NCBI GenBank assembly: GCA_017478025.1 | Contig: JAFVGZ010000021.1 | Coordinates: 1-58,476 of the forward strand | Reading direction: 5' to 3' | Origin: Prevotella sp. | Lineage (GTDB): Bacteria > Bacteroidota > Bacteroidia > Bacteroidales > Bacteroidaceae | Length of the DNA stretch: 58,476 nucleotides | Shown here: positions 1 to 58,476 of the stretch, piece after piece | Layout: the number at the start of each line of letters is the position of its first letter | How positions within the stretch are numbered: the stretch's first letter is position 1 | Position numbers and translations under genes: made by a program | The notes under the pieces: model-generated | Databases searched by the model: none | Told to the model about the DNA's origin: nothing | Seen by the model: only the letters and a program-made list of their open reading frames with translations

Positions 1-465
1 GATGCCCTCCTCCTTGGTGTTTATCTGTAGTTGGTCGCCTGTATGCACGCCGACCAATGTGGTCTGTCCGTGATACAGATAGTCCGCACCGCGCCCCAAG
101 TCAAAGTAGAGAATGCTTATAGAGTAAACCTTCTTAACCTGATCATACTTCTGTCCTAAGTGTATGTGCTCCGTAATGGTTTTGGCTACCCCATAGAGAA
201 TGCGCTGCAGATAGTATAATTCACGTGTCTGCTGTATCTCTACAAGGATAATCTCATCCTTTGAGTTCTTTGCCTTGATGTCAACGCGGTTGAACTTATC
301 ATCTTCTTTGTATTGGTTGCCCTCACTCTCCAATATCTCCACAATCTTGATAGGCTCGCCAATAAGCACGGTGACAAGACCTTCGAGTACCGCGAAGTTG
401 GCCTTGTCGCGTAGCATGCGTTTAGCTGCCCAGTCAAACCGTATAAATTTGTTTTCCTCACTCAT
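1..465 (-). CDS. Rpn family recombination-promoting nuclease / PD-(D/E)XK transposase, 3' end cut by window edge
   Basis: Reading leftward from an ATG at 463-465, an open frame continues off the window edge with no stop (about 155 codons visible). It begins MSEENKFIRFDWAAKRMLRD and contains the block DIKAKNSKDEIILVEIQQTR, where D and the E-x-Q residues fit a PD-(D/E)XK nuclease core, followed by a YYLQRILYGVAK helix. This pattern is typical of the Rpn/transposase_31 family (Bacteroidetes full length usually about 280-400 aa). Family members nick or cut DNA and promote RecA-independent recombination; many are stand-alone and no longer mobile. The gene has its own promoter at 496-526 and a leader of about 25 nt. 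It is divergent from the lipoprotein gene at 821. Only the N-terminal half is visible, so intactness cannot be judged. Confidence 0.8.
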   Translation of the reverse strand, partial: MSEENKFIRFDWAAKRMLRDKANFAVLEGLVTVLIGEPIKIVEILESEGNQYKEDDKFNRVDIKAKNSKDEIILVEIQQTRELYYLQRILYGVAKTITEHIHLGQKYDQVKKVYSISILYFDLGRGADYLYHGQTTLVGVHTGDQLQINTKEEGI

Positions 466-495
466 TGTTATGCAGATATAATTACGTTTCTGCGG

Positions 496-526
496 CAAAG
501 TTACGATTATGTTTTGAGATATGCAA
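496..526 (-). promoter_or_regulatory. Promoter of the Rpn-family gene
   Basis: On the minus strand a -33 TTG (524-526), a 20-bp spacer and the -7 box TAACTTTG (496-503) match the Bacteroidetes primary sigma consensus. The spacer, CATATCTCAAAACATAATCG, is nearly identical to those at 760-791 and 19699-19729. Confidence 0.75.
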
Positions 527-759
527 GGGAAAGAACTTGTTTTTTTGCCTTATTAGGATTAATTGGTCTCCGGTAAAAAGCCCCATTTATCGCATAAACG
601 CCCATATTTGAAAGCGTGGACGGGTTTCGTGGAAAATATTCGACGAGAGAGGACGAATCCGAAATCGTTCGTTTGCGATTTTAACACTTTTGAGGGTTGG
701 ATTTTAACATTTCGGCAATGGTGCCGCTATCGTGCGGGTATGCAAAAAAAAGTTTATTT

Positions 760-791
760 CTTGCATATCTCAAAACTTAGTTGTAATTTTG
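760..791 (+). promoter_or_regulatory. Promoter of the DUF6242 lipoprotein gene
   Basis: The -33 TTG lies at 761-763, followed by a 20-bp spacer and the -7 box TAATTTTG (784-791). The start site is predicted near 798, giving a leader of about 23 nt to the ATG at 821. The spacer CATATCTCAAAACTTAGTTG matches 17 of 20 bases of the Rpn promoter spacer. Confidence 0.75.
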
Positions 792-820
792 CATCCGTTT
801 TCAACGTCTGCAAATTTGTA

Positions 821-2308
821 ATGATGAGAAATTTATATAATCGCGTTGCGAGGACTGTCGGTGGCAGCGGACTGCTGTCGGCGCTGTTGTTGGTGTCTCT
901 GGTGCTGGCATCGTGTGTCAGTACGAGTAACGAGACAGTCGTATATAGCGACACGGCTCTGACGGGTTTTACGTTAGGTACGCTGAAGGCTAACCGCACA
1001 TATCACGTCACCTCAAGTACGGGTAAAGATAGCACATACATTATCGCTTCGTCATATAGCGGAAGTGCCTATCCGATGCATATCAACCAGAGTACCAATG
1101 AGGTCTATAATACCGACTCTCTGAAGTATGGCACCGACCTCTCGAAGGTGGTATGCACCATCAGTACGCTTAATAATGGACAGGTATATTTCCAGAGCCT
1201 CACCGACCCCACGCAGTTTGTGTATTACAGCAGCGCTGACTCCGTGGATTTCAGGCAGGAGCGCGTGCTGCGCGTTATGTCGAGTGACAAGACGCAGACA
1301 CGTGACTATAAGGTGAATGTCAACGTCTATCAGGTGATGCACGACTCTGTGCTGTGGGCTGGTGACCCCATCAACGATGCTGCTTCGCGCCAGTTGCTGG
1401 CCTCGTTCCACTATATGAGCGGCGAGACAACGGATGATGCAATGTACATCCTCGGTGAGACGAACGATGGAGATGCTATGCTGCTGAGATCGGGAGACAA
1501 TGGCGAGACATGGGCGAAGATGGACGTGGCGTTGCCAAAATACACATCGAATATCTCATGTGCCGATGATACCGTGATGGTGCTCCTGGAGGAGCAGAAG
1601 CAGATATTGAAGATTGCTCCCTCTGGAGAGATAACATATACGAAGATTGTGTCGGTAGCAGACTTCCCTCCAATAACCGAATCGTATATCACTATCGTTG
1701 GCGGTCTGGACGGACACCTCTTCGCTGTGCATGCGGAGGGTAGGAAGATCTACGACTCTTATGACGGCGGCGTAACATGGCAGGCCGAAGAGACCGATGC
1801 TACCGACTTCATCAACAACGATTATCGCATGCCTGCTACAGAGGTGAGCGGTATCGTGACAGAAACAAAAGAGAACGGTCTGGATCGCTTCATCATCGTG
1901 GGCAACTGCGTGGCGGAGGATGAGCTGGACGACGAATACTTCAAATATGCCTCCGTATGGAGCAAAGTCATAGACTACGAGATAGTGTCCGAGGAGTTCT
2001 TGGACCGTTGGACATACTGCCAGCAGATAGGTATGAATGTCCCTGTCAAGTTGCCTAACAGAGAGAACCTCACGGTTGCGCCGTGGAAAAATGCTATGGT
2101 GGCCTTTGGCGGCGAGGCAAGGTATGACAGTAAGGTGAAGGACTACGACAGGCTCTACATATCATACGACAGCGGAACCACATGGACCGACAAGGACCTG
2201 AAGCTGCCTAACGGCTACGAACACGGCGAGGGCGGACTGGTGATGACCGATACGGCAGGGCGCCTCATAGTGATAGGTGATGGCTGCGTATGGCGTGGTA
2301 CAAAGTAA
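821..2308 (+). CDS. DUF6242-type lipoprotein with sialidase-like repeats
   Basis: The protein has about 495 aa. The ATG at 821 (or 824) was chosen over the upstream in-frame codon at 563 because it lies just after a consensus promoter and opens a lipoprotein signal peptide ending in a LASC lipobox; the Cys should be lipidated and the protein exported. The first half contains a beta-strand-rich segment with the phrase RDYKVNVNVYQV, characteristic of DUF6242. The second half has S-x-D-x-G-x-T-W motifs (SGDNGETWAK, SYDGGVTWQA, SYDSGTTWTD), the Asp-box signature of sialidase/BNR-type propellers, which here mark fold rather than enzyme activity. It is followed after 24 bp by a DUF6089 gene and the uppS-bamA operon, so a role at the outer membrane is likely. 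Function is unknown. Confidence 0.8.
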   Translation: MMRNLYNRVARTVGGSGLLSALLLVSLVLASCVSTSNETVVYSDTALTGFTLGTLKANRTYHVTSSTGKDSTYIIASSYSGSAYPMHINQSTNEVYNTDSLKYGTDLSKVVCTISTLNNGQVYFQSLTDPTQFVYYSSADSVDFRQERVLRVMSSDKTQTRDYKVNVNVYQVMHDSVLWAGDPINDAASRQLLASFHYMSGETTDDAMYILGETNDGDAMLLRSGDNGETWAKMDVALPKYTSNISCADDTVMVLLEEQKQILKIAPSGEITYTKIVSVADFPPITESYITIVGGLDGHLFAVHAEGRKIYDSYDGGVTWQAEETDATDFINNDYRMPATEVSGIVTETKENGLDRFIIVGNCVAEDELDDEYFKYASVWSKVIDYEIVSEEFLDRWTYCQQIGMNVPVKLPNRENLTVAPWKNAMVAFGGEARYDSKVKDYDRLYISYDSGTTWTDKDLKLPNGYEHGEGGLVMTDTAGRLIVIGDGCVWRGTK

Positions 2309-2332
2309 GACAGAAGATAGAGAAACGGAAGA

Positions 2333-3079
2333 TTGGGTCATATTCCCTATACATATATAATAAGGTGTAAGCTCCTGATGATAGCCTTACTGCTCTCTGC
2401 CACAGTGCGAGCGCAGGAAGATGTGGAGTATCGTGCCGAGATAGGCGCGGGAGCAGGCCTGACGACATACTACGGCGACTTCAACAGCAAGCTCTTCAAG
2501 GGCATGCAGCCTGCTGGAGCTGTGGTGGCGCGCATCACGCCCAATCCCCACATGGCGTTCAGGGTGGATGCGATGTACACTAAGGTGAAGGGCAGCGCCT
2601 CGGACGTGAAGACCTATTATGAGCCCATTCACGATATGTACTACTCGTTTGACTCCTCGATAGGCGACTTGTCTGTGACGTACGAGTATAACTTCTGGGC
2701 CTACGGTACCGGTAAGGAATATCGCGGCGCACGGCGAATAGCACCCTTTGTGTGTCTGGGCATCGGCATGACATACGCCAGCAACAAGCACAATGTGATG
2801 GATATGGGGTCTGACGGCAATGCGGAGAGCTCGTCAAAGGGAGTGTTTACGGCCAACGTTCCGGTAGGAATAGGAGTGAAGTATCGCCTGGGCGACAGGT
2901 GGAACCTCTCGTTGGACTGGAAGATGCACTTCTCCCTCTCTGACCAACTGGACGGTATGAAAGACCCTTACGGCATCAGCAGCAGCGGCATATTCAAGAA
3001 CACAGACTGCTATTCCACGCTGATGCTCGCCCTAACATACAGTTTCTCATCAAAATGTCCCACATGTCATAAGGAATGA
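2333..3079 (+). CDS. DUF6089 family outer-membrane beta-barrel protein
   Basis: The protein has 248 aa if it starts at TTG 2333, which keeps the basic residues (RCK) in front of the hydrophobic core LLMIALLLSATVRAQ. The alternative ATG at 2378 would leave a signal peptide of only about 13 residues without a basic n-region, so the TTG is preferred but not certain. The mature part has alternating beta-strands, a GAGAGLTTYYGDF start, a PFVCLGIGMTYASNKH centre and a terminal LMLALTYSF strand, as expected for a small OmpA-like barrel of the DUF6089 family. It overlaps uppS by 4 bp (ATGA), so the two are translationally coupled. DUF6089 genes precede uppS-bamA in many Bacteroidales. Its exact role is unknown. 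Confidence 0.85.
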   Translation: MGHIPYTYIIRCKLLMIALLLSATVRAQEDVEYRAEIGAGAGLTTYYGDFNSKLFKGMQPAGAVVARITPNPHMAFRVDAMYTKVKGSASDVKTYYEPIHDMYYSFDSSIGDLSVTYEYNFWAYGTGKEYRGARRIAPFVCLGIGMTYASNKHNVMDMGSDGNAESSSKGVFTANVPVGIGVKYRLGDRWNLSLDWKMHFSLSDQLDGMKDPYGISSSGIFKNTDCYSTLMLALTYSFSSKCPTCHKE

Positions 3080-3771
3080 ACAACGTACCACAACATATAG
3101 CAATCATCATGGACGGCAACGGCCGCTGGGCTCAGCAGCGCGGACAGGCACGCAGCGCCGGACATGTGGCAGGAGTAGAGACGACGAAAGACATCATCGC
3201 CGACTGCGTAAGACTTGGTGTGAAGTATCTCACTATCTATGCCTTCTCAACCGAGAACTGGGGCCGCCCTGAGAATGAGGTGGCTGCGCTGATGGGCCTG
3301 ATACTCACAGAGCTGAAGGAAGAGCTCTTCGTGAAGCATCATGTCCGTATGCGCTGGATAGGTGACAGAAGCCGCATGCCCGAACAGGTGAAGAAGCACC
3401 TGGAGACGATGGAGGAGGAGACAAAGGATTTTGACGCAATGACCTTGACTGTCGCTATCAGCTATTCCTCCAGATGGGAGCTGACCGACGCGATGAAGAG
3501 GATTGCCGAAGAAGTGAAAGACGGAAGCCTGAAGGCTGAGGACATCACCGAGGATGTCATCTCACAACACCTGAGCACAAGCTATATGCCCGACCCGGAC
3601 CTGATGATACGCACGGGAGGCGAGATAAGAATCTCCAACTACCTGTTGTGGCAGATGGCATACACGGAGCTATACTTCACCCCGGTACTGTGGCCCGACT
3701 TTAAGAAGGAACACCTCATTGAAGCTATTGAGACATATAAGACGAAACAACGCCGATATGGCAAGATTTGA
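3076..3771 (+). CDS. uppS: Isoprenyl (undecaprenyl) diphosphate synthase
   Basis: This cis-prenyltransferase (231 aa) condenses isopentenyl diphosphate onto farnesyl diphosphate to give C55-PP, the lipid carrier precursor for peptidoglycan, capsule and O-antigen. The family signature IIMDGNGRWAQQRG near residue 9 carries the Mg-binding Asp, and the C-terminal block RTGGEIRISNYLLWQ followed by ELYFTPVLWPDF is the other conserved region. Length is normal. The start ATG overlaps the previous stop, and bamA starts 14 bp after its stop. The protein is cytoplasmic and membrane associated. Confidence 0.97.
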   Translation: MNNVPQHIAIIMDGNGRWAQQRGQARSAGHVAGVETTKDIIADCVRLGVKYLTIYAFSTENWGRPENEVAALMGLILTELKEELFVKHHVRMRWIGDRSRMPEQVKKHLETMEEETKDFDAMTLTVAISYSSRWELTDAMKRIAEEVKDGSLKAEDITEDVISQHLSTSYMPDPDLMIRTGGEIRISNYLLWQMAYTELYFTPVLWPDFKKEHLIEAIETYKTKQRRYGKI

Positions 3772-3784
3772 AAACCATTTATAT

Positions 3785-6421
3785 ATGAAGATACTGACGT
3801 TGACATGCATGCTTTTGTCAATGTTGCTGCAACCCCTTCGCATCGCTGCGCAGGAGGCGCCGCAGGTTATTATAAACCCTGAGGTGTCCTATGCCGGAGT
3901 GATAAAAAACTATACCATAGCCAATCTGAGCGTGAATGGTGTAGAAGGATACGAGGACTATATGTTGACCAGCATCTCAGGACTGTCCGTGGGGCAGGAG
4001 ATTTCTGTGCCGGGATCGGAGATAACCGATGCCGTGAAGAGATACTGGAAGCACGGGCTGTTCTCAGAAGTGAAGATATCTGCTGACTCTATAGTGGGCG
4101 ACTCTATCTATCTGGCCATACACCTCAAGACAAGGCCGCGTGTGAGCCGGATAAACTACCTGGGTATCAAGAAGAAGGCGGAGCGTGAGGATATGGAGCA
4201 GAAGCTGGGATTGCTGAAAGGCTCACAGGTCACACCCAACATGATTGCGCGTGCGCAGATACTTGCAAAGAAGTACTTTGAGGACAAAGGCTTCAACAAC
4301 TGTGAGGTGAACATACGTCAGCGTGAGGATGTGGCAGAAAAGAATCACGTGATTCTTGACGTGGATATAGACAAGAAGCAGAAGATAAAGGTACACAGGA
4401 TATACATCATCGGCAATAAGGCCTTTAAGGAGAAGAAACTGAAGGGCAGCATCTTTGGTGGCGGAGCGTTGAAGAAACTCCGTGAGGTGAATACGCTTGC
4501 GGGTATGTTCCGCTCAAAGAAATATACGCCGGAGAAGTATAAGGAGGATAAGGACAACATCATCACGTTCTACAACTCCATGGGCTACCGCGACGCTGTG
4601 CTGCTGCATGACAGCGTGGCAACCTATGATGACCGCCACGTGGATATATACTTCAACATCTCAGAGGGTGAGAAGTATTACCTGCGCAATGTCACATGGG
4701 TGGGCAATACGGTCTATACCACCGACTATCTGTCAAACCTGCTCGGCATGAAGAAGGGCGACGTGTATAACCAGACACTTCTGAACAAACGCCTGCGCGA
4801 GGATGATGATGCCGTAGGCAATGCCTATTGGAACCACGGATATCTGTTCTATGACCTGACTCCTGTTGAGATAAACATCGACGGCGACAGCATAGACCTG
4901 GAGATGAGAATACAGGAGGGTCCGCAGGCACATATCTCACATGTGCGAATCACAGGTAATAACCGTCTGTATGAGAAGGTGGTGCGCCGTGAGTTGCGCA
5001 CGAAGCCGGGCGATTTGTTCTCCAAGGACGCCCTTATGCGTTCTGCACGTGAGATCGCTTCTATGGGACACTTTGACCAGGAGAAGGTAAATCCTGACGT
5101 GAAGCCAAACTATGAGGACGGTACGGTGGATATCAACTGGGACCTGGAGCAGAAGTCTAACGACCAGGTAGAGTTCTCATTGGGTTGGGGACAGACGGGT
5201 GTCATCGGTAAGATAGGCCTGAAGCTCAACAACTTCTCAATGGCCAACCTGTTCAGAAAGAACAAGGAGCATCGTGGCATCATGCCTATCGGAGATGGTG
5301 AGCAACTGGCACTCGGAGCTCAGACGAACGGTACCTACTACCAGTCATACAATGTGTCATATAGCACGGGTTGGTTTGGCGGCAAGCGACCAATACAGTT
5401 CTCCGTCGGTATCTTCTATTCTAAGCAGACAGACGTAAATGGTAACTACTATAACAGCAACTGGTATAACTCCGGCATCTATAGCATGTACTCTGGTTAC
5501 AGTTCCACATACGGATACTCTAACTATGAGAACTACTATGACCCGGATAAGTACATTCAGCTGCTCGGTGGTAGTATAGGATGGGGAAAGAGACTGCGCT
5601 GGCCGGACGATTACTTCACTCTGTCGCTCAATCTCTCATATACGCTCTACATGATAAAGAACTGGCGTTACAACTTCCTCATGCAGAACGGTAACAGTAA
5701 CAACCTGAACCTGGGCATCACGTTGTCACGCGTATCTACGGACAACCAACTCTTCCCGCGCACCGGTTCAGAGTTCATGCTCTCGCTGGCAATTACGCCG
5801 CCTTGGTCATCGTTCTTCAAGAAGGACTATAAGAACCTTGCCACAAACCCGGCATCCAAGACTTACAACGCAGAGCTGCAGGAGAAGTATCGCTGGATAG
5901 AATATCACAAGTGGAAATTCAAGTCTAAGACATATACCGCGCTCACCTCTGGCCAGAAGTGCTTCGTGCTTATGACACGCGCCGAGATAGGTCTTCTGGG
6001 AAGCTATAACCAGTATAACAAGTCTCCGTTTGAAACATTCTACATGGGTGGTGACGGTATGTCGGGCTACTCAAGCAGCTATTCGGAGGAAACGATAGGT
6101 CTGCGTGGTTATGAGAACGGTTCGCTGACACCATACGGCTCTCCGGGCTATGCATACGACCGCTTCGGAGTGGAGATAAGATACCCGTTCCTGCTGGGTA
6201 ATACCACCATCTATGGATTGGGATTTGCTGAGGCCGGTAATGCGTGGACAGATATCTCTGACTTCAATCCATTCAAGATGAAGCGCTCCGCAGGCTTCGG
6301 TGTCCGTATCTTCCTGCCTATGGTGGGACTCATGGGACTTGACTGGGCGTATGGATTTGACGAGGTTTCAGGCAAGAAAGGCGGCAGTAACTTCCACTTC
6401 GTACTCGGACAAGAGTTTTGA
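3785..6421 (+). CDS. bamA: Outer membrane protein assembly factor BamA
   Basis: The protein has 878 aa from the ATG at 3785, chosen because it gives a clean signal peptide (MKILTLTCMLLSMLLQPL, cleavage after IAAQ); longer starts at 3719 or 3758 overlap uppS and lack this. BamA inserts beta-barrel proteins into the outer membrane. After the signal peptide come POTRA domains (about residues 40-440, with repeats such as INYLGIKKKAEREDM, VHRIYIIGNKAFKEKKL, NVTWVGNTVYTTDYL and ISHVRITGNNRLYEKVVRREL). A 16-strand barrel follows, with the Omp85 motif region near YDRFGVEIRYPFLL and a terminal FVLGQEF ending in Phe. A Tyr/Ser/Asn-rich stretch around 5445-5550 is probably a surface loop. It lies between uppS and three ompH genes, the usual Bacteroidales arrangement. 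Confidence 0.96.
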   Translation: MKILTLTCMLLSMLLQPLRIAAQEAPQVIINPEVSYAGVIKNYTIANLSVNGVEGYEDYMLTSISGLSVGQEISVPGSEITDAVKRYWKHGLFSEVKISADSIVGDSIYLAIHLKTRPRVSRINYLGIKKKAEREDMEQKLGLLKGSQVTPNMIARAQILAKKYFEDKGFNNCEVNIRQREDVAEKNHVILDVDIDKKQKIKVHRIYIIGNKAFKEKKLKGSIFGGGALKKLREVNTLAGMFRSKKYTPEKYKEDKDNIITFYNSMGYRDAVLLHDSVATYDDRHVDIYFNISEGEKYYLRNVTWVGNTVYTTDYLSNLLGMKKGDVYNQTLLNKRLREDDDAVGNAYWNHGYLFYDLTPVEINIDGDSIDLEMRIQEGPQAHISHVRITGNNRLYEKVVRRELRTKPGDLFSKDALMRSAREIASMGHFDQEKVNPDVKPNYEDGTVDINWDLEQKSNDQVEFSLGWGQTGVIGKIGLKLNNFSMANLFRKNKEHRGIMPIGDGEQLALGAQTNGTYYQSYNVSYSTGWFGGKRPIQFSVGIFYSKQTDVNGNYYNSNWYNSGIYSMYSGYSSTYGYSNYENYYDPDKYIQLLGGSIGWGKRLRWPDDYFTLSLNLSYTLYMIKNWRYNFLMQNGNSNNLNLGITLSRVSTDNQLFPRTGSEFMLSLAITPPWSSFFKKDYKNLATNPASKTYNAELQEKYRWIEYHKWKFKSKTYTALTSGQKCFVLMTRAEIGLLGSYNQYNKSPFETFYMGGDGMSGYSSSYSEETIGLRGYENGSLTPYGSPGYAYDRFGVEIRYPFLLGNTTIYGLGFAEAGNAWTDISDFNPFKMKRSAGFGVRIFLPMVGLMGLDWAYGFDEVSGKKGGSNFHFVLGQEF

Positions 6422-6495
6422 TAATGCATAATTCGTGATTCAAGATTCAAGTTTCAAGATTCATGATTCAAAATGCATAATTAAATAGATAATAT
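6421..6495. repeat. AT-rich word array after bamA
   Basis: Variants of the heptamer GATTCAA occur about five times between two copies of AATGCATAATT. This belongs to the short-word intergenic arrays seen elsewhere in the window. Confidence 0.6.
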
Positions 6496-6520
6496 AGAAT
6501 TCTCGCATCATTAAACCGTT

Positions 6521-7042
6521 ATGAAAAGGATACTTTCATTAGCAATCATGCTCGCGTTGAGCTCAACGCTGTTCATCAACCTTGCAGCGGCACAGAAGTA
6601 TGCCCTCATTGACATGGAGTATGTGTTGAAGAATATTCCCGCATACGAGCGTGCCAGCGAGCAACTCAACCAGGTCAGCAAGCGCTGGCAGGCAGAGGTG
6701 GAGGCCCTCAATACCGAGGCCAGCACCATGTATAAGAACTATCAGAATGAGGTCGTCTTCCTCTCACAGGAGCAGAAGGTGGCACGACAGGATGCCATAA
6801 CACAAAAGGAGAAAGAGGCAGCAGACCTGAAGAAGAAGTATTTCGGTCCGGAGGGGGAGCTGTTTAAGAAGCGCGAAAGCCTCATGTCCCCCATTCAGGA
6901 GGAGATATACAACGCCGTGAAAGAGGTGTCAGAGCTCCGCGGATACCAAATGGTAATAGACCGCGCTTCAGACAATGGCATAATTTATGCCTCGCCGAGA
7001 ATTGATATCTCTAACGAGGTATTGCAAAAATTAGGATATTAA
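6521..7042 (+). CDS. OmpH/Skp family periplasmic chaperone (copy 1)
   Basis: The protein has 173 aa with a signal peptide ending LAAAQ. Skp-type proteins are trimeric jellyfish-like chaperones that carry unfolded outer-membrane proteins to BamA. The opening YALIDMEYVLKNIPAYERA is the OmpH hallmark. It is followed by a long charged coiled coil (about residues 40-125, rich in Glu, Lys and Gln) and a C-terminal strand region (GYQMVIDRASDNGIIYASP). It follows bamA after about 100 bp and is the first of three tandem paralogues. Confidence 0.92.
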   Translation: MKRILSLAIMLALSSTLFINLAAAQKYALIDMEYVLKNIPAYERASEQLNQVSKRWQAEVEALNTEASTMYKNYQNEVVFLSQEQKVARQDAITQKEKEAADLKKKYFGPEGELFKKRESLMSPIQEEIYNAVKEVSELRGYQMVIDRASDNGIIYASPRIDISNEVLQKLGY

Positions 7043-7080
7043 ACAACAGAATAAACTTTTAAAAAAAGAATCAAAACTAA

Positions 7081-7581
7081 ATGAAGAAAGTAATCATTGC
7101 GCTCGTAGCACTCTTTGCTGTTACAATAAGCGCCAACGCACAGAAGTTTGGACACGTGGACACACAGTCCATCATGTCAAGCCTGCCAGAGCTGACAAAG
7201 GTTAACGGCGAGCTTCAGGCTATCGCTCAGCAGTACGAGAACGACCTGAAGGCTATGCAGGATGAGCTGCAACGCAAGGCAGAGGAATATGAAAAGGCTC
7301 AGCCCACAATGAGCGAGACTGCTAAGAAGGACGAGGAGGCAAAGCTGCAGGAGATGTATCAGAAGATACAGCAGACTGCTCAGCAGAACCAGCAGGAGTT
7401 CCAGAAGCAGCAGCAGGAGAAGATGCAGCCTATCCAGCAGAAGATAGTGACAGCCATACAGAATGTAGGCAAGGCCGGTCAATATACTTATATCTTTGAG
7501 CAGGGCGCAGCTCTCTATGTAGGTCCAAGTTCAAAGGACGTGACTGCTGACGTGAAGGCAGAGCTGAACAAACTTAAGTAA
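7081..7581 (+). CDS. OmpH/Skp family periplasmic chaperone (copy 2)
   Basis: The protein has 166 aa with a signal peptide (MKKVIIALVALFAVTISANAQ). The domain opens KFGHVDTQSIMSSLPELTKV. The coiled-coil tentacle is exceptionally Gln-rich (about residues 40-120, many QQ pairs), and the end (YTYIFEQGAALYVGPSSKDVT) fits the OmpH body domain. It starts 38 bp after copy 1, almost certainly in the same transcript. Confidence 0.92.
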   Translation: MKKVIIALVALFAVTISANAQKFGHVDTQSIMSSLPELTKVNGELQAIAQQYENDLKAMQDELQRKAEEYEKAQPTMSETAKKDEEAKLQEMYQKIQQTAQQNQQEFQKQQQEKMQPIQQKIVTAIQNVGKAGQYTYIFEQGAALYVGPSSKDVTADVKAELNKLK

Positions 7582-7604
7582 ACTAAAGTAAACTTACTTC
7601 AACT

Positions 7605-8108
7605 ATGAAGAAAGCACTAATAGTTACAACAATCCTCTTCGCTTGTTGCGCATCATTGATGGCGCAGCAAGCGAAGATTGGTTATTATTCCACCCAGGCT
7701 GTGCTGGCTGCGGATGCAGAATATCAGACTGCGATGAAGGCTGTGACAAAGAGTCGTCAGCAGACGACAGTAGAGCTTGAGGCTGCACAGAAAGAGTTTA
7801 CGGAGAAGTATGAGCTGTTCCTGGAGCAGCAGGCCACACTTGATGCGGCTATCAAGGAAAAGCGTCAGGCCGAGATGATGGAGATGCTGGATCGCAATGA
7901 GGAGTTCAAGAAAAGCGCGCAGCAACGCCTCAAGGCAGCTGAGGAGGCCGCCCTTGCACCTGCTATGCAGCGCATCAGCAATGCTATACAACAGGTAGCG
8001 GCGGCAAATGAGTACCTTATTATATTAGATACCGACTCAAAGGCATGCCCATATATCAACCCTGCATACTCTGAGGATATTACGCCCAAGCTGAAAGGCG
8101 TGAAGTAA
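7605..8108 (+). CDS. OmpH/Skp family periplasmic chaperone (copy 3)
   Basis: The protein has 167 aa with a signal peptide (MKKALIVTTILFACCASLMAQ). The domain opens KIGYYSTQAVLAADAEYQ and has an Ala/Glu/Gln-rich coiled coil (about residues 45-120) and a C-terminal YLIILDTDSKACPYINP strand region. It is the most divergent of the three: the usual D at the start of the VD/IDM motif is Y. Two Cys lie in the signal-peptide core but no good lipobox is present. It starts 23 bp after copy 2. Confidence 0.88.
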   Translation: MKKALIVTTILFACCASLMAQQAKIGYYSTQAVLAADAEYQTAMKAVTKSRQQTTVELEAAQKEFTEKYELFLEQQATLDAAIKEKRQAEMMEMLDRNEEFKKSAQQRLKAAEEAALAPAMQRISNAIQQVAAANEYLIILDTDSKACPYINPAYSEDITPKLKGVK

Positions 8109-8182
8109 TGTCTTAAATCCTTAACCACTTATCTCCTTAACTTCTTATCTCCAGATCTCCTTATCTCCTAAAATCTAAATAC

Positions 8183-9070
8183 ATGACAGCTCCTATTGGT
8201 GTATTTGACTCTGGCTATGGCGGACTCACTATACTGAAACAGTTGAGGCGCCGCCTGCCAACCCGGGACTTTATATATCTCGGAGATAATGCTCGTGCGC
8301 CATACGGCTCAAGATCCTTTGACGTGGTTTATGAATTTACACGCGAGGCGGTAATGCGACTCTTCTCAATGGGATGCCGCCTTGTTATCCTCGGGTGTAA
8401 TACTGCATCGGCAAAAGCTCTGCGAACAATACAGCAGAATGACTTGACCCGCCCGTATAACGAGCTTATCACACACCATGCTGAAGGCGAAACAAGGCCC
8501 GCAGGAGAGGCGCTCACCCTTGAAAAGCAGGGCTATCGAGTATTGGGAGTCATACGCCCTACCGTAGAAGTGGTGGGCTCGCTGACCAAGACACGTCATG
8601 TGGGAATAGTAGCGACAGAGGGAACGATACGCTCAAAGAGCTACTCTCTTGAGATATCAAAGTTCTATCCAGACATCACCGTATCAGGACAGGCCTGCCC
8701 GTTGTGGGCCGCCATAGTGGAAGCAGGCGAGGCAGAGAGTGAGGGAGCAGACTTCTTCGTGCGTAAGCGGATAAACCAGCTTTTGGAAAAGGACTCGCAG
8801 ATAGACACCATCATACTGGGATGCACACACTATCCGCTGCTGATGAACGCCCTGAAGAAGGCTGTGCCGCCAGGGGTGCGCATAGTGCCGCAGGGAGAAT
8901 ATGTGGCCGCATCGTTGGAGAACTATCTGCAGCGCCACCCGGACATGGCCAAGGCATGTTCGGAGGGAGGTACCGTCACGTATTACACCACCGAATCGCC
9001 CGATAGATTCAAGGAGTGTGCCGCTATGTTTCTCAATGAGGACATCGAGGTGACGAAGATAAAACTTTAA
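8183..9070 (+). CDS. murI: Glutamate racemase
   Basis: The enzyme (295 aa) interconverts L- and D-glutamate for peptidoglycan. Both catalytic cysteines are visible in their motifs, VILGCNTASAKALR and TIILGCTHYPLLMNA, together with the N-terminal FDSGYGGLTIL and YLGDNARAPYG. Compared with Bacteroides homologues as I remember them, there is an apparent insert of roughly 28 residues (TRPYNELITHH to LEKQGY) just before the VLGVIRPTVE motif. It is in frame and keeps all motifs. The gene closes the uppS-bamA-ompH block; the 74-bp gap before it is a low-complexity CTTATCTCC-word array. Confidence 0.95.
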   Translation: MTAPIGVFDSGYGGLTILKQLRRRLPTRDFIYLGDNARAPYGSRSFDVVYEFTREAVMRLFSMGCRLVILGCNTASAKALRTIQQNDLTRPYNELITHHAEGETRPAGEALTLEKQGYRVLGVIRPTVEVVGSLTKTRHVGIVATEGTIRSKSYSLEISKFYPDITVSGQACPLWAAIVEAGEAESEGADFFVRKRINQLLEKDSQIDTIILGCTHYPLLMNALKKAVPPGVRIVPQGEYVAASLENYLQRHPDMAKACSEGGTVTYYTTESPDRFKECAAMFLNEDIEVTKIKL

Positions 9071-9084
9071 TTATTATTAAATAA

Positions 9085-9116
9085 TTTGTCAGAGAAATAT
9101 ATAATTGCTACCTTTG
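9085..9116 (+). promoter_or_regulatory. Promoter of the aldolase gene
   Basis: TTTG (9085-9088), 20 bp, then TACCTTTG (9109-9116). The start site is predicted near 9123, so the leader is about 128 nt, long for this window. No known RNA element was recognised in it. Confidence 0.8.
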
Positions 9117-9250
9117 CATTCACGTACTGCGTGGCTATTCCTATGCTCGGACAGACCCGTGTCAAGGCTGGCAGGACTTAGGAGCAGATAACTCACAGGC
9201 TAAAGAACTAATCATATATAAACTAAAAAAACTAACACGCAAACTAAACT

Positions 9251-10258
9251 ATGGTAAATTACAAAGACCTGGGCCTTGTTAACACCCGTGAGATGTTCAA
9301 GAGCGCCGTTGCCGGCGGTTATGCTATCCCGGCTTTCAACTTCAATACTATGGAGCAGATGCAGGCCATCGTTATGGCTGCAGTAGAGACAAAGTCTCCT
9401 GTTATCATGCAGGTTTCCCGTGGCGCACGTAAGTATGCCAACCCAACGATTCTGCGTTACATGGCAGAGGGTGCCGTTGCTTATGCAAAGGAGCTTGGCT
9501 GCGCTAATCCAGAGATAGTGCTTCACCTGGATCACGGTGATAGCTTTGAGACATGTAAGGACTGTATCGACACAGGCTTCTCATCTGTAATGTTCGACGG
9601 CTCTTCACTGCCTTACGAGGAGAATATCGCTATCACAAAGAAGGTTGTTGACTATGCTCACCAGTTTGATGTAACTGTAGAGGCAGAGCTGGGTGTTCTG
9701 GCTGGTGTAGAGGACGAGGTAGCTTCTGAGGAGTCTCACTATACAAAGCCAGAGGAGGTTATCGACTTCGCTACACGCACAGGCTGCGATTCTCTCGCTA
9801 TCTCTATCGGTACCTCTCACGGAGCATATAAGTTCACTCCAGAGCAGTGCACACGTGACCCAAAGACAGGAAAGCTCGTGCCTCCTCCATTGGCATTTGA
9901 TATCCTCCACGAGATAGAGAAGAAGCTTCCAGGATTCCCAATCGTGCTCCACGGCTCTTCATCTGTACCACAGGACTGCGTTGATACCATCAATCAGTAT
10001 GGTGGCAAGTTACCTGATGCAGTAGGTATTCCAGAGGAGCAACTGCGTGAGGCTTCTAAGTCTGCAGTCTGCAAGATTAACATTGACTCAGACTCTCGTC
10101 TTGCCATGACTGCTGCTATCCGCAAGTATCTGGCTGAGAATCCTGGTCACTTCGATCCACGTCAGTATCTGACACCAGCACGTGAGGCTATGAAGCAGAT
10201 GTACATCCACAAGATTGTAGATGTGCTCGGCTCTAATGGCAAGCTCGCAAAGCAGTAA
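9251..10258 (+). CDS. fba: Class II fructose-1,6-bisphosphate aldolase
   Basis: The enzyme (335 aa) cleaves fructose 1,6-bisphosphate to dihydroxyacetone phosphate and glyceraldehyde 3-phosphate. Class II features are visible: GYAIPAFNFNTMEQMQAI near the start, the zinc-site His in IVLHLDHGDSFE (about residues 83-94), EAELGVLAGVEDEV with the catalytic Glu region, SIGTSHGAYKF and IVLHGSSSVP with further metal-binding His, and the phosphate-binding KINIDSDSRLAMT. It stands alone with its own promoter and terminator. Codon use is strongly biased to a few codons (GAG, AAG, CTC), as expected for a highly expressed glycolytic gene. Confidence 0.97.
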   Translation: MVNYKDLGLVNTREMFKSAVAGGYAIPAFNFNTMEQMQAIVMAAVETKSPVIMQVSRGARKYANPTILRYMAEGAVAYAKELGCANPEIVLHLDHGDSFETCKDCIDTGFSSVMFDGSSLPYEENIAITKKVVDYAHQFDVTVEAELGVLAGVEDEVASEESHYTKPEEVIDFATRTGCDSLAISIGTSHGAYKFTPEQCTRDPKTGKLVPPPLAFDILHEIEKKLPGFPIVLHGSSSVPQDCVDTINQYGGKLPDAVGIPEEQLREASKSAVCKINIDSDSRLAMTAAIRKYLAENPGHFDPRQYLTPAREAMKQMYIHKIVDVLGSNGKLAKQ

Positions 10259-10281
10259 TTTTTGTTTCATTCATAGAAATG

Positions 10282-10328
10282 GGTCATCAGGATATTGTCG
10301 AAAGGCAAGAACCTGATGACCTTTTTTG
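10282..10328 (+). terminator. Rho-independent terminator of fba
   Basis: A perfect 10-bp stem, GGTCATCAGG (10282-10291) with CCTGATGACC (10312-10321), is followed by TTTTTT (10323-10328). Confidence 0.85.
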
Positions 10329-10420
10329 TAGTGTTAGTACTGTAGTTAGGGGCACATGAAAACAGCCAAGTACAATGTACCAAGCTGTAACTATAATCGA
10401 TTTTCGTTGGTAGTGTGCTT

Positions 10421-11965
10421 TTAAGCCAATCCCATTTCCTTGGCTTTGCCCATGAGAAGCTCCATGAGTGCCGTGCGCTCATTCTCTACGATGCCGTCAA
10501 GAACCGCGTCTTTTAGGAACTGTTTCAGATCACCAACCTCCTTAGATGGCTTCAGATTGAAGAGCTCCATAATCTCGTTTCCGTCAATGACGGGCTGCAA
10601 CAGGCGTACATAGTCACGTGCTTTCAAGTCTTCAATCTTTTGGCGTACAAGCAGATAGTTATTTCGGAAGTTGCGCTTGCGTATCTCGTTCTTGCTCGTT
10701 ATGTCGGCCTCGCAGAGCGTGAGAAGGTCGTCAATGTCCTCTCCTGCATCGTTGAGCAGCCTGCGAACGGCGCTGTCGGTCACTTCGCTGTCAGCTATGA
10801 TGATGGGTCTCATGTGCAAATCCACAAGCTTTTGCACATATTTCATCTTGCTATCAAGCGGAAGTTTGAGCTTTCTGAAGATGCCTGGCACCATCTTGGC
10901 ACCGATGGTATTGTGGGCATGGAAGGTCCATCCCTGCAGGTTGTCCCATCGCTTGCTGCGAGGCTTGCCAATGTCGTGAAGCAATGCAGCCCAGCGGAGC
11001 CAAAGGATATTATTGGGGTTTATGGTCGCAGAGATTGTGCCGATGTCCGTTCCTTCTGTTGAGTTGTCTGCTACAACAGTTGGTGTGTTGGCCGGATTGG
11101 TGCTCTTGGCAACGTTGTCAAGAACTTCGAGCGTGTGATAAAAGTTGTTCTTGTGGGCTTTGCCGTTGCGCTCTTCCACCATGTCCATCACAGACAGCTC
11201 GGGCAAGATAATGTCCAGAAGCCCTGAGCGTTGCAGGTCAACGAAGCCGCGAGACGGTGTGTCGGTCATGAGAATTTTGTTCAACTCCTCGCTGATGCGT
11301 TCGCCTGAGATGATTTTCAGCCTTTCGGCATTGCGTGAAAGGGCTTCGAAGGTCTCCTCCTCGATGTAGAATTTGAAGCGAGTTGCAAAGCGTATGCAGC
11401 GCAACATGCGCAAGGGGTCGTCAGAGAAAGTGATGTCTGGGTCTAATGGTGTGCGTATAATACCGTCCCAAAGGTCGTCAAGCCCGCCGAAAGGATCTAC
11501 GAGCTCGCCGAAGCGCGCCTTGTTGAGGCAGATAGCCATAGCGTTGATGGTGAAATCGCGGCGGTTCTGATCATCCTCCAATGTGCCGTCCTCCACGATA
11601 GGCTTGCGTGAGTCACGCTGATAGGACTCACGTCGGGCACCGACAAACTCCAGTTCTTGCTTGCCGTATTTCACTTGTGCCGTGCCGAAATTCTTGAATA
11701 CGGAGAGATGTGCTTTACGTCCCAGCCGCTTGGCTACGGCGCGTGCCATGGTGATGCCGGAACCCACAACAACACAATCGATGTCGTCAGATGGGCGTTC
11801 AAGGAAGATGTCCCTCACGTACCCTCCAACGACATAACACTCCAACCCCAGCTCGTCTGCCACCTCTGATACGGTGTGCATGATGGGTTGGTCCAGTATT
11901 TGTGCCAGTTCAGCGTCTGTATAGTCTTTCAAGCGAGTAAATAAGCGTTTTATCGTATTATCCAA
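10421..11965 (-). CDS. cca: CCA tRNA nucleotidyltransferase / poly(A) polymerase family with HD domain
   Basis: The protein has 514 aa. The N-terminal nucleotidyltransferase domain (about residues 40-180) has the GGYVRD motif and the catalytic DDID carboxylates, followed by RRDFTINAMA and the RMLRCIRFATRF motif B. The C-terminal half is an HD phosphohydrolase domain (HTLEVLDN, LLHDIGKP, HNTIGAKM). It adds or repairs the 3' CCA of tRNA. Oddity: between the EVLDN helix and the LRWAALLHDIGKP motif there is a Thr/Asn-rich segment of about 30 residues (TNPANTPTVVADN to TINPNN), which looks like an inserted flexible loop. It converges on fba. No clear promoter was seen upstream. Confidence 0.93.
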   Translation of the reverse strand: MDNTIKRLFTRLKDYTDAELAQILDQPIMHTVSEVADELGLECYVVGGYVRDIFLERPSDDIDCVVVGSGITMARAVAKRLGRKAHLSVFKNFGTAQVKYGKQELEFVGARRESYQRDSRKPIVEDGTLEDDQNRRDFTINAMAICLNKARFGELVDPFGGLDDLWDGIIRTPLDPDITFSDDPLRMLRCIRFATRFKFYIEEETFEALSRNAERLKIISGERISEELNKILMTDTPSRGFVDLQRSGLLDIILPELSVMDMVEERNGKAHKNNFYHTLEVLDNVAKSTNPANTPTVVADNSTEGTDIGTISATINPNNILWLRWAALLHDIGKPRSKRWDNLQGWTFHAHNTIGAKMVPGIFRKLKLPLDSKMKYVQKLVDLHMRPIIIADSEVTDSAVRRLLNDAGEDIDDLLTLCEADITSKNEIRKRNFRNNYLLVRQKIEDLKARDYVRLLQPVIDGNEIMELFNLKPSKEVGDLKQFLKDAVLDGIVENERTALMELLMGKAKEMGLA

Positions 11966-12064
11966 TATCCTCTCTCGTCCTTACTACCTCTTCTCTCATC
12001 TCTCATTCCTCACAAATTACGCATTGTGCATTATTAATTCAAGTTTCTCGAGTAGTCAGTAGTT

Positions 12065-12145
12065 CTTGCTCCACGTTGTTACGCAAGCGTCACGGAGTGC
12101 CGAGACTTGCTCCACGTTGTTACGCAAGCGTCACGGTGTGCCGAG
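12065..12145. repeat. Tandem 41-bp direct repeat (two copies)
   Basis: Copies at 12065-12104 and 12106-12145 begin CTTGCTCCACGTTGTTACGC and differ at one base in 40. Related words (CTTGCTCC...GCAAGCGTC) recur at 48961-48988 and, on the opposite strand, at about 42311-42341. It therefore belongs to a dispersed family. Confidence 0.85.
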
Positions 12146-12163
12146 CGGCGTAGTTCTGACATA

Positions 12164-12246
12164 TTACCAAGCTTTGGTAATTGAGTTACCAAGCCTTGGT
12201 AATGCGGTTACCAAGCCTTGGTAATCAGTTTACCAGCCCTTGGTAA
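12164..12246. repeat. Four 17-bp inverted repeats with exact 22-bp period
   Basis: Copies start at 12164, 12186, 12208 and 12230. Each has arms TTACCAA/TTGGTAA around a 3-nt centre (GCT, GCC, GCC; the fourth, TTACCAGCCCTTGGTAA, is slightly degenerate). The spacing is exact and the linker sequences differ, so the palindromes and their phase are conserved rather than the whole unit. Confidence 0.9.
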
Positions 12247-12429
12247 TCGTCTTATTCGACTTTTGCCCCTCTTCGCATGCTGCTTATCTTTAGCGGTAAT
12301 ATGACGAGGAAAGCCTGGAGCAGGGCGTTTATCAACTGGAGAAAGTTGTGTTAATTATGAATTATGAATTATGCATTATGCATTATGCACTACGAATAAA
12401 CCTCTTCTCCTCCATCGGGGGCAGGGTCC

Positions 12430-12966
12430 TCAATACTCCAGCTTTAGTATCCCGTTGTCCTTCGGAGTTGATATCTCAAACTCCAATACAGGCAGCGAAT
12501 TCTCTTTCGGACGCATGGGTACATGTAGGTCAGGGTCATAGACTGAGACCTCAACCATCGCTACGCCTGCTGCTATAATGCCGAGGCGACGGGCTGCTTC
12601 ATACGATAGGTCGATGATGCGCCCTTTGACGTGAGGCCCTCTATCGATGACCTCCACAACCACTTCCTTGCCGTTGGCTGGATTCTTTACTAAGAGCAAT
12701 GTGCCGAATGGGAGGCTTTTGTGGGCGCAGACCAACGAGTCGTTATTCAGTCTGACTCCTGAAGACGTGCGTGCTCCATTGGCACGCCGCGAATAGAAAG
12801 AGGCCTTTCCCTTCTGTCCGTTCGCGGTTGATGATGATGATGTCGCTTTCTTAGAGTCTCCTTCCTCGTGAGAGGGTAGGCGCAACATTGCCGCTGCAGC
12901 ATGTATGGGCAGCAGCAACAGACAAGTGACGACAATTCGGTGGGCTAAATGTCGTAGATGTATCAT
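12430..12966 (-). CDS. RlpA-like septal ring protein (double-psi beta-barrel)
   Basis: The protein has 178 aa with an N-terminal signal peptide (core VVTCLLLLPIHAAAA). A Ser/Thr-rich linker follows, then the RlpA domain (about residues 50-145): GKASFYSRRANGARTSSGVR, LPFGTLLLVKNPANGKEVVVEVIDRGPH and RIIDLSYEAARRLG. In RlpA proteins this domain binds or cleaves peptide-free (denuded) glycan at the division site. The conserved Asp of VIDRGP and the preceding HKSLPFGT are present. No SPOR domain follows; the 30-residue tail is of unknown function. The predicted transcription start nearly coincides with the ATG, suggesting a leaderless mRNA. Confidence 0.88.
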   Translation of the reverse strand: MIHLRHLAHRIVVTCLLLLPIHAAAAMLRLPSHEEGDSKKATSSSSTANGQKGKASFYSRRANGARTSSGVRLNNDSLVCAHKSLPFGTLLLVKNPANGKEVVVEVIDRGPHVKGRIIDLSYEAARRLGIIAAGVAMVEVSVYDPDLHVPMRPKENSLPVLEFEISTPKDNGILKLEY

Positions 12967-12973
12967 ACGCTTA

Positions 12974-13004
12974 CAAAGGTAAGACTTTTATGCCGTCGCG
13001 CCAA
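12974..13004 (-). promoter_or_regulatory. Promoter of rlpA, implying a leaderless transcript
   Basis: On the minus strand TTG (13002-13004), 20 bp, then TACCTTTG (12974-12981). Only 7 nt separate the -7 box from the ATG (12964-12966), so the start site falls at or next to the start codon. Confidence 0.75.
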
Positions 13005-13051
13005 CAGATGAGTCAAGTTTTATTGAGTTTTAATGAAATATGTAGGCAAAA

Positions 13052-13083
13052 TTTGTGTATATCATAACTTTTTCGTAATTTTG
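13052..13083 (+). promoter_or_regulatory. Promoter of the IMP cyclohydrolase gene
   Basis: TTTG (13052-13055), 20 bp, then TAATTTTG (13076-13083). The leader to the ATG at 13147 is about 57 nt. Confidence 0.75.
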
Positions 13084-13146
13084 CTGCGAAATATCCCAGT
13101 GTGGATAAAATCCATAAGTCGTATTTTTTGTAAAGGTAAAAGATAT

Positions 13147-13740
13147 ATGTCAGAAGTAAAGAAGATTAAGACCGCACTTGTCAGTGTGTTTCACAAGGAC
13201 GGTTTGGATGAATTGCTTGCAAAGTTAAATGCAGAAGGAGTGAAGTTCCTCTCCACAGGTGGAACGCAGAAGTTTATCGAGTCTCTGGGCTATGAGTGCC
13301 AGGCAGTAGAGGATGTTACGACTTATCCCAGCATCCTTGGTGGCCGTGTGAAGACTCTTCACCCAAAGATATTTGGTGGCATACTGGGTCGCCGCGGCCT
13401 GGAGAGTGATCAGGAGCAGATGGCCAAGTATGAGATACCTGAGATAGACCTCGTTATCGTTGACTTATATCCATTTGAGCAGACCGTTGCCAGTGGAGCA
13501 TCTGAGGCTGATATTATTGAGAAGATAGACATAGGCGGCATCTCGCTGATACGTGCCGGAGCTAAGAACTTCAAGGACGTAGTCATTGTTCCTTCAAAGG
13601 CAGAGTATGGTGTCCTTCTTGATATCCTGAATCGTAAGGGTGCACAGACCGATATCGAAGATCGCAGAATGTTTGCAACACGCGCCTTTGGTGTCAGCTC
13701 ACATTACGATACTGCCATAAACGCATGGTTTGAGAAGTAA
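13147..13740 (+). CDS. purH: Stand-alone IMP cyclohydrolase (N-terminal half of PurH)
   Basis: The protein has 197 aa from the ATG at 13147; the upstream in-frame ATG at 13033 precedes the promoter. It contains only the MGS-like IMP cyclohydrolase domain, which closes FAICAR to IMP. Visible motifs are TALVSVFHKDGLDELL, FLSTGGTQKFI, the catalytic Lys block RVKTLHPKIFGGIL, VDLYPFEQT and IDIGGISLIRAGAKNFKDVVIV. It stops cleanly after ATRAFGVSSHYDTAINAWFEK, the linker point in bifunctional PurH (about 500 aa). The next 220 bp do not encode the AICAR transformylase half in any frame, so this is not a fresh frameshift. A separate transformylase gene elsewhere is expected. Confidence 0.88.
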   Translation: MSEVKKIKTALVSVFHKDGLDELLAKLNAEGVKFLSTGGTQKFIESLGYECQAVEDVTTYPSILGGRVKTLHPKIFGGILGRRGLESDQEQMAKYEIPEIDLVIVDLYPFEQTVASGASEADIIEKIDIGGISLIRAGAKNFKDVVIVPSKAEYGVLLDILNRKGAQTDIEDRRMFATRAFGVSSHYDTAINAWFEK

Positions 13741-13959
13741 AAAGGTTCTGCACGGCATCTCGCTCTGCACTCAGAGGTGACGGATGTTGCATGCAGAGAC
13801 ACAGCGGCTGAAGAACCCACGGGGACGGGTATCAGTATAATATGTAAGGCCTCCGGAACTTAAGACAGGCTCCATCAATTAGCTTTGTCAGATATATTAA
13901 TATCACGGTGGGAATAGATAGTACCCACCTAAAAAAAACGTAAGAAGTTAGAAGATTAA
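13741..13959 (+). other. mreB leader region with possible structured elements
   Basis: No ORF is seen. GGTTCT (13744-13749) can pair with AGAACC (13811-13816). A TAnnTTTG-like box TAGCTTTG lies at 13880-13887 but has no -33 TTG at the right distance, so a promoter for mreB here is only tentative. The segment 13899-13930, with GGTGGG pairing to CCCACC, recurs almost unchanged at 34311-34342. Confidence 0.4.
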
Positions 13960-14982
13960 ATGGGATTTTTTTCTTTCACAAGAGAAATAGCGATGGACTT
14001 GGGCACGGCCAATACTATCATCATACAAGATGATAAGATTGTTGTTGACGAGCCTTCCGTCGTTGCAATAGACCGTGACACCAATCAGATGATTGCGGTA
14101 GGTGAAGCGGCAAAGAGTATGTATGAGAAGACCAATGATCGCATCAGGACTGTTCGTCCATTAAAGGACGGCGTGATAGCCGACTTCTCTGCTTGCGAGA
14201 TGATGATACGTGGTCTTATCAAGATGGTGCCTGCAGGCAGACACTTGTTTTCTCCATCGCTCCGTATGGTTATCGGCGTACCTTCGGGCAGTACTGAGGT
14301 AGAGCTGCGTGCTGTGCGTGACTCTGCCGAGCATGCTGACGGACGTGACGTATATCTCATCTTCGAGCCTATGGCAGCAGCCATTGGTATCGGTATAGAT
14401 GTTGAGGCACCAGAGGGCAACATGATTGTTGACATCGGTGGCGGCTCAACAGAGATTGCCGTCATCTCGCTGGGCGGCATTGTCAGCAACACCTCTATCC
14501 GTGTGGCAGGTGATGAACTCACGGCAGATATTCAAGAGTACATGTCACGCCAGCATAACATGCGTATTTCAGAGCGTATGGCTGAGCGTATCAAGATAAA
14601 TGTAGGCTCTGCACTGTCAGATCTTGGTGATGAGGCTCCGGAGAATTATACCGTTTACGGTCCAAACCGTATCACGGCTCTTCCAATGGAAGTTAGCGTG
14701 GACTATAAGGAGATAGCTCACTGCATAGACAAGACTGTGGCAAAGATTGACGCTGCTGTGCTCTCAGCTCTTGAGGTGACACCGCCAGAGTTGTATGCCG
14801 ACATCGTGAAGAATGGTATCTGGCTTAGTGGTGGCGGCGCATTGCTTCGCGGTCTGGACAAACGTCTGGAGTCGAAGATAGGCATCCCGTTCCATGTGGC
14901 AGAGGATCCGCTACGCAGTGTGGCTCTCGGTGCAGGCGTTGCACTGAAGAATATCAATAATTTCTCGTTCCTTATGAGATAA
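13960..14982 (+). CDS. mreB: Rod shape-determining protein MreB
   Basis: This actin-like ATPase (340 aa) polymerises under the inner membrane and guides elongation. Actin-fold motifs are clear: phosphate 1 block DLGTANTIII near residue 12, VGVPSGSTEVELRAV-type connect region (IGVPSGSTEVELRAV), phosphate 2 block NMIVDIGGGSTEIAVISLGG, and the adenosine block GIWLSGGGALLRGLD. The N-terminal GFFSFTREIAMD fits the MreB membrane-binding region. It is the first gene of mreBCD-mrdA. Length is normal. Confidence 0.97.
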   Translation: MGFFSFTREIAMDLGTANTIIIQDDKIVVDEPSVVAIDRDTNQMIAVGEAAKSMYEKTNDRIRTVRPLKDGVIADFSACEMMIRGLIKMVPAGRHLFSPSLRMVIGVPSGSTEVELRAVRDSAEHADGRDVYLIFEPMAAAIGIGIDVEAPEGNMIVDIGGGSTEIAVISLGGIVSNTSIRVAGDELTADIQEYMSRQHNMRISERMAERIKINVGSALSDLGDEAPENYTVYGPNRITALPMEVSVDYKEIAHCIDKTVAKIDAAVLSALEVTPPELYADIVKNGIWLSGGGALLRGLDKRLESKIGIPFHVAEDPLRSVALGAGVALKNINNFSFLMR

Positions 14983-14988
14983 CCGGAC

Positions 14989-15849
14989 TTGAGAAATCTT
15001 ATTAATTTCATAATAGACCATTACCATTGGGCCCTATTCCTCTTGCTTGAGGTGATAGGGCTTACCCTTTTTTTCTCACGTGACGGGTATCAGCGTGCCT
15101 CGTTCATATCTTCCACCAACACCATAGTGGGGTGGATCTATGAGGGTAGATCAAAGGTTACCACGTTCTTTGACCTGACTCAGACCAATAGAGAATTGAC
15201 GAGTGCCAATGTCTATCTGAACCTCCGCGTGAAGCAGCTGCAGGATGAGCTGGAGAAATATAAAGACTCTGGCACCACCCGCAGTGACTCCGTTAATCCG
15301 CTTGCAGGTTACAAACTTATACCTGCAAAGGTGGTCCATAACAGTTTACACCTGAAGGACAACCTACTTACCATAGACAAAGGTACTGCAGATGGCGTCG
15401 ATAAAGATATGGGTGTTGTGTCAGGCAACGGTGTCGTAGGCATCGTTTATAAGGCCGGCCCTCACTATTCTGTTGTTATACCGGTGCTCAATTCTCAGTC
15501 CAGCATCAGCTGCATGATAGAGCATCGCCGCTACTTTGGCTACCTGCACTGGACTGGTGGGGCAAGCAATATGGCATACGTGGATGACGTGCCGCGTCAT
15601 GCACACTTCAAGCTCTACGAGAGAATGGTCACATCTGGCTACTCAACCGTATTCCCCGAGGGTGTTCCCGTAGGAAAGATAATACATGTGTTTAACTCCC
15701 CTGATGGTGTGTCGTACCGCATACAGGTGCACCTCTACACCAACTTCGCTACTTTGCGCGATGTCATGGTGATAGACAACGAAAAGGTGACCGAACAGGT
15801 GGAACTGTTACGACATGCTGCTGACACACTGGCACTTACCAACCGATAG
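14989..15849 (+). CDS. mreC: Rod shape-determining protein MreC
   Basis: The protein has 286 aa. The only usable start is TTG at 14989: the in-frame ATG upstream at 14974 is separated by the mreB stop, and no ATG precedes the transmembrane helix. Topology is a short cytoplasmic start (RNLINFIIDHYHW), one membrane helix (ALFLLLEVIGLTLFF), a coiled coil (about residues 65-95, with LRVKQLQDELEKYKD) and a periplasmic beta-barrel domain (KVVHNSLHLKDNLLTIDKGTADGVDKDMGVVSGNGVVGIV is the typical core). MreC links MreB to PBP2. It begins 6 bp after mreB. Confidence 0.94.
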   Translation: MRNLINFIIDHYHWALFLLLEVIGLTLFFSRDGYQRASFISSTNTIVGWIYEGRSKVTTFFDLTQTNRELTSANVYLNLRVKQLQDELEKYKDSGTTRSDSVNPLAGYKLIPAKVVHNSLHLKDNLLTIDKGTADGVDKDMGVVSGNGVVGIVYKAGPHYSVVIPVLNSQSSISCMIEHRRYFGYLHWTGGASNMAYVDDVPRHAHFKLYERMVTSGYSTVFPEGVPVGKIIHVFNSPDGVSYRIQVHLYTNFATLRDVMVIDNEKVTEQVELLRHAADTLALTNR

Positions 15850-15858
15850 ATAATAATT

Positions 15859-16335
15859 GTGAGATACATCGCCTACATAATCCTCCTTGCCTTGGCTCAG
15901 GGGCTTCTCTTCAACAGTATCCATGTCATGGGTATTGCAACGCCTCTGATGTATGTATGGTTTGTGCTTATGCTTCCACGCGACTTGCCGCATTGGATGC
16001 GCTTGGCGATGTGCTTCATTCTGGGCGCGTTAGTCGATATGTTCTCTGATACAGCAGGCCTGGTCATGACCTCGCTCACGGCAGTGGGATTCGTGCAGCC
16101 CTATTTCTTAGAACTATTCCTGGGACGCGAAGATGAGGAGGATTTCAAACCGTCCATGCGTACAATGGGTTTCTGGAAGTATTCCTTCTATGCCTTCTGT
16201 CTGGTGTTCCTCTACTGTCTCATATACTTTGGGCTTGATGCATTCACCCTGCACGATTTGGTGTATCTGCTGATGATGGCTGGTAGTAGCGGACTGATAA
16301 CGTATATCCTAATCCTCGTAATAGGGTTTATTTAA
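15859..16335 (+). CDS. mreD: Rod shape-determining protein MreD
   Basis: The protein has 158 aa and starts at GTG 15859, 9 bp after mreC. It is an integral membrane protein with several hydrophobic helices (YIAYIILLALAQGLLFN, PLMYVWFVLMLPRDL, MCFILGALVDMFSDTAGLVMTSL, FYAFCLVFLYCLIYFGL, LVYLLMMAGSSGLITYILILVIGFI). The LGALVDMFSDTAG segment is the MreD signature. The family is divergent and identification rests on both topology and operon position. Confidence 0.9.
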   Translation: MRYIAYIILLALAQGLLFNSIHVMGIATPLMYVWFVLMLPRDLPHWMRLAMCFILGALVDMFSDTAGLVMTSLTAVGFVQPYFLELFLGREDEEDFKPSMRTMGFWKYSFYAFCLVFLYCLIYFGLDAFTLHDLVYLLMMAGSSGLITYILILVIGFI

Positions 16336-16463
16336 TGCATAATGCATAATTAAATTCACAATGCATAATTCATAATGCTTAATGCATAATGTTTAATGTT
16401 TAATTCATAATTCGCAGTCCCCTTCCCCCTCCCTTTTGGGGAGGGCCGGGGTGAGGTTTTGTT
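16333..16463. repeat. AT-word array plus GC-rich REP-like element between mreD and mrdA
   Basis: Repeats of AATGCATAAT/GTTTAAT words (16334-16410) are followed by a GC-rich element (about 16417-16458: CCCCTTCCCCCTCCC, TTTTGGGGAGGG, CCGGGGTGAGG) of the family found at several sites in the window. The mrdA TTG start lies 6-8 bp after it. Confidence 0.75.
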
Positions 16464-18311
16464 TTGTTCACCGACTTCTCTTACCGTAAATACGTCATAG
16501 CTGGTGCGGCAATGCTGATTGTCGTTGTCTATATCCTGCGTCTCTTCGCCCTCCAAGTGGTGAGCGAGGATTACCGTAAGAGTGCCGACTCCAATGCTTT
16601 TCTCAAGAAGATAGACTACCCTGCCCGAGGTGTCATCTATGACCGTAATGGTAAGCTGCTCGTCTATAACCAGCCATCCTACGACGTCATGGTTGTGATG
16701 AGCGAAGCAAAGGAAAACCTTGACACTATGGGCGTCTGCCAAGCTCTTGGCATCACCAAGGAATACTTCATCCAGCGCATGGACGATATAAAGGATCGCA
16801 ACAAGAACCCGGGCTATTCGCAGTTTGTCAGTCAGGTCTTCATGACTCAGCTCGATGAGAGGGACATTGCCATCTTTCGCGAGAAGCTGTTCCTCTTCCG
16901 CGGCTTCTCCGTTCAGCGCCGCACCCTGAGACAGTATCAGTATCCTTATGCGGCGCATGTGCTGGGTGATGTCGCAGAGGTGTCTCAGTATGACATCAAG
17001 GAAGATGACTACTATCAGCGCGGCGACTATATAGGCAAAGTTGGTGTGGAACGCTCATACGAGAAGCAGTTGCGTGGCGAAAAGGGTATGCAGGTGCTCC
17101 TCCGCGATGCACGAGGCCGTGTGCAGGGGCGTTACATGAATGGCAAATATGACCGCAAGCCCGTAGCGGGCAAGGATCTCACTCTGGGTATCGACATAGA
17201 GCTGCAGGCACTTGGCGAGCGTTTGATGGAGGGCAAGATAGGCAGTATTGTGGCAATAGACCCACAGACGGGCGAGATACTGTGCATGGTGTCATCACCC
17301 ACCTACAACCCGAGTCTGATGACGGGTCGCAAGCGTGGTAAGAACCATCAGCTCCTGGAGCGCGATGCGTGGAAACCGCTTCTCAATCGCAGCATCATGG
17401 GACAGTACCCGCCGGGCTCAACCTTCAAGACCTCTCAGGCGCTGACATTCCTGACAGAGGGTATCGTGAACTCCACTACTGCCTTCCCCTGTCACCACGG
17501 ATTCTCATACAGAGGTCTCCACGTGGGATGTCACGGACACTCCTCACCCATAGCTCTCGTTGGCGCTTTGTCAACGTCGTGCAATGCTTATTTCTGCTGG
17601 GGACTGTACCACATGATCGGCAACCGTTCCAAGTATGGCAGCGCATTGAATGCCATGAACACCTGGCGCGACTACATGGTCAGCATGGGTTTCGGCTATA
17701 GGCTCGGCATAGACCTGCCTGGAGAGAAACGCGGACTAATCCCCAACGGCGCATACTACGACCATGCTTACAAAGGCTCATGGAACGGACTGACCATTAT
17801 CTCCATCTCCATAGGCCAGGGCGAGGTGAACCTCACGCCGCTTCAGATAGCCAATCTCGGGGCTACCATTGCCAACAGAGGCTATTTCTATACGCCTCAT
17901 GTGGTGAGGTCTATAAAGGGTGAGCCGCTCGATTCCGCGTTCACCACCAAGCATTACACCAAAGCATCGGCACAGGCTTACGAACTCGTGGTGGCAGGCA
18001 TGCGCAGCTCCGTCCTCGGCGGCACGTGTAAGGCCCTTGGCAGCATGCCTTTCGAGGTGTGTGGCAAGACGGGTACTGCCCAGAACCGTGGACAAGACCA
18101 CTCCGTGTTCATGGGCTTTGCACCGATGAACAATCCTAAGATAGCCATTGCTGTCTATGTGGAGAATGGTGGCTTTGGTGCAGACTATGGTGTTCCTATC
18201 GGTGGTCTGATGATGGAGAAATACCTCACGGGCAAATTGACGCCCTACTCCGAGGCCCGCGCTACAAACTTCCAGCAGCGCCGCATAGCCTACGGATCAA
18301 GAAACCGATAG
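16464..18311 (+). CDS. mrdA: Penicillin-binding protein 2 (peptidoglycan transpeptidase)
   Basis: The protein has 615 aa. No ATG exists before the membrane anchor, so the start is TTG 16464, directly after a repeat element. One N-terminal helix (VIAGAAMLIVVVYILRLFAL) is followed by the PBP dimerisation region (YPARGVIYDRNGKLLVYN) and the transpeptidase domain with all three motifs: S-x-x-K in PPGSTFKTSQ, S-x-N in SCNAYF, and K-T-G in CGKTGTAQN. It crosslinks peptidoglycan during elongation together with MreBCD and RodA. In Bacteroides rodA normally follows; here the next gene faces the other way, so rodA must lie elsewhere. Confidence 0.95.
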   Translation: MFTDFSYRKYVIAGAAMLIVVVYILRLFALQVVSEDYRKSADSNAFLKKIDYPARGVIYDRNGKLLVYNQPSYDVMVVMSEAKENLDTMGVCQALGITKEYFIQRMDDIKDRNKNPGYSQFVSQVFMTQLDERDIAIFREKLFLFRGFSVQRRTLRQYQYPYAAHVLGDVAEVSQYDIKEDDYYQRGDYIGKVGVERSYEKQLRGEKGMQVLLRDARGRVQGRYMNGKYDRKPVAGKDLTLGIDIELQALGERLMEGKIGSIVAIDPQTGEILCMVSSPTYNPSLMTGRKRGKNHQLLERDAWKPLLNRSIMGQYPPGSTFKTSQALTFLTEGIVNSTTAFPCHHGFSYRGLHVGCHGHSSPIALVGALSTSCNAYFCWGLYHMIGNRSKYGSALNAMNTWRDYMVSMGFGYRLGIDLPGEKRGLIPNGAYYDHAYKGSWNGLTIISISIGQGEVNLTPLQIANLGATIANRGYFYTPHVVRSIKGEPLDSAFTTKHYTKASAQAYELVVAGMRSSVLGGTCKALGSMPFEVCGKTGTAQNRGQDHSVFMGFAPMNNPKIAIAVYVENGGFGADYGVPIGGLMMEKYLTGKLTPYSEARATNFQQRRIAYGSRNR

Positions 18312-18335
18312 GCCATAGCCCCAAAGGGTGACAAT

Positions 18336-18382
18336 GCGATATATCGACATACCGACATTTCGATATGTCGACATATCGAAAT
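18336..18382. repeat. ATATCGACAT octamer-type cluster (locus 1)
   Basis: Overlapping copies of TCGACATA, TCGATATG and TCGAAATC-type words form mutually complementary strings between mrdA and the O-methyltransferase. They are related to the arrays at 37913-37984, 42571-42610 and 53682-53790. Confidence 0.75.
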
Positions 18383-18412
18383 CCCGTTAATTCATGAAAT
18401 TCGTGGTCCCGT

Positions 18413-19141
18413 TTACGTCCCTCCCTCCAAGGGGGGAGCTGGAGGGGGGCTGTTCCTGATAATCGTCAGTCCGTCGCGCAGGGGCAGCAGCACTCTGCTC
18501 ACTCGTTTGTCTGCTGCTATGTAATCATTAAACCGTCTGATGCCCTGCGTCTGCGTGTCGCGACTGTAATCGGGATCGGTCACGTGTCCGTCCCACAACG
18601 TATTGTCCGCCAGCATGATACCCCCTGGACTCATGCATGGCAGCAGCGCCTCGTATGTCTCTATGTACGTGCGCTTGTCACCGTCGATGAAAGCCATGTC
18701 AAACGTCATGCCCCGCTCCCTTGCCACTCGTGGCGCTTCCGTCTCTGCATCACCGATAATCAAAGTAATGCGGTCTGTCCAGGGCGACTCCTCAATCCAT
18801 TTTCGTGTAAAAGGCTCCAGCTCATCATTGGTCTCAAAAGTCCACAGATGCCCGTTGCCTCCAAGTGATGCCAGACCCTCTCCCATGCAAAGGGCCGAAT
18901 AGCCGGAGAATGTCCCCACCTCCACTATGCTCTCAGGGCGCACCATCTGCACCAGCATCTTCAGCAGGCGTCCCTGCAGGTGTCCGCTCGCCATGCGTCC
19001 GTGCAGCAACCGTATATTCGTCTCGCGCCACAAGCGGTGCAAGTACTCAGGTTCAGCATCGGTATGAGACAACACATAGTCGTCAAGCAACTTCTCGCCG
19101 CTCAGCGTCGTATGGTTAGGATTTTGCGTGTGGCTTTTCAA
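18413..19141 (-). CDS. Class I SAM-dependent O-methyltransferase (COMT/CCoAOMT-like)
   Basis: The protein has 242 aa. The Rossmann SAM-binding motif I is EVGTFSGYSALCMGEGL (about residues 77-93), the acidic motif is HLWTFETNDE, and the metal-binding and catalytic Asp region is MAFIDGDKRTYIETY with LADNTLWDGHV; all are typical of family 3 O-methyltransferases acting on catechol-like or unknown small molecules. The substrate is unknown. Oddity: the last 12 residues (SPPPAPPLEGGT) are encoded by a GC-rich intergenic repeat (18417-18450), so a repeat appears to have replaced or extended the natural C-terminus after LTIIRN. The N-terminus is about 15 residues longer than Bacteroides relatives as I remember them. 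Confidence 0.88.
   Translation of the reverse strand: MKSHTQNPNHTTLSGEKLLDDYVLSHTDAEPEYLHRLWRETNIRLLHGRMASGHLQGRLLKMLVQMVRPESIVEVGTFSGYSALCMGEGLASLGGNGHLWTFETNDELEPFTRKWIEESPWTDRITLIIGDAETEAPRVARERGMTFDMAFIDGDKRTYIETYEALLPCMSPGGIMLADNTLWDGHVTDPDYSRDTQTQGIRRFNDYIAADKRVSRVLLPLRDGLTIIRNSPPPAPPLEGGT
18417..18452. repeat. GC-rich REP-like element forming the 3' end of the methyltransferase gene
   Basis: CCCTCCCTCCAAGGGGGGAG followed by CTGGAGGGGGGCTG is a variant of the GGGGTGGGGCT family. It lies within the coding frame. Confidence 0.7.
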
Positions 19142-19220
19142 ATTATCAAATTATCAAATTATCGAATTAACGAATTAGCAAATTAGCAAATTAGGGAACT
19201 GTAATCATAATTCTCAATTC
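19142..19220. repeat. AAATTATC/GAATTA word array
   Basis: Direct repeats of AAATTATC, AATTAACG and AAATTAGC words occupy the gap between aroQ and the methyltransferase start, ending in ATTCTCAATTCTC words. Confidence 0.6.
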
Positions 19221-19652
19221 TCAACTCTCAATTCTATCGAAAACCAACCCTTCCACCGCCAGTCTGTATGAGTCCAGCCCGAAGCCGCATATCACCCCTT
19301 TGCAGGCTGGTGACAGATATGAATGATGCCTGAACTCCTCGCGTGTATGCACATTGCTGATATGCACCTCCACCACAGGGCAGCGCAGTGAGCGGATGCA
19401 GTCATGCAGGGCAATGCTCGTATGGGTATAGGCACCGGCATTCAGCACAATGCCGTCATAACTGAACCCCACCTCCTGCAGCTTATTTATCATCTCTCCC
19501 TCCACATTGCTCTGGTAATACTCTATCTCCACATCGGGATAGCGCTCCCGCAGCTGTGGCAGGTAACTCTCAAACGAACTGTTGCCATATATACCCGGCT
19601 CACGAACGCCCAGCAGATTCAGATTGGGGCCGTTCATTATCAGTATCTTCAT
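19221..19652 (-). CDS. aroQ: Type II 3-dehydroquinate dehydratase
   Basis: The enzyme (143 aa) dehydrates 3-dehydroquinate to 3-dehydroshikimate in the shikimate pathway. Type II hallmarks are NGPNLNLLGVREPGIYG at the start (with the catalytic Tyr), YYQSNVEGEMINKLQ, IVLNAGAYTHTSIAL (with Asn), and EVHISNVHTREEFRHHSY (catalytic His and substrate-binding Arg). Length is normal for the dodecameric enzyme. The methyltransferase gene lies 79 bp downstream on the same strand. The promoter and its duplication are described separately. Confidence 0.96.
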   Translation of the reverse strand: MKILIMNGPNLNLLGVREPGIYGNSSFESYLPQLRERYPDVEIEYYQSNVEGEMINKLQEVGFSYDGIVLNAGAYTHTSIALHDCIRSLRCPVVEVHISNVHTREEFRHHSYLSPACKGVICGFGLDSYRLAVEGLVFDRIES

Positions 19653-19698
19653 ATCGTCTTTTCCTTTGTTTTTATTGTTTTTATCTCGTTATCGGGTA

Positions 19699-19729
19699 CA
19701 AAGGTACGATTAAGTCTTGAGATGTGCAA
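19699..19729 (-). promoter_or_regulatory. Promoter of aroQ
   Basis: On the minus strand TTG (19727-19729), a 20-bp spacer CACATCTCAAGACTTAATCG, then TACCTTTG (19699-19706). The spacer matches 17 of 20 bases of the Rpn-gene promoter spacer at the left end of the window. Confidence 0.8.
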
Positions 19730-19879
19730 TAAAAAGTGCTTGCATTTTTTCTTGCACATCCAAGGCGCAGTACCTTCGACCGAAGGTCAAAGTTCGATTA
19801 AGTCTTGAGATGTGCAATAAAAAGTGCTTGCATTTTTCTTGCACATCCAAGGCGCAGTACCTTCGACCGAAGGTCAAAG
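19707..19879. repeat. 88-bp tandem duplication of the aroQ promoter upstream region
   Basis: Copy 1 (19707-19792) and copy 2 (19795-19879) are identical except for one T in a T-run. Each holds the -33 element and the spacer, an inverted repeat GATGTGCAA/TTGCACATC with a loop of about 20 nt, and the palindrome-like ACCTTCG..CGAAGGT. In the second copy the position equivalent to the -7 box reads GAACTTTG instead of TACCTTTG, so the duplicated promoter is crippled or weak. Confidence 0.9.
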
Positions 19880-20153
19880 CATCTGTTAACGAAGTGTTAA
19901 ATTTTTGTTTATCACATGTTTCGACCTACGAAACATTTTGTTTCTTGGGTCGAAACAAAGTGTTTCTCAAGTGGAAACAAACTGTTTACTTGTACGATGT
20001 GATTGCGAAACAAACATACATTCAGACAGTTAATTTGTGATTTAACGTCCGTTAACGCCCGAAAATGGCCGTTTATGTATGTTCGGCACCCTGTTTAGAC
20101 CAAACATACATAGTGTATTCTTCTTACAATCAGTACTTTATCTAAAATCATGT
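19880..20153. other. AT-rich non-coding region with several inverted repeats
   Basis: No confident gene is present. GTTTCGACC (19918-19926) pairs perfectly with GGTCGAAAC (19948-19956), and GAAAC/GTTTC words are repeated through 19980. The word AACATACAT occurs four times in alternating orientation: 20013-20021, inverted at 20075-20083, 20103-20111, and inverted at 20150-20158. This resembles an operator-rich or recombination-site region. Confidence 0.6.
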
Positions 20154-20366
20154 ATGTTTCAGGTAAGACTTATCGATGGGAGGATTGTTGTAACCAATGC
20201 CCATGTCGGCTCGATTGGCGATATTCTCACTTACCCAATTGACGTTGACCCTGATTTGAAAATATCAAAGGTCCAGCTTTTGGATGCCATCCTTCTTGAA
20301 CTATCTGACAATGGTTTCAGTGAGTCGGAAGAGTCTGATTTCTGGAGCAATTTTGACAATCCATAA
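20154..20366 (+). CDS. Possible small acidic protein (70 aa), unrecognised
   Basis: A frame from ATG 20154 encodes 70 residues starting MFQVRLIDGRIVVTNAHVGS and ending with an acidic stretch (LSDNGFSESEESDFWSNFDNP). It is not a shadow of another gene and its composition looks protein-like, but I do not recognise a family. No consensus promoter precedes it, and a strong minus-strand promoter (20384-20414) fires against it. The start is chosen because upstream in-frame sequence is unlike protein. It may be a remnant of a larger gene. Confidence 0.35.
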   Translation: MFQVRLIDGRIVVTNAHVGSIGDILTYPIDVDPDLKISKVQLLDAILLELSDNGFSESEESDFWSNFDNP

Positions 20367-20383
20367 TACACTATATTTGTTCG

Positions 20384-20414
20384 CAAAGATACAAACAATA
20401 ATTGATACGGTCAA
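20384..20414 (-). promoter_or_regulatory. Orphan minus-strand promoter
   Basis: On the minus strand TTG (20412-20414), 20 bp, then TATCTTTG (20384-20391). This is a good consensus match, but no ORF longer than about 20 codons follows on that strand before 20150. It could drive a small RNA or be a relic. Confidence 0.5.
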
Positions 20415-20433
20415 ACTTCTGTTCGTATTTTTG
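20402..20433 (+). promoter_or_regulatory. Possible plus-strand promoter antisense to the BspA-like gene
   Basis: TTG (20402-20404), 21 bp, then TATTTTTG (20426-20433). It overlaps the divergent orphan promoter and points into the 3' end of the leucine-rich repeat gene. Confidence 0.35.
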
Positions 20434-20553
20434 CAAACATTTAACATTCAACATCCGCAGCCGAAATCGTTTTATCCCTCCCCCCTGACGGAAGACAGAG
20501 ACATCGACTTGGCGGAAGACCGCTGGGATTTCGGTATGGCGGCAGGGTACGGA

Positions 20554-22209
20554 CTAACGGAGTTTCTGTCCGAGGATGGTGTACGTCTTGTCACCAGAGA
20601 CGATATAGATATGGCCGTTATGGAAGACGGTTCTTGCCTTGTTGTCATTCTGAGGGGCAGAAATTTGCCCGACAGCTGTTGACTGAATCGGCAGGATGTT
20701 GGCAAAGTCTTGCCATGTCGCTGCGTTCTGATAGGCTTCGAGGCTATTCTCTGGCACGAAGAGCTGGCAGGCGCTCATATCCACGCTTCCGAAAACATAC
20801 TCTCCGCAAGCTGGCGGCGTAACGGCGTGGCAGGTAACTGACATCAGAGCGGGACACCAACTGAAAGCCGTATTTCCGATGGAAGCAACGGTAGCGGGAA
20901 TGGTAACCGACGTCAGGGAAAGGCACTCTTCGAACGCCAGGTTCGGAATATGGGTGATGCCCTCTGGAATAGTGACGGAGGTGATGCCTGTGCAGATCAT
21001 AAACGCGCGCTCGCCCATCTCCGTAACACTGGACGGGATTGTTATTTCGCCTTCGTAGAAGCGGGAACAACCAACGAGGCAGGTCTTGGTATCATCGCTG
21101 AAGATAAACGGTTTATCTACATATCCGTTCATATAGAAAGCACCCCACGGCGCACCAGTAGCCGGTCCGCTATAGATTACATTCGATACGGCACTGAACG
21201 CATACTCGCCGATGGTTTCGACTGTATTAGGTACGACAACCGTGGTGAGCCAGTAACAATCGGCGAAGGCTATTTCTCCTACGGTAGTGACGGTGGCGGG
21301 GATAGTGTATTCATCGCTGAGGATGCCGGATGGGAAGCGGATGAGCGTTGTCTTGTCTTTGTTGAACAGGACACCGTCTGCTGAGGAATAGCTGGCGTTG
21401 GCGGCATCCACTATTATCTCGGTCAATGCATAGCAATTGTACAGATTCATATTTCCGATAGAAGCGACGGAAGCGGGAATTGTGGCCGACGTCAGGAATT
21501 CGCACTGACAGATAGCCTGTGGAACAATCGTTGTGACGGTGGCGGGGACAGTGTATGCAGGCTCTGGTTTATTAATAGGGTAAAGCAGGAGCGTGGTCTT
21601 CTCTTTGTCAAACAAAACGCCGTCCTCCGAAGCGTAGTTAGGATTGGCAGCATCCACATTGAAGGCGGTCAAGCCTGAGCAATATTCGAAACAATTCTCT
21701 CCGATGGAGGTGACGGTGGCGGGGATAGTGACGGATGTCAGTTTTCCGCACCCAGCGAAAGCCTGGTCTCCGAGGGTAGTGAGGCCGTTGGGGAGAACGA
21801 TTTCAGTAAGTTGGCCGCAGCCGCTGAAAGCCTGTTCCCCGATAGTGACGAGGCTGGCGGGGAGTACCAATTCGGACATATTAGAGGCGCGGTAGAAGGC
21901 ATGAATACCGATGCTCTTGACGCTACTGCCGATAGTCACACTTTCCAGACTGCCGAACGCGACAAAGGAATTATCTCCGACATGGGTGATGCCGTCTTCG
22001 ATGATGATAGTGCGGGTATCCCGTCTGTATGCGTTCCAGGGAACAGCCATGAGGTTCGCGAAATCTGTCATAGCTCCTGTTCCGCTGATAGTGAGGACAC
22101 CGTCGGCATAGTTCCATGTGGCGTTATCACCCAATGTGCCGCTCTCGGCAAAAAGTGTTCCTGCGCTTGCTACAAGCGCGAAGATAAGAATGAATAATCT
22201 TGTTTTCAT
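20554..22209 (-). CDS. BspA-like leucine-rich repeat surface protein (LRR_5)
   Basis: The protein has about 551 aa from the ATG at 22207-22209, which gives a signal peptide (MKTRLFILIFALVASAGTLFA). The mature protein starts with GTLGDNATWNYADGVLTISGTG, then carries roughly ten LRR_5 repeats of the form IP..V..IG..AF..C..L..V (for example LTSVTIPATVTSIGENCFEYCSG), interrupted by two copies of an A-N-P/A-x-Y-x-S-x-DGVLF-x-K-x-KTTL-x-x-x-P module. A CHAVTPP domain follows. The last 25 residues (VFHNGHIYIVSGDKTYTILG) resemble the end of the pectinesterase at 49507. Such proteins are secreted or surface attached and in relatives mediate adhesion. It lies 29 bp downstream of the decarboxylase gene on the same strand. 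Confidence 0.9.
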   Translation of the reverse strand: MKTRLFILIFALVASAGTLFAESGTLGDNATWNYADGVLTISGTGAMTDFANLMAVPWNAYRRDTRTIIIEDGITHVGDNSFVAFGSLESVTIGSSVKSIGIHAFYRASNMSELVLPASLVTIGEQAFSGCGQLTEIVLPNGLTTLGDQAFAGCGKLTSVTIPATVTSIGENCFEYCSGLTAFNVDAANPNYASEDGVLFDKEKTTLLLYPINKPEPAYTVPATVTTIVPQAICQCEFLTSATIPASVASIGNMNLYNCYALTEIIVDAANASYSSADGVLFNKDKTTLIRFPSGILSDEYTIPATVTTVGEIAFADCYWLTTVVVPNTVETIGEYAFSAVSNVIYSGPATGAPWGAFYMNGYVDKPFIFSDDTKTCLVGCSRFYEGEITIPSSVTEMGERAFMICTGITSVTIPEGITHIPNLAFEECLSLTSVTIPATVASIGNTAFSWCPALMSVTCHAVTPPACGEYVFGSVDMSACQLFVPENSLEAYQNAATWQDFANILPIQSTAVGQISAPQNDNKARTVFHNGHIYIVSGDKTYTILGQKLR

Positions 22210-22238
22210 AACGGTATGATTTGAGGAGACCAACTATG

Positions 22239-23456
22239 CTAGTGCTTCAGTTCTTTGATGAACTGGTCTATCTTTTCTTTTGTGACATGCTGCATCACCA
22301 CCACGTGGGCGAGTTCCCCGCCGAAACGGTCGTCATAGCCCTGGGCAAGCGTGTATTTCCTGACAATCTCAGGCAACGGGCGCCTGAAGAACACCGTGTT
22401 GCTGTATTGGTTCACCCAGCACGGCCAGTGGATGGCATCCAGTTGCTGCTTGAGATAGGCGGTACACTCCCTCATCTGCCGAGCCTGCTTTGCCCAGCCG
22501 TCGTATCCAACCGTCTGAATGAGCCACCAGAATTTCAGCGGCTGCAGAGCGTCGCGTGAACAGTTAATCATGCGCATGTTGCTGTTCAGATAGGTCACAT
22601 TGAAGTCTGCCTGGTTGTCATACACATCACGTGTGCAGAGGAAGAGGCCGCAAGGTGAATCGATTCCGAAGAACTTATGACCGCTGATGGCGATAGACTC
22701 AAATCGCATGGCCTTCTGGCTGACCATTCTCCTGTCGTCCGTAAACGGCAGATAACCGCCGAACAGGGCAGCATCCACATGGCGATAAACCGCCGGTATT
22801 TCGGGATGACGGTCAAGTACGGCATTCAGAGCCTCCTGATCGTCGATGGCACCCTTGAAAGTGGAACCCATAGCATAGATGAGCAGTGCGGGGCGTGTCA
22901 AGTCAAGCCCCTTCTCCAGTTCTTCCGGAATCATACGCCCCATGGGGTCGCTCTTTATCAGCTTAACCTCGAGGTTCTGCAGATGCGCCAGACGCATGTT
23001 TGAATAGTGCGCCTCGTCGCTCACATAGACTATCGGCTCCAGCTTCGTCTTATTCCTCAGATAGTTAGCACCATAATAAATGCCGTGGTTATTACCATCG
23101 GTACCGCTGTGAGTCACGATGCCCCACACATTGTCTTTGTCGAAGTCATAAAGTGGTGCGAAAAACTCTATTACCTCACGTTCAAAAGCCTGCGATGACA
23201 ACCGCTCCGGATTGTCGGTCATAGGGTCACCGGCATTATTGAGGTTTACAACATCCATACCCGCCTGAACATACCACTCATAAAAGCTGTGAAGCGGTGA
23301 CACCTGATTGGCAGGATAGCCGAAAGTGGTTTGTTGTGCACTTTTCCATACTGTAACCCAATCATCGAGTTTTTGATAGCCTGATGTTTGGGCAACGATA
23401 TACTGCGATGCGAAAAGCAGAGCAGTAATAATCATCAACTTCTTACTGTAATTCAT
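22239..23456 (-). CDS. Exported group II PLP decarboxylase, histidine decarboxylase-like
   Basis: The protein has 405 aa. The body closely follows PLP-dependent histidine decarboxylases (usual length about 380): TFGYPANQ, VVNLNNAGDP, VTHSGTDGNNHGIYYG, the PLP-stacking His in EAHYSNMRLAHL, IYAMGSTFKGAIDD, the PLP-nitrogen Asp in RHVDAALFGGYLPF, and the Schiff-base Lys (about residue 261) in ISGHKFFGIDSPCG. All catalytic residues are present. Unlike cytoplasmic enzymes of this family it starts with a clear signal peptide (basic MNYSKK, core LMIITALLFASQYIVAQ), so it should act in the periplasm. The substrate could be histidine or another amino acid such as serine; motifs alone do not decide. 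It starts 6 bp after cstA and is surely cotranscribed. Confidence 0.85.
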   Translation of the reverse strand: MNYSKKLMIITALLFASQYIVAQTSGYQKLDDWVTVWKSAQQTTFGYPANQVSPLHSFYEWYVQAGMDVVNLNNAGDPMTDNPERLSSQAFEREVIEFFAPLYDFDKDNVWGIVTHSGTDGNNHGIYYGANYLRNKTKLEPIVYVSDEAHYSNMRLAHLQNLEVKLIKSDPMGRMIPEELEKGLDLTRPALLIYAMGSTFKGAIDDQEALNAVLDRHPEIPAVYRHVDAALFGGYLPFTDDRRMVSQKAMRFESIAISGHKFFGIDSPCGLFLCTRDVYDNQADFNVTYLNSNMRMINCSRDALQPLKFWWLIQTVGYDGWAKQARQMRECTAYLKQQLDAIHWPCWVNQYSNTVFFRRPLPEIVRKYTLAQGYDDRFGGELAHVVVMQHVTKEKIDQFIKELKH

Positions 23457-23462
23457 AGGCTA

Positions 23463-24929
23463 TTATTTAGTTGATTTTTTATTCCGATAATACCATACAT
23501 AGAACCAAAAGATGGCAATCACCATACATGCGCCGCCAGCGACGTAGGCAATGACCTCTGGCAGATGGAAAGTGAGCTTCGAAATGAAAAGGAACGTGAA
23601 GCAGACGCACGTCATGAAAAGAGCTGGAATAAGTGTAATCCAGTAGTTCTTTTTCTGACGAATCAGATAGACAGTGATGGCCCAAAGCATGAATACCGCC
23701 AGCGCCTGATTGCTCCATCCGGCATATTGCCAAATTGTGTTGAAGCCATTGGCGTCCTCTACCTGCCATATCAGCAGTGCAAGCGAAACCCCAAAGAGGG
23801 GCAGACTGACGAGCAGACGTTTTGGAATGGTCCGCTGTTCAATATGAAATGCTTCAGCGATAATCAGTCTGGCAGAACGGAAAGCCGTATCGCCCGAGGT
23901 AATGGGAGCTGCCACAACACCAAGAATTGCCAAGATGCCACCTGTGACACCGAGCCAGCTGTTGCACATGATATTCACCACGGCCGGAGCACTTGTCAAG
24001 AAGCCTTTATTGCCGACAGACTCTATCAACTGATAGCCTGGAGCAGGTTCCCCATAGAAGAAATACATTGACACAGCAGCCCATACAAGTGCTATAAGCC
24101 CTTCGGTGATCATCGAGCCGTAGAACACGGCACGCCCCTTGCGCTCTGAAGATAGACATCGGGCCATGAGCGGGCTTTGGGTGGCATGGAAACCACTCAA
24201 GGCACCACAGGCAATGGTGATGAACATACAAGGAAATACCTGATCGGTGAAGGAGCTGTCAGCTGCCTTCCCCATGTTTTCAGGATGCGACCACAACTCG
24301 GGCAACAGAGGCCATTCCACAAACAGGCATACCATCAGTGCTGCTACCATAAACAAAAGGGCAACGGCAAACATTGGATAGAAGCGCCCGATAACCTTGT
24401 CGATAGGGAGCATCGTGGCCACGATATAATACACAAAGATACAGATAATCCACAGCAGAGCGGTACCGCCATACTCCTGGAGGATTGTGGCAGGACTGAA
24501 CACAAATACCGTGCCTACCATCAGCAGAAGGAGTACTGAAAACACCAACATGACCTTACTAGCCTTATCACCCAGGTATTTCCCGACAATTTCCGGACAA
24601 CTGGCACCGCCGTTACGCATCGAGAGCATACCAGTGAAATAGTCATGTACACTGCCTGCAAAGATACATCCCAATACAATCCACAAGTAGGCAACGGGAC
24701 CGAACTTGGCGCCCATGATAGCACCGAAGATTGGTCCAGTACCTGCGATGTTTAGGAATTGGATCACAAACACCTTCCAGTTAGGAAGCACAATGTGGTC
24801 AACCCCATCGGCCATGGCAATAGCAGGAGTCACCCTGTCGTCAGGACCAAACACTCTGTCCACAAAACGGCCATATAACAGATAGCCCAACACAAGTGCT
24901 ATAAGACTAATACAAAATGTAACCATCAA
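23463..24929 (-). CDS. cstA: CstA-family carbon starvation protein / peptide or pyruvate transporter
   Basis: The protein has 488 aa and is highly hydrophobic, with about 12-14 membrane segments. Family blocks are visible: LGYLLYGRFVDRVFGPDDRVTPA, DGVDHIVLPNWKVFVIQFLNIAGTGPIFGAIMGAKFGP, GSVHDYFTGMLSMRNGGASCPEI and GALSGFHATQSPLMARC. CstA proteins import peptides or pyruvate. The length fits the short Bacteroidetes form. It is the first gene of an apparent cstA-decarboxylase-LRR transcript, so its substrate may be the decarboxylase's substrate or product; that is inference from context. Confidence 0.92.
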   Translation of the reverse strand: MMVTFCISLIALVLGYLLYGRFVDRVFGPDDRVTPAIAMADGVDHIVLPNWKVFVIQFLNIAGTGPIFGAIMGAKFGPVAYLWIVLGCIFAGSVHDYFTGMLSMRNGGASCPEIVGKYLGDKASKVMLVFSVLLLLMVGTVFVFSPATILQEYGGTALLWIICIFVYYIVATMLPIDKVIGRFYPMFAVALLFMVAALMVCLFVEWPLLPELWSHPENMGKAADSSFTDQVFPCMFITIACGALSGFHATQSPLMARCLSSERKGRAVFYGSMITEGLIALVWAAVSMYFFYGEPAPGYQLIESVGNKGFLTSAPAVVNIMCNSWLGVTGGILAILGVVAAPITSGDTAFRSARLIIAEAFHIEQRTIPKRLLVSLPLFGVSLALLIWQVEDANGFNTIWQYAGWSNQALAVFMLWAITVYLIRQKKNYWITLIPALFMTCVCFTFLFISKLTFHLPEVIAYVAGGACMVIAIFWFYVWYYRNKKSTK

Positions 24930-24991
24930 TCAAAAATGTTAAGTGATTCCAAATAATATCTTGAAAAGTAACTTTGTCGCAATTCTGCCGA

Positions 24992-25022
24992 CAAATGTAA
25001 AAAAAAATACGCGAACTGCCAA
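24992..25022 (-). promoter_or_regulatory. Promoter of cstA
   Basis: On the minus strand TTG (25020-25022), 20 bp, then TACATTTG (24992-24999). The leader is about 56 nt. Confidence 0.75.
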
Positions 25023-25173
25023 GTTTTTTATTCGTTTTCTATCTGTTTGTGTCCTTTTTGGGGGGCAAAAGTATGAAAAACAAGCCATAAATATGTTCTC
25101 ATGGCGCACAATTTTGTTCTCATAGCTCGCAAATTGCATTTTGAGGCAAGAAACCCATGCCCCAATACGGAAT

Positions 25174-25923
25174 TTATTGCAATTTTGCGGAAAATTTGCT
25201 CAGCAGTTTGTCTTTCAACAGTCGCTCATTATATCTGCCCGTGATACCTGTAAAAGCAAAGTCGTATGGATCTTTTGTCAGTTCCTGAGCTAAGTCGCTT
25301 GTCTCTTCAGGCAAAGTTGTACTGAAATTGGTTAATGCCTTGCCCTGTCGCTCATATAAGTCTGTATCAAGGAAATTGAGCAGCATGCTGCGACTCCACC
25401 CGTTTAGCACAGTCTGGTGGACAAAGAAAAGAGCCTTCTGTGGGGAGTCAAGATACTTGTCGATAATGAAGCGATGATGTCCCCAAGGCACTGAAAACAA
25501 TTCATTCTTTATTTGCTCCACAACTTGTGGAGAGATTTCATTATCAAATGTATTTTGCTCCACAACTTGTGGAGTAACTTCCCTATCGTCTATTTCTGCA
25601 CCAACTTGATGCACAATTGCGGTATATTGACTGTATAACAGATAGAAATTCTTCATATACAGCAGATTTGTCTGTGAAAAACAAGTCGCGGTGGGATTGG
25701 CTGTCCTTAAGTCTTGGCTAAGATTCTTCATAAATCCACTGCCCCACCGACTTTCAGCTTTCATCTCCACGATATCCCTGCCCAGTTCCCAGTAGAAACG
25801 AAGCATCTCCTCATTTACCTTTACTGCCGCCTTTATCTGGCTACGGCGATAGCGGATGCTCAGTTCTTTCACCCACTGCAAGTAGTCCAGATCCAGCATG
25901 GTGATATTCTTACTCTTTTCCAT
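25174..25923 (-). pseudogene. Truncated YhcG/DUF1016-family protein lacking its PD-(D/E)XK nuclease domain
   Basis: The protein has 249 aa. Residues 10-190 match the DUF1016 N-terminal helical domain: YRRSQIKAAVKVNEEMLRFYWELGRDIVEMKAESRWGSGFMKNLSQDLR, then VPWGHHRFIIDK and ALFFVHQTVLNGWSRSMLLNFLDTDLYERQGKALTNF. Intact relatives are about 340-380 aa and continue into a nuclease domain after the PYDF-FL motif. Here the frame ends shortly after DPYDFAFTGITGRYNERLLKDKLLSKFSAKLQ, so the nuclease core is gone and the downstream 240 bp do not encode it. A central insert has two VTPQVVEQ/ISPQVVEQ repeats. It is probably a decayed gene, or a domain-only protein retained for DNA or protein binding. Confidence 0.8.
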
Positions 25924-26245
25924 ACCCTAACACTTTAAAAGCATTTACAAGTGTAGCTTCATTCTCGTCCCAACAGGGCTTTTATATTGTATGGCTATTT
26001 ACCGGGGGCTCACGCCCCCGTCTGTGGTCTGTCGCACCTTCTTTCTCCGCTTTGCTATGTTCCGAGCTTGCTCGCCTGAGCTCCGCTATCAATAAAAGAT
26101 GTGCGAAGAAAGCGTCTCAAAGGGTCGAGCGTGGCGCTTATTAACGGACACCAATAAAAAATCTCCCCCCGACTCACGTCGAGAGGAGATAACAACACAA
26201 ACACAAATACTCCGTGCTCCAAATGCGAGAGACACGGATGTCTCT
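25924..26245. other. 322-bp intergenic region with hairpin-rich repeat
   Basis: No gene is seen. A perfect hairpin CGGGGGC-TCAC-GCCCCCG occupies 26003-26020 within a segment (about 25970-26110) that resembles a Bacteroidales REP-type insertion. Inside it TCTCCGCTTTGCTATGTTCC and GAGCTTGCTCGCCTGAGCTC words also self-pair. The rnf terminator follows at 26155-26190. Confidence 0.6.
26155..26190 (-). terminator. Rho-independent terminator of the rnf operon
   Basis: On the minus strand ATCTCC pairs with GGAGAT (26185-26190 with 26161-26166), with an inner CTCGAC/GTCGGG region. It is followed by a T-run (complement of 26156-26160). It lies about 55 bp after the rnfA stop. Confidence 0.8.
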
Positions 26246-26848
26246 TTATTCTAATCCCATCACGCCTTTGAGACCCTGATCTACGCCAGAGAATCCCATG
26301 AAGGCGAGCGACAGAAGCGCTGCTGTGATGAGGGTGATTGATACGCCTTTCAGTCCCTTTGGCACGTTGGCGAACTCCAGCTGCTCTCTCAGTCCTGCGA
26401 AGAGGATGAGCGCCAGTCCGAAGCCAAGCGCGGATGCTATGGCATAGTCGAGTGACATGAGCAGGCTATAGTCCTTCTGGATGACGCTGATGGCCACACC
26501 GAGCACTGCACAGTTGGTGGTGATCAGTGGAAGGAATACGCCGAGTGCCTGATAGAGTGGGGGAGATACTTTCTTGAGTATTATCTCTACCATCTGTACG
26601 AGGGCTGCTATGACGAGGATGAATGCCAGCGTCTGGAGGAAGCCCAGGCCGAGGGGATTGAGTACAAACATCTGGATGAGCCAGGTTACGAGTGTTGCCA
26701 GCAGCATGACGAAGGCTACGGCGGCAGACATACCGAGTGAGGTGTTCACCTTTTGGCTGACGCCGAGGAACGGACAGATGCCGAGGAACTGGCTCAGTAC
26801 GATATTGTTAACGAATATCGCTGCGATAAAAATCAATAGATATTCCAT
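26246..26848 (-). CDS. rnfA: Rnf electron transport complex subunit A
   Basis: This integral membrane subunit (200 aa) of the ferredoxin:NAD+ oxidoreductase has six helices. Typical blocks are FVNNIVLSQFLGICPFLGVS (with the Cys that contributes to the membrane [2Fe-2S] site shared by RnfA and RnfE), FLPLITTNCAVLGVAI (second Cys), and FGLALILFAGLREQLE. It is the last gene of rseC-rnfBCDGEA, 5 bp after rnfE. Confidence 0.97.
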   Translation of the reverse strand: MEYLLIFIAAIFVNNIVLSQFLGICPFLGVSQKVNTSLGMSAAVAFVMLLATLVTWLIQMFVLNPLGLGFLQTLAFILVIAALVQMVEIILKKVSPPLYQALGVFLPLITTNCAVLGVAISVIQKDYSLLMSLDYAIASALGFGLALILFAGLREQLEFANVPKGLKGVSITLITAALLSLAFMGFSGVDQGLKGVMGLE

Positions 26849-26853
26849 AGACG

Positions 26854-27438
26854 TTATGCTTTCTTGAATCGGTTAATAACTGCAATGATGTATCCCAGTG
26901 TGAGGAATGCTCCCGGAGGAAGAATGAAGAGCAGCATGCCGTATTCTTCGGGGATGAGTCTCATCTCGAAGATGGTGCCGTTGCCCAGCAGCTCGCGGAA
27001 GATGCCGAGGATGGTGAGGCCGATGGTGAAGCCCAGTCCGATGCCCAGTCCGTCGAAGGCAGAGTCCAGCGGAGTGTTCTTGCCTGCATAGCTCTCTGCG
27101 CGTCCAAGGATGATACAGTTCACCACGATAAGCGGGATGAAGAGTCCGAGTGACTTATCTACCTCAGGCATATAAGCCTTGAGTCCCATCTGTACGAGTG
27201 TCACCAGCGTTGCTATGACCACGATATAGACAGGGATATGCACCATGTCAGGCGTCAGGTTCTTGATGCACGAGATGATGATGTTAGAGAAGATGAGCAC
27301 TACCATAGTGGCGAGTCCCATCATCAGGCCGTTGGTGGCACTGGTGGTAGTGGCCAGCGTAGGACACATACCGAGCATCAGGACGAACGTTGGGTTCTCC
27401 TTTACGATGCCATTGAGAATGATATCAAGCTTACTCAT
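26854..27438 (-). CDS. rnfE: Rnf electron transport complex subunit E
   Basis: The protein has 194 aa from ATG 27436-27438 (MSKLDIILNGIVKENPTFVLMLGMCPTLATTTSA). A 44-residue upstream extension to 27570 lies inside rnfG and is not used. It is a membrane protein paralogous to RnfA in inverted topology, with the Cys-containing GMCPTLA and PLIVVNCIILGRAE motifs. It overlaps the rnfG 3' end by 8 bp, indicating coupled translation. Confidence 0.96.
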   Translation of the reverse strand: MSKLDIILNGIVKENPTFVLMLGMCPTLATTTSATNGLMMGLATMVVLIFSNIIISCIKNLTPDMVHIPVYIVVIATLVTLVQMGLKAYMPEVDKSLGLFIPLIVVNCIILGRAESYAGKNTPLDSAFDGLGIGLGFTIGLTILGIFRELLGNGTIFEMRLIPEEYGMLLFILPPGAFLTLGYIIAVINRFKKA

Positions 27439-28060
27439 TTGTTGCCTCCTTTCCTTCTTGGGTTGTAGCTCCTGTGCAGCTGTCAGCGCCTGACTCCTTA
27501 AAGGTGTTGTAGGCCTGCTGTACGGCACGCAGGAATGCGCGTGATGTGATAGTAGAAGCGGTGATGGCATCTACGTCGCCGCCATCCTGCTTCACCTTCA
27601 GCTCATTGGCTCCGGGGTTCTTGCTGATGATGTTGCCCGGTGCTCCCTGCTGGAACCAGTCGGGGCACTTGGCACCCAGACCAGGTGTCTCATTGTTCTC
27701 CAGAACGGTGTAGCCCAGGATGTCGCCTGCCTGATTGAAGCCGACGAGAACGGTCAGATTGCCACCGAAGCCCTTAGGGTCGGTAGATTTTACAGCTATT
27801 CCCTTGTCTGTATTGTATATGGTGTAAGTGAGTTCCTTGCCGTCAACGGTACGTTTTACCTCTTTGCCGTCAGGATTCTCCACTTTCACATCACCACCGC
27901 CCATGACGGCAGTGATACCGTCAGCCAGTGTCTTGGCATTTGTTGCCTCAATAGGGCCTTTGGTCACCTCGTTGGCTCCGGCCAGCAGACCACCGCAGAT
28001 TACTGCGATGCCGGTGAGGACACAGACCATGTTGGTGAGATTTGATTTCAGTTTTTCCAT
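27431..28060 (-). CDS. rnfG: Rnf electron transport complex subunit G
   Basis: The protein has 209 aa: one N-terminal membrane helix (MVCVLTGIAVICGGLLAG) and a periplasmic FMN-binding domain. The covalent flavinylation site is in DAITASTITSRAF, where a Thr is expected to carry FMN; the preceding ETPGLGAK motif is conserved. The C-terminal 25 residues (GADSCTGATTQEGKEATNE) are a polar tail. It is 17 bp after rnfD. Confidence 0.95.
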   Translation of the reverse strand: MEKLKSNLTNMVCVLTGIAVICGGLLAGANEVTKGPIEATNAKTLADGITAVMGGGDVKVENPDGKEVKRTVDGKELTYTIYNTDKGIAVKSTDPKGFGGNLTVLVGFNQAGDILGYTVLENNETPGLGAKCPDWFQQGAPGNIISKNPGANELKVKQDGGDVDAITASTITSRAFLRAVQQAYNTFKESGADSCTGATTQEGKEATNE

Positions 28061-28077
28061 TTTCTGTCCTCCTTCCT

Positions 28078-29073
28078 TTATTTAGCTGCCGGCACTTCGC
28101 CGAAGCGGGTTGGTTTGATATACATATTTATAAGAGGTGTAAACGCATTCATGATGAGAATGGCGAATGACATACCCTCTGGGTAAGCACCCCAGTTACG
28201 GATGATGATTGTCAGCAGACCTATGGCGACACCGTAGATGAGCTGTCCCTTGTGGGTCATTGGCGATGTGACATAGTCTGTAGCCATGAAGATGGCACCC
28301 AGCATGAGACCGCCGGCAAAGATTACCTGGAACGGATTAGCGTAGGTCTGGCAGTCAACAAGCCACAGGAGGCCTGAGAATACGAATACGGTGCCGATGA
28401 TGGATACCGGTATGTGCCATGTTATGATCTTGCGCCAGAGCATGAAGCAGAGTCCCAGGATGAGCGCAATAGCGCAGACCTCACCGATGGCACCCACGCC
28501 GTCGGGATGGTTGCCGAGGAACATATCCCATGCAGAGGGAAGCTGATTAAGAACGTCTGTCTCGCCCTTTATGGCGCGCTTCATCAGCGAGAGCGGTGTA
28601 GCACCTGTCTCTGCGTCTGTGTAGCTGGCCCACTGTGCAGCCTTAGGCCATGATGTCATGGCTGTAGGGAAGCTGACGAGGAGGAAGCAACGGCCTACGA
28701 GAGCGGGGTTGAAGGGATTGTGGCCCAGACCGCCGAAGCTCATCTTGCCTACGCCGATAGCCACCAACGCACCAACGATAATCATCCACAGAGGGAAGTT
28801 GGAAGGCAAGTTCATACCGAGGAGCAGACCCGTCAGGATGGCAGAGCCGTCAAGGAGTGTCGGGGTTCTCTTCAAAAAACACTTGCAGATAGCCCACTCA
28901 AAGAATACGCAGGCTGCCACACTCACCAGACATACTATCGCAGAGCCGAGTCCGAAGAAGTAGAATGATGCGAGCAACGCTGGAAGGAGTGCCACGATAA
29001 CACCATACATATTCTTCTGCACCGAGTCATTGGAATGTGCGTGAGGTGAGAGAGAAACTATTAAGTTACCCAT
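28078..29073 (-). CDS. rnfD: Rnf electron transport complex subunit D
   Basis: This membrane subunit (331 aa) has about nine helices. The N-terminal SPHAHSNDSVQKNMYGVIVALLPAL and GKMSFGGLGHNPFNPALVGRCFL blocks are diagnostic. The flavin attachment region is ETGATPLSLM, where the Thr is the expected covalent FMN site. It couples electron flow from RnfG/RnfB to ion transport. Confidence 0.96.
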   Translation of the reverse strand: MGNLIVSLSPHAHSNDSVQKNMYGVIVALLPALLASFYFFGLGSAIVCLVSVAACVFFEWAICKCFLKRTPTLLDGSAILTGLLLGMNLPSNFPLWMIIVGALVAIGVGKMSFGGLGHNPFNPALVGRCFLLVSFPTAMTSWPKAAQWASYTDAETGATPLSLMKRAIKGETDVLNQLPSAWDMFLGNHPDGVGAIGEVCAIALILGLCFMLWRKIITWHIPVSIIGTVFVFSGLLWLVDCQTYANPFQVIFAGGLMLGAIFMATDYVTSPMTHKGQLIYGVAIGLLTIIIRNWGAYPEGMSFAILIMNAFTPLINMYIKPTRFGEVPAAK

Positions 29074-29079
29074 ATTTCT

Positions 29080-29150
29080 AATTAACGAATTAACGAATTA
29101 ACGAATTGTGCATTATAAATTATGAATTATGCATTTTGAATTATGCATTA
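29080..29150. repeat. GAATTAAC and ATTATGAATT word array between rnfC and rnfD
   Basis: Three and a half copies of AATTAACG are followed by TGCATTAT/ATTATGAATTATGCATT words. The array is intra-operonic, and the rnfC stop codon sits at its edge. Confidence 0.7.
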
Positions 29151-30710
29151 TTACGCGCTTGGCCAGTTCTTTGGCATCACGGCTGGCTTCAGTCCCCTTG
29201 GCATTGCTGGAACAGGGTTCTTCTTCGGTCCGGAGAAGTCAACGTCTGTAGGTGTGACGAACGGTTTCGGTGCCGTGTTCATCACCACTGCCTTCTTGTC
29301 TGCTGCGCCCTTGGCCGGTGCATCGCCTGCCGGAGCCGGTTTTGCCGGAGCTGCTGCCGGTGCCGGAGCTGTGCGGCTGCGTATGATGCCCATAACGGTC
29401 TGCTTGCCCTTACGGATATCAACAAGCAGCTGACGGTACGCAGGACAGGTGAACTGGCAAGAGCCGCACTCGATGCAAGAGGTAATCATCTCTGCCTCCA
29501 GCATGTCCCACTTCTCCATTGTGGCGCCTTTGGCCAGGAGATATGGTGACAGTCCCATTGGGCAGGCGCTGACACACTTGGCGCAGCGTATGCATGGCTG
29601 GGGCTCCTTGGCAAGGGCGTCATCCCCTGAAAGGACGGTGATAGAGTTCTGTCCCTTGCCTACGGGCACTGTGATAGCAGGCACAGCGCGTCCCATCATA
29701 GGACCGCCTGCGAGCACCTTGCAGTCACCGCTTGGCATGCCGCCACAGAGGTTGATGAGCTCCTCAAAGGATGTACCCATGCGAACGAGGAAGTTGCTCG
29801 GAGTCTTTATCTCCTTACCCGTCACTGTGGTGTAGCGCTCAAAGAGAGGCTTCTTCTTCATCACTGCCTCATAGACAGCTACGGCGGTACCTGCGTTCTG
29901 TACTACGGCACCCACGTTGATAGGTATGGCAGGAGGTGCAGGCACCTGACGGCGAATGACAGCGTCAATGAGCTGCTTCTCACCGCCCTGTGGATACTTC
30001 TTCTCAAGTGGTACGACCTCTATCTGTGGGTCGTTCTCCACTTTCTCTGCCAGCAGTTTGATAGCTGCGGGTTTGTTGTCCTCGATACCGATATATCCCT
30101 TCTTTACCTTAACGGCAGCCATGAGTATGCGCAGACCCTCTATCAGCTGGTCTGCCTTCTCCAGCATCAGACGATAGTCAGATGTGATATATGGCTCACA
30201 CTCCACGCCGTTGATGATAACGCACTCTGCCACAGCACCTGGAGGAGGTGACAGCTTGACGTGTGTGGGGAAACATGCTCCGCCCATACCGACAACGCCG
30301 GCATACTTCACGCGAGCTACGATTTCCTCAGGAGTCAGTTCGGGATGATCTTTCAGGCGCTCCAGCTTGTCGGAACGGTCTATGGAGGGCTCCCACTCGT
30401 CACCTTCTACCTTGACGGTGATAGCAGGCTTCATCACTCCAGCCACATCCAGGCTGTCGCCGACCTTTGTTACTGTACCTGAAACGGAAGAGAAGATATT
30501 TGCTGATACGAAACCTCCAGCCTCGGCAATCATCGTACCTACCTTAACCTTGTCGCCTTCCTTGACGATAGGTTTGGCAGGAGCGCCGATGTGCTGGCTG
30601 AGAGAAAACACTGCCACCTTGGGTAACGGGGCGGGCTGTGTCGCTGCGTCGTTGCTGAGTTTGTTTTCCTCAGGATGAACGCCACCAATTCTGAATGTTC
30701 TTACTTTCAT
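29151..30710 (-). CDS. rnfC: Rnf electron transport complex subunit C with extra C-terminal tail
   Basis: The protein has 519 aa. This peripheral subunit oxidises or reduces NAD(H) through FMN and two [4Fe-4S] clusters. It opens with the RnfC start FRIGGVHPEENK, has an NAD/FMN region (GVVGMGGACFPTHVKLSPP, with IINGVECEPYITSDYRLM), and the cluster motifs CIRCAKCVSACP and CIECGSCQFTCP (about residues 375-430). After the usual end near VMGIIRSR it continues through an Ala/Pro linker (about residues 445-480) into a tail PKPFVTPTDVDFSGPKKNP... that is 27/37 identical to the end of RnfB. RnfB precedes it by 16 bp. Confidence 0.95.
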   Translation of the reverse strand: MKVRTFRIGGVHPEENKLSNDAATQPAPLPKVAVFSLSQHIGAPAKPIVKEGDKVKVGTMIAEAGGFVSANIFSSVSGTVTKVGDSLDVAGVMKPAITVKVEGDEWEPSIDRSDKLERLKDHPELTPEEIVARVKYAGVVGMGGACFPTHVKLSPPPGAVAECVIINGVECEPYITSDYRLMLEKADQLIEGLRILMAAVKVKKGYIGIEDNKPAAIKLLAEKVENDPQIEVVPLEKKYPQGGEKQLIDAVIRRQVPAPPAIPINVGAVVQNAGTAVAVYEAVMKKKPLFERYTTVTGKEIKTPSNFLVRMGTSFEELINLCGGMPSGDCKVLAGGPMMGRAVPAITVPVGKGQNSITVLSGDDALAKEPQPCIRCAKCVSACPMGLSPYLLAKGATMEKWDMLEAEMITSCIECGSCQFTCPAYRQLLVDIRKGKQTVMGIIRSRTAPAPAAAPAKPAPAGDAPAKGAADKKAVVMNTAPKPFVTPTDVDFSGPKKNPVPAMPRGLKPAVMPKNWPSA

Positions 30711-30726
30711 GTCTTTTTGTCAGAGG

Positions 30727-31239
30727 TTAGAGGTTAACACCTGGCCAATTCTGTGGCAGAACAGCAGGCTTTAGTCCACTTGGAATTGTTGGTACTGGGT
30801 TCTGCTTCGGACCAGAGAAGTCCAGTCCTTCTGGAACCACGAAAGGCTTTGGATCAGTTGACATTGGCTTCAGAGGTCCTGCGGGCTTCTTAGGTCCTGC
30901 AGCCTTGCTGTCCTTGGCATCAGCAGATGCGGCAGGAGCAGCCTCGCCGCCACCTGAGAGAATGGCAGCAACTTGATCCATCACCTCTGCTCCGCCTACA
31001 GGACACAGCAAACCGTCAATGTTTCCTTTCTCCATAGCAGCCTTGAAACACGCCGCAGCAAAGCCCGAGCATCCAGGGAAACCGCAGCCGCCACAGTTGG
31101 CCTGAGGCAGTATGGCAGCGACCTGGCCCAGACGGGGGTCTTCGTCCACAGCAAATTTCTTGGCACAGATGTAAAGTATCACTGCAGCAATTAAGGCAAT
31201 GATACCAAGCGTCAACACTGATGATAAGATTAGGTTCAT
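30727..31239 (-). CDS. rnfB: Short RnfB lacking the ferredoxin domain
   Basis: The protein has 170 aa, against about 270-330 aa in typical Bacteroidetes RnfB. It keeps the membrane anchor (LTLGIIALIAAVILYICA) and the first [4Fe-4S] module, NCGGCGFPGCSGFAAAC with the fourth Cys in LLCPVGG. The usual C-terminal domain with two [4Fe-4S] clusters (two CxxCxxCxxxCP motifs), which passes electrons to RnfC/RnfD, is absent. In its place come an Ala/Pro/Lys linker (about residues 97-128) and a tail PKPFVVPEGLDFSGPKQNP... ending QNWPGVNL. The stop is real: rnfC begins 16 bp later and no frame in between encodes cysteine motifs. The same tail ends RnfC. Confidence 0.92.
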   Translation of the reverse strand: MNLILSSVLTLGIIALIAAVILYICAKKFAVDEDPRLGQVAAILPQANCGGCGFPGCSGFAAACFKAAMEKGNIDGLLCPVGGAEVMDQVAAILSGGGEAAPAASADAKDSKAAGPKKPAGPLKPMSTDPKPFVVPEGLDFSGPKQNPVPTIPSGLKPAVLPQNWPGVNL

Positions 31240-31320
31240 AAATATTTTAATTAAAGTTGTATTGAGCGATGTATGGTTTTAGTCATTGTGTTAGTGTCGG
31301 AGTGCATCCACGGATGCTTC

Positions 31321-31740
31321 CTATGTCTCACTTACAACTCTGAACGACAGCATCTCCGTGAGCTGAGCCTTGCACGCGTACATTATTAAATAATACACGG
31401 CAAGCACCGCCACAGCTGCAACGCATGCCAGCAACTCACCCATTCCGAGCCGTATGCCCGCCACGATAGTGGCCAAAAGCAATACCGAGGGAATAGCGAA
31501 CGCCAGCAGGACTGCCTTGAGTCCGATGGAGGTGGAGCCGACCACGGTGACCGGTTGTCCTATAGTAAAACTGTCTGCCGTCAGGCAAGGGACATCGATG
31601 ATTTTCTCCTTGCGTTCAGATGACGCGCAGTAGGTCGATACCTTGCACGCGGAACATGCACTGCTCTGCACAATGCGAACGTGGAGCATTGCCTTCGAAA
31701 TGCTCTCTACTACACCGTCATGGGATATCTGGTCATTCAT
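31321..31740 (-). CDS. rseC: RseC/RsxC-associated SoxR-reducing system protein
   Basis: The protein has 139 aa: an N-terminal beta-rich cysteine domain (HDGVVESISKAMLHVRIVQSSACSACKVSTYC, three Cys) and two membrane helices (AVLLAFAIPSVLLLATIVAG and LACVAAVAVLAVYYLIMY). RseC homologues commonly precede or lie within rnf operons and are thought to help mature or interact with the complex. It has a promoter directly upstream, with a leader of only a few nucleotides. Confidence 0.9.
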   Translation of the reverse strand: MNDQISHDGVVESISKAMLHVRIVQSSACSACKVSTYCASSERKEKIIDVPCLTADSFTIGQPVTVVGSTSIGLKAVLLAFAIPSVLLLATIVAGIRLGMGELLACVAAVAVLAVYYLIMYACKAQLTEMLSFRVVSET

Positions 31741-31750
31741 AATTGCCTTG

Positions 31751-31780
31751 CAAAAGTAAGCAAAAGCTTTGAAAATACAA
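31751..31780 (-). promoter_or_regulatory. Promoter of rseC-rnfBCDGEA
   Basis: On the minus strand TTG (31778-31780), 19 bp, then TACTTTTG (31751-31758). The rseC ATG follows after 10 nt, so the transcript is almost leaderless. Confidence 0.65.
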
Positions 31781-31839
31781 AATAATTAACTAAAAAATCC
31801 CTACTTTTCTTAAAAATACCCCTCAAAAGCCCTGTTTTG

Positions 31840-31871
31840 TTTGCTTATTTTCCAAGAAATGACTAAATTTG
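31840..31871 (+). promoter_or_regulatory. Promoter of pyk
   Basis: TTTG (31840-31843), 20 bp, then TAAATTTG (31864-31871). The leader is about 45 nt. Confidence 0.8.
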
Positions 31872-31922
31872 CACGATAATATGGTGGAAAGAACCCAATC
31901 CGCCGCAGTCAAATAGAATACA

Positions 31923-33347
31923 ATGAAACAGACAAAAATAGTAGCATCCGTTAGTGATTTGCGTTGTGATGTAGAGTTTATCCGTTCGCTCTACCGTGCA
32001 GGAGTCAATGTGATTCGAATGAATACAGCCCATGCCACCCCCGATGGGCTGCGTCAGATAATCAGGAATGTGCGTGCTGTCGGCCCGCATCTCGGCATTC
32101 TGATAGACACCAAGGGTCCAGAGGTGCGCACCACGGGAACGGAGGAGCGCATATCATACAAGGCCGGGGAGCAGGTTGCCATTGTAGGTAACCCGGATCA
32201 GGACACCGCTCATGACGTGATTTGCCTGTCATATCCTGACATCTGCAAGGATGTGAAGGTGGGCGACGATATCCTCTTTGACGACGGCGAACTGGACATG
32301 AAGGTAGTATCCAACGATGGAAAAAGCCTTGCTGTGGAGGTTCAGAACGATGGCGTGCTCGGCTCTCACAAGAGCGTCAATGTGCCGGGTGAGCATATAG
32401 ACCTGCCGGCGCTGACGGAGAAAGACAAGCGAAACATACTCCTGGCCATTGAGGAGGATATTGATTTCATTGCGCACAGCTTCGTGAGGTCAAAGGAAGA
32501 CCTCATTGAGGTGCAGAATATACTGGATGAGCACAATTCCGATATCAAGATAATATCGAAGATAGAAAACCAGGAGGGCGTTGACAACATAGACGAAATC
32601 CTGGATCACTGCTATGGCATCATGGTGGCTCGCGGCGACCTGGGAATAGAAATCCCTGCAGAGCGCATCCCTGGCATTCAGCGAATGCTCATAAAGAAAT
32701 GCGTGTTCCGCAAGCAGCCCGTGATCGTTGCCACGCAGATGCTGCATACGATGATAAAGAATCCCCGTCCGACGCGTGCAGAGGTCAGTGACATCGCCAA
32801 TGCCATATTCCAGAATACCGATGCTGTGATGCTTTCGGGCGAGACGGCAAGCGGTGCATATCCCATCGAGGCCGTAGAGACAATGGCAAGGATAGTGGAG
32901 CAGGCCGAAACTGACAGGCGTCTGCACCTGCCCAAGGTCGATGTGGATGGCGCCGATGAGAATCTTCGCGACTTCCTCTGTAAGGCAGCCATTGAAACTA
33001 CGTCCAAGTTGGGCGTGAAGGCCATTCTGACCGACTCAGGCACCGGTGACGACGCTCGCACACTTGCTGCCTATCGTGGACCGCAGCCTGTGGTGGCCAT
33101 CTGCAAGAAGGAAAAGCTGCAGCGCTGGCTCGCACTCTCATACGGAGTCTTTGCCACTTACCCCAAGCAGGACGAGCTGGACAAGATGTTCAGCAATACG
33201 GTAAGGAAGATGTATGACAAGGGCGTGATAGAGATGGACGATAAGGTGACCTACCTGTCAGGACATATCGGCATCGGTGTGGCTGACAAGACCGCCGGTG
33301 TGTCAATGCTTGAGGTGAACACCGTGAGTGAAATCCTGAAGAATTAG
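31923..33347 (+). CDS. pyk: Pyruvate kinase
   Basis: The enzyme (474 aa) transfers phosphate from phosphoenolpyruvate to ADP. The barrel begins TKIVASVSDLRCDVEFIRSLYRAGVNVIRMNTAH; LIDTKGPEVRT, ISKIENQEGVDNIDEI (catalytic Lys and Glu), GIMVARGDLGIEIPAERIP and AVMLSGETASGAYPIEAVE are all present. The N-terminal Ser/Asn variants (SVSDLR, MNTAHA instead of MNFSHG) are common in Bacteroidetes. A perfect 8-bp hairpin (33373-33380 with 33384-33391) follows the gene but lacks a strong T-run, so read-through to the next gene is likely. Confidence 0.97.
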   Translation: MKQTKIVASVSDLRCDVEFIRSLYRAGVNVIRMNTAHATPDGLRQIIRNVRAVGPHLGILIDTKGPEVRTTGTEERISYKAGEQVAIVGNPDQDTAHDVICLSYPDICKDVKVGDDILFDDGELDMKVVSNDGKSLAVEVQNDGVLGSHKSVNVPGEHIDLPALTEKDKRNILLAIEEDIDFIAHSFVRSKEDLIEVQNILDEHNSDIKIISKIENQEGVDNIDEILDHCYGIMVARGDLGIEIPAERIPGIQRMLIKKCVFRKQPVIVATQMLHTMIKNPRPTRAEVSDIANAIFQNTDAVMLSGETASGAYPIEAVETMARIVEQAETDRRLHLPKVDVDGADENLRDFLCKAAIETTSKLGVKAILTDSGTGDDARTLAAYRGPQPVVAICKKEKLQRWLALSYGVFATYPKQDELDKMFSNTVRKMYDKGVIEMDDKVTYLSGHIGIGVADKTAGVSMLEVNTVSEILKN

Positions 33348-33420
33348 TTTACTGTTTACCGTTTTGGGTTTGTCTGCGATGGTATCGCAGATTCTCGGAC
33401 TTTCTTTTAGATAGAGAACG

Positions 33421-34311
33421 ATGGCATACAATCCACGACTGAAGGAGTATAAGAAATATACCGTTGACCGCGAGGTGCCCCTTTTGGAGTACCTCCTGGC
33501 CACCTTGCCCATGAGCCGCAACAAGGTGAAGGACACCCTGCAGGGGCGTGGAATAAAGGTGAATGGCAAAACGGTGACACAGTTTGACTATCCGCTTGTG
33601 CCGGGAACGGTTGTGGAGGTTTCTAACTCAAAGAAGAATGACAACTTCAAGAGCAAGTATGTCAACCTTGTCTATGAGGACCAGTATCTCGTAGTGATAG
33701 AAAAGAAGCCCGGCATTCTGTCAATGGCAGCTGGTCACTCGTCGCTGAATGTGAAGACCGTCCTTGACGAATACTTCAAAAAGACGCGTCAGAAGTGCCG
33801 TGCCCATGTGGTGCACCGTCTGGACCGCGACACCTCCGGGTTGATGATATACGCCAAGGACATGGAGACGGAGCAGATACTGGAGCATGAGTGGCATGAC
33901 ATAGTCTATGACCGCAGGTATGTCGCCCTATGTAGCGGCGAGATGGAAGAGGATACCGGCACTATCGCCAACTGGCTGAAGGACAATAAGGCCTACGTGA
34001 CATACTCATCGCCTGTGGATAACGGCGGGAAATATGCGGTGACCCACTTCTTTGTGCTTGACAGAAGCACCGACTACTCGCTTGTGGAATTCAAGTTGGA
34101 GACGGGCCGGAAGAACCAGATCCGTGTTCACTCTGCTGACATGGGGCACCCCGTGTGCGGAGACGTGAAGTATGGCAACGGTGACTCGCCGCTCCACCGT
34201 CTGTGCCTTCACGCATACGTGCTGTGCTTCTACCACCCCGTAACGCACAAGCCGATGGAGTTCTCAACCCCGATACCGCCTCAGTTCAGGGCTGTGATAA
34301 ACAAGAAATAA
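33421..34311 (+). CDS. RluA/RluD-family 23S rRNA or tRNA pseudouridine synthase
   Basis: The protein has 296 aa. An N-terminal S4 RNA-binding domain (about residues 18-75, LLATLPMSRNKVKDTLQGRGIKVNGK) is followed by the catalytic domain with HRLDRDTSGLMIYAKD (catalytic Asp) and ETGRKNQIRVHSADMGHPVCGDVKYG. It isomerises specific uridines in RNA; the target site cannot be read from sequence. It starts 74 bp after pyk. Confidence 0.93.
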   Translation: MAYNPRLKEYKKYTVDREVPLLEYLLATLPMSRNKVKDTLQGRGIKVNGKTVTQFDYPLVPGTVVEVSNSKKNDNFKSKYVNLVYEDQYLVVIEKKPGILSMAAGHSSLNVKTVLDEYFKKTRQKCRAHVVHRLDRDTSGLMIYAKDMETEQILEHEWHDIVYDRRYVALCSGEMEEDTGTIANWLKDNKAYVTYSSPVDNGGKYAVTHFFVLDRSTDYSLVEFKLETGRKNQIRVHSADMGHPVCGDVKYGNGDSPLHRLCLHAYVLCFYHPVTHKPMEFSTPIPPQFRAVINKK

Positions 34312-34342
34312 ATATCACGGCGGGAATGAATGGAGCCCGCCT
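34311..34342. repeat. Hairpin repeat also found upstream of mreB
   Basis: AATATCACGGCGGGAATGAA followed by TGGAGCCCGCC pairs GGCGGG with CCCGCC. The same 32-bp pattern with compensating changes (GGTGGG with CCCACC) lies at 13899-13930. Confidence 0.7.
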
Positions 34343-34349
34343 TTAGCGA

Positions 34350-34502
34350 ATGGATAATTTTACACTTTACATCGTTGCCATTGTGGCAATACTGATTGCA
34401 GCAATTCTGATAAAGCGATTCGTCAGTTGCCTCTTCAGGAGCATCGTGACGATAATACTTATCATCATACTGGCATATCTATACTTCACCTATTTACAGT
34501 AA
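34350..34502 (+). CDS. Small membrane protein (50 aa)
   Basis: ATG 34350 opens a 50-residue frame ending at TAA 34500-34502. It has two hydrophobic helices, YIVAIVAILIAAILI and IVTIILIIILAYLYFTYL, separated by a basic and cysteine-containing turn (KRFVSCLFRS). It starts 38 bp after the pseudouridine synthase and stops 3 bp before the DUF4468 gene, which supports a real cotranscribed gene. I do not recognise the family. Confidence 0.65.
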   Translation: MDNFTLYIVAIVAILIAAILIKRFVSCLFRSIVTIILIIILAYLYFTYLQ

Positions 34503-34505
34503 GAA

Positions 34506-35165
34506 ATGAAAAGAATAGCACTGTTTGTCTGTCTGGCATTTGCTGCCTCTGTGGTCAATGCGCAGCTTATCAAGCCCAAGAAGCAGGAGACATATACCCT
34601 TGACGAAAAAGGTCAGGTAGTAAAGAAGAAAGCTCTGTTTGAGAGCAAGAAGGGCCCTGTTCCCGCCAAGTATCTCGCCGGTGCATGTCCTTTGGTTGAC
34701 GGTAAGGTGACATGGCAGCAGACGATAGAGGCTCCGGGTCTGTCATCCAAGGAGATATATGACCGTCTCCTGAAATACTTCATGGATTTCTGTGAAAGCG
34801 CAAATCAGACAGAGAAGAGCAATGTCTCTGTCGTAGAAGAGACATTGCATCAGATAGGAGTGCGCATACAGGAGTGGCTCGTATTTGAAAACAAACCGCT
34901 TTCGTTGGACCGTACCAAGTTCAATTACCAGATAATAGCCGACTGCAGCGACGGATCGGCCACCGTGACGCTGCGCAACATCAGCTATATCTATGAGGAA
35001 GAGCGTGGCGGCGGTACCATCAAGGGCGAGGAAATGCTCACCGATGAAAATGCCCTGAACAAGAACGGCGACGGCTTTAATCTGGGTGGATACAGGAAAT
35101 TCCGCATGAAGACCATTGACCGCAAGGACGAAATAATGAAGCAGATTGCTGAGATTTTGAAATAG
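34506..35165 (+). CDS. DUF4468 domain-containing secreted protein
   Basis: The protein has 219 aa with a signal peptide (MKRIALFVCLAFAASVVNAQ). The segment VTWQQTIEAPGLSSKEIYDRLLKYF, followed by the beta-rich KFNYQIIADCSDGSATVTLRNISYIYEE (about residues 70-170), is the DUF4468/TBP-like fold common in Bacteroidetes periplasmic proteins. Function unknown. It sits directly after the 50-aa membrane protein. Confidence 0.85.
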   Translation: MKRIALFVCLAFAASVVNAQLIKPKKQETYTLDEKGQVVKKKALFESKKGPVPAKYLAGACPLVDGKVTWQQTIEAPGLSSKEIYDRLLKYFMDFCESANQTEKSNVSVVEETLHQIGVRIQEWLVFENKPLSLDRTKFNYQIIADCSDGSATVTLRNISYIYEEERGGGTIKGEEMLTDENALNKNGDGFNLGGYRKFRMKTIDRKDEIMKQIAEILK

Positions 35166-35221
35166 CAGAAGTCAAGGAGTTAAGACAATACATAGTGTCT
35201 CATTAATAGTCCCATACAATA

Positions 35222-35461
35222 ATGGTATCCGTACATCATAGAAGTGACCGTCCGCTGACGCCGCACGAGAAGACGCAGCGCATCATATACATCATCCGTC
35301 AGGTGATGAATGTGTTGTTCATCATCCTTGCCATCGTCGGCGCGGTGATGTATTCCGGCCTTGTGGGAGGCGGCAAGATGGTGATGCAGGGAGGCTTTAT
35401 CGTCATCATAGCCGTAGTGATAAAGATGGGAGAGAGCATACTGCGTCTTGTAAACAAGTAA
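35222..35461 (+). CDS. Small membrane protein (79 aa)
   Basis: An N-terminal basic cytoplasmic part (HHRSDRPLTPHEKTQRIIYIIRQ) is followed by two helices (VLFIILAIVGAVMYSGL and GGFIVIIAVVIKMGESIL). A conserved hypothetical of this shape precedes the Porin_10 gene in related genomes as I recall. The porin starts 15 bp later, implying cotranscription. Confidence 0.7.
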   Translation: MVSVHHRSDRPLTPHEKTQRIIYIIRQVMNVLFIILAIVGAVMYSGLVGGGKMVMQGGFIVIIAVVIKMGESILRLVNK

Positions 35462-35476
35462 CGTACACACGCATAC

Positions 35477-37819
35477 ATGCAACACCGCATAACCATACTG
35501 CTGTCATCTCTGCTGCTTTTGCTGCTGCCGTTTGTCGCAGCAGCACAGAGCAATAATGACAACTTTGACGATGGCTTCAACGTAAAGGACAATACGTTTA
35601 ACCCCAACCGGGCCCTTGACTCACTGAAGGCCACACACAAAGAGATACCGAAGGGAATGAAGACGTGGACCATCAGCGAGCATTTCGGTGACAGGATAGA
35701 GACAAAGCCTGACACGTCCATGCACCTCTTTATGAACAAAGTATTCACTACGGGTCTGTATGGCGAATACAACACCACGGGAAACCTGGGCTCGCCGCGC
35801 ATCTCGCGCATTGTGACCGACAGGGACTTCTCGCCATCCTTCGCCTTTACCGAGCCATACGGGTACTTCATAACGAAGCCCACAGAGCTGCTCTTTACCA
35901 ATACCCTCTCACCGGTCACCAATGCCACCTACTTCACTTGCGGCGACAGGACTGACGGAGAGGACAAGCTGAAGGTGCTTTTTGCCTCAAATATCAACAA
36001 GGAGGCAGGCATAGGCTTTAAGTTCGACTATGACTACGGGCGCGGCTTCTACCAGAACCAGAACATCTCGCTCTTCGATTACACCATGTGGGGCTCCTAT
36101 GTAGGCGAGAGGTATTGGGCTCACCTCATATTCTCCTTTGACCACATGAAGACTACGGAGAATGGCGGCATAACCAACGATGAGTACATCACCCATCCCG
36201 AGGCCTATCCGGAGCAGTATTCCACCAACGAAATCCCGGTATTCCTGAACAGCAACTGGAACCGTAACGACGGGTTCCACGCCACATTGTCACATCGCTA
36301 CAACGTCGGTTTCTATCGCAAGGTGCCGATGACAGAGATGGAGAAAGAGGCAAAGCGCTTTGCCCTGAAGGCTCAGAAAGAGCGTGAGGAGGCCGAGAAG
36401 AAGAAGCGCCAGAAGGATGACGAGGGCTCTGTGCGCGACAGAAGGAAAGGCTCTGATAGCAACAAGGGCTTCGCAGGCCGTCCCTCAGATGCCAAGATTG
36501 CCGGTGACCTGTCCAATGACTCTGTCCGCGCTGCCATAAAGCGGCAGAAGGAAGAGTTGAAGAATGTGGAGGCAGACAGCCTGCTGGCTGAAAAACAGGA
36601 GGAGAAGAAAGACACCTCATGGCTGAAGGATGAGTACGTTCCGGTGACGAGCTTTATCCATACCCTGCAGTTTGACCGCAACACGCGTGAGTACAGGGCG
36701 TATGCCTCGCCTGAGAACTACTATCTTAACACCTACAGCGTGCCTATGCAAGGTAATGTAAATGACTCTATCTCAGACAATACGAAATACTTCTCCCTGA
36801 AGAATACCTTCGCCATAGGGCTCCTTGAGGGCTTCAATAAATATGTCCCGATGGGTCTGAAGGCTTTCATGGCACATCAGTTGCGGCACTATGAACTGCC
36901 GGAGCTGGAGTATCAGACGGTGAAATATAATGAGAACAATCTCTCTATCGGTGGTCAGATTATAAAGCAGCAGGGGAAATTGTTCCACTATCTTGCTACG
37001 GCAGAGTTCTTTGTTGTGGGCGAAGACCTGGGTACTGTGAAGATAGACGGCACGGGCGACATGAGGGTGCGCTTCGGAAAGCGTGACTCACTCAACGTAA
37101 ACCTCAAGGCGTTCTATCACCTGACCAACCCCACCTTCCTGCAGAGACACTATCACTCCAAGCACTTCTGGTGGAACAATACCGACATGAGCAAGCAGAT
37201 GCAGACCCATCTGGAGGGCAGCGTGTCGTTGTCACGCACGCGTACCACACTGCGTGTGGCATACGATAACTTCAATAACCTCGTATATCTGGCTGAGAGC
37301 TATGATGTCAACGACCATAAGATTTCCGCTTTCAATGCCAATATCCGTCAGGCCAGTGACAATATCAGTCTCTTCACTGCCATGCTGGAGCAGAATTTCA
37401 AGGTCGGCATCCTGAACTGGGAGAACCGCATCACCTTCCAGAGCAGCAGCAATCAGGACATCCTGCCGGCACCGAAACTGAATTTCTGGACTAATCTGTA
37501 TCTCGATTTCAAGATTGCCCGCGTGCTGAATGTTAACTTCGGAGCCGACATGTTTTTCTTCACCAAATACTACGCCCCCGAATACTGCGCACAGTTAGGT
37601 CAGTATGCCGTGCAGGAGAGCGAAGCCGTAAAGACCGAGGTGGGCGGCTACCCCTATGTGGATGTCTATGCCAACTTCCGCCTCAAGCAATGCCGCTTCT
37701 TTGTCATGATGAGTCATGTCAATGCCGGCTCAGGCAACAGGAACTATTTCCTCTCCCCGCACCACCCACAGAACGAGCGAATCTTCCGCCTCGGACTCAG
37801 TTGGACGTTCTTTAACTAA
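35477..37819 (+). CDS. Putative outer-membrane porin (Porin_10 family)
   Basis: The protein has 780 aa with a signal peptide (ITILLSSLLLLLLPFVAAAQ). The N-terminal part (TWTISEHFGDRIETKPDTSMHLFMN..VFTTGLYGEYNTTGNLGSPRISRI) is characteristic of Bacteroidetes putative porins (PF14121), and the rest has alternating aromatic strands ending LGLSWTFFN with a terminal aromatic. A Lys/Glu-rich charged segment with coiled-coil character (about residues 290-390) interrupts the barrel and is probably an extracellular or periplasmic loop. Confidence 0.88.
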   Translation: MQHRITILLSSLLLLLLPFVAAAQSNNDNFDDGFNVKDNTFNPNRALDSLKATHKEIPKGMKTWTISEHFGDRIETKPDTSMHLFMNKVFTTGLYGEYNTTGNLGSPRISRIVTDRDFSPSFAFTEPYGYFITKPTELLFTNTLSPVTNATYFTCGDRTDGEDKLKVLFASNINKEAGIGFKFDYDYGRGFYQNQNISLFDYTMWGSYVGERYWAHLIFSFDHMKTTENGGITNDEYITHPEAYPEQYSTNEIPVFLNSNWNRNDGFHATLSHRYNVGFYRKVPMTEMEKEAKRFALKAQKEREEAEKKKRQKDDEGSVRDRRKGSDSNKGFAGRPSDAKIAGDLSNDSVRAAIKRQKEELKNVEADSLLAEKQEEKKDTSWLKDEYVPVTSFIHTLQFDRNTREYRAYASPENYYLNTYSVPMQGNVNDSISDNTKYFSLKNTFAIGLLEGFNKYVPMGLKAFMAHQLRHYELPELEYQTVKYNENNLSIGGQIIKQQGKLFHYLATAEFFVVGEDLGTVKIDGTGDMRVRFGKRDSLNVNLKAFYHLTNPTFLQRHYHSKHFWWNNTDMSKQMQTHLEGSVSLSRTRTTLRVAYDNFNNLVYLAESYDVNDHKISAFNANIRQASDNISLFTAMLEQNFKVGILNWENRITFQSSSNQDILPAPKLNFWTNLYLDFKIARVLNVNFGADMFFFTKYYAPEYCAQLGQYAVQESEAVKTEVGGYPYVDVYANFRLKQCRFFVMMSHVNAGSGNRNYFLSPHHPQNERIFRLGLSWTFFN

Positions 37820-37823
37820 AGGA

Positions 37824-37862
37824 GACCCACAGCCCCACCCCGACCCTCCCCTGGGGGAGGGA
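37824..37862. repeat. GC-rich REP-like element after the porin gene
   Basis: CAGCCCCACCCCGACCCTCC followed by CCTGGGGGAGGG is a member of the GGGGTGGGGCT family; the CCCTCCCC/GGGGAGGG half forms a hairpin. Confidence 0.8.
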
Positions 37863-37912
37863 GAACGAATTGGATGAGGGATGAGGGGAAATTGAAATGT
37901 CGTCATATTGTT

Positions 37913-37984
37913 ATGTCGATGTGTCGATATGTCGTTATGTCGTTATGTCGTTATGTCGTTATGTCGTTATGTCGATATGTCGAG
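37913..37984. repeat. Nine consecutive octamers ATGTCGNN (locus 2)
   Basis: The units read ATGTCGAT, GTGTCGAT, five ATGTCGTT, ATGTCGAT and ATGTCGAG with no gaps. This is a true minisatellite of period 8, with related words just upstream (GAAATGTCGTCATATTG). It ends 16 bp before the queC start. Confidence 0.9.
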
Positions 37985-38000
37985 ATATAAATTATGAATT

Positions 38001-38666
38001 ATGAATTATATGAAAGACTCTCTTCTTATACTCTCCGGTGGTATGGACTCCACCACAATGCTTTATGAATACAGTGAGCGGATAGCCCTTGCTGTGTCGT
38101 TCCACTATGGCTCTAAGCACAACGACAATGAACTCTCCTTTGCCCGTCTGCACTGTGAGCGCCTGGGCATCCCGCACATAGAGATACCACTGGCTTTTAT
38201 GCAACAGTATTTCAAGTCCTCGCTCCTCATCGGCGGCGAAGACATCCCCGAGGGACAGTACGACGATGAGAATATGAAATCCACAGTCGTGCCCTTCCGC
38301 AACGGCATAATGCTCGCCATTGCAGCGGGAATAGCAGAGAGCAACGGTTTGAAATACGTCATGATGGCCAATCATGGAGGTGACCATGCCATATATCCCG
38401 ACTGCCGCCCTGAGTTTGTCGAGGCTATGAGCAGCGCCATCAGCAACGGCACGTACGAGCATCTGCAGATTCTCGCGCCCTACACCGACATCACCAAAGC
38501 CGACATCGCGCTGCGCGGAAAGCGCCTCGGCATTGACTATTCCCTAACGTGGTCTTGCTACAAAGGAGGTGAGAAACACTGCGGAAAATGCGGCACGTGC
38601 ACAGAGCGGCGTGAGGCGTTAAGGGCAGCAGGTATAGAAGATAATACTTGTTATGAGTCAATTTAA
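38001..38666 (+). CDS. queC: 7-cyano-7-deazaguanine synthase
   Basis: The enzyme (221 aa) converts 7-carboxy-7-deazaguanine to preQ0 for queuosine. The PP-loop ATPase motif is LLILSGGMDSTT, and the zinc site is WSCYKGGEKHCGKCGTCTERREAL (four Cys). The intervening MMANHGGDHAIYPDCRPEF is typical. Two starts are possible, ATG 38001 and ATG 38010; both lie in an AATTATGAATTAT word array, and MKDSLLIL (38010) fits the family start better. No queF or queD lies nearby. Confidence 0.96.
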   Translation: MNYMKDSLLILSGGMDSTTMLYEYSERIALAVSFHYGSKHNDNELSFARLHCERLGIPHIEIPLAFMQQYFKSSLLIGGEDIPEGQYDDENMKSTVVPFRNGIMLAIAAGIAESNGLKYVMMANHGGDHAIYPDCRPEFVEAMSSAISNGTYEHLQILAPYTDITKADIALRGKRLGIDYSLTWSCYKGGEKHCGKCGTCTERREALRAAGIEDNTCYESI

Positions 38667-38698
38667 GCAGAAAAGAGGAAAATGCGAGCATTAAATAA

Positions 38699-38730
38699 TT
38701 TGTCGCATTCATAAAAAATGTCTAACTTTG
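38699..38730 (+). promoter_or_regulatory. Promoter of the DUF5686 gene
   Basis: TTTG (38699-38702), 20 bp, then TAACTTTG (38723-38730). The predicted leader to ATG 38750 is only about 13 nt. Confidence 0.8.
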
Positions 38731-38749
38731 CATCTTCAAAGGTGCGTTA

Positions 38750-41329
38750 ATGTATCAGCTTAAAAGATATTTAATAATTATTCTGCTTTCGCTCTTTGCT
38801 TTTGCGGCAAAGGCACAGATTACCGGTGTCGTGCTTGATGCGGATACCGGCGATAGCATTGCCTACTCTTCTATCTCATATCGAGGCCACCATCTTGCTG
38901 TGGTCAGCGACTATGCAGGCAAGTTCTCCATATCAAAACACATAGGATGGACACTCACCATTTCAGCCGTAGGATATAAGCACAAGACTTACATCATATC
39001 CGAAAAGACCCCCAACCGTCTGGTCATAAAGCTGAAACCGGATTCAAAGGTGCTTGAGGATGTTGTTGTTAAGTCAAAGAAGAACAAATACTCCCGCAAG
39101 GAAAATCCTGCTGTGGAGCTGATGCGTCGTGTCATAGCGGCACGCAAGCAGACCAAGCTTGAGAACAAGGACTTCTACCAGTATCGTAACTATGAGAAGA
39201 TGACTATTGCTCTCAATGACATCAGCAAGCATTCCCTTGACTCTGGCGTTTACGCCCGCAAGGAATACCTGAAGAATCAGGTAGAGATTAATCCTACTAC
39301 TGGTAAGGCAGTGCTGCCAGTGATGACCACCGAGAAAGTGTCACACAAGTATTACCGCAAGGACCCAGAGAAGGAGCGTATCTACGTAGATGCGGAAAAG
39401 ACTACCGGCATCAACGACATCATAGAGACCGGAAATATCTATAATGTCATAGCCAAGGATGTATTCACAGAGATAGACATCTACGATGATCAGGTACGCC
39501 TCTTGCAATACCCGTTCACCTCGCCTATCGGACGTGACGCCATCGGCTTCTATCGCTTCTACATCATCGATACCGTGAAGGTGGATCGCGACTCCTGCAT
39601 ACAGGTATCCTTCCTGCCCAATAACCAGCAGGACTTCGGATTCCGTGGTGACCTGTGGATACTGAAAGACTCTACGCTGCACGTCAAGAAGGTGCACCTC
39701 AGCATTCCGCAGCGCTCTGATGTCAACTTTGTGAAGAATATGTCCATCGATCAGGAGTACATCAAGCTGCCTACGGGTGACTGGGTACTCTCTGTCAACG
39801 ATATGCTTGTGGAGATGGTGATAGTCGGAAAAGCGGGACGATTCCTCATCACCCGCACGTCGCGGCGCAATGACTACGCCTTCGATCCCATCGACCCCAA
39901 GGTCTTCCGTGGCAAGGCACTGGAGAAACGTGACCCGTACAGCGAGATGCGTGACGATGAATACTGGACGGAGAACCGTGAGGTGGAGCGCACCAAGGGC
40001 GAAGAGGGCATGGATGACTTTATCAAGGGCATCAAGAGCACCAAGGGCTTCGGATGGTTTATCACAGGTCTGAAGGTGGTCATGGAGAACTATATAGAGA
40101 CCTCAAAGGCCGGCAAGCCGTCAAAGTTTGACTTCGGTCCCATCACGTCTTCCATCTCCAGGAGCGACATCGACGGTCTGCGTCTGCGTATCTCGGGTCA
40201 GACAACGGCCAATCTCAACCCCCACCTCTTCTTCAGCGGATACTACGCACATGGATTCAAGTCCAAGAGGAACTACTACAACGCCACCGTCACATACTCC
40301 TTTAACAAGAAGATGTACACGCCTGATGAGTTCCCTATCTCTAAGATATCCTTCTCATCATCCAAGGACATCTGCTCACCGTCAGATAAGTTCCTCAACG
40401 TGGATAAGGATAACATCTTTGCCATGTTTAAGTGGAGTAAGGTGATGAACCAGTCGTTCTACAACCGCCAGATACTGGATTTTGTTCATGAGACGGATTG
40501 GGGCTTTGGCATTAATGCCGGTATGAAGTTTGAGAGGCAGGATGCTGCGGGTCATCTGATGTATCGTAAGCTCAATGAGCCCATAGACCCTGAGACGGGC
40601 TTGCTGCCTGACGGCACGCGGGGTTCCATACGTACCTCTGAGGCATACCTGCAGCTGACCATCATCCCCGGTCAGGCATATATCAACACCAAGCAGCGCC
40701 GCATGATGATCAACCACGATGCGCCAATCTTCAAACTGAAGCACACTATCGGTATCAACGGCTTCTTTGGCGGACAGTATAAGTATCACGTCACGGAGGC
40801 AAGTGTCTATAAGCGCTTCTGGCTCAAGTCATGGGGCCGCATTGACACTTACCTCAAGGCTGGCAAGCAGTGGAACAGGGCACCATTCCCATTGCTCATA
40901 GCACCTGCTGCCAACCTTTCATACATCTATCAGCGCGAGACATTCGTATCTATCAACAATATGGAGTTCATCAACGACCAGTACGTGTCGTTGCTTACAG
41001 AGTGGAGCCTCAATGGTAAGCTCTTCAACCGCATACCGTTGATAAAGAACTTGCAGTGGCGTGAGCTCATTGGATTCAATGTGCTCTACGGCAGTTTGAC
41101 CGACAAGAACAACCCTTACCTGCCAGAGAATGCCGGTAGTGACAAGCTCATGTACTTCCCCGAGGGCTCCTACCTCATGGACACCAATGTGCCGTACATG
41201 GAGTTGCGTCTGGGCATCACCAACATCTTCAAGGTCCTCTCTATCGAATACGTTCGTCGTCTGAACTATCTCGACCTGCCCACAGCCCACAAGCACGGCG
41301 TGCGCTTCGGCTTCAGACTGTCATTCTAA
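38750..41329 (+). CDS. DUF5686 outer-membrane protein with carboxypeptidase-regulatory-like domain
   Basis: The protein has 859 aa with a signal peptide (YLIIILLSLFAFAAKAQ). Residues 24-105 form a CarboxypepD_reg-like beta-sandwich (ITGVVLDADTGDSIAYSSISYRGH, then DYAGKFSI and LTISAVGYKHKTYII) ending in VLEDVVVKSKK. The remainder is the DUF5686 region, a large beta-barrel-like domain ending VRFGFRLSF. These proteins resemble TonB-receptor barrels without a plug; function unknown. It is monocistronic with its own promoter and terminator. Confidence 0.9.
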   Translation: MYQLKRYLIIILLSLFAFAAKAQITGVVLDADTGDSIAYSSISYRGHHLAVVSDYAGKFSISKHIGWTLTISAVGYKHKTYIISEKTPNRLVIKLKPDSKVLEDVVVKSKKNKYSRKENPAVELMRRVIAARKQTKLENKDFYQYRNYEKMTIALNDISKHSLDSGVYARKEYLKNQVEINPTTGKAVLPVMTTEKVSHKYYRKDPEKERIYVDAEKTTGINDIIETGNIYNVIAKDVFTEIDIYDDQVRLLQYPFTSPIGRDAIGFYRFYIIDTVKVDRDSCIQVSFLPNNQQDFGFRGDLWILKDSTLHVKKVHLSIPQRSDVNFVKNMSIDQEYIKLPTGDWVLSVNDMLVEMVIVGKAGRFLITRTSRRNDYAFDPIDPKVFRGKALEKRDPYSEMRDDEYWTENREVERTKGEEGMDDFIKGIKSTKGFGWFITGLKVVMENYIETSKAGKPSKFDFGPITSSISRSDIDGLRLRISGQTTANLNPHLFFSGYYAHGFKSKRNYYNATVTYSFNKKMYTPDEFPISKISFSSSKDICSPSDKFLNVDKDNIFAMFKWSKVMNQSFYNRQILDFVHETDWGFGINAGMKFERQDAAGHLMYRKLNEPIDPETGLLPDGTRGSIRTSEAYLQLTIIPGQAYINTKQRRMMINHDAPIFKLKHTIGINGFFGGQYKYHVTEASVYKRFWLKSWGRIDTYLKAGKQWNRAPFPLLIAPAANLSYIYQRETFVSINNMEFINDQYVSLLTEWSLNGKLFNRIPLIKNLQWRELIGFNVLYGSLTDKNNPYLPENAGSDKLMYFPEGSYLMDTNVPYMELRLGITNIFKVLSIEYVRRLNYLDLPTAHKHGVRFGFRLSF

Positions 41330-41357
41330 CATTTGAAAATAGAATTGATTTAAGGTT

Positions 41358-41418
41358 AATTCCTGGTAATTCGTGCCAAACTTATAACATGAATTACCAG
41401 GAATTATTCGTTTTTTTT
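41358..41418 (+). terminator. Strong rho-independent terminator after the DUF5686 gene
   Basis: A perfect 15-bp stem, AATTCCTGGTAATTC (41358-41372) with GAATTACCAGGAATT (41391-41405), is followed by eight T (41411-41418). It lies between convergent genes. Confidence 0.9.
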
Positions 41419-41431
41419 GTGTACTATGCTG

Positions 41432-41908
41432 TTAGTACTTGATTTTGTCAGCCTTTTCGCGCCATAGGCGGAAGGTGCTGATGGCTTCGTCGCGGAGAAG
41501 CGGCAGGGTGGGGACGGTGCGCTTCTCAATGGGCAGTTCCAATTCCTGATAGATGAAGTCATCGGCAAAGTCGATGTCGCGAGCATCCTTGCGCGTGTTG
41601 CCATAGAAGATTTTTGAGATGCCAGCCCAGTAGATGGCTCCCAGGCACATGGGACAGGGTTCGCAGGAACTGTAAATGACACATCCTGAGAGGCTGAACG
41701 TGCCAAGCGTCTTGCAGGCCTGGCGAATGGTGTTCACCTCGGCATGGGCTGTAGGGTCGTTGTCGATGGTGACGCTATTGCTGCTGCCTGCCACAATCTT
41801 GCCGTCCTTGACAATGACCGCTCCGAAGGGCCCACCGCCACGCTCCACGCTCTCGTTGGCAAGGCGAATGGCTTCACGCATAAATGTTTTGTCTTGTTCT
41901 GTAATCAT
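41432..41908 (-). CDS. guaD: Guanine deaminase (nucleoside/cytidine deaminase superfamily)
   Basis: The protein has 158 aa. The zinc-binding and catalytic motifs are TAHAEVNTIRQ (H-A-E) and SSCEPCPMCLGAIYWAG (P-C-x-x-C). The length and the C-terminal F-x-x-W-x-x-K-x-D-K-I-x-Y motif match the small B. subtilis-type guanine deaminase rather than the tRNA adenosine deaminase TadA, so the likely reaction is guanine to xanthine. It converges on the DUF5686 gene. I saw no consensus promoter. Confidence 0.82.
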   Translation of the reverse strand: MITEQDKTFMREAIRLANESVERGGGPFGAVIVKDGKIVAGSSNSVTIDNDPTAHAEVNTIRQACKTLGTFSLSGCVIYSSCEPCPMCLGAIYWAGISKIFYGNTRKDARDIDFADDFIYQELELPIEKRTVPTLPLLRDEAISTFRLWREKADKIKY

Positions 41909-42034
41909 AGTATGTCGTTTTTTAGGGATGACACAGGTATTATGTACCTCTTAATTGTAAGTGCACGAATTGACTCAGGGGGCGGTACCTCCTGAGTCAT
42001 TTCCTTATGTGTGCTTGCCGTTTCCGGGCTTAGG

Positions 42035-42268
42035 TCAGTTTGTCAGTTTGTTGAAGAGCCAGAGTACCAGAACAGCACCGATAATGGCAGATACCATTTC
42101 TCCGACCCAAGAGACAGTCTGAATGCCCAGCAGTCCGAAGAGCCATCCACCGACGGCACCACCCAGGATACCAAGAATGAGGTCAATGAGGCAACCTTTG
42201 CCTTCGCGGTTTGTAAGTTTGAAGGCGGCAAATCCCGCGATAATGCCGCAAATAATTCCTGTAATCAT
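42035..42268 (-). CDS. GlsB/YeaQ/YmgE family small stress membrane protein
   Basis: The protein has 77 aa and is almost entirely hydrophobic with Gly-rich helices: ITGIICGIIAGFAAFKL, then GCLIDLILGILGGAVGGWLFGLLG (family signature) and MVSAIIGAVLVLWLFNK. This family is induced by envelope and acid stress in other bacteria; molecular function unknown. Confidence 0.9.
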   Translation of the reverse strand: MITGIICGIIAGFAAFKLTNREGKGCLIDLILGILGGAVGGWLFGLLGIQTVSWVGEMVSAIIGAVLVLWLFNKLTN

Positions 42269-42303
42269 AAGTTTTATTTACAATTTACCATGTACCGCTC
42301 GGC

Positions 42304-42345
42304 CCTGTGGGACGCTTGCGTAGCAGCAGTGCGGAGCAAGAATGT
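42304..42345. repeat. CTTGCTCC...GCAAGCGTC family element (reverse orientation)
   Basis: The reverse complement reads CTTGCTCCGCACTGCTGCTA CGCAAGCGTCCCACAGGG, related to the elements at 12065-12145 and 48961-49015. Confidence 0.65.
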
Positions 42346-42373
42346 ACAATTTTTATTTACCGTGTATATCTTA

Positions 42374-42532
42374 CTAATCGAAGTCGCAGTCGAAATCGCT
42401 GTCATCGTCGTTGGTGTCTGTGCTGCCGTTAAGAGCGTAAAGCAGGCCACAAGCGAGGGTTAATACTACTGTCACGGCTATGCCGAGAAGACTCTTGTTC
42501 TTGAAGTCGTTGATGTTTGGAGTTCTTTTCAT
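42374..42532 (-). CDS. Small membrane protein with acidic tail (52 aa)
   Basis: ATG at 42530-42532 opens a frame to TAG 42374-42376. It has a basic start (MKRTPNINDFKNKS), one helix (LLGIAVTVVLTLACGLLYAL) and a very acidic tail (STDTNDDDSDFDCDFD). The sharp three-part architecture argues for a real gene. It lies about 105 bp upstream of the GlsB-like gene on the same strand, with a CTTGCTCC-type repeat between them. Unrecognised family. Confidence 0.6.
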   Translation of the reverse strand: MKRTPNINDFKNKSLLGIAVTVVLTLACGLLYALNGSTDTNDDDSDFDCDFD

Positions 42533-42570
42533 AGGTGAGGTGAATTATTAACGTGATAACGAAATGTAGG

Positions 42571-42610
42571 GATGTCGATATGTCGATATAACGATATGTC
42601 GAAATATCGA
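42571..42610. repeat. ATGTCGAT octamer cluster (locus 3)
   Basis: GATGTCGATATGTCGATATA followed by ACGATATGTCGAAATATCGA lies next to the thiD 3' end. Confidence 0.8.
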
Positions 42611-42611
42611 A

Positions 42612-43418
42612 TTATATTTTCTTCATTAAATAAAAGTGGTTCACCGGTCCGTGACCGTGGCCGATTCTTTCTTTTGCGCCGCTGATGATGGCGTTGTTGA
42701 CGTAGTCTTTGGCTCCCTTGACGGCATCTGGCAGGGTAAGGCCTTTCGCCAGGAACGATGCTATGGCTGATGACATAGTGCAGCCAGTGCCGTGGGTGTT
42801 TGGGGTGTCAACGCGAATGGCAGGCAGTTCGTAGTACTGACAATCCTCTGAGCAGTAGAGGATATCAACGAGAGTGTCTGCCTCTATGTGGCCTGCCTTC
42901 AGGAGCACGGAGACACCGAAGCGTTGCGACAGCTCTTTGGCGGCCTGGGGCAGCTGTGAGCCGTCTGTAATGTGGCAGCCCCCGAGGAGCACTTCGGCTT
43001 CGGGTACGTTGGGTGTGATGACGCGTGCCATGGGTATGAGGTCGCTGATGAGCGTCGTGACAGCCTCGTTCTGAAACAGCGTGTGGCCGGAGGTTGAGAC
43101 CATGACGGGGTCAAGAACCACCGATGCAGGTCCGTGTTTCTGAAGTTGTCGCGCTACTGCTCTGACGATGTCGGCAGAGAAGAGCATGCCTATCTTCACG
43201 GCATCGGCTCCGATGTCACTCAGCACAGCGTCGATCTGTGCCTCCACGATGTCGGTAGGTACAACGTGTACGCCGCTCACACCGAGAGTATTCTGCACCG
43301 TGACAGCCGTGATAGCCGACGATGCGTAGCAACCAAGGGCAGAGATGGTCTTGATGTCGGCCTGAATGCCGGCACCACCACCAGAATCGCTACCTGCTAT
43401 AGTAAGAACTTTTTTCAT
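42612..43418 (-). CDS. thiD: Hydroxymethylpyrimidine/phosphomethylpyrimidine kinase
   Basis: The kinase (268 aa from ATG 43416-43418; an 11-residue upstream extension reads into a repeat and is rejected) phosphorylates HMP and HMP-P. The ribokinase fold is visible: TIAGSDSGGGAGIQADIKT, VLDPVMVSTSGH, VITPNVPEAEVLLG and DTPNTHGTGCTMSSAIAS with the anion hole and catalytic Asp/Cys region. It is the last gene of the thi operon. Confidence 0.96.
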   Translation of the reverse strand: MKKVLTIAGSDSGGGAGIQADIKTISALGCYASSAITAVTVQNTLGVSGVHVVPTDIVEAQIDAVLSDIGADAVKIGMLFSADIVRAVARQLQKHGPASVVLDPVMVSTSGHTLFQNEAVTTLISDLIPMARVITPNVPEAEVLLGGCHITDGSQLPQAAKELSQRFGVSVLLKAGHIEADTLVDILYCSEDCQYYELPAIRVDTPNTHGTGCTMSSAIASFLAKGLTLPDAVKGAKDYVNNAIISGAKERIGHGHGPVNHFYLMKKI

Positions 43419-43427
43419 AAATAAGAG

Positions 43428-43490
43428 CCCCCTCTCTGCCCTGGGGGGCATCCTAGAGCCCCACCCCGGCCCTCCCCTGGGGGAGGGGAG
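43428..43490. repeat. Two GC-rich REP-like elements between thiE2 and thiD
   Basis: GCCCCCTCTCTGCCCTGGGG followed by GGCAT, then AGCCCCACCCCGGCCCTCCC followed by CTGGGGGAGGGG. Both halves form hairpins. Confidence 0.8.
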
Positions 43491-43495
43491 GAAAA

Positions 43496-43584
43496 TTACA
43501 GGTTATGTAAATTGAATAATCCAACTGTCCCATATATCACTCCCTCCCCCAGGGGAGGGCTGGGGTGGGGCTGTGGGTCAGGCT
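43496..43584. repeat. 89-bp composite intergenic repeat, copy 1
   Basis: It starts TTACAGGTTATGTAAATTGA and ends in the GC-rich CCCTCCCCCAGGGGAGGG...GGGGTGGGGC element plus TGTGGGTCAGGCT. It matches 47158-47246 at 84 of 89 positions with no gaps. It contains the stop codon of thiE2. Confidence 0.9.
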
Positions 43585-44129
43585 TTGGACTGTGGCCTCC
43601 ACGCATCGCCTAGGATCATGGCACCGCCGAAGCCGAGGGCCTTTACCTCTTCGAGGCGGCTGAAGGTGACACCGCCTAGGGCATATACCTTATTATCTAT
43701 TGTGCCGTCTTGTGTTGCCTGTATCAGCTCTTCGTGTGTGAAGGCTGCACGGTAACCCTGTTTGGAGATGCTATCGTAGATGGGTGACAGTGACACATAT
43801 TGGCAGCGGGATTTCCATTGCCTCACTTCATCGAGACTGTGGCAGCTGCGGCTGACGGAGCCGCTCCACCCTTGAGGCGGCATAGGATTGCGCGCGTTCA
43901 GGTGTACGCCATACAGACCGTAGTGCGCAGCCAGAGAGAAGTGGTCATGAAGCACCAGACGGCTGTGCAGATCTGACGGTATGCTGCGGATAAGCTGCTC
44001 CATCTCTTCGGGGCTGCATCCCGGCTTTCGCAGGTGCACAAGGTCTGCGCGCCCACTGCGGAGCATCTCGGCAATCGTCGCCGCTTCTCCCTCATGAAAC
44101 GTGGGCAAGGTGATAACAACTGTTTTCAT
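43578..44129 (-). CDS. Second thiamine phosphate synthase-like protein (ThiE/TenI fold)
   Basis: The protein has 183 aa from ATG 44127-44129; an extension to 44192 is encoded by a TGTACAT word array and rejected. TIM-barrel pieces are LVHLRKPGCSPEEMEQLIR, RLVLHDHFSLAAHYGLYGVHLNAR, SRSCHSLDEVRQWKSRCQYVSLSPIYDS and KVYALGGVTFSRLEEVKALGFGGAMILG, as in ThiE/TenI. It is shorter than the ThiE at 48082 and has GVHLNAR/SRSCHS in place of the usual GVHLG/S-x-H. A changed substrate or a TenI-like, non-synthase role is possible. Confidence 0.8.
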   Translation of the reverse strand: MKTVVITLPTFHEGEAATIAEMLRSGRADLVHLRKPGCSPEEMEQLIRSIPSDLHSRLVLHDHFSLAAHYGLYGVHLNARNPMPPQGWSGSVSRSCHSLDEVRQWKSRCQYVSLSPIYDSISKQGYRAAFTHEELIQATQDGTIDNKVYALGGVTFSRLEEVKALGFGGAMILGDAWRPQSKA

Positions 44130-44139
44130 TGCGTCAGCC

Positions 44140-44188
44140 AAATTGTACATTGTACATTGTACATAGTACATAGTAAATTGTACATCCA
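44140..44188. repeat. TGTACAT word array between thiH and thiE2
   Basis: TTGTACATTGTACATTGTAC is followed by ATAGTACATAGTAAATTGTACATC. It consists of self-complementary TGTACA units. Confidence 0.75.
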
Positions 44189-45328
44189 TCATGCAGTTCT
44201 AATCATCTTCAGATGGTCGAACGAGCCGTCCCAGTCCTTCCATACGGGTTCGATGCCGCGCTGCTTGAGTGCATGTGCTACCTCCTCCACGGTACGGTCG
44301 TCGCTGACGGTGAACTGCTCCAGTGCCTGCGGATAGGTATGGTAGCCTCCCGGGTTCACACGGCTGGCTGCCGACATGGTGGTGACGCCAAGGGTGCACA
44401 TGTTGTTGCGTATAAACTCCGGCTCGCGGGTAGAGTAGGAGATGTCCACATCGTGGTCAAAGATACGCATGGCGAATGTCACCTGTGCCAGTTCGCGGTC
44501 GGTGACGAAGCAGTTAGGCTGGAAACCTTCGTTCTGAGCGGGGCGCATACGTGGGAAGTTGACGCTATACTTCGTGCGCCAATAGTGCTTCTGCAGGTAG
44601 CGCAGGTGGTAGGCCATCATCGTCACGTCGGTCTTCCACTCCTTCTCCAGTCCCAGGAGCGCTCCCATTCCGATGGAGTGAACGCCGGCCATGCCCATGC
44701 GGTCAAAGCCGTTGACACGCCAATCGAACTTGGACTTCATGCCGGCAGGGTGGTAGTTCTTATAGTTCGCTTCGTTATAGGTCTCCTGAAAGCAAATCAC
44801 CCCGTTCAGGCCGTGGTGAGTCAGCATCTCATAGTCCTCTGTGGAGAGTGGCATCACCTCTATCTTGAGGTTAGAGAAGTACGGCTTAGCCCTGTCCAGA
44901 GCCTCTGCGAGATACTTCGGTCCGGCCTTGGCTGGGTTCTCGCCCGTCACGATGAGCAGGTTCTCAAACGGTCCGAGCTGCTTTATGGCCTTGTATTCAT
45001 TCTCACACTGGTCAATGGTGAGGATGGTGCGTGCCATCGGGTTCTGCCTGTGGAAGCCGCAATAGACGCAGCTATTGGAGCATGAGTTGGTGATATAGAG
45101 CGGTATGAACATAGACATTGTCTTGCCGAAGCGCTCCTGCGTATATTTCTGTGACAGACGTGCCATCGTCTCAAGGTGGGGCAGGGCGGCAGGTGATATG
45201 AGTGCCATGAAATCCTCCACGTCACAATGTTCCTTTGCCAAGGCACGTCTTACGTCAAAATCGGTCTTAGAGGCAATCTTCTGGGTTGTCTCGTCCCATG
45301 AAATTTTCTTTAATTCTTCGCTAAACAC
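44189..45328 (-). CDS. thiH: 2-iminoacetate synthase (radical SAM)
   Basis: The enzyme (379 aa) cleaves tyrosine to dehydroglycine (2-iminoacetate) for the thiazole ring. The radical SAM motif is TNSCSNSCVYCGFH (CxxxCxxC, about residues 82-93). ICFQETYNEANYKNYHP, RMGMAGVHSIGMGALLGL and the C-terminal MSAASRVNPGGY are ThiH features. It lies downstream of thiC. Confidence 0.96.
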   Translation of the reverse strand: MFSEELKKISWDETTQKIASKTDFDVRRALAKEHCDVEDFMALISPAALPHLETMARLSQKYTQERFGKTMSMFIPLYITNSCSNSCVYCGFHRQNPMARTILTIDQCENEYKAIKQLGPFENLLIVTGENPAKAGPKYLAEALDRAKPYFSNLKIEVMPLSTEDYEMLTHHGLNGVICFQETYNEANYKNYHPAGMKSKFDWRVNGFDRMGMAGVHSIGMGALLGLEKEWKTDVTMMAYHLRYLQKHYWRTKYSVNFPRMRPAQNEGFQPNCFVTDRELAQVTFAMRIFDHDVDISYSTREPEFIRNNMCTLGVTTMSAASRVNPGGYHTYPQALEQFTVSDDRTVEEVAHALKQRGIEPVWKDWDGSFDHLKMIRTA

Positions 45329-45360
45329 TTTGTTGAATTGATAATTGACAATTAGTAATT

Positions 45361-45396
45361 TCCCTCCCTCCCCTAGGGGAGGGGCGGGGTGGGGCT
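45361..45396. repeat. GC-rich REP-like element between thiC and thiH
   Basis: CCCTCCCTCCCCTAGGGGAG followed by GGGCGGGGTGGGGC, directly before the thiC stop. Confidence 0.8.
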
Positions 45397-47103
<1,707 letters not shown>

Positions 47104-47107
47104 TTAA

Positions 47108-47150
47108 GGCCCCCTCTCTGCCCGGGGGGCATCTCTCCCCCTGGGAGGAG
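47108..47150. repeat. GC-rich REP-like elements between thiG and thiC
   Basis: GGCCCCCTCTCTGCCCGGGG followed by GGCATCTCTCCCCCTGGGAGGAGAGA contains two hairpins and is related to 43428-43490. Confidence 0.75.
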
Positions 47151-47157
47151 AGAGATA

Positions 47158-47246
47158 TTACTGGTTATGTAAATTGAATCATCCAACCGTCCCATATATC
47201 ACTCCCTCCCCCAGGGGAGGGTCGGGGTGGGGCTGTGGGTCAGGCT
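47158..47246. repeat. 89-bp composite intergenic repeat, copy 2
   Basis: It is the ungapped 84/89 match to 43496-43584. It lies 12 bp downstream of the thiG stop in transcription direction, between thiG and thiC. Confidence 0.9.
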
Positions 47247-47258
47247 GTGGGTCTGTGA

Positions 47259-48029
47259 CTAGTTCAGAAATGCAGTCAGTGGACTTGATGCTTCGGCGCT
47301 GTCGCTGATGGCTCCGAGGCCTGCTTCGAATGCCTGTCGGCCTGCTATCACTGCCTGTCTGAATGCGTCTGCCATTCTCACAGGGTCACCGGCCACGGCA
47401 ATGGCTGTGTTCACGAGGCAGCAGTCCGCTCCCATCTCCATCGCTTCGGCGGCGTGGCTGGGCGCTCCGATGCCTGCATCTACCACTACTGGCACTGATG
47501 CCTGCTCGATGATAATCTGCAGGAAGTCCTTCATCCTCAGTCCTTTGTTGGTGCCGATGGGTGCTGCCAAAGGCATCACCGTTGCTGCACCGGCCTCCTC
47601 CAAGTGCTTGCACAGCGTAGGGTCGGCCTGACAGTAAGGCAGAACGACAAATCCCATCTTCACCAGCTGCTCCGTAGCCTTCAGCGTCTCCACAGAGTCA
47701 GGCAGCAGATAGCGTGGGTCGGGGTGTATCTCCAGCTTCAGCCAGTTTGTGCCGAATGCTTCGCGGGACATCTGAGCAGCGAAAACGGCTTCCTCGGCAT
47801 TGCGTACGCCCGACGTGTTGGGCAGCAACTGTATGTTACTGTTCTCTGTGATGTGGCTCAGCAGGTCATCATGCTCGTCCTCCAGCTCCACTCTCTTCAT
47901 GGCAACCGTCACCATCTCGGTGCCTGAGGCTTTGATGGCCTGCGACATCACTTCGTTGTTCATAAACTTTCCTGTTCCCAGGAAGAGACGCGAATTGAAC
48001 TCACGTCCTGCTATGATAAGTTTCTTCAT
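47259..48029 (-). CDS. thiG: Thiazole synthase
   Basis: The synthase (256 aa) builds the thiazole phosphate from deoxyxylulose 5-phosphate, dehydroglycine and ThiS thiocarboxylate. Landmarks are the start [36 protein letters not shown] (region of the Schiff-base Lys in relatives), [62 protein letters not shown]. Length is normal. Confidence 0.96.
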
Positions 48030-48061
48030 GTTTTATGTTTATGCCTTATTATGGTTTGATA

Positions 48062-48097
48062 GTTCTAATTTCGTTAATTCGTTAATTTGTTAATTCG
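48062..48097. repeat. GTTAATTC word array at the thiE 3' end
   Basis: AATTTCGTTAATTCGTTAAT followed by TTGTTAATTCG. The last thiE codons (GELTN-stop) are read from this array. Confidence 0.7.
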
Positions 48098-48714
48098 CCC
48101 ATTCGCCTCATCGCCTCTGTGGGATTGTCTGCGTTCAGCACTGCACCGCTGACGGCTATGCCGCTTACGCCCGTCTGCATGATGGCGGTTACGTCCTGCT
48201 CCGTTATGCCTCCAATGGCAACGATGGGTATGTTGATACCCTCTGTGTGCATCTGCTCCACTATGCGGCGGTACCCCTCTAAGCCCAATACAGGCGAAAG
48301 CCCCTTCTTCGTAGTGGTAAAGCGGAACGGCCCGCAGCCAATGTAGTCCGCTCCGGCCTCATAGTGCGCCTTTACGTCGTCAAAGGTATTGGCCGTGCCA
48401 CCTATTATATATTGTTTTCCCAGAATCTTCCGTGCCGCCTCGATCGATATGTCGCGCTTGCCTAAGTGCACGCCGTCGGCATGTATTGCCTTCACCAAGG
48501 CCACGTCATCGTCGATGATGAACACCGCATCGTGCTCACGGCAGAGGCGCTGAGCCTCAAGAGCCAGCGCCATACTGTCATCGTCGGGACGGGGTTCACC
48601 TTTCATGCGCAGCTGCACCCAGCGGCATCCTCCCTCCAGGGCCATGCGAATGCCGTCAAGATAGCTGTGCTCCTGCGTCTGGTGCGATATGTATTGCAGC
48701 CTTACCCTCCGCAT
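48082..48714 (-). CDS. thiE: Thiamine phosphate synthase
   Basis: The enzyme (210 aa) joins HMP-PP and thiazole phosphate. Motifs are WVQLRMKGEPRPDD, FIIDDDVALVKAIHADGVHLGKRD, IIGGTANTFDDVKAHYEAGADYIGCGPFRFTTTKKG (phosphate and pyrimidine contacts) and PIVAIGGITEQDVTAIMQTGVSGIAVSGAV. The C-terminus MGELTN is encoded by a repeat array. It overlaps the thiS end by 13 bp. Confidence 0.95.
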   Translation of the reverse strand: MRRVRLQYISHQTQEHSYLDGIRMALEGGCRWVQLRMKGEPRPDDDSMALALEAQRLCREHDAVFIIDDDVALVKAIHADGVHLGKRDISIEAARKILGKQYIIGGTANTFDDVKAHYEAGADYIGCGPFRFTTTKKGLSPVLGLEGYRRIVEQMHTEGINIPIVAIGGITEQDVTAIMQTGVSGIAVSGAVLNADNPTEAMRRMGELTN

Positions 48715-48899
48715 GCCGCCTTTATTATCAGTATGTTATCGTTCTCTGCCAGAGCCGTCTCGCCCCAGTCCTCGCGGTGTATCATCTGTTGGTTCTTGGC
48801 TACTGCCACCCCAGACTTTGGCAGCGCCAGTTCTTCTGCCAGTGCCTGCAGGGTCTGCGCCTGCGTCTCGGTCTCTTTGCTGTTAATGATAATCTTCAT
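48702..48899 (-). CDS. thiS: Sulfur carrier protein ThiS
   Basis: This ubiquitin-like protein (65 aa) is adenylated and thiocarboxylated on its C-terminal Gly. The beta-grasp start MKIIINSKE, the middle LPKSGVAVAKNQQMIHREDW and the terminal ACGG with the essential GG are present. It is the first gene after the TPP riboswitch, but about 280 bp of repeats intervene. Confidence 0.95.
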   Translation of the reverse strand: MKIIINSKETETQAQTLQALAEELALPKSGVAVAKNQQMIHREDWGETALAENDNILIIKAACGG

Positions 48900-48910
48900 A
48901 GTTGCTGTTC

Positions 48911-49165
48911 TGCTGCCCTTTCAGGGCGTGATTACTGTTTGCTTTCATACCCAGGGCGTTCTTGCTCCACATTGCTCCGCAAGCGTCTCCTACGTCGCCG
49001 AGCGGCCCTGGGCTATATGCTTTTGCCCTTTCAGGGCGCGCTGCCGTGGGGTATATGCTTTTGCCCTTTTAGGGCGCGCTGCCCTGGGGTATATGCTTTT
49101 GCCCTTTCTTGCTCCGATGCCCTACGCTAGCGTCCTACAGGGTCAAGTGCAGGGCGCGTTCCTGC
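48911..49165. repeat. REP-like array inside the thi leader
   Basis: Two perfect-length 38-bp units (49025-49062 and 49063-49100; GCCCTTTCAGGGCGCGCTGC followed by CGTGGGGTATATGCTTTT, three differences) are flanked by partial copies at about 48915-48960 and 49101 onward and by a CTTGCTCC...GCAAGCGTC element at 48961-49010. The GCCCTTT/AGGGC halves form hairpins. The whole array is downstream of the riboswitch terminator and upstream of thiS in the transcript. Confidence 0.85.
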
Positions 49166-49179
49166 AGCATTAGGCATAC

Positions 49180-49217
49180 AAAAAATCCCCATCATTCCGA
49201 TAACGGAACAACAGGGG
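49180..49217 (-). terminator. Transcription terminator of the TPP riboswitch
   Basis: On the minus strand CCCCTGTT...TGGGG (49217 to 49187) encloses TTCCG-TTAT-CGGAA and is followed by TTTTTT (49185-49180). It is positioned as the expression platform of the THI box. Confidence 0.8.
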
Positions 49218-49244
49218 TAATCTCATCTTCTTCAAGCATTGTAT

Positions 49245-49325
49245 GCTATTTCCTACGGCAGCATTACCTGCATCAGGTCAATGGGTATAATCTCAGCCAT
49301 CCATGCCGGACAGCACCCCTGCAAA
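49245..49325 (-). promoter_or_regulatory. TPP riboswitch (THI box)
   Basis: Read on the minus strand, CAGGGGTGCTGTCCGGCATG, then GGCTGAGATTATACCCATTG, ACCTGATGCAGGTAATGCTG and CCGTAGGAAA are the complete THI-box core: P1/P2 with CTGAGA, and ACCTGAT...GTAATGC with CGTAGGAA. It senses thiamine diphosphate and should turn off the downstream thi genes through the adjacent terminator. Confidence 0.95.
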
Positions 49326-49447
49326 TTGCGCAGCAAAGTTACGAAAAAAAGTTCACCTAGCGCATGCGCATTGTTAATTATGTGCTTTTTTAACTTAGTT
49401 TAATGCTCCTGATGCACTTTGAAAGATGTAATCTAAATAATTTTTCT

Positions 49448-49455
49448 TAACTTTG
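49448..49455 (+). promoter_or_regulatory. -7 element of the pectinesterase gene
   Basis: TAACTTTG matches the Bacteroidetes -7 box. No TTG occurs at the ideal distance (the nearest TTTG is 26 bp upstream), so this may need an activator. Confidence 0.5.
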
Positions 49456-49506
49456 CCCCGATTTTCCTTTTTTTAACTAACTAACATAAACTAACTAACA
49501 ACAAAC

Positions 49507-52500
49507 ATGCGAAAGATTACCAAACTATCTTTGACGTTCCTGCTCTTGATGGTAGGAACAGTCATGTCATGGGCTAGTGGCACTGTCACCTTTTCTGCAG
49601 GTGACGAGACCTTTGTCGGAAAATGCCCTGACGCGCTTTCGGGTGAGGAGGTAGCGATACCTCTCAACCACCTGATGTATAAGGAGGGTTATACCCTGAC
49701 TGGCTGGAAGCAGTCCGGCAGCGGCGATGTGCTGGCTCCGGGTGCAAGCTTCAAGCCTGCAAGCGATGTTACGCTGACCCCTGTGTTTACTGCCAACACT
49801 GTCAATCTCTCTGACCGCACTGATGCCGTAACCGTGAAGTGGGACTTCCAGCGCCAGAACGGTGCACCCACCATCGCTGCTGAGGGTGCGAGCAAGAATT
49901 TTACATACGTGGCTCAGGCCACTGTCAACGGTGTGACCATCGATGTTCCGATGTCTGTTGACGTGAGCAGCGGCAAGTTTGCCAACGGAAACTGGACCGA
50001 CTGGTGTCAGCTGAACAATGGCACCAAGCTGACCGTCCCCTCTTGCAAGGGCGCTACGGTGAGCCTGGAGTCCTACAGTGCCACAACTACTACAACTATT
50101 GATGGTGTTGCCCTATCTGACAATACCAATAAGACCTGCTCTGCAGAGATTGCGAGCAAGACTGAGACCGTGGTTGTCGTAATAGGCGACGGTTCTTACT
50201 ATCGCTACATTCAGGTGGTTCTGCCTGTAGTTCAGAGCGCAGGCGGCAAGACCTACACCAATGAGGCAACTACCGTAGAGTGGTCTATGGCAGATCCTGT
50301 AAACTATTCTGCTTCTACTGTTGCACCTGAGGGCGTCTTCTCTACCGTGGGTGTTGACCTCGGCAATGTACGATTGATGGACCAGAACGGCAAAGAGAAT
50401 GCTACAGGTACAAGTAGTGTGTCTCCAGGCGTGACCTTCTCTGACATGCGTCCTACCAATGACGGTAACGATTTCGTGTCATGGAACCTCAAGCCTGCAG
50501 CAGGTTTGACATTCACTCCTACTAAGGTCAGTGCTTACATTGTGCGTTTTGGTACAGATGCAGAGAACGGTGTGACTATCTCTGCCAAGGCCGGTGAGGG
50601 CGATGCTGTTACTTTGGGTAACTTCACAGCACCTCGCAACAATAAGAGCCAGGCTGATGATAAGTACGGTTCTAATGCCAACTATGCTGTCAACGGCTTC
50701 GTGGAGATAGAGCTTAATGCAGAACAGCAGAAGGCTCTGACCACCGGTGACATGCTGTCGTTCATGGGAACCATCGGTGTAGGAAACGCAAAGGCTGGCG
50801 GTATTGCTAAGGTTACAGTAACAGGTATCATCAACGGTACCACTGCCGACGTGGCCAAATACACTCTGTCAGCAGTTGCAGCACCTGCCGAGGGCGGTTC
50901 TGTCAGCACTTATCCTATCTCTGACGAGTATGAGGAAGGCACAGAGGTAACGCTGACTGCAACGGAGAACTTCGGTTACGACTTCGTGAACTGGACCGAC
51001 GGTGAAGGCAAAGAGGTATCTGCTGAGGCTAAGTTCAAATATGCCGTCAATGCCAACAGCGCTCTGACAGCCAACTTCAAGAAGGTCAACACCTATGAGC
51101 TGGCTCTCACCGTTGACGGTACCAATGACTATATGGTGACTGTCAATCCTGCTCCTACCGTTGTGGATGGCAAGAACATGTATGAGGAAGGCTCAGCTGT
51201 TGAGCTGACAGCCAACCAGTATGAGGGCCTCGTTACGTTCAACAACTGGAGCGACGGCGAGACCAGTAGCAGTAAGATTGTCAGCATGACTGGCGATGTC
51301 AAGCTCACCGCCGTCTATTCACAGGCCGACATCATTGCCGGTTGGGACTTCTATAAGGCCGGCAACAGCGGTCGCGTGGCTGACTTCTATGCTCAGGACA
51401 ATGATGCCGATGCGTTCAACCTCGTCAGCGAGGTCGATGGCTCTACCAGCGGATGGCTTGATAAGAGCACCGTCGCAGGTGGCGGCTACGAGAGCTTCAA
51501 GGGTGCAGCAGTGAACTGGCGTACCGGTTCGGGCAATGGCGATGTGGGCCATTACTATTGGCAGACCAAGGTCAACGCTGAGGCGTTCACCAATATCAAC
51601 GTACAGTTCCAGATGCTCTACAACTATAATGCTTATCAAACATACAATGCAGAGTATTCTCTCAACGGTACGGACTGGACCAAGTTCGGTTCTATCACAA
51701 TGACAGGTGCCAAGTCTCCTTCTTCATTCAGCGAGACCCTGCCAGCAGCAGCCAACAATCAGAAGGAACTGTACATCCGTATGCTGGCCGACAAGACCTC
51801 TAACGTTGACGGCACTGCCTCTGCTAACGACGGTAACACGATTGCTATGGTATTCATCACTGGTACTCCGAAGATTGTTGACGACGGCGTAGCTCCTGTA
51901 CTCGTGTCTTCTGTGCCTGTGACAGGTGCTGACAATGCTTCTGCATCAGGCAAGATTGTGCTCACCTTTGATGAGCGCGTCGCTATGGCCGATGGTGCCA
52001 AGGCCTCACTCAATGCGCTGAGCCTTGAGCCAGCAGTAAGCGGAAAGACCGTTACCTTCAGCTATAAGGGTCTGGAATATGCTACCGATTACACCTTCAC
52101 CATGCCTGCAAACACCGTCAGTGACCTCACTGGCAACTTTATCACCAAGGCTATCACTATCAGTTTCAAGACGATGAGCAAGCCGGCAGTGACTAAGGGC
52201 ATGTATGATGCAGTCGTATCTACAGTCGATGAGCTGGTTGCTGCAATCTCTAATGCTAACAAGCGTGCCGACAAGAATACACGCTATCGCATCTTCGTGA
52301 AGAAAGGCACATATCAGCTGCCTACTGGTGCCATGAAGCACTACACTCACAAGAACAGCAATGACGGTACTGTTTACTTTGATGGTGACCGTCCTGATCC
52401 TATTACCTACATCAACGGCTCTAACATCTCGTTCATCGGCGAGGACCGTGAGGCTACCGTTATCACCAACACTATCACCTCTAATGACGACTTTGCCGGA

Positions 52501-53559
52501 CAGTTCGGTACTACGAGCGTCTATGACGGTATTGGTCAGAGCGATGTGCTCCAAATAGCAAGCAGCGTCAGCGGTCTCTACTTCCAGGACATCACCGTCT
52601 CTACCGGTATGGCTGATGCACGCGGTCGTGACATCGCTGTCCAGGATAAGGGTACAAAGAATATCTATAAGAACGTGAAGCTGCACGGCTATCAGGATAC
52701 GTGGACCTCAAACAATGACAACGGTCTCTACTACTTCGAGGGTAGCGTGCTGCGTGGTCGCACCGACTTCCTCTGCGGCAAGGGCGACATCTTCTTCAAT
52801 GAGTGTGAGCTCGTGATGTGTGAGAAGGGTGGTTATCTGGCTGTTCCTTCCAAGGCTGTCAAGTACGGCTATGTCTTCAGCGACTGTGTCATCAACGGTG
52901 AGAAGAATGACATCGACGGCAACTACACCCTCGGACGTCCTTGGGGTAGCGGCACGCCAACGGCATACTACATCAATACCAAGATGAATGTCAAGCCATC
53001 TGCAGTAGGATGGTCTGAGATGAGCGGCGGTTGGCCAAAGCAGTTCGCTGAGTACAACTCTGTTACCTCTACCGGTAGCACCATAGACCTCAGCGGCCGT
53101 AAGACTATCTTTGGCGACAACCACACCAACGTGCCTACTATCTCAGCTGCTGAGGCACTGGAGATTGGTAACATGAGCAACATGTACGGTGACTGGCAGC
53201 CTACACTCGACACAGAGCAGGCTCCTCTGCCTACCAATGTGAAGCTTGCCGGCACAACGCTCTCTTGGGACAACAGCAACTACGTACTCTGCTGGGCTGT
53301 ATGCAAGAACGGCGATGTTGTGGCATTCACCAGCGAGCCTACCTTCACCGTTGACGATGCTACTGCAAAGTACTCCGTACGTGCAGCAAACAATATGGGC
53401 GGTCTGTCACAGGCTGTCGATGCAGGCAACGGCACAGGCATCAGCGAGGTAGCTGCTCAGAATGCCGACAACGCTAATGGCAAGTTCGTTAAGAACGGAC
53501 AGGTCGTTATCGTCAAGGATGGCAAGCAGTACACCGCAGCAGGTGCTGAGCTGAAGTAA
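49507..53559 (+). CDS. Large modular secreted pectinesterase
   Basis: The protein has 1350 aa with a signal peptide (LTFLLLMVGTVMSWA). Order: an InlB/Listeria-Bacteroides-type repeat (about residues 25-95, YTLTGWKQSGSGDV), two beta-rich domains, two more such repeats (about 455-600, YDFVNWTDGEGKEV, VTFNNWSDGETSS), a carbohydrate-binding-like domain (about 605-790), a Big_5-type Ig domain (about 795-895, VLTFDERVAMADG) and the pectinesterase beta-helix (about 905-1230). In the last, GYQDTWT, RGRTDFLCGKGDIFF (catalytic Asp) and YTLGRPWGSG follow the family pattern; the usual VDFIFG is TDFLCG. It de-esterifies methylated pectin. The end (KFVKNGQVVIVKDGKQYTAAG) resembles the BspA-like protein's tail, possibly a sorting or anchoring tail. 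Confidence 0.88.
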   Translation: MRKITKLSLTFLLLMVGTVMSWASGTVTFSAGDETFVGKCPDALSGEEVAIPLNHLMYKEGYTLTGWKQSGSGDVLAPGASFKPASDVTLTPVFTANTVNLSDRTDAVTVKWDFQRQNGAPTIAAEGASKNFTYVAQATVNGVTIDVPMSVDVSSGKFANGNWTDWCQLNNGTKLTVPSCKGATVSLESYSATTTTTIDGVALSDNTNKTCSAEIASKTETVVVVIGDGSYYRYIQVVLPVVQSAGGKTYTNEATTVEWSMADPVNYSASTVAPEGVFSTVGVDLGNVRLMDQNGKENATGTSSVSPGVTFSDMRPTNDGNDFVSWNLKPAAGLTFTPTKVSAYIVRFGTDAENGVTISAKAGEGDAVTLGNFTAPRNNKSQADDKYGSNANYAVNGFVEIELNAEQQKALTTGDMLSFMGTIGVGNAKAGGIAKVTVTGIINGTTADVAKYTLSAVAAPAEGGSVSTYPISDEYEEGTEVTLTATENFGYDFVNWTDGEGKEVSAEAKFKYAVNANSALTANFKKVNTYELALTVDGTNDYMVTVNPAPTVVDGKNMYEEGSAVELTANQYEGLVTFNNWSDGETSSSKIVSMTGDVKLTAVYSQADIIAGWDFYKAGNSGRVADFYAQDNDADAFNLVSEVDGSTSGWLDKSTVAGGGYESFKGAAVNWRTGSGNGDVGHYYWQTKVNAEAFTNINVQFQMLYNYNAYQTYNAEYSLNGTDWTKFGSITMTGAKSPSSFSETLPAAANNQKELYIRMLADKTSNVDGTASANDGNTIAMVFITGTPKIVDDGVAPVLVSSVPVTGADNASASGKIVLTFDERVAMADGAKASLNALSLEPAVSGKTVTFSYKGLEYATDYTFTMPANTVSDLTGNFITKAITISFKTMSKPAVTKGMYDAVVSTVDELVAAISNANKRADKNTRYRIFVKKGTYQLPTGAMKHYTHKNSNDGTVYFDGDRPDPITYINGSNISFIGEDREATVITNTITSNDDFAGQFGTTSVYDGIGQSDVLQIASSVSGLYFQDITVSTGMADARGRDIAVQDKGTKNIYKNVKLHGYQDTWTSNNDNGLYYFEGSVLRGRTDFLCGKGDIFFNECELVMCEKGGYLAVPSKAVKYGYVFSDCVINGEKNDIDGNYTLGRPWGSGTPTAYYINTKMNVKPSAVGWSEMSGGWPKQFAEYNSVTSTGSTIDLSGRKTIFGDNHTNVPTISAAEALEIGNMSNMYGDWQPTLDTEQAPLPTNVKLAGTTLSWDNSNYVLCWAVCKNGDVVAFTSEPTFTVDDATAKYSVRAANNMGGLSQAVDAGNGTGISEVAAQNADNANGKFVKNGQVVIVKDGKQYTAAGAELK

Positions 53560-53561
53560 AA

Positions 53562-53627
53562 AGCCCCACCCCGAAGCCCTCCCCAAGGGAAGAAGCCCCA
53601 CCCCGGCCCTCCCCTGGGGGAGGGGGT
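53562..53627. repeat. GC-rich REP-like elements after the pectinesterase gene
   Basis: AGCCCCACCCCGAAGCCCTC followed by CCCAAGGGAAG, then AGCCCCACCCCGGCCCTCCC followed by CTGGGGGAGGGGG. Two tandem members. Confidence 0.8.
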
Positions 53628-53639
53628 GAAGATACAAAG

Positions 53640-53680
53640 AATCCCCGCGAAGGTCTTGTCCTCCGCGGGGATTAATTGTT
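53640..53680 (+). terminator. Probable terminator of the pectinesterase gene
   Basis: A perfect 10-bp stem, AATCCCCGCG (53640-53649) with CGCGGGGATT (53664-53673), is followed by an AT-rich but weak T-run (AATTGTTTATC). Confidence 0.6.
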
Positions 53681-53681
53681 T

Positions 53682-53790
53682 ATCGACATTTCGACTTTTT
53701 TCTCTCGACATTTCGACATGACGATATATCGACATAACGACCTCTCCCTCTCTCGACATATCGACATATCGATATATCGACATCTCGAAC
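53682..53790. repeat. TCGACATN octamer arrays (locus 4)
   Basis: Strings of TCGACATT, TCGACATA, ACGATATA and TCGATATA units appear in two blocks separated by a CTCTCCCTCTC stretch. They are the reverse complement type of the ATGTCGNN array at 37913. Confidence 0.85.
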
Positions 53791-53876
53791 TATCTCTTCA
53801 CTCACCTCTCACCTCTCATCCCTCACCCCTCATCCAGTTACGTCCCCCTCCCCTAGGGGAGGGTCGGGGTGGGGCT

Positions 53877-55751
53877 TTATAACTTGACATTCACGCCCGC
53901 CATGAATGTGGCGCGGGGCATGGGGTAGCCCAGGTTTATCTCATACTTCTGTGCCAGCAGGTTCTCGCCACGGGCCCACAGGCCGATGTTCTTTGTCAGG
54001 GCATAGTTCACGGTGGCGTTCAGCAGCAGGAAGTTCTCCTTCGTCTCGTTTGCACCCACTGCTGTGTATAGACCTCCGATGTATTGCAGGCCGGCTACGA
54101 CGCACCATTTCTGCTGCTGCCACTGTGCACCGAGGTAACCCTTAAACGTAGGAGCGGCAACAATCTTGTTCTTCATGTGCAGGTAGCTGTGGTTGGTGCT
54201 CAGTCGCCAGTGACCGTTAATGGTCCATGCTGCCTCAGCTTCTGCGCCGTAGTTCTCCACCTCGCCCGTGTTCACATTCTTGCGGTTCACGGTCTGAATC
54301 ATGTTATCACCTTTTATATAATATATATTCACACCGTATGTGACGGCCTGCAGTCTCTGGTTCCATGACAGCTCATAGTTCATCAGCCGCTCAGGCTTCA
54401 GCTCCTCATTGGATGGTGGATAGAGATACATCTCGCGCATCGTAGGATTGCGGAATCCCTTGCTCACCATCGCCTTTATCTCACCCGTCGTGATAGGCCT
54501 TACCACAATGCCGCCCTGCGGGATCCATTCCGTGCCCGTCACGCTGTGATGATCCACGCGCACACCGGCATCCACTGTGAGCCACTGCGTTATGTCGTGA
54601 CGATAATCTACATAGCCTGCTATCTCATTGCGATAGCTCTTGCCGCTCTGCTTGTTCTGCGTCTCCATCACCTCGCCTGTCTGCTTCGATGTGTAGTAGG
54701 CATTGCCGTAGATGTGCTGATAGTCAACGCCCATTGTCAGGCGTGCACTCTCAAACAGTCGCAGGCTCTGATATAGCGACACTCCCGTCAGCGCATCCTT
54801 TGAGCGGAAATAGCGCTGCGTGGGCTGGGCAGGGTCTGTTGTACCGTCGTCTATCTTGTGGCGACCCCAGTTGGTATATACGCTCACTCCGCCGCTGGTG
54901 TTGTCATAGTGGTTCTCTATGGCCAGCTCTGCCGTACCGCGTGTTATCCACTGGTCACCGTCATAGAGCGGCGACACCGTTCCGTTGTCAGCCACCTTCA
55001 CGGGGTTCGAGGCATTGAAATGTGTGATGTTGCCATCCACGTATCCGCTCCAGTGCTTGCTCAGGTCATAGCCCAGCTTCACCATGCCGCCATACTGCTC
55101 AAAGCCCATGCGGGGACGGTGGTTGTCGGTGCGCTCATACTGCGCTGCCACGGTAGAGGAGAACTTGCCGCTTCTCACCTGGTTGGATGCCTCTGCCTGA
55201 ATGGTACCCCAGCTGCCGGCACCCAGGTTTATGTTGGTTCTCACGCCGTTCTCTTTCATCTGGCGGGTCACGATGTTCAGCACACCGCCCATGGCGTTAG
55301 AGCCATAGAGCATCGAGGCGGGACCGCGGAGCACCTCTACGCGCTCCGCCATCAGAGTCTGGTATGAGTCGGCGATAGGGTGACCATATACACCGCTGTA
55401 CTGTGGGTGACCATCGATGAGCACCAGCAACTGACCCGCGCCGCCAGTGATGCCGCGAAGGTTGATACCACCGGCAGCACCGCCGCTGACACCATAGCCC
55501 ATCATACCGCGACTGGTGACAAAGAGGCTCGGCACTTGCTGCATCACCGTAGGCAACAGGGAGGTCTGGTGCTCCAGAGTCAGTGTGTTACGGTCTATCA
55601 CGCTCACCGTGAATGGCAGGTGGCGCACATCAGTGGCATTGCGAGTGCCCGTCACCACCACCTCACCAAGACTAAGACTATCAGATGGCTCAGCGGCCTG
55701 ACTGCAAAGGCAGCCGCATAATGCCGCAAGAATTAGTTGACTTTTCTTCAT
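53877..55751 (-). CDS. TonB-dependent outer-membrane receptor
   Basis: The protein has 624 aa with a short signal peptide (MKKSQLILAALCGCLCSQA). The plug domain follows directly (about residues 28-160) with the TonB-box-like GEVVVTGTRN, INLRGITGGAGQLLVLIDG, RVEVLRGPASMLYGSNAMGGVLNIVTR. The barrel ends VNVKL. There is no N-terminal carboxypeptidase-like domain and no SusD partner, so it is more like vitamin or metal receptors (BtuB/CirA type) than a glycan SusC. The ligand is unknown. It is divergent from the ThiF-like gene, and thiamine-related uptake is only a contextual guess. A -7 box TACCTTTG lies at 55793-55800 on the minus strand. Confidence 0.92.
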   Translation of the reverse strand: MKKSQLILAALCGCLCSQAAEPSDSLSLGEVVVTGTRNATDVRHLPFTVSVIDRNTLTLEHQTSLLPTVMQQVPSLFVTSRGMMGYGVSGGAAGGINLRGITGGAGQLLVLIDGHPQYSGVYGHPIADSYQTLMAERVEVLRGPASMLYGSNAMGGVLNIVTRQMKENGVRTNINLGAGSWGTIQAEASNQVRSGKFSSTVAAQYERTDNHRPRMGFEQYGGMVKLGYDLSKHWSGYVDGNITHFNASNPVKVADNGTVSPLYDGDQWITRGTAELAIENHYDNTSGGVSVYTNWGRHKIDDGTTDPAQPTQRYFRSKDALTGVSLYQSLRLFESARLTMGVDYQHIYGNAYYTSKQTGEVMETQNKQSGKSYRNEIAGYVDYRHDITQWLTVDAGVRVDHHSVTGTEWIPQGGIVVRPITTGEIKAMVSKGFRNPTMREMYLYPPSNEELKPERLMNYELSWNQRLQAVTYGVNIYYIKGDNMIQTVNRKNVNTGEVENYGAEAEAAWTINGHWRLSTNHSYLHMKNKIVAAPTFKGYLGAQWQQQKWCVVAGLQYIGGLYTAVGANETKENFLLLNATVNYALTKNIGLWARGENLLAQKYEINLGYPMPRATFMAGVNVKL

Positions 55752-55792
55752 TAGTTTGTGTCTTATGATTTATGAAAAATAAAATAATGGTG

Positions 55793-55830
55793 CAAAGGTA
55801 ATACATTTTCAAGTATTTTTCATAATTTTG
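55793..55830. promoter_or_regulatory. Divergent -7 elements of the TonB receptor and ThiF-like genes
   Basis: The minus-strand TACCTTTG (55793-55800) and the plus-strand TAATTTTG (55823-55830) face apart. Neither has a TTG at the ideal -33 position. The plus one gives the ThiF-like gene a leader of about 28 nt. Confidence 0.5.
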
Positions 55831-55849
55831 CATCAAAAATATACGCAAC

Positions 55850-55878
55850 TATGCATTATGCATCATGAATTATGAATT
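55850..55878. repeat. GCATTATGCAT/ATGAATT word array carrying the ThiF-like start codon
   Basis: CTATGCATTATGCATCATGA followed by ATTATGAATTG. The gene start ATG 55865 lies inside, encoding the N-terminal MNYEL. Confidence 0.7.
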
Positions 55879-56605
55879 GAATAATCGTTATTCCCGCCAC
55901 CTCATGTTGCCTGAAATAGGCGAAGAGGGACAGAAGAAAATCATGGCATCCCGCGTGCTTGTCGTGGGTGCCGGCGGGCTTGGCTCACCCGTCATGCTCT
56001 ATCTCGCCGCTGCCGGTGTGGGCACCATCGGCGTTATTGATGCCGATGTGGTAGATCTGAGCAACCTGCAGCGACAGATTATACACCATACAAAAGACCT
56101 TGGCACCCCCAAAGTAGAGAGTGCCAAGGCAAAAATTATGGCTGTTAATCCTGATGTGGCGGTGGAGACATACCATGAGTTCCTCACTCCCGCCAATGCC
56201 CTGAGCATCATCCAGGGCTATGACTTCATAGTATCCTGCACCGACAACCTCGCTGCCAAGGCGTTGGTCAGCGATACCTGTGTGGCTGCAGGCAAGGCTT
56301 TCTCACACGGCGGCATATCAGAGTGGACAGGTCAGACCTTCACTCATGTGCCGGGCACGGCAGACTATCGTGCTATCTTCGGCCCACCACCAACAGAAGA
56401 CCGTGCTCAGGCCTCTGCAGAAGCCACTGTTACCCAAGCCCCCGTGCTGGGCGTCCTCGGTGCTGTGGCAGGTATGCTTGGCACCATTCAGGCGGCAGAG
56501 ACGTTGAAATACCTCACCGGTGCAGGCCAACTGCTCACCAATCGTCTGCTCATGTTCGATGCCCTGACCATGAAGTTCGATGTCCTGACCCTCGGAATGG
56601 ATTAG
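55865..56605 (+). CDS. thiF: ThiF/MoeB-family adenylyltransferase lacking the usual cysteines
   Basis: The protein has 246 aa. The E1-like fold is clear: RYSRHLMLPEIGEEGQKKI, VLVVGAGGLGSPVMLYLAAAGVGTIGVIDAD, LSNLQRQIIHHTKDLG (adenylation and Arg finger) and YDFIVSCTDN. It should adenylate a ubiquitin-like carrier, most plausibly ThiS 7 kb away, since no other thiF lies with the thi operon. Oddity: where relatives have CYRC and a later Cys before GVLGP, this protein has DYRA and ASAEATVTQAPVLG, and it ends at FDVLTLGMD before the second CxxC. The zinc site and the catalytic Cys are thus absent. MoeB-like use cannot be excluded. Confidence 0.85.
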   Translation: MNYELNNRYSRHLMLPEIGEEGQKKIMASRVLVVGAGGLGSPVMLYLAAAGVGTIGVIDADVVDLSNLQRQIIHHTKDLGTPKVESAKAKIMAVNPDVAVETYHEFLTPANALSIIQGYDFIVSCTDNLAAKALVSDTCVAAGKAFSHGGISEWTGQTFTHVPGTADYRAIFGPPPTEDRAQASAEATVTQAPVLGVLGAVAGMLGTIQAAETLKYLTGAGQLLTNRLLMFDALTMKFDVLTLGMD

Positions 56606-56636
56606 GACCTAAGCCCTCCGAATTTCGTAAGCAGGT

Positions 56637-56687
56637 AAAAAAACACAAGTGGGTGAGCCTGTTTTTCGGGGCTCACCCACTTGTGTT
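56637..56687 (-). terminator. Terminator of the S37 peptidase gene
   Basis: A perfect 18-bp stem, AACACAAGTGGGTGAGCC (56642-56659) with its complement (56670-56687), has a 10-nt loop. The T-run lies on the minus strand (complement of A's at 56637-56643), so it serves the minus-strand gene. Confidence 0.9.
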
Positions 56688-56708
56688 ATGACTTAAGCTA
56701 TGTGTTTC

Positions 56709-58364
56709 TTACAGTCCTATGTAAGACTTGATAGTAGCTATAATCTTTTGCGAAGCCTCCGTTGTGTAAAGCTTGTCATTGAGGAATTCGTCAGAGTGAC
56801 ATCCGCCCTTGCTTACAATCTTTGTCACTACGGGGTTAGTACTGTCATCGATGGCACCGCCTGTCCAAGGGTCATCAGTGCAATAGACGAACAACATCTT
56901 GTACTTAGACTGCGTCTTTACCCATGAGCGGAAATCGCTCATCAGGCGTCCACCGTCCCACTGAGAGGCATACTTCTGCATGTTGGTATGGTTCTCAAAG
57001 ATGTCGGCTACGCTGTATGCCTTGTCTGTAGAGATGGCTGTACCCTCAAGCATAGAGAAGTCGATGGCTACATTGCCAAACTCGCGGGCTGCCTGCACAT
57101 AATAAGGCATGTCGCTGTCGGTGTTGCGCAGCTGGAACAGCTCTTCGTCTGTATATGCCGCACGTGTCTGCTGATAAGAATATGGGTCTGTGTAGTCCAT
57201 AAGGTCCTTCAGAAGCATCGCTTTCAGAGAGTCTTCTATTTCTTTAGAGCTCATGAATGCAAATTCTGCCACCTGCTCTATTGCCTCATCCCTGTCGTCC
57301 ATCTCCTTCTGTGTTGTTGCGATGTCAATGGCCTTGTCAACGTCAGGGACCAGCTTTGCCCAACTGCTGAACGGTACTCCGGAGAACTTGTAGAAGTTTA
57401 ACATGAGCATGTTATAGAGCAGGCCGCATGTCACCTCCTCCTCGCTACGTCCGAAGGTATTGATAACCTCTACATAGTCTTTGGGGTACTTCTGGTAGAA
57501 TTCCTTGATGCAGGCCTCGCGCAGAACCTTGTTGTTGGCGATGGCTACGGGCATCTTCCTCAGTCGCGTGTAGGCTATGCCCATTTCTGAGTCTGCGTCA
57601 TAGCCCGCACCGCAATTGTTATACATGTATTGGCCCATGCGTGTGTCGTCGCTGCATGTAGGCGTGGCGGGCAGGAATGGAGTGCCGAAAGCCACGTACA
57701 GGTCAATGTCGTCCCACCCGTTCAGGTCGCTGTAGTATGCGTACAGCGCTGTCGTGATACCGTCTTTGCTGAGACCAGTGCTGATCCAATTGTTCTGGCT
57801 GAAGAGGTTTTTCTTCATCATGTCAACAATGGCATGAAGGTCGGCAGCAGCCTGGTCGGCCCACAGGTAGGTGAAGTCCAGGTTGTCGGAAGCCTCCGGC
57901 AGTGACTTGTTGAAGTAGCGGTGCTCCACGGAGAGCATGTTGGCATTGAGGTGGTTTCTCAGGTCAACGTCACGCACCTGGTGAGCGCTGTCGCCCATGG
58001 AGTAGCCGTTGGTATAGAGCACCACGGGGGCATCCTGCGATACATACTTCAGGCTTGCACGCTGTTTGAAAGTGCCCAGAGCGGGGTTCTTGTGGTCTAT
58101 AGGCTGATTGAAGTAAAAGAAATAGACCTTGTCCTGCTTGAGGCTTGTATAGTCAACGGCAATGTCAATGGTGACGTCAGAAACGCCCGGCAGCTTCTCG
58201 AGCATCTTGGAGACCTCGTCAGACAACAGCTCCGGATTGTCTTTGTCTCCTCCCGCCTCAGGTCTGACAATTTCTGTTATTTCGTTGCTCTCAGAACATC
58301 CTGTCATCATGATGCCTGCCATGATAGCGGCAAAGAGCATCAGTAAGTTTCTCTTCTTTTTCAT
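56709..58364 (-). CDS. S37-type (PS-10) serine aminopeptidase lipoprotein
   Basis: The protein has 551 aa. A lipoprotein signal peptide (LLMLFAAIMAGIMMTGC) gives a lipidated Cys. The alpha/beta hydrolase fold follows the tripeptidyl aminopeptidase S37 pattern: FFYFNQPIDHKNPALGTFKQRASL, VVLYTNGYSMGD, LSVEHRYFNKSLPEA, YLWADQAAADLHAIV, the nucleophile region WISTGLSKDGITT (G-x-S-K-x-G), LFVYCTDDPWTGG with an Asp and SKGGCHSDEF with the His. It probably trims peptides at the cell surface or in the periplasm. In the nucleophile motif, SKDG replaces the SKGG usual in Streptomyces enzymes. Confidence 0.85.
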   Translation of the reverse strand: MKKKRNLLMLFAAIMAGIMMTGCSESNEITEIVRPEAGGDKDNPELLSDEVSKMLEKLPGVSDVTIDIAVDYTSLKQDKVYFFYFNQPIDHKNPALGTFKQRASLKYVSQDAPVVLYTNGYSMGDSAHQVRDVDLRNHLNANMLSVEHRYFNKSLPEASDNLDFTYLWADQAAADLHAIVDMMKKNLFSQNNWISTGLSKDGITTALYAYYSDLNGWDDIDLYVAFGTPFLPATPTCSDDTRMGQYMYNNCGAGYDADSEMGIAYTRLRKMPVAIANNKVLREACIKEFYQKYPKDYVEVINTFGRSEEEVTCGLLYNMLMLNFYKFSGVPFSSWAKLVPDVDKAIDIATTQKEMDDRDEAIEQVAEFAFMSSKEIEDSLKAMLLKDLMDYTDPYSYQQTRAAYTDEELFQLRNTDSDMPYYVQAAREFGNVAIDFSMLEGTAISTDKAYSVADIFENHTNMQKYASQWDGGRLMSDFRSWVKTQSKYKMLFVYCTDDPWTGGAIDDSTNPVVTKIVSKGGCHSDEFLNDKLYTTEASQKIIATIKSYIGL

Positions 58365-58399
58365 TTTTCGTTTGCTTTACCTTCTTTATTCTTCACTCT

Positions 58400-58476
58400 T
58401 CACTCTTCACTCATGAAACCGGACACGACCTCAAAGAGGGCGTTGATATAATTCGGAATCGCATTGGAAATAACAA
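58400..58476 (-). CDS. 3' end of an unidentified gene, cut by window edge
   Basis: On the minus strand an open frame enters at 58476 and ends at TGA 58400-58402. The visible C-terminus, VISNAIPNYINALFEVVSGF followed by MSEE, is protein-like and hydrophobic. The stop lies in an AGTGAAGAG word array 35 bp before the S37 gene, so the two may be cotranscribed. Product unknown. Confidence 0.5.
   Translation of the reverse strand, partial: VISNAIPNYINALFEVVSGFMSEE

Follow-up and report, generated by a model that had tools for sequence, protein, structure and literature searches.

The rnf operon and its two tailed subunits

In the window, i.e., the whole stretch of 58,476 nucleotides that was analyzed, the minus strand encodes a full rnf operon with the gene order rseC-rnfB-C-D-G-E-A, in which rnfB to rnfA span positions 26246-31239. 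By family matches, the operon products were assigned to RnfB (its FdI part only), RnfC, RnfD, RnfG, RnfE, and RnfA. An RseC/MucC-like gene, also assigned by a family match (31321-31740), lies immediately upstream of rnfB (30727-31239; 170 residues), which is followed by rnfC (29151-30710; 519 residues), rnfD (28078-29073), rnfG (27431-28060), rnfE (26854-27438), and rnfA (26246-26848), all on the minus strand. For rnfE, the internal start MSKLDIIL was picked by its likeness to relatives; the longest open reading frame of this gene begins at 27570, within rnfG. The core of RnfC (29382-30710) comprises an FMN/NAD domain and two [4Fe-4S] sites, as it matches TIGR01945 with 498.6 bits (cut-off 245.95) and the presence of the FMN/NAD and dicluster Fe-S domains is indicated by matches to Complex1_51K and Fer4.

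RnfB retains the membrane helix and the FdI domain with one [4Fe-4S] site (30955-31239; Pfam FeS, residues 44-65), and FdI matches Rnf chains in the PDB with E-values from 2e-13 to 2e-10. This single-cluster FeS domain is the sole Pfam domain of the protein, the RnfB-type models of NCBIfam match its N-terminal part only (about residues 1-100), and the polyferredoxin domain FdII+III is absent according to both Pfam and NCBIfam. The long RnfB of relatives extend for approximately 190 further residues, in which the [4Fe-4S] motifs of FdII+III recur. At the place of FdII+III, the RnfB of the window contains an Ala/Pro/Lys linker (residues 96-129; 30853-30954), which is followed by a C-terminal tail (residues 130-170 plus the stop codon; 30727-30852). 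RnfC also ends with an Ala/Pro linker that is missing in the tail-less RnfC of relatives (about residues 444-480; 29271-29381) and a C-terminal tail (residues 481-519 plus the stop codon; 29151-29270), the second copy of the motif. The canonical Rnf complexes (PDB 7zc6 of C. tetanomorphum, and 9eri and 8ahx, which we take to be those of A. woodii and A. vinelandii, respectively) have the same six subunits, the same operon and the same FdI domain, whereas here RnfB ends after FdI and both RnfB and RnfC carry a linker and a tail.

The two tails are alike. Residues 130-166 of RnfB align without gaps to residues 481-517 of RnfC with 27 of 37 positions identical (27/39 if the match is extended to the end of RnfC), and an Ala/Pro/Lys linker precedes the tail in both proteins. 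The recomputed alignment and the family matches thus agree with the sequence-only reading of this DNA in the 37-residue gapless match with its 27 identities, its coordinates, the names of the subunits, and the Ala/Pro-rich linker ahead of each tail. The best ungapped BLOSUM62 score between the two C-terminal regions is 174, compared with 34 on average and at most 58 in 500 shuffles preserving the Ala/Pro-rich composition, so that chance or composition is excluded as the cause of the match. The genome from which the window stems (2.93 Mb, 84.7% complete) has only two convincing copies of the tail, the third match having an E-value of 0.08, and a comparison of the tail with PDB chains gave no match at E-values up to 10.

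In the Rnf complexes studied so far, FdII+III is the ferredoxin dock of RnfB, where electrons from ferredoxin are considered to enter (PMC11889175, PMC9588780; the names FdI to FdIII follow the latter), and the electron reaches RnfA/E by way of the mobile FdI (PMC9588780, PMC11889175, PMC12174285). With FdII+III gone, FdI must receive electrons from something else. An FdII+III query found matches of 2e-88 or better in eight genomes with a long RnfB, one of which is the source of the query. In the nine Prevotella genomes that carry the window's type of tail (type I; 65-91% complete), the best matches had E-values of 1.4e-8 or weaker and were small ferredoxins and other Fer4 proteins, and a stand-alone FdII+III-like protein was not found. 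A relocation of the lost domain to a separate gene thus finds no support in these nine, incomplete genomes. The sequence-only reading had named a missing ferredoxin as a possible partner of the tails, and this suggestion gains no support in so far as FdII+III was not found as a separate protein in the nine type I genomes.

Distribution of short RnfB and of paired motifs

In 398 sampled genomes of the genus, RnfB was searched for and classified by the length of its reading frame (long, 249 residues or more). RnfB was found in 301 genomes, of which 288 encode a long and 12 a short form, while one is cut at a contig end (G330). Nine of the short-RnfB genomes carry the type I tail and three (G060, G144, and G125; 98-99% complete) another, strongly diverged tail (type II) on both a short RnfB of 159 residues and a long RnfC of 513 residues. 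RnfC was read in 43 operons and ends with a linker and a tail in all 15 operons with a short RnfB (12 type I, three type II) and in none of the 28 with a long RnfB, where it stops at the usual helix; three more operons were excluded from this count as their RnfC was not caught by the search pattern. A tail is also absent from the RnfC of genome G098 and from all 17 RnfC in the LLPSQQ group described below, of which those of L136 and L145 were already counted in the 28. The long-RnfB complexes of other Prevotella share FdI and the operon order with the window and differ in an RnfB of 280-330 residues with FdII+III (one of 241 residues at a contig end) and in a tail-less RnfC of 443-458 residues (391 for two that were read from a later Met). 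The tie between the tail and a short RnfB, which the sequence-only reading had envisaged, is strict in the operons read.

The tail is confined to these two subunits. A model of the type I tail gave exactly two strong matches, RnfB and RnfC, in each of the nine type I genomes, and all other matches among the 398 genomes had E-values of 0.006 or worse. The type II tail likewise has exactly two strong matches in each of its three genomes and nowhere else at a significant E-value. Other redox proteins ending in the tail, as had been conceived from the sequence, were not observed: in the genomes searched, no other protein matches at a significant E-value. According to the sequence-only reading, absence of the tail in close relatives of identical physiology would refute the docking idea. 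Most relatives are indeed tail-less; because these relatives carry a long RnfB, this absence is informative rather than refuting.

When 84,980 species genomes were scanned for two exact peptide patterns, which miss diverged tails, 11 loci emerged, all in metagenome-assembled genomes of uncultured Prevotella or Prevotellaceae. All 11 loci combine a short RnfB (165-174 residues) with an RnfC of 509-528 residues, the titles of five of the 11 records mention rumen, red deer, reticulum or abomasum, and there is one RUG isolate. Several of these loci are the same records as genomes of the genus sample, so that the counts are not additive. In a sample of the family, RnfB was found in 206 of 301 genomes; among the matches listed (4.1e-35 or better), only the window's genome has a short and tailed RnfB, and two further short RnfB frames among them lie at contig starts. 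A plasmid search yielded one record, with a match to FdI only.

Paired motifs occur also on RnfB of other genera. A set of 109 distinct long RnfB was compared, which was chosen and enriched for long frames and therefore yields no frequency. In 17 of these proteins a motif of the kind DAPLLPSQQxLL comes after FdII+III, with exactly two copies in each of them. One extra match to this pattern lies in an unrelated frame at a PFOR locus. The RnfB of L265 contains LMPVCQQxLL twice, and those of L272 and L311, which belong to the window's genus, contain KKTVxSxVxMSxMED twice; most others of the set have no motif pair, or only low-complexity repeats rich in Ala, Pro, Lys, and Glu. One motif pair per complex may thus be a wider rule that recurs with different sequences, as far as these sequences indicate. 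Since other genera pair motifs on an RnfB that possesses FdII+III, a pair of tails is by itself no substitute for this domain.

Divergence, selection, and origin of the tails

The two tails within a genome were compared with the orthologous tails across pairs of genomes, these pairs not being independent of each other. The tails of one genome are closer to each other than the orthologs are in 35 of 35 pairs between subclades of type I and in all 36 pairs that combine type I with type II: tail identity between the types is only 0.37-0.42, compared with averages of 0.76-0.84 between RnfB and RnfC of one genome. Within subclades mostly the reverse was observed, with the within-genome tails being closer in 8 of 21, 2 of 10, and 0 of 3 pairs. 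A permutation test over 11 genomes, in which kinship was ignored, gave an identity of 0.76 within genomes and 0.68 across genomes, and none of 20,000 permutations reached as high a value; the RnfC tail nearest to a given RnfB tail is that of the same genome in only 4 of the 11. As orthologs are usually closer within subclades and the nearest tail is so rarely that of the same genome, the match between RnfB and RnfC is maintained only over long times.

Such joint divergence could also arise without any docking, if the tails were a Pro-rich expansion copied between neighboring genes by duplication and gene conversion. The genes rnfB and rnfC are adjacent, the linkers are of low complexity, and identical tail residues are encoded by identical codons more often than expected from codon use in type II (49 of 86, 36 expected) and in the single type I genomes L075 (21/30; 11.5) and L080 (16/25; 9.5). 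DNA copying between rnfB and rnfC is likely in type II and in individual genomes, where it may have helped to keep the tails alike. For type I in total there is hardly any excess (155 of 324, 142 expected), with L081 and L129 lying below expectation; recent DNA copying is thus not a general explanation in type I, where the likeness is on the whole preserved at the level of the protein, with no clear sign of recent copying of DNA. The tails are moreover under purifying selection, as judged by pooled pN/pS ratios, which are in type II as low for the tails (0.06) as for the cores (0.05-0.08), with 0.18-0.20 for the linkers. The type I values are 0.27-0.31 for tails, 0.39-0.40 for linkers, and 0.13-0.16 for cores, ratios that are rough because synonymous sites are near saturation. 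The tail hence behaves as a conserved short motif in a region that is flexible by its composition, with pooled ratios below those of the linkers in both types. This does not apply to every near pair: in two pairs of closely related type I genomes the linker of RnfC changed less than the tail (pN of 0.00 and 0.04 compared with 0.19), which would agree with a copied expansion. A copied expansion is nevertheless already disfavored by the purifying selection, the near lack of a codon excess in type I in total, 22 invariant columns among six tails of three genomes, the strict association with the loss of the domain in the operons that were read, and the restriction of the tail to RnfB and RnfC in the genomes searched, and we regard it as highly unlikely.

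The type I and type II tails are taken as descendants of one ancestor that have diverged widely since, a view that is founded on the stretch around MSTAxKPFV. Local alignments of RnfC tails of the two types, which took in the eight residues preceding KPFV, i.e., residues ahead of the core, gave a best score of 76 and a mean of 60.9 over 36 pairs (shuffle maximum 56), and type I RnfB against type II RnfC gave 72 (shuffle maximum 46). The RnfB tails of the two types score 48 against each other, under the shuffle maximum of 55, and a profile comparison of the types aligned them at KPFV only. In a tree of Rnf, type I, type II, and the long-RnfB lineages G304 and G256/G370 fall into one clade with support of 100/100; types I and II as a single clade are not the best tree, yet they are not rejected (p-AU 0.196). 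In the tree of PFOR, a single gene, long-RnfB lineages separate the two types and their union is rejected (p-AU 0.0015). The type I operons adjoin a gene that is, judging from its sequence, presumably pyk, as do those of the long-RnfB relatives G304 and G021; those of G256, G370, and G098 adjoin the next gene on the pyk side, and those of type II a gene that is presumably Maf-like. The simplest reading is a single origin of the short, tailed Rnf followed by a horizontal move; alternatively, there may have been two origins with an exchanged tail.

Candidate partners and the role of the paired tails

The sequence-only reading regarded the tails as a docking motif for a common partner. This idea has gained from the joint divergence and the purifying selection, while the partner itself was not found, and neither ferredoxin nor PFOR tracks the tails. 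A small ferredoxin is present in eight of nine type I genomes (not found in G134) and in three of three type II genomes. That of the window's genome shares 96-98% identity with those of the long-RnfB relatives G304 and G021, so that it shows no co-change with the tails and its role as a co-evolving partner finds no support; it may still bind to the tails directly. The type I ferredoxins are unlike many of those in long-RnfB genomes. PFOR is present in six of nine type I and three of three type II genomes and was not matched in the type I genomes G001, G170, and G364 (65-79% complete); these absences and that of the ferredoxin in G134 are put down to incomplete assemblies. Eleven PFOR columns, six of them in one stretch, split five short-RnfB from four long-RnfB genomes. 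As another split of the genomes with these group sizes gave 12 columns and the same stretch occurs in G098, which has a long RnfB and an RnfC without a tail, PFOR was rejected as the partner. The 12 loci of the tail clade have the neighbors on the pyk side in common and share no additional rnf-linked gene, and an AlphaFold2 model of the tailed RnfC, computed with 11 sequences, was too poor (mean pLDDT 38) and was discarded.

With ferredoxin and PFOR not tracking the tails, nothing points to a donor in particular, and the tails might recruit a helper other than an electron donor, such as an assembly or Fe-S insertion factor, a regulator or a protease adaptor; in A. vinelandii a long C-terminal helix of RnfC touches RnfB and RnfH (PMC12174285). 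We consider such a helper quite unlikely, as the strict tie of the tails to the loss of the electron-receiving domain in the operons read is unexpected for a general helper. It is also conceivable that the Rnf of this clade abandoned ferredoxin and became a degraded or re-purposed pump, given that FdII+III is lost without being found in trans in the nine type I genomes and that PFOR was unmatched in three of them. FdI and RnfC are intact and conserved, as are the remaining subunits, the pN/pS ratios of the cores are low, and the small ferredoxin and PFOR persist in most type I and all type II genomes, which makes an abandonment of ferredoxin very unlikely.

We infer a single partner that both tails bind. 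The reading that we favor by a modest degree, on the grounds of the sequence comparisons, is that the paired tails dock a single cytosolic partner, probably an electron donor, in the place vacated by FdII+III. The tail would be a short docking motif with two copies at the ends of flexible Ala/Pro linkers, each of the two cytosolic subunits beside the electron entry site bearing one. The lineage would have deleted FdII+III of RnfB, which elsewhere takes the electrons of ferredoxin and is held against RnfC, and the pair of tails would grip the partner where FdII+III sat. The partner would most likely be a ferredoxin or a ferredoxin-carrying enzyme that reduces FdI directly, and FdI would pass the electron to RnfA/E as usual. 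A 2[4Fe-4S] ferredoxin has an internal pseudo-twofold symmetry, and a partner with two equivalent faces, be it such a ferredoxin or a dimer, would account for two like hooks.

The tails might instead act as a clamp within Rnf, binding each other or pockets of RnfC, RnfD or RnfA/E, and thereby keep the loose arm of FdI close to RnfC, as the contact of FdII+III with RnfC formerly did. In C. tetanomorphum RnfC keeps FdII+III in place (PMC9588780), in A. woodii a short C-terminal helix of RnfC mediates the contact to RnfB (PMC11889175), and a pairing of tail with tail would account for their joint divergence. RnfA, RnfD, and RnfE of the tail clade are nevertheless of the usual length (lengths and not surfaces being compared), and in other genera of the family both copies of a motif reside on an RnfB with FdII+III, where a clamp is not needed; we judge a clamp to be unlikely. 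The docking of an outside donor might even be extended to a form of Rnf with a detachable ferredoxin module, in which bivalent hooks on RnfB and RnfC take over from the ferredoxin receiver of RnfB, hold an outside redox protein at the junction of RnfB and RnfC and co-evolve with it, and in which lineage-specific motif pairs are a general and undescribed feature in several genera of the family, an extension that we put forward tentatively and consider doubtful.

Several known systems resemble parts of this arrangement. RnfB of A. woodii has a charged, Lys/Arg-rich C-terminal region that was suggested to serve as a "fishing hook" catching ferredoxin (PMC11889175), and the tails share with it the nature of a flexible and basic C-terminal region. 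The hook is, however, found on a single subunit on top of a full polyferredoxin domain, and the available part of that report gives no sequence-specific motif for it (PMC11889175). RnfC of A. vinelandii also has a C-terminal extension, which is the helix contacting RnfB and RnfH and not a Pro-rich tail, and which the available text does not give as common to RnfB (PMC12174285). Similar to the short RnfB, NqrF of Nqr contains a tethered single-cluster shuttle domain that feeds an RnfA/E-like pair, while NqrF has its own FAD/NADH module and the short RnfB is without a donor module (PMC12174285). A description of a short RnfB or of a tail shared by RnfB and RnfC was not found in the Rnf literature covered, in which subscription journals are mostly not included.

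Ferredoxin:NAD+ activity was shown for membranes of P. brevis and P. ruminicola, and Rnf balances redox cofactors during the formation of propionate and succinate in rumen Prevotella (PMC10542786). For B. theta, a laboratory strain without rnfBCDGEA has been constructed and a medium selective for Rnf has been used (PMC12718326). A natural and conserved lineage that lacks FdII+III and carries matched tails offers a route to what else can feed Rnf. The tailed Rnf could show whether Rnf and its donor form a larger assembly and how the mobile FdI is reduced, and since Rnf balances redox in rumen Prevotella, this question bears on a main fermentation of the rumen.

Doubled motifs at the RnfB C-terminus

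In several other genera of the family, the C-terminal flexible region of the long RnfB, the form with FdII and FdIII, carries a DAPLLPSQQxLL-like motif twice. Exactly two copies were found in 17 of the 17 motif-bearing loci (L136, L145, L254-L264 and L266-L269), 15 of which had been picked for their long frames, and RnfC is without the tail in the loci with such an RnfB pair. Other motifs are likewise doubled at the RnfB C-terminus, namely KKTVxSxVxMSxMED in two genomes of the window's genus (loci L272 and L311) and LMPVCQQxLL in one genome of another genus (locus L265).

Neighboring genes and boundaries in the rnf operon

The rseC-like frame, which in the window lies directly upstream of rnfB (31321..31740, minus strand), is present in the genomes with the type I tail, whereas in the long-RnfB relatives G256, G370 and G098 (loci L147, L149 and L246) no rseC-like frame is among the frames listed for the interval that separates rnfB from the divergent side gene. 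AT-rich 'aattcgttaattcgtt'-like repeats are located between rnfC and rnfD (29080-29150), and such repeats also occur at a second site of the window's genome (locus L003, 1-220). The longest rnfE ORF (26854-27570, minus strand) has its 5' end inside rnfG. Likeness to relatives suggests that the true start lies near 27438, from which an overlap of a few bases with the rnfG end remains.

Genes outside the rnf operon

The pyruvate:ferredoxin oxidoreductase gene appears broken into two or more frames in the assemblies of three genomes of the genus sample (G008:C24, G028:C4, G181:C29 and C45), which may reflect either misassembly or a genuine split of the gene. Judged from ORF translations, window positions 42612-48714 and 55865-56605 look like a thiamine biosynthesis cluster, whose ORFs we take to be ThiD/E/C/G/H- and ThiF-like candidates.
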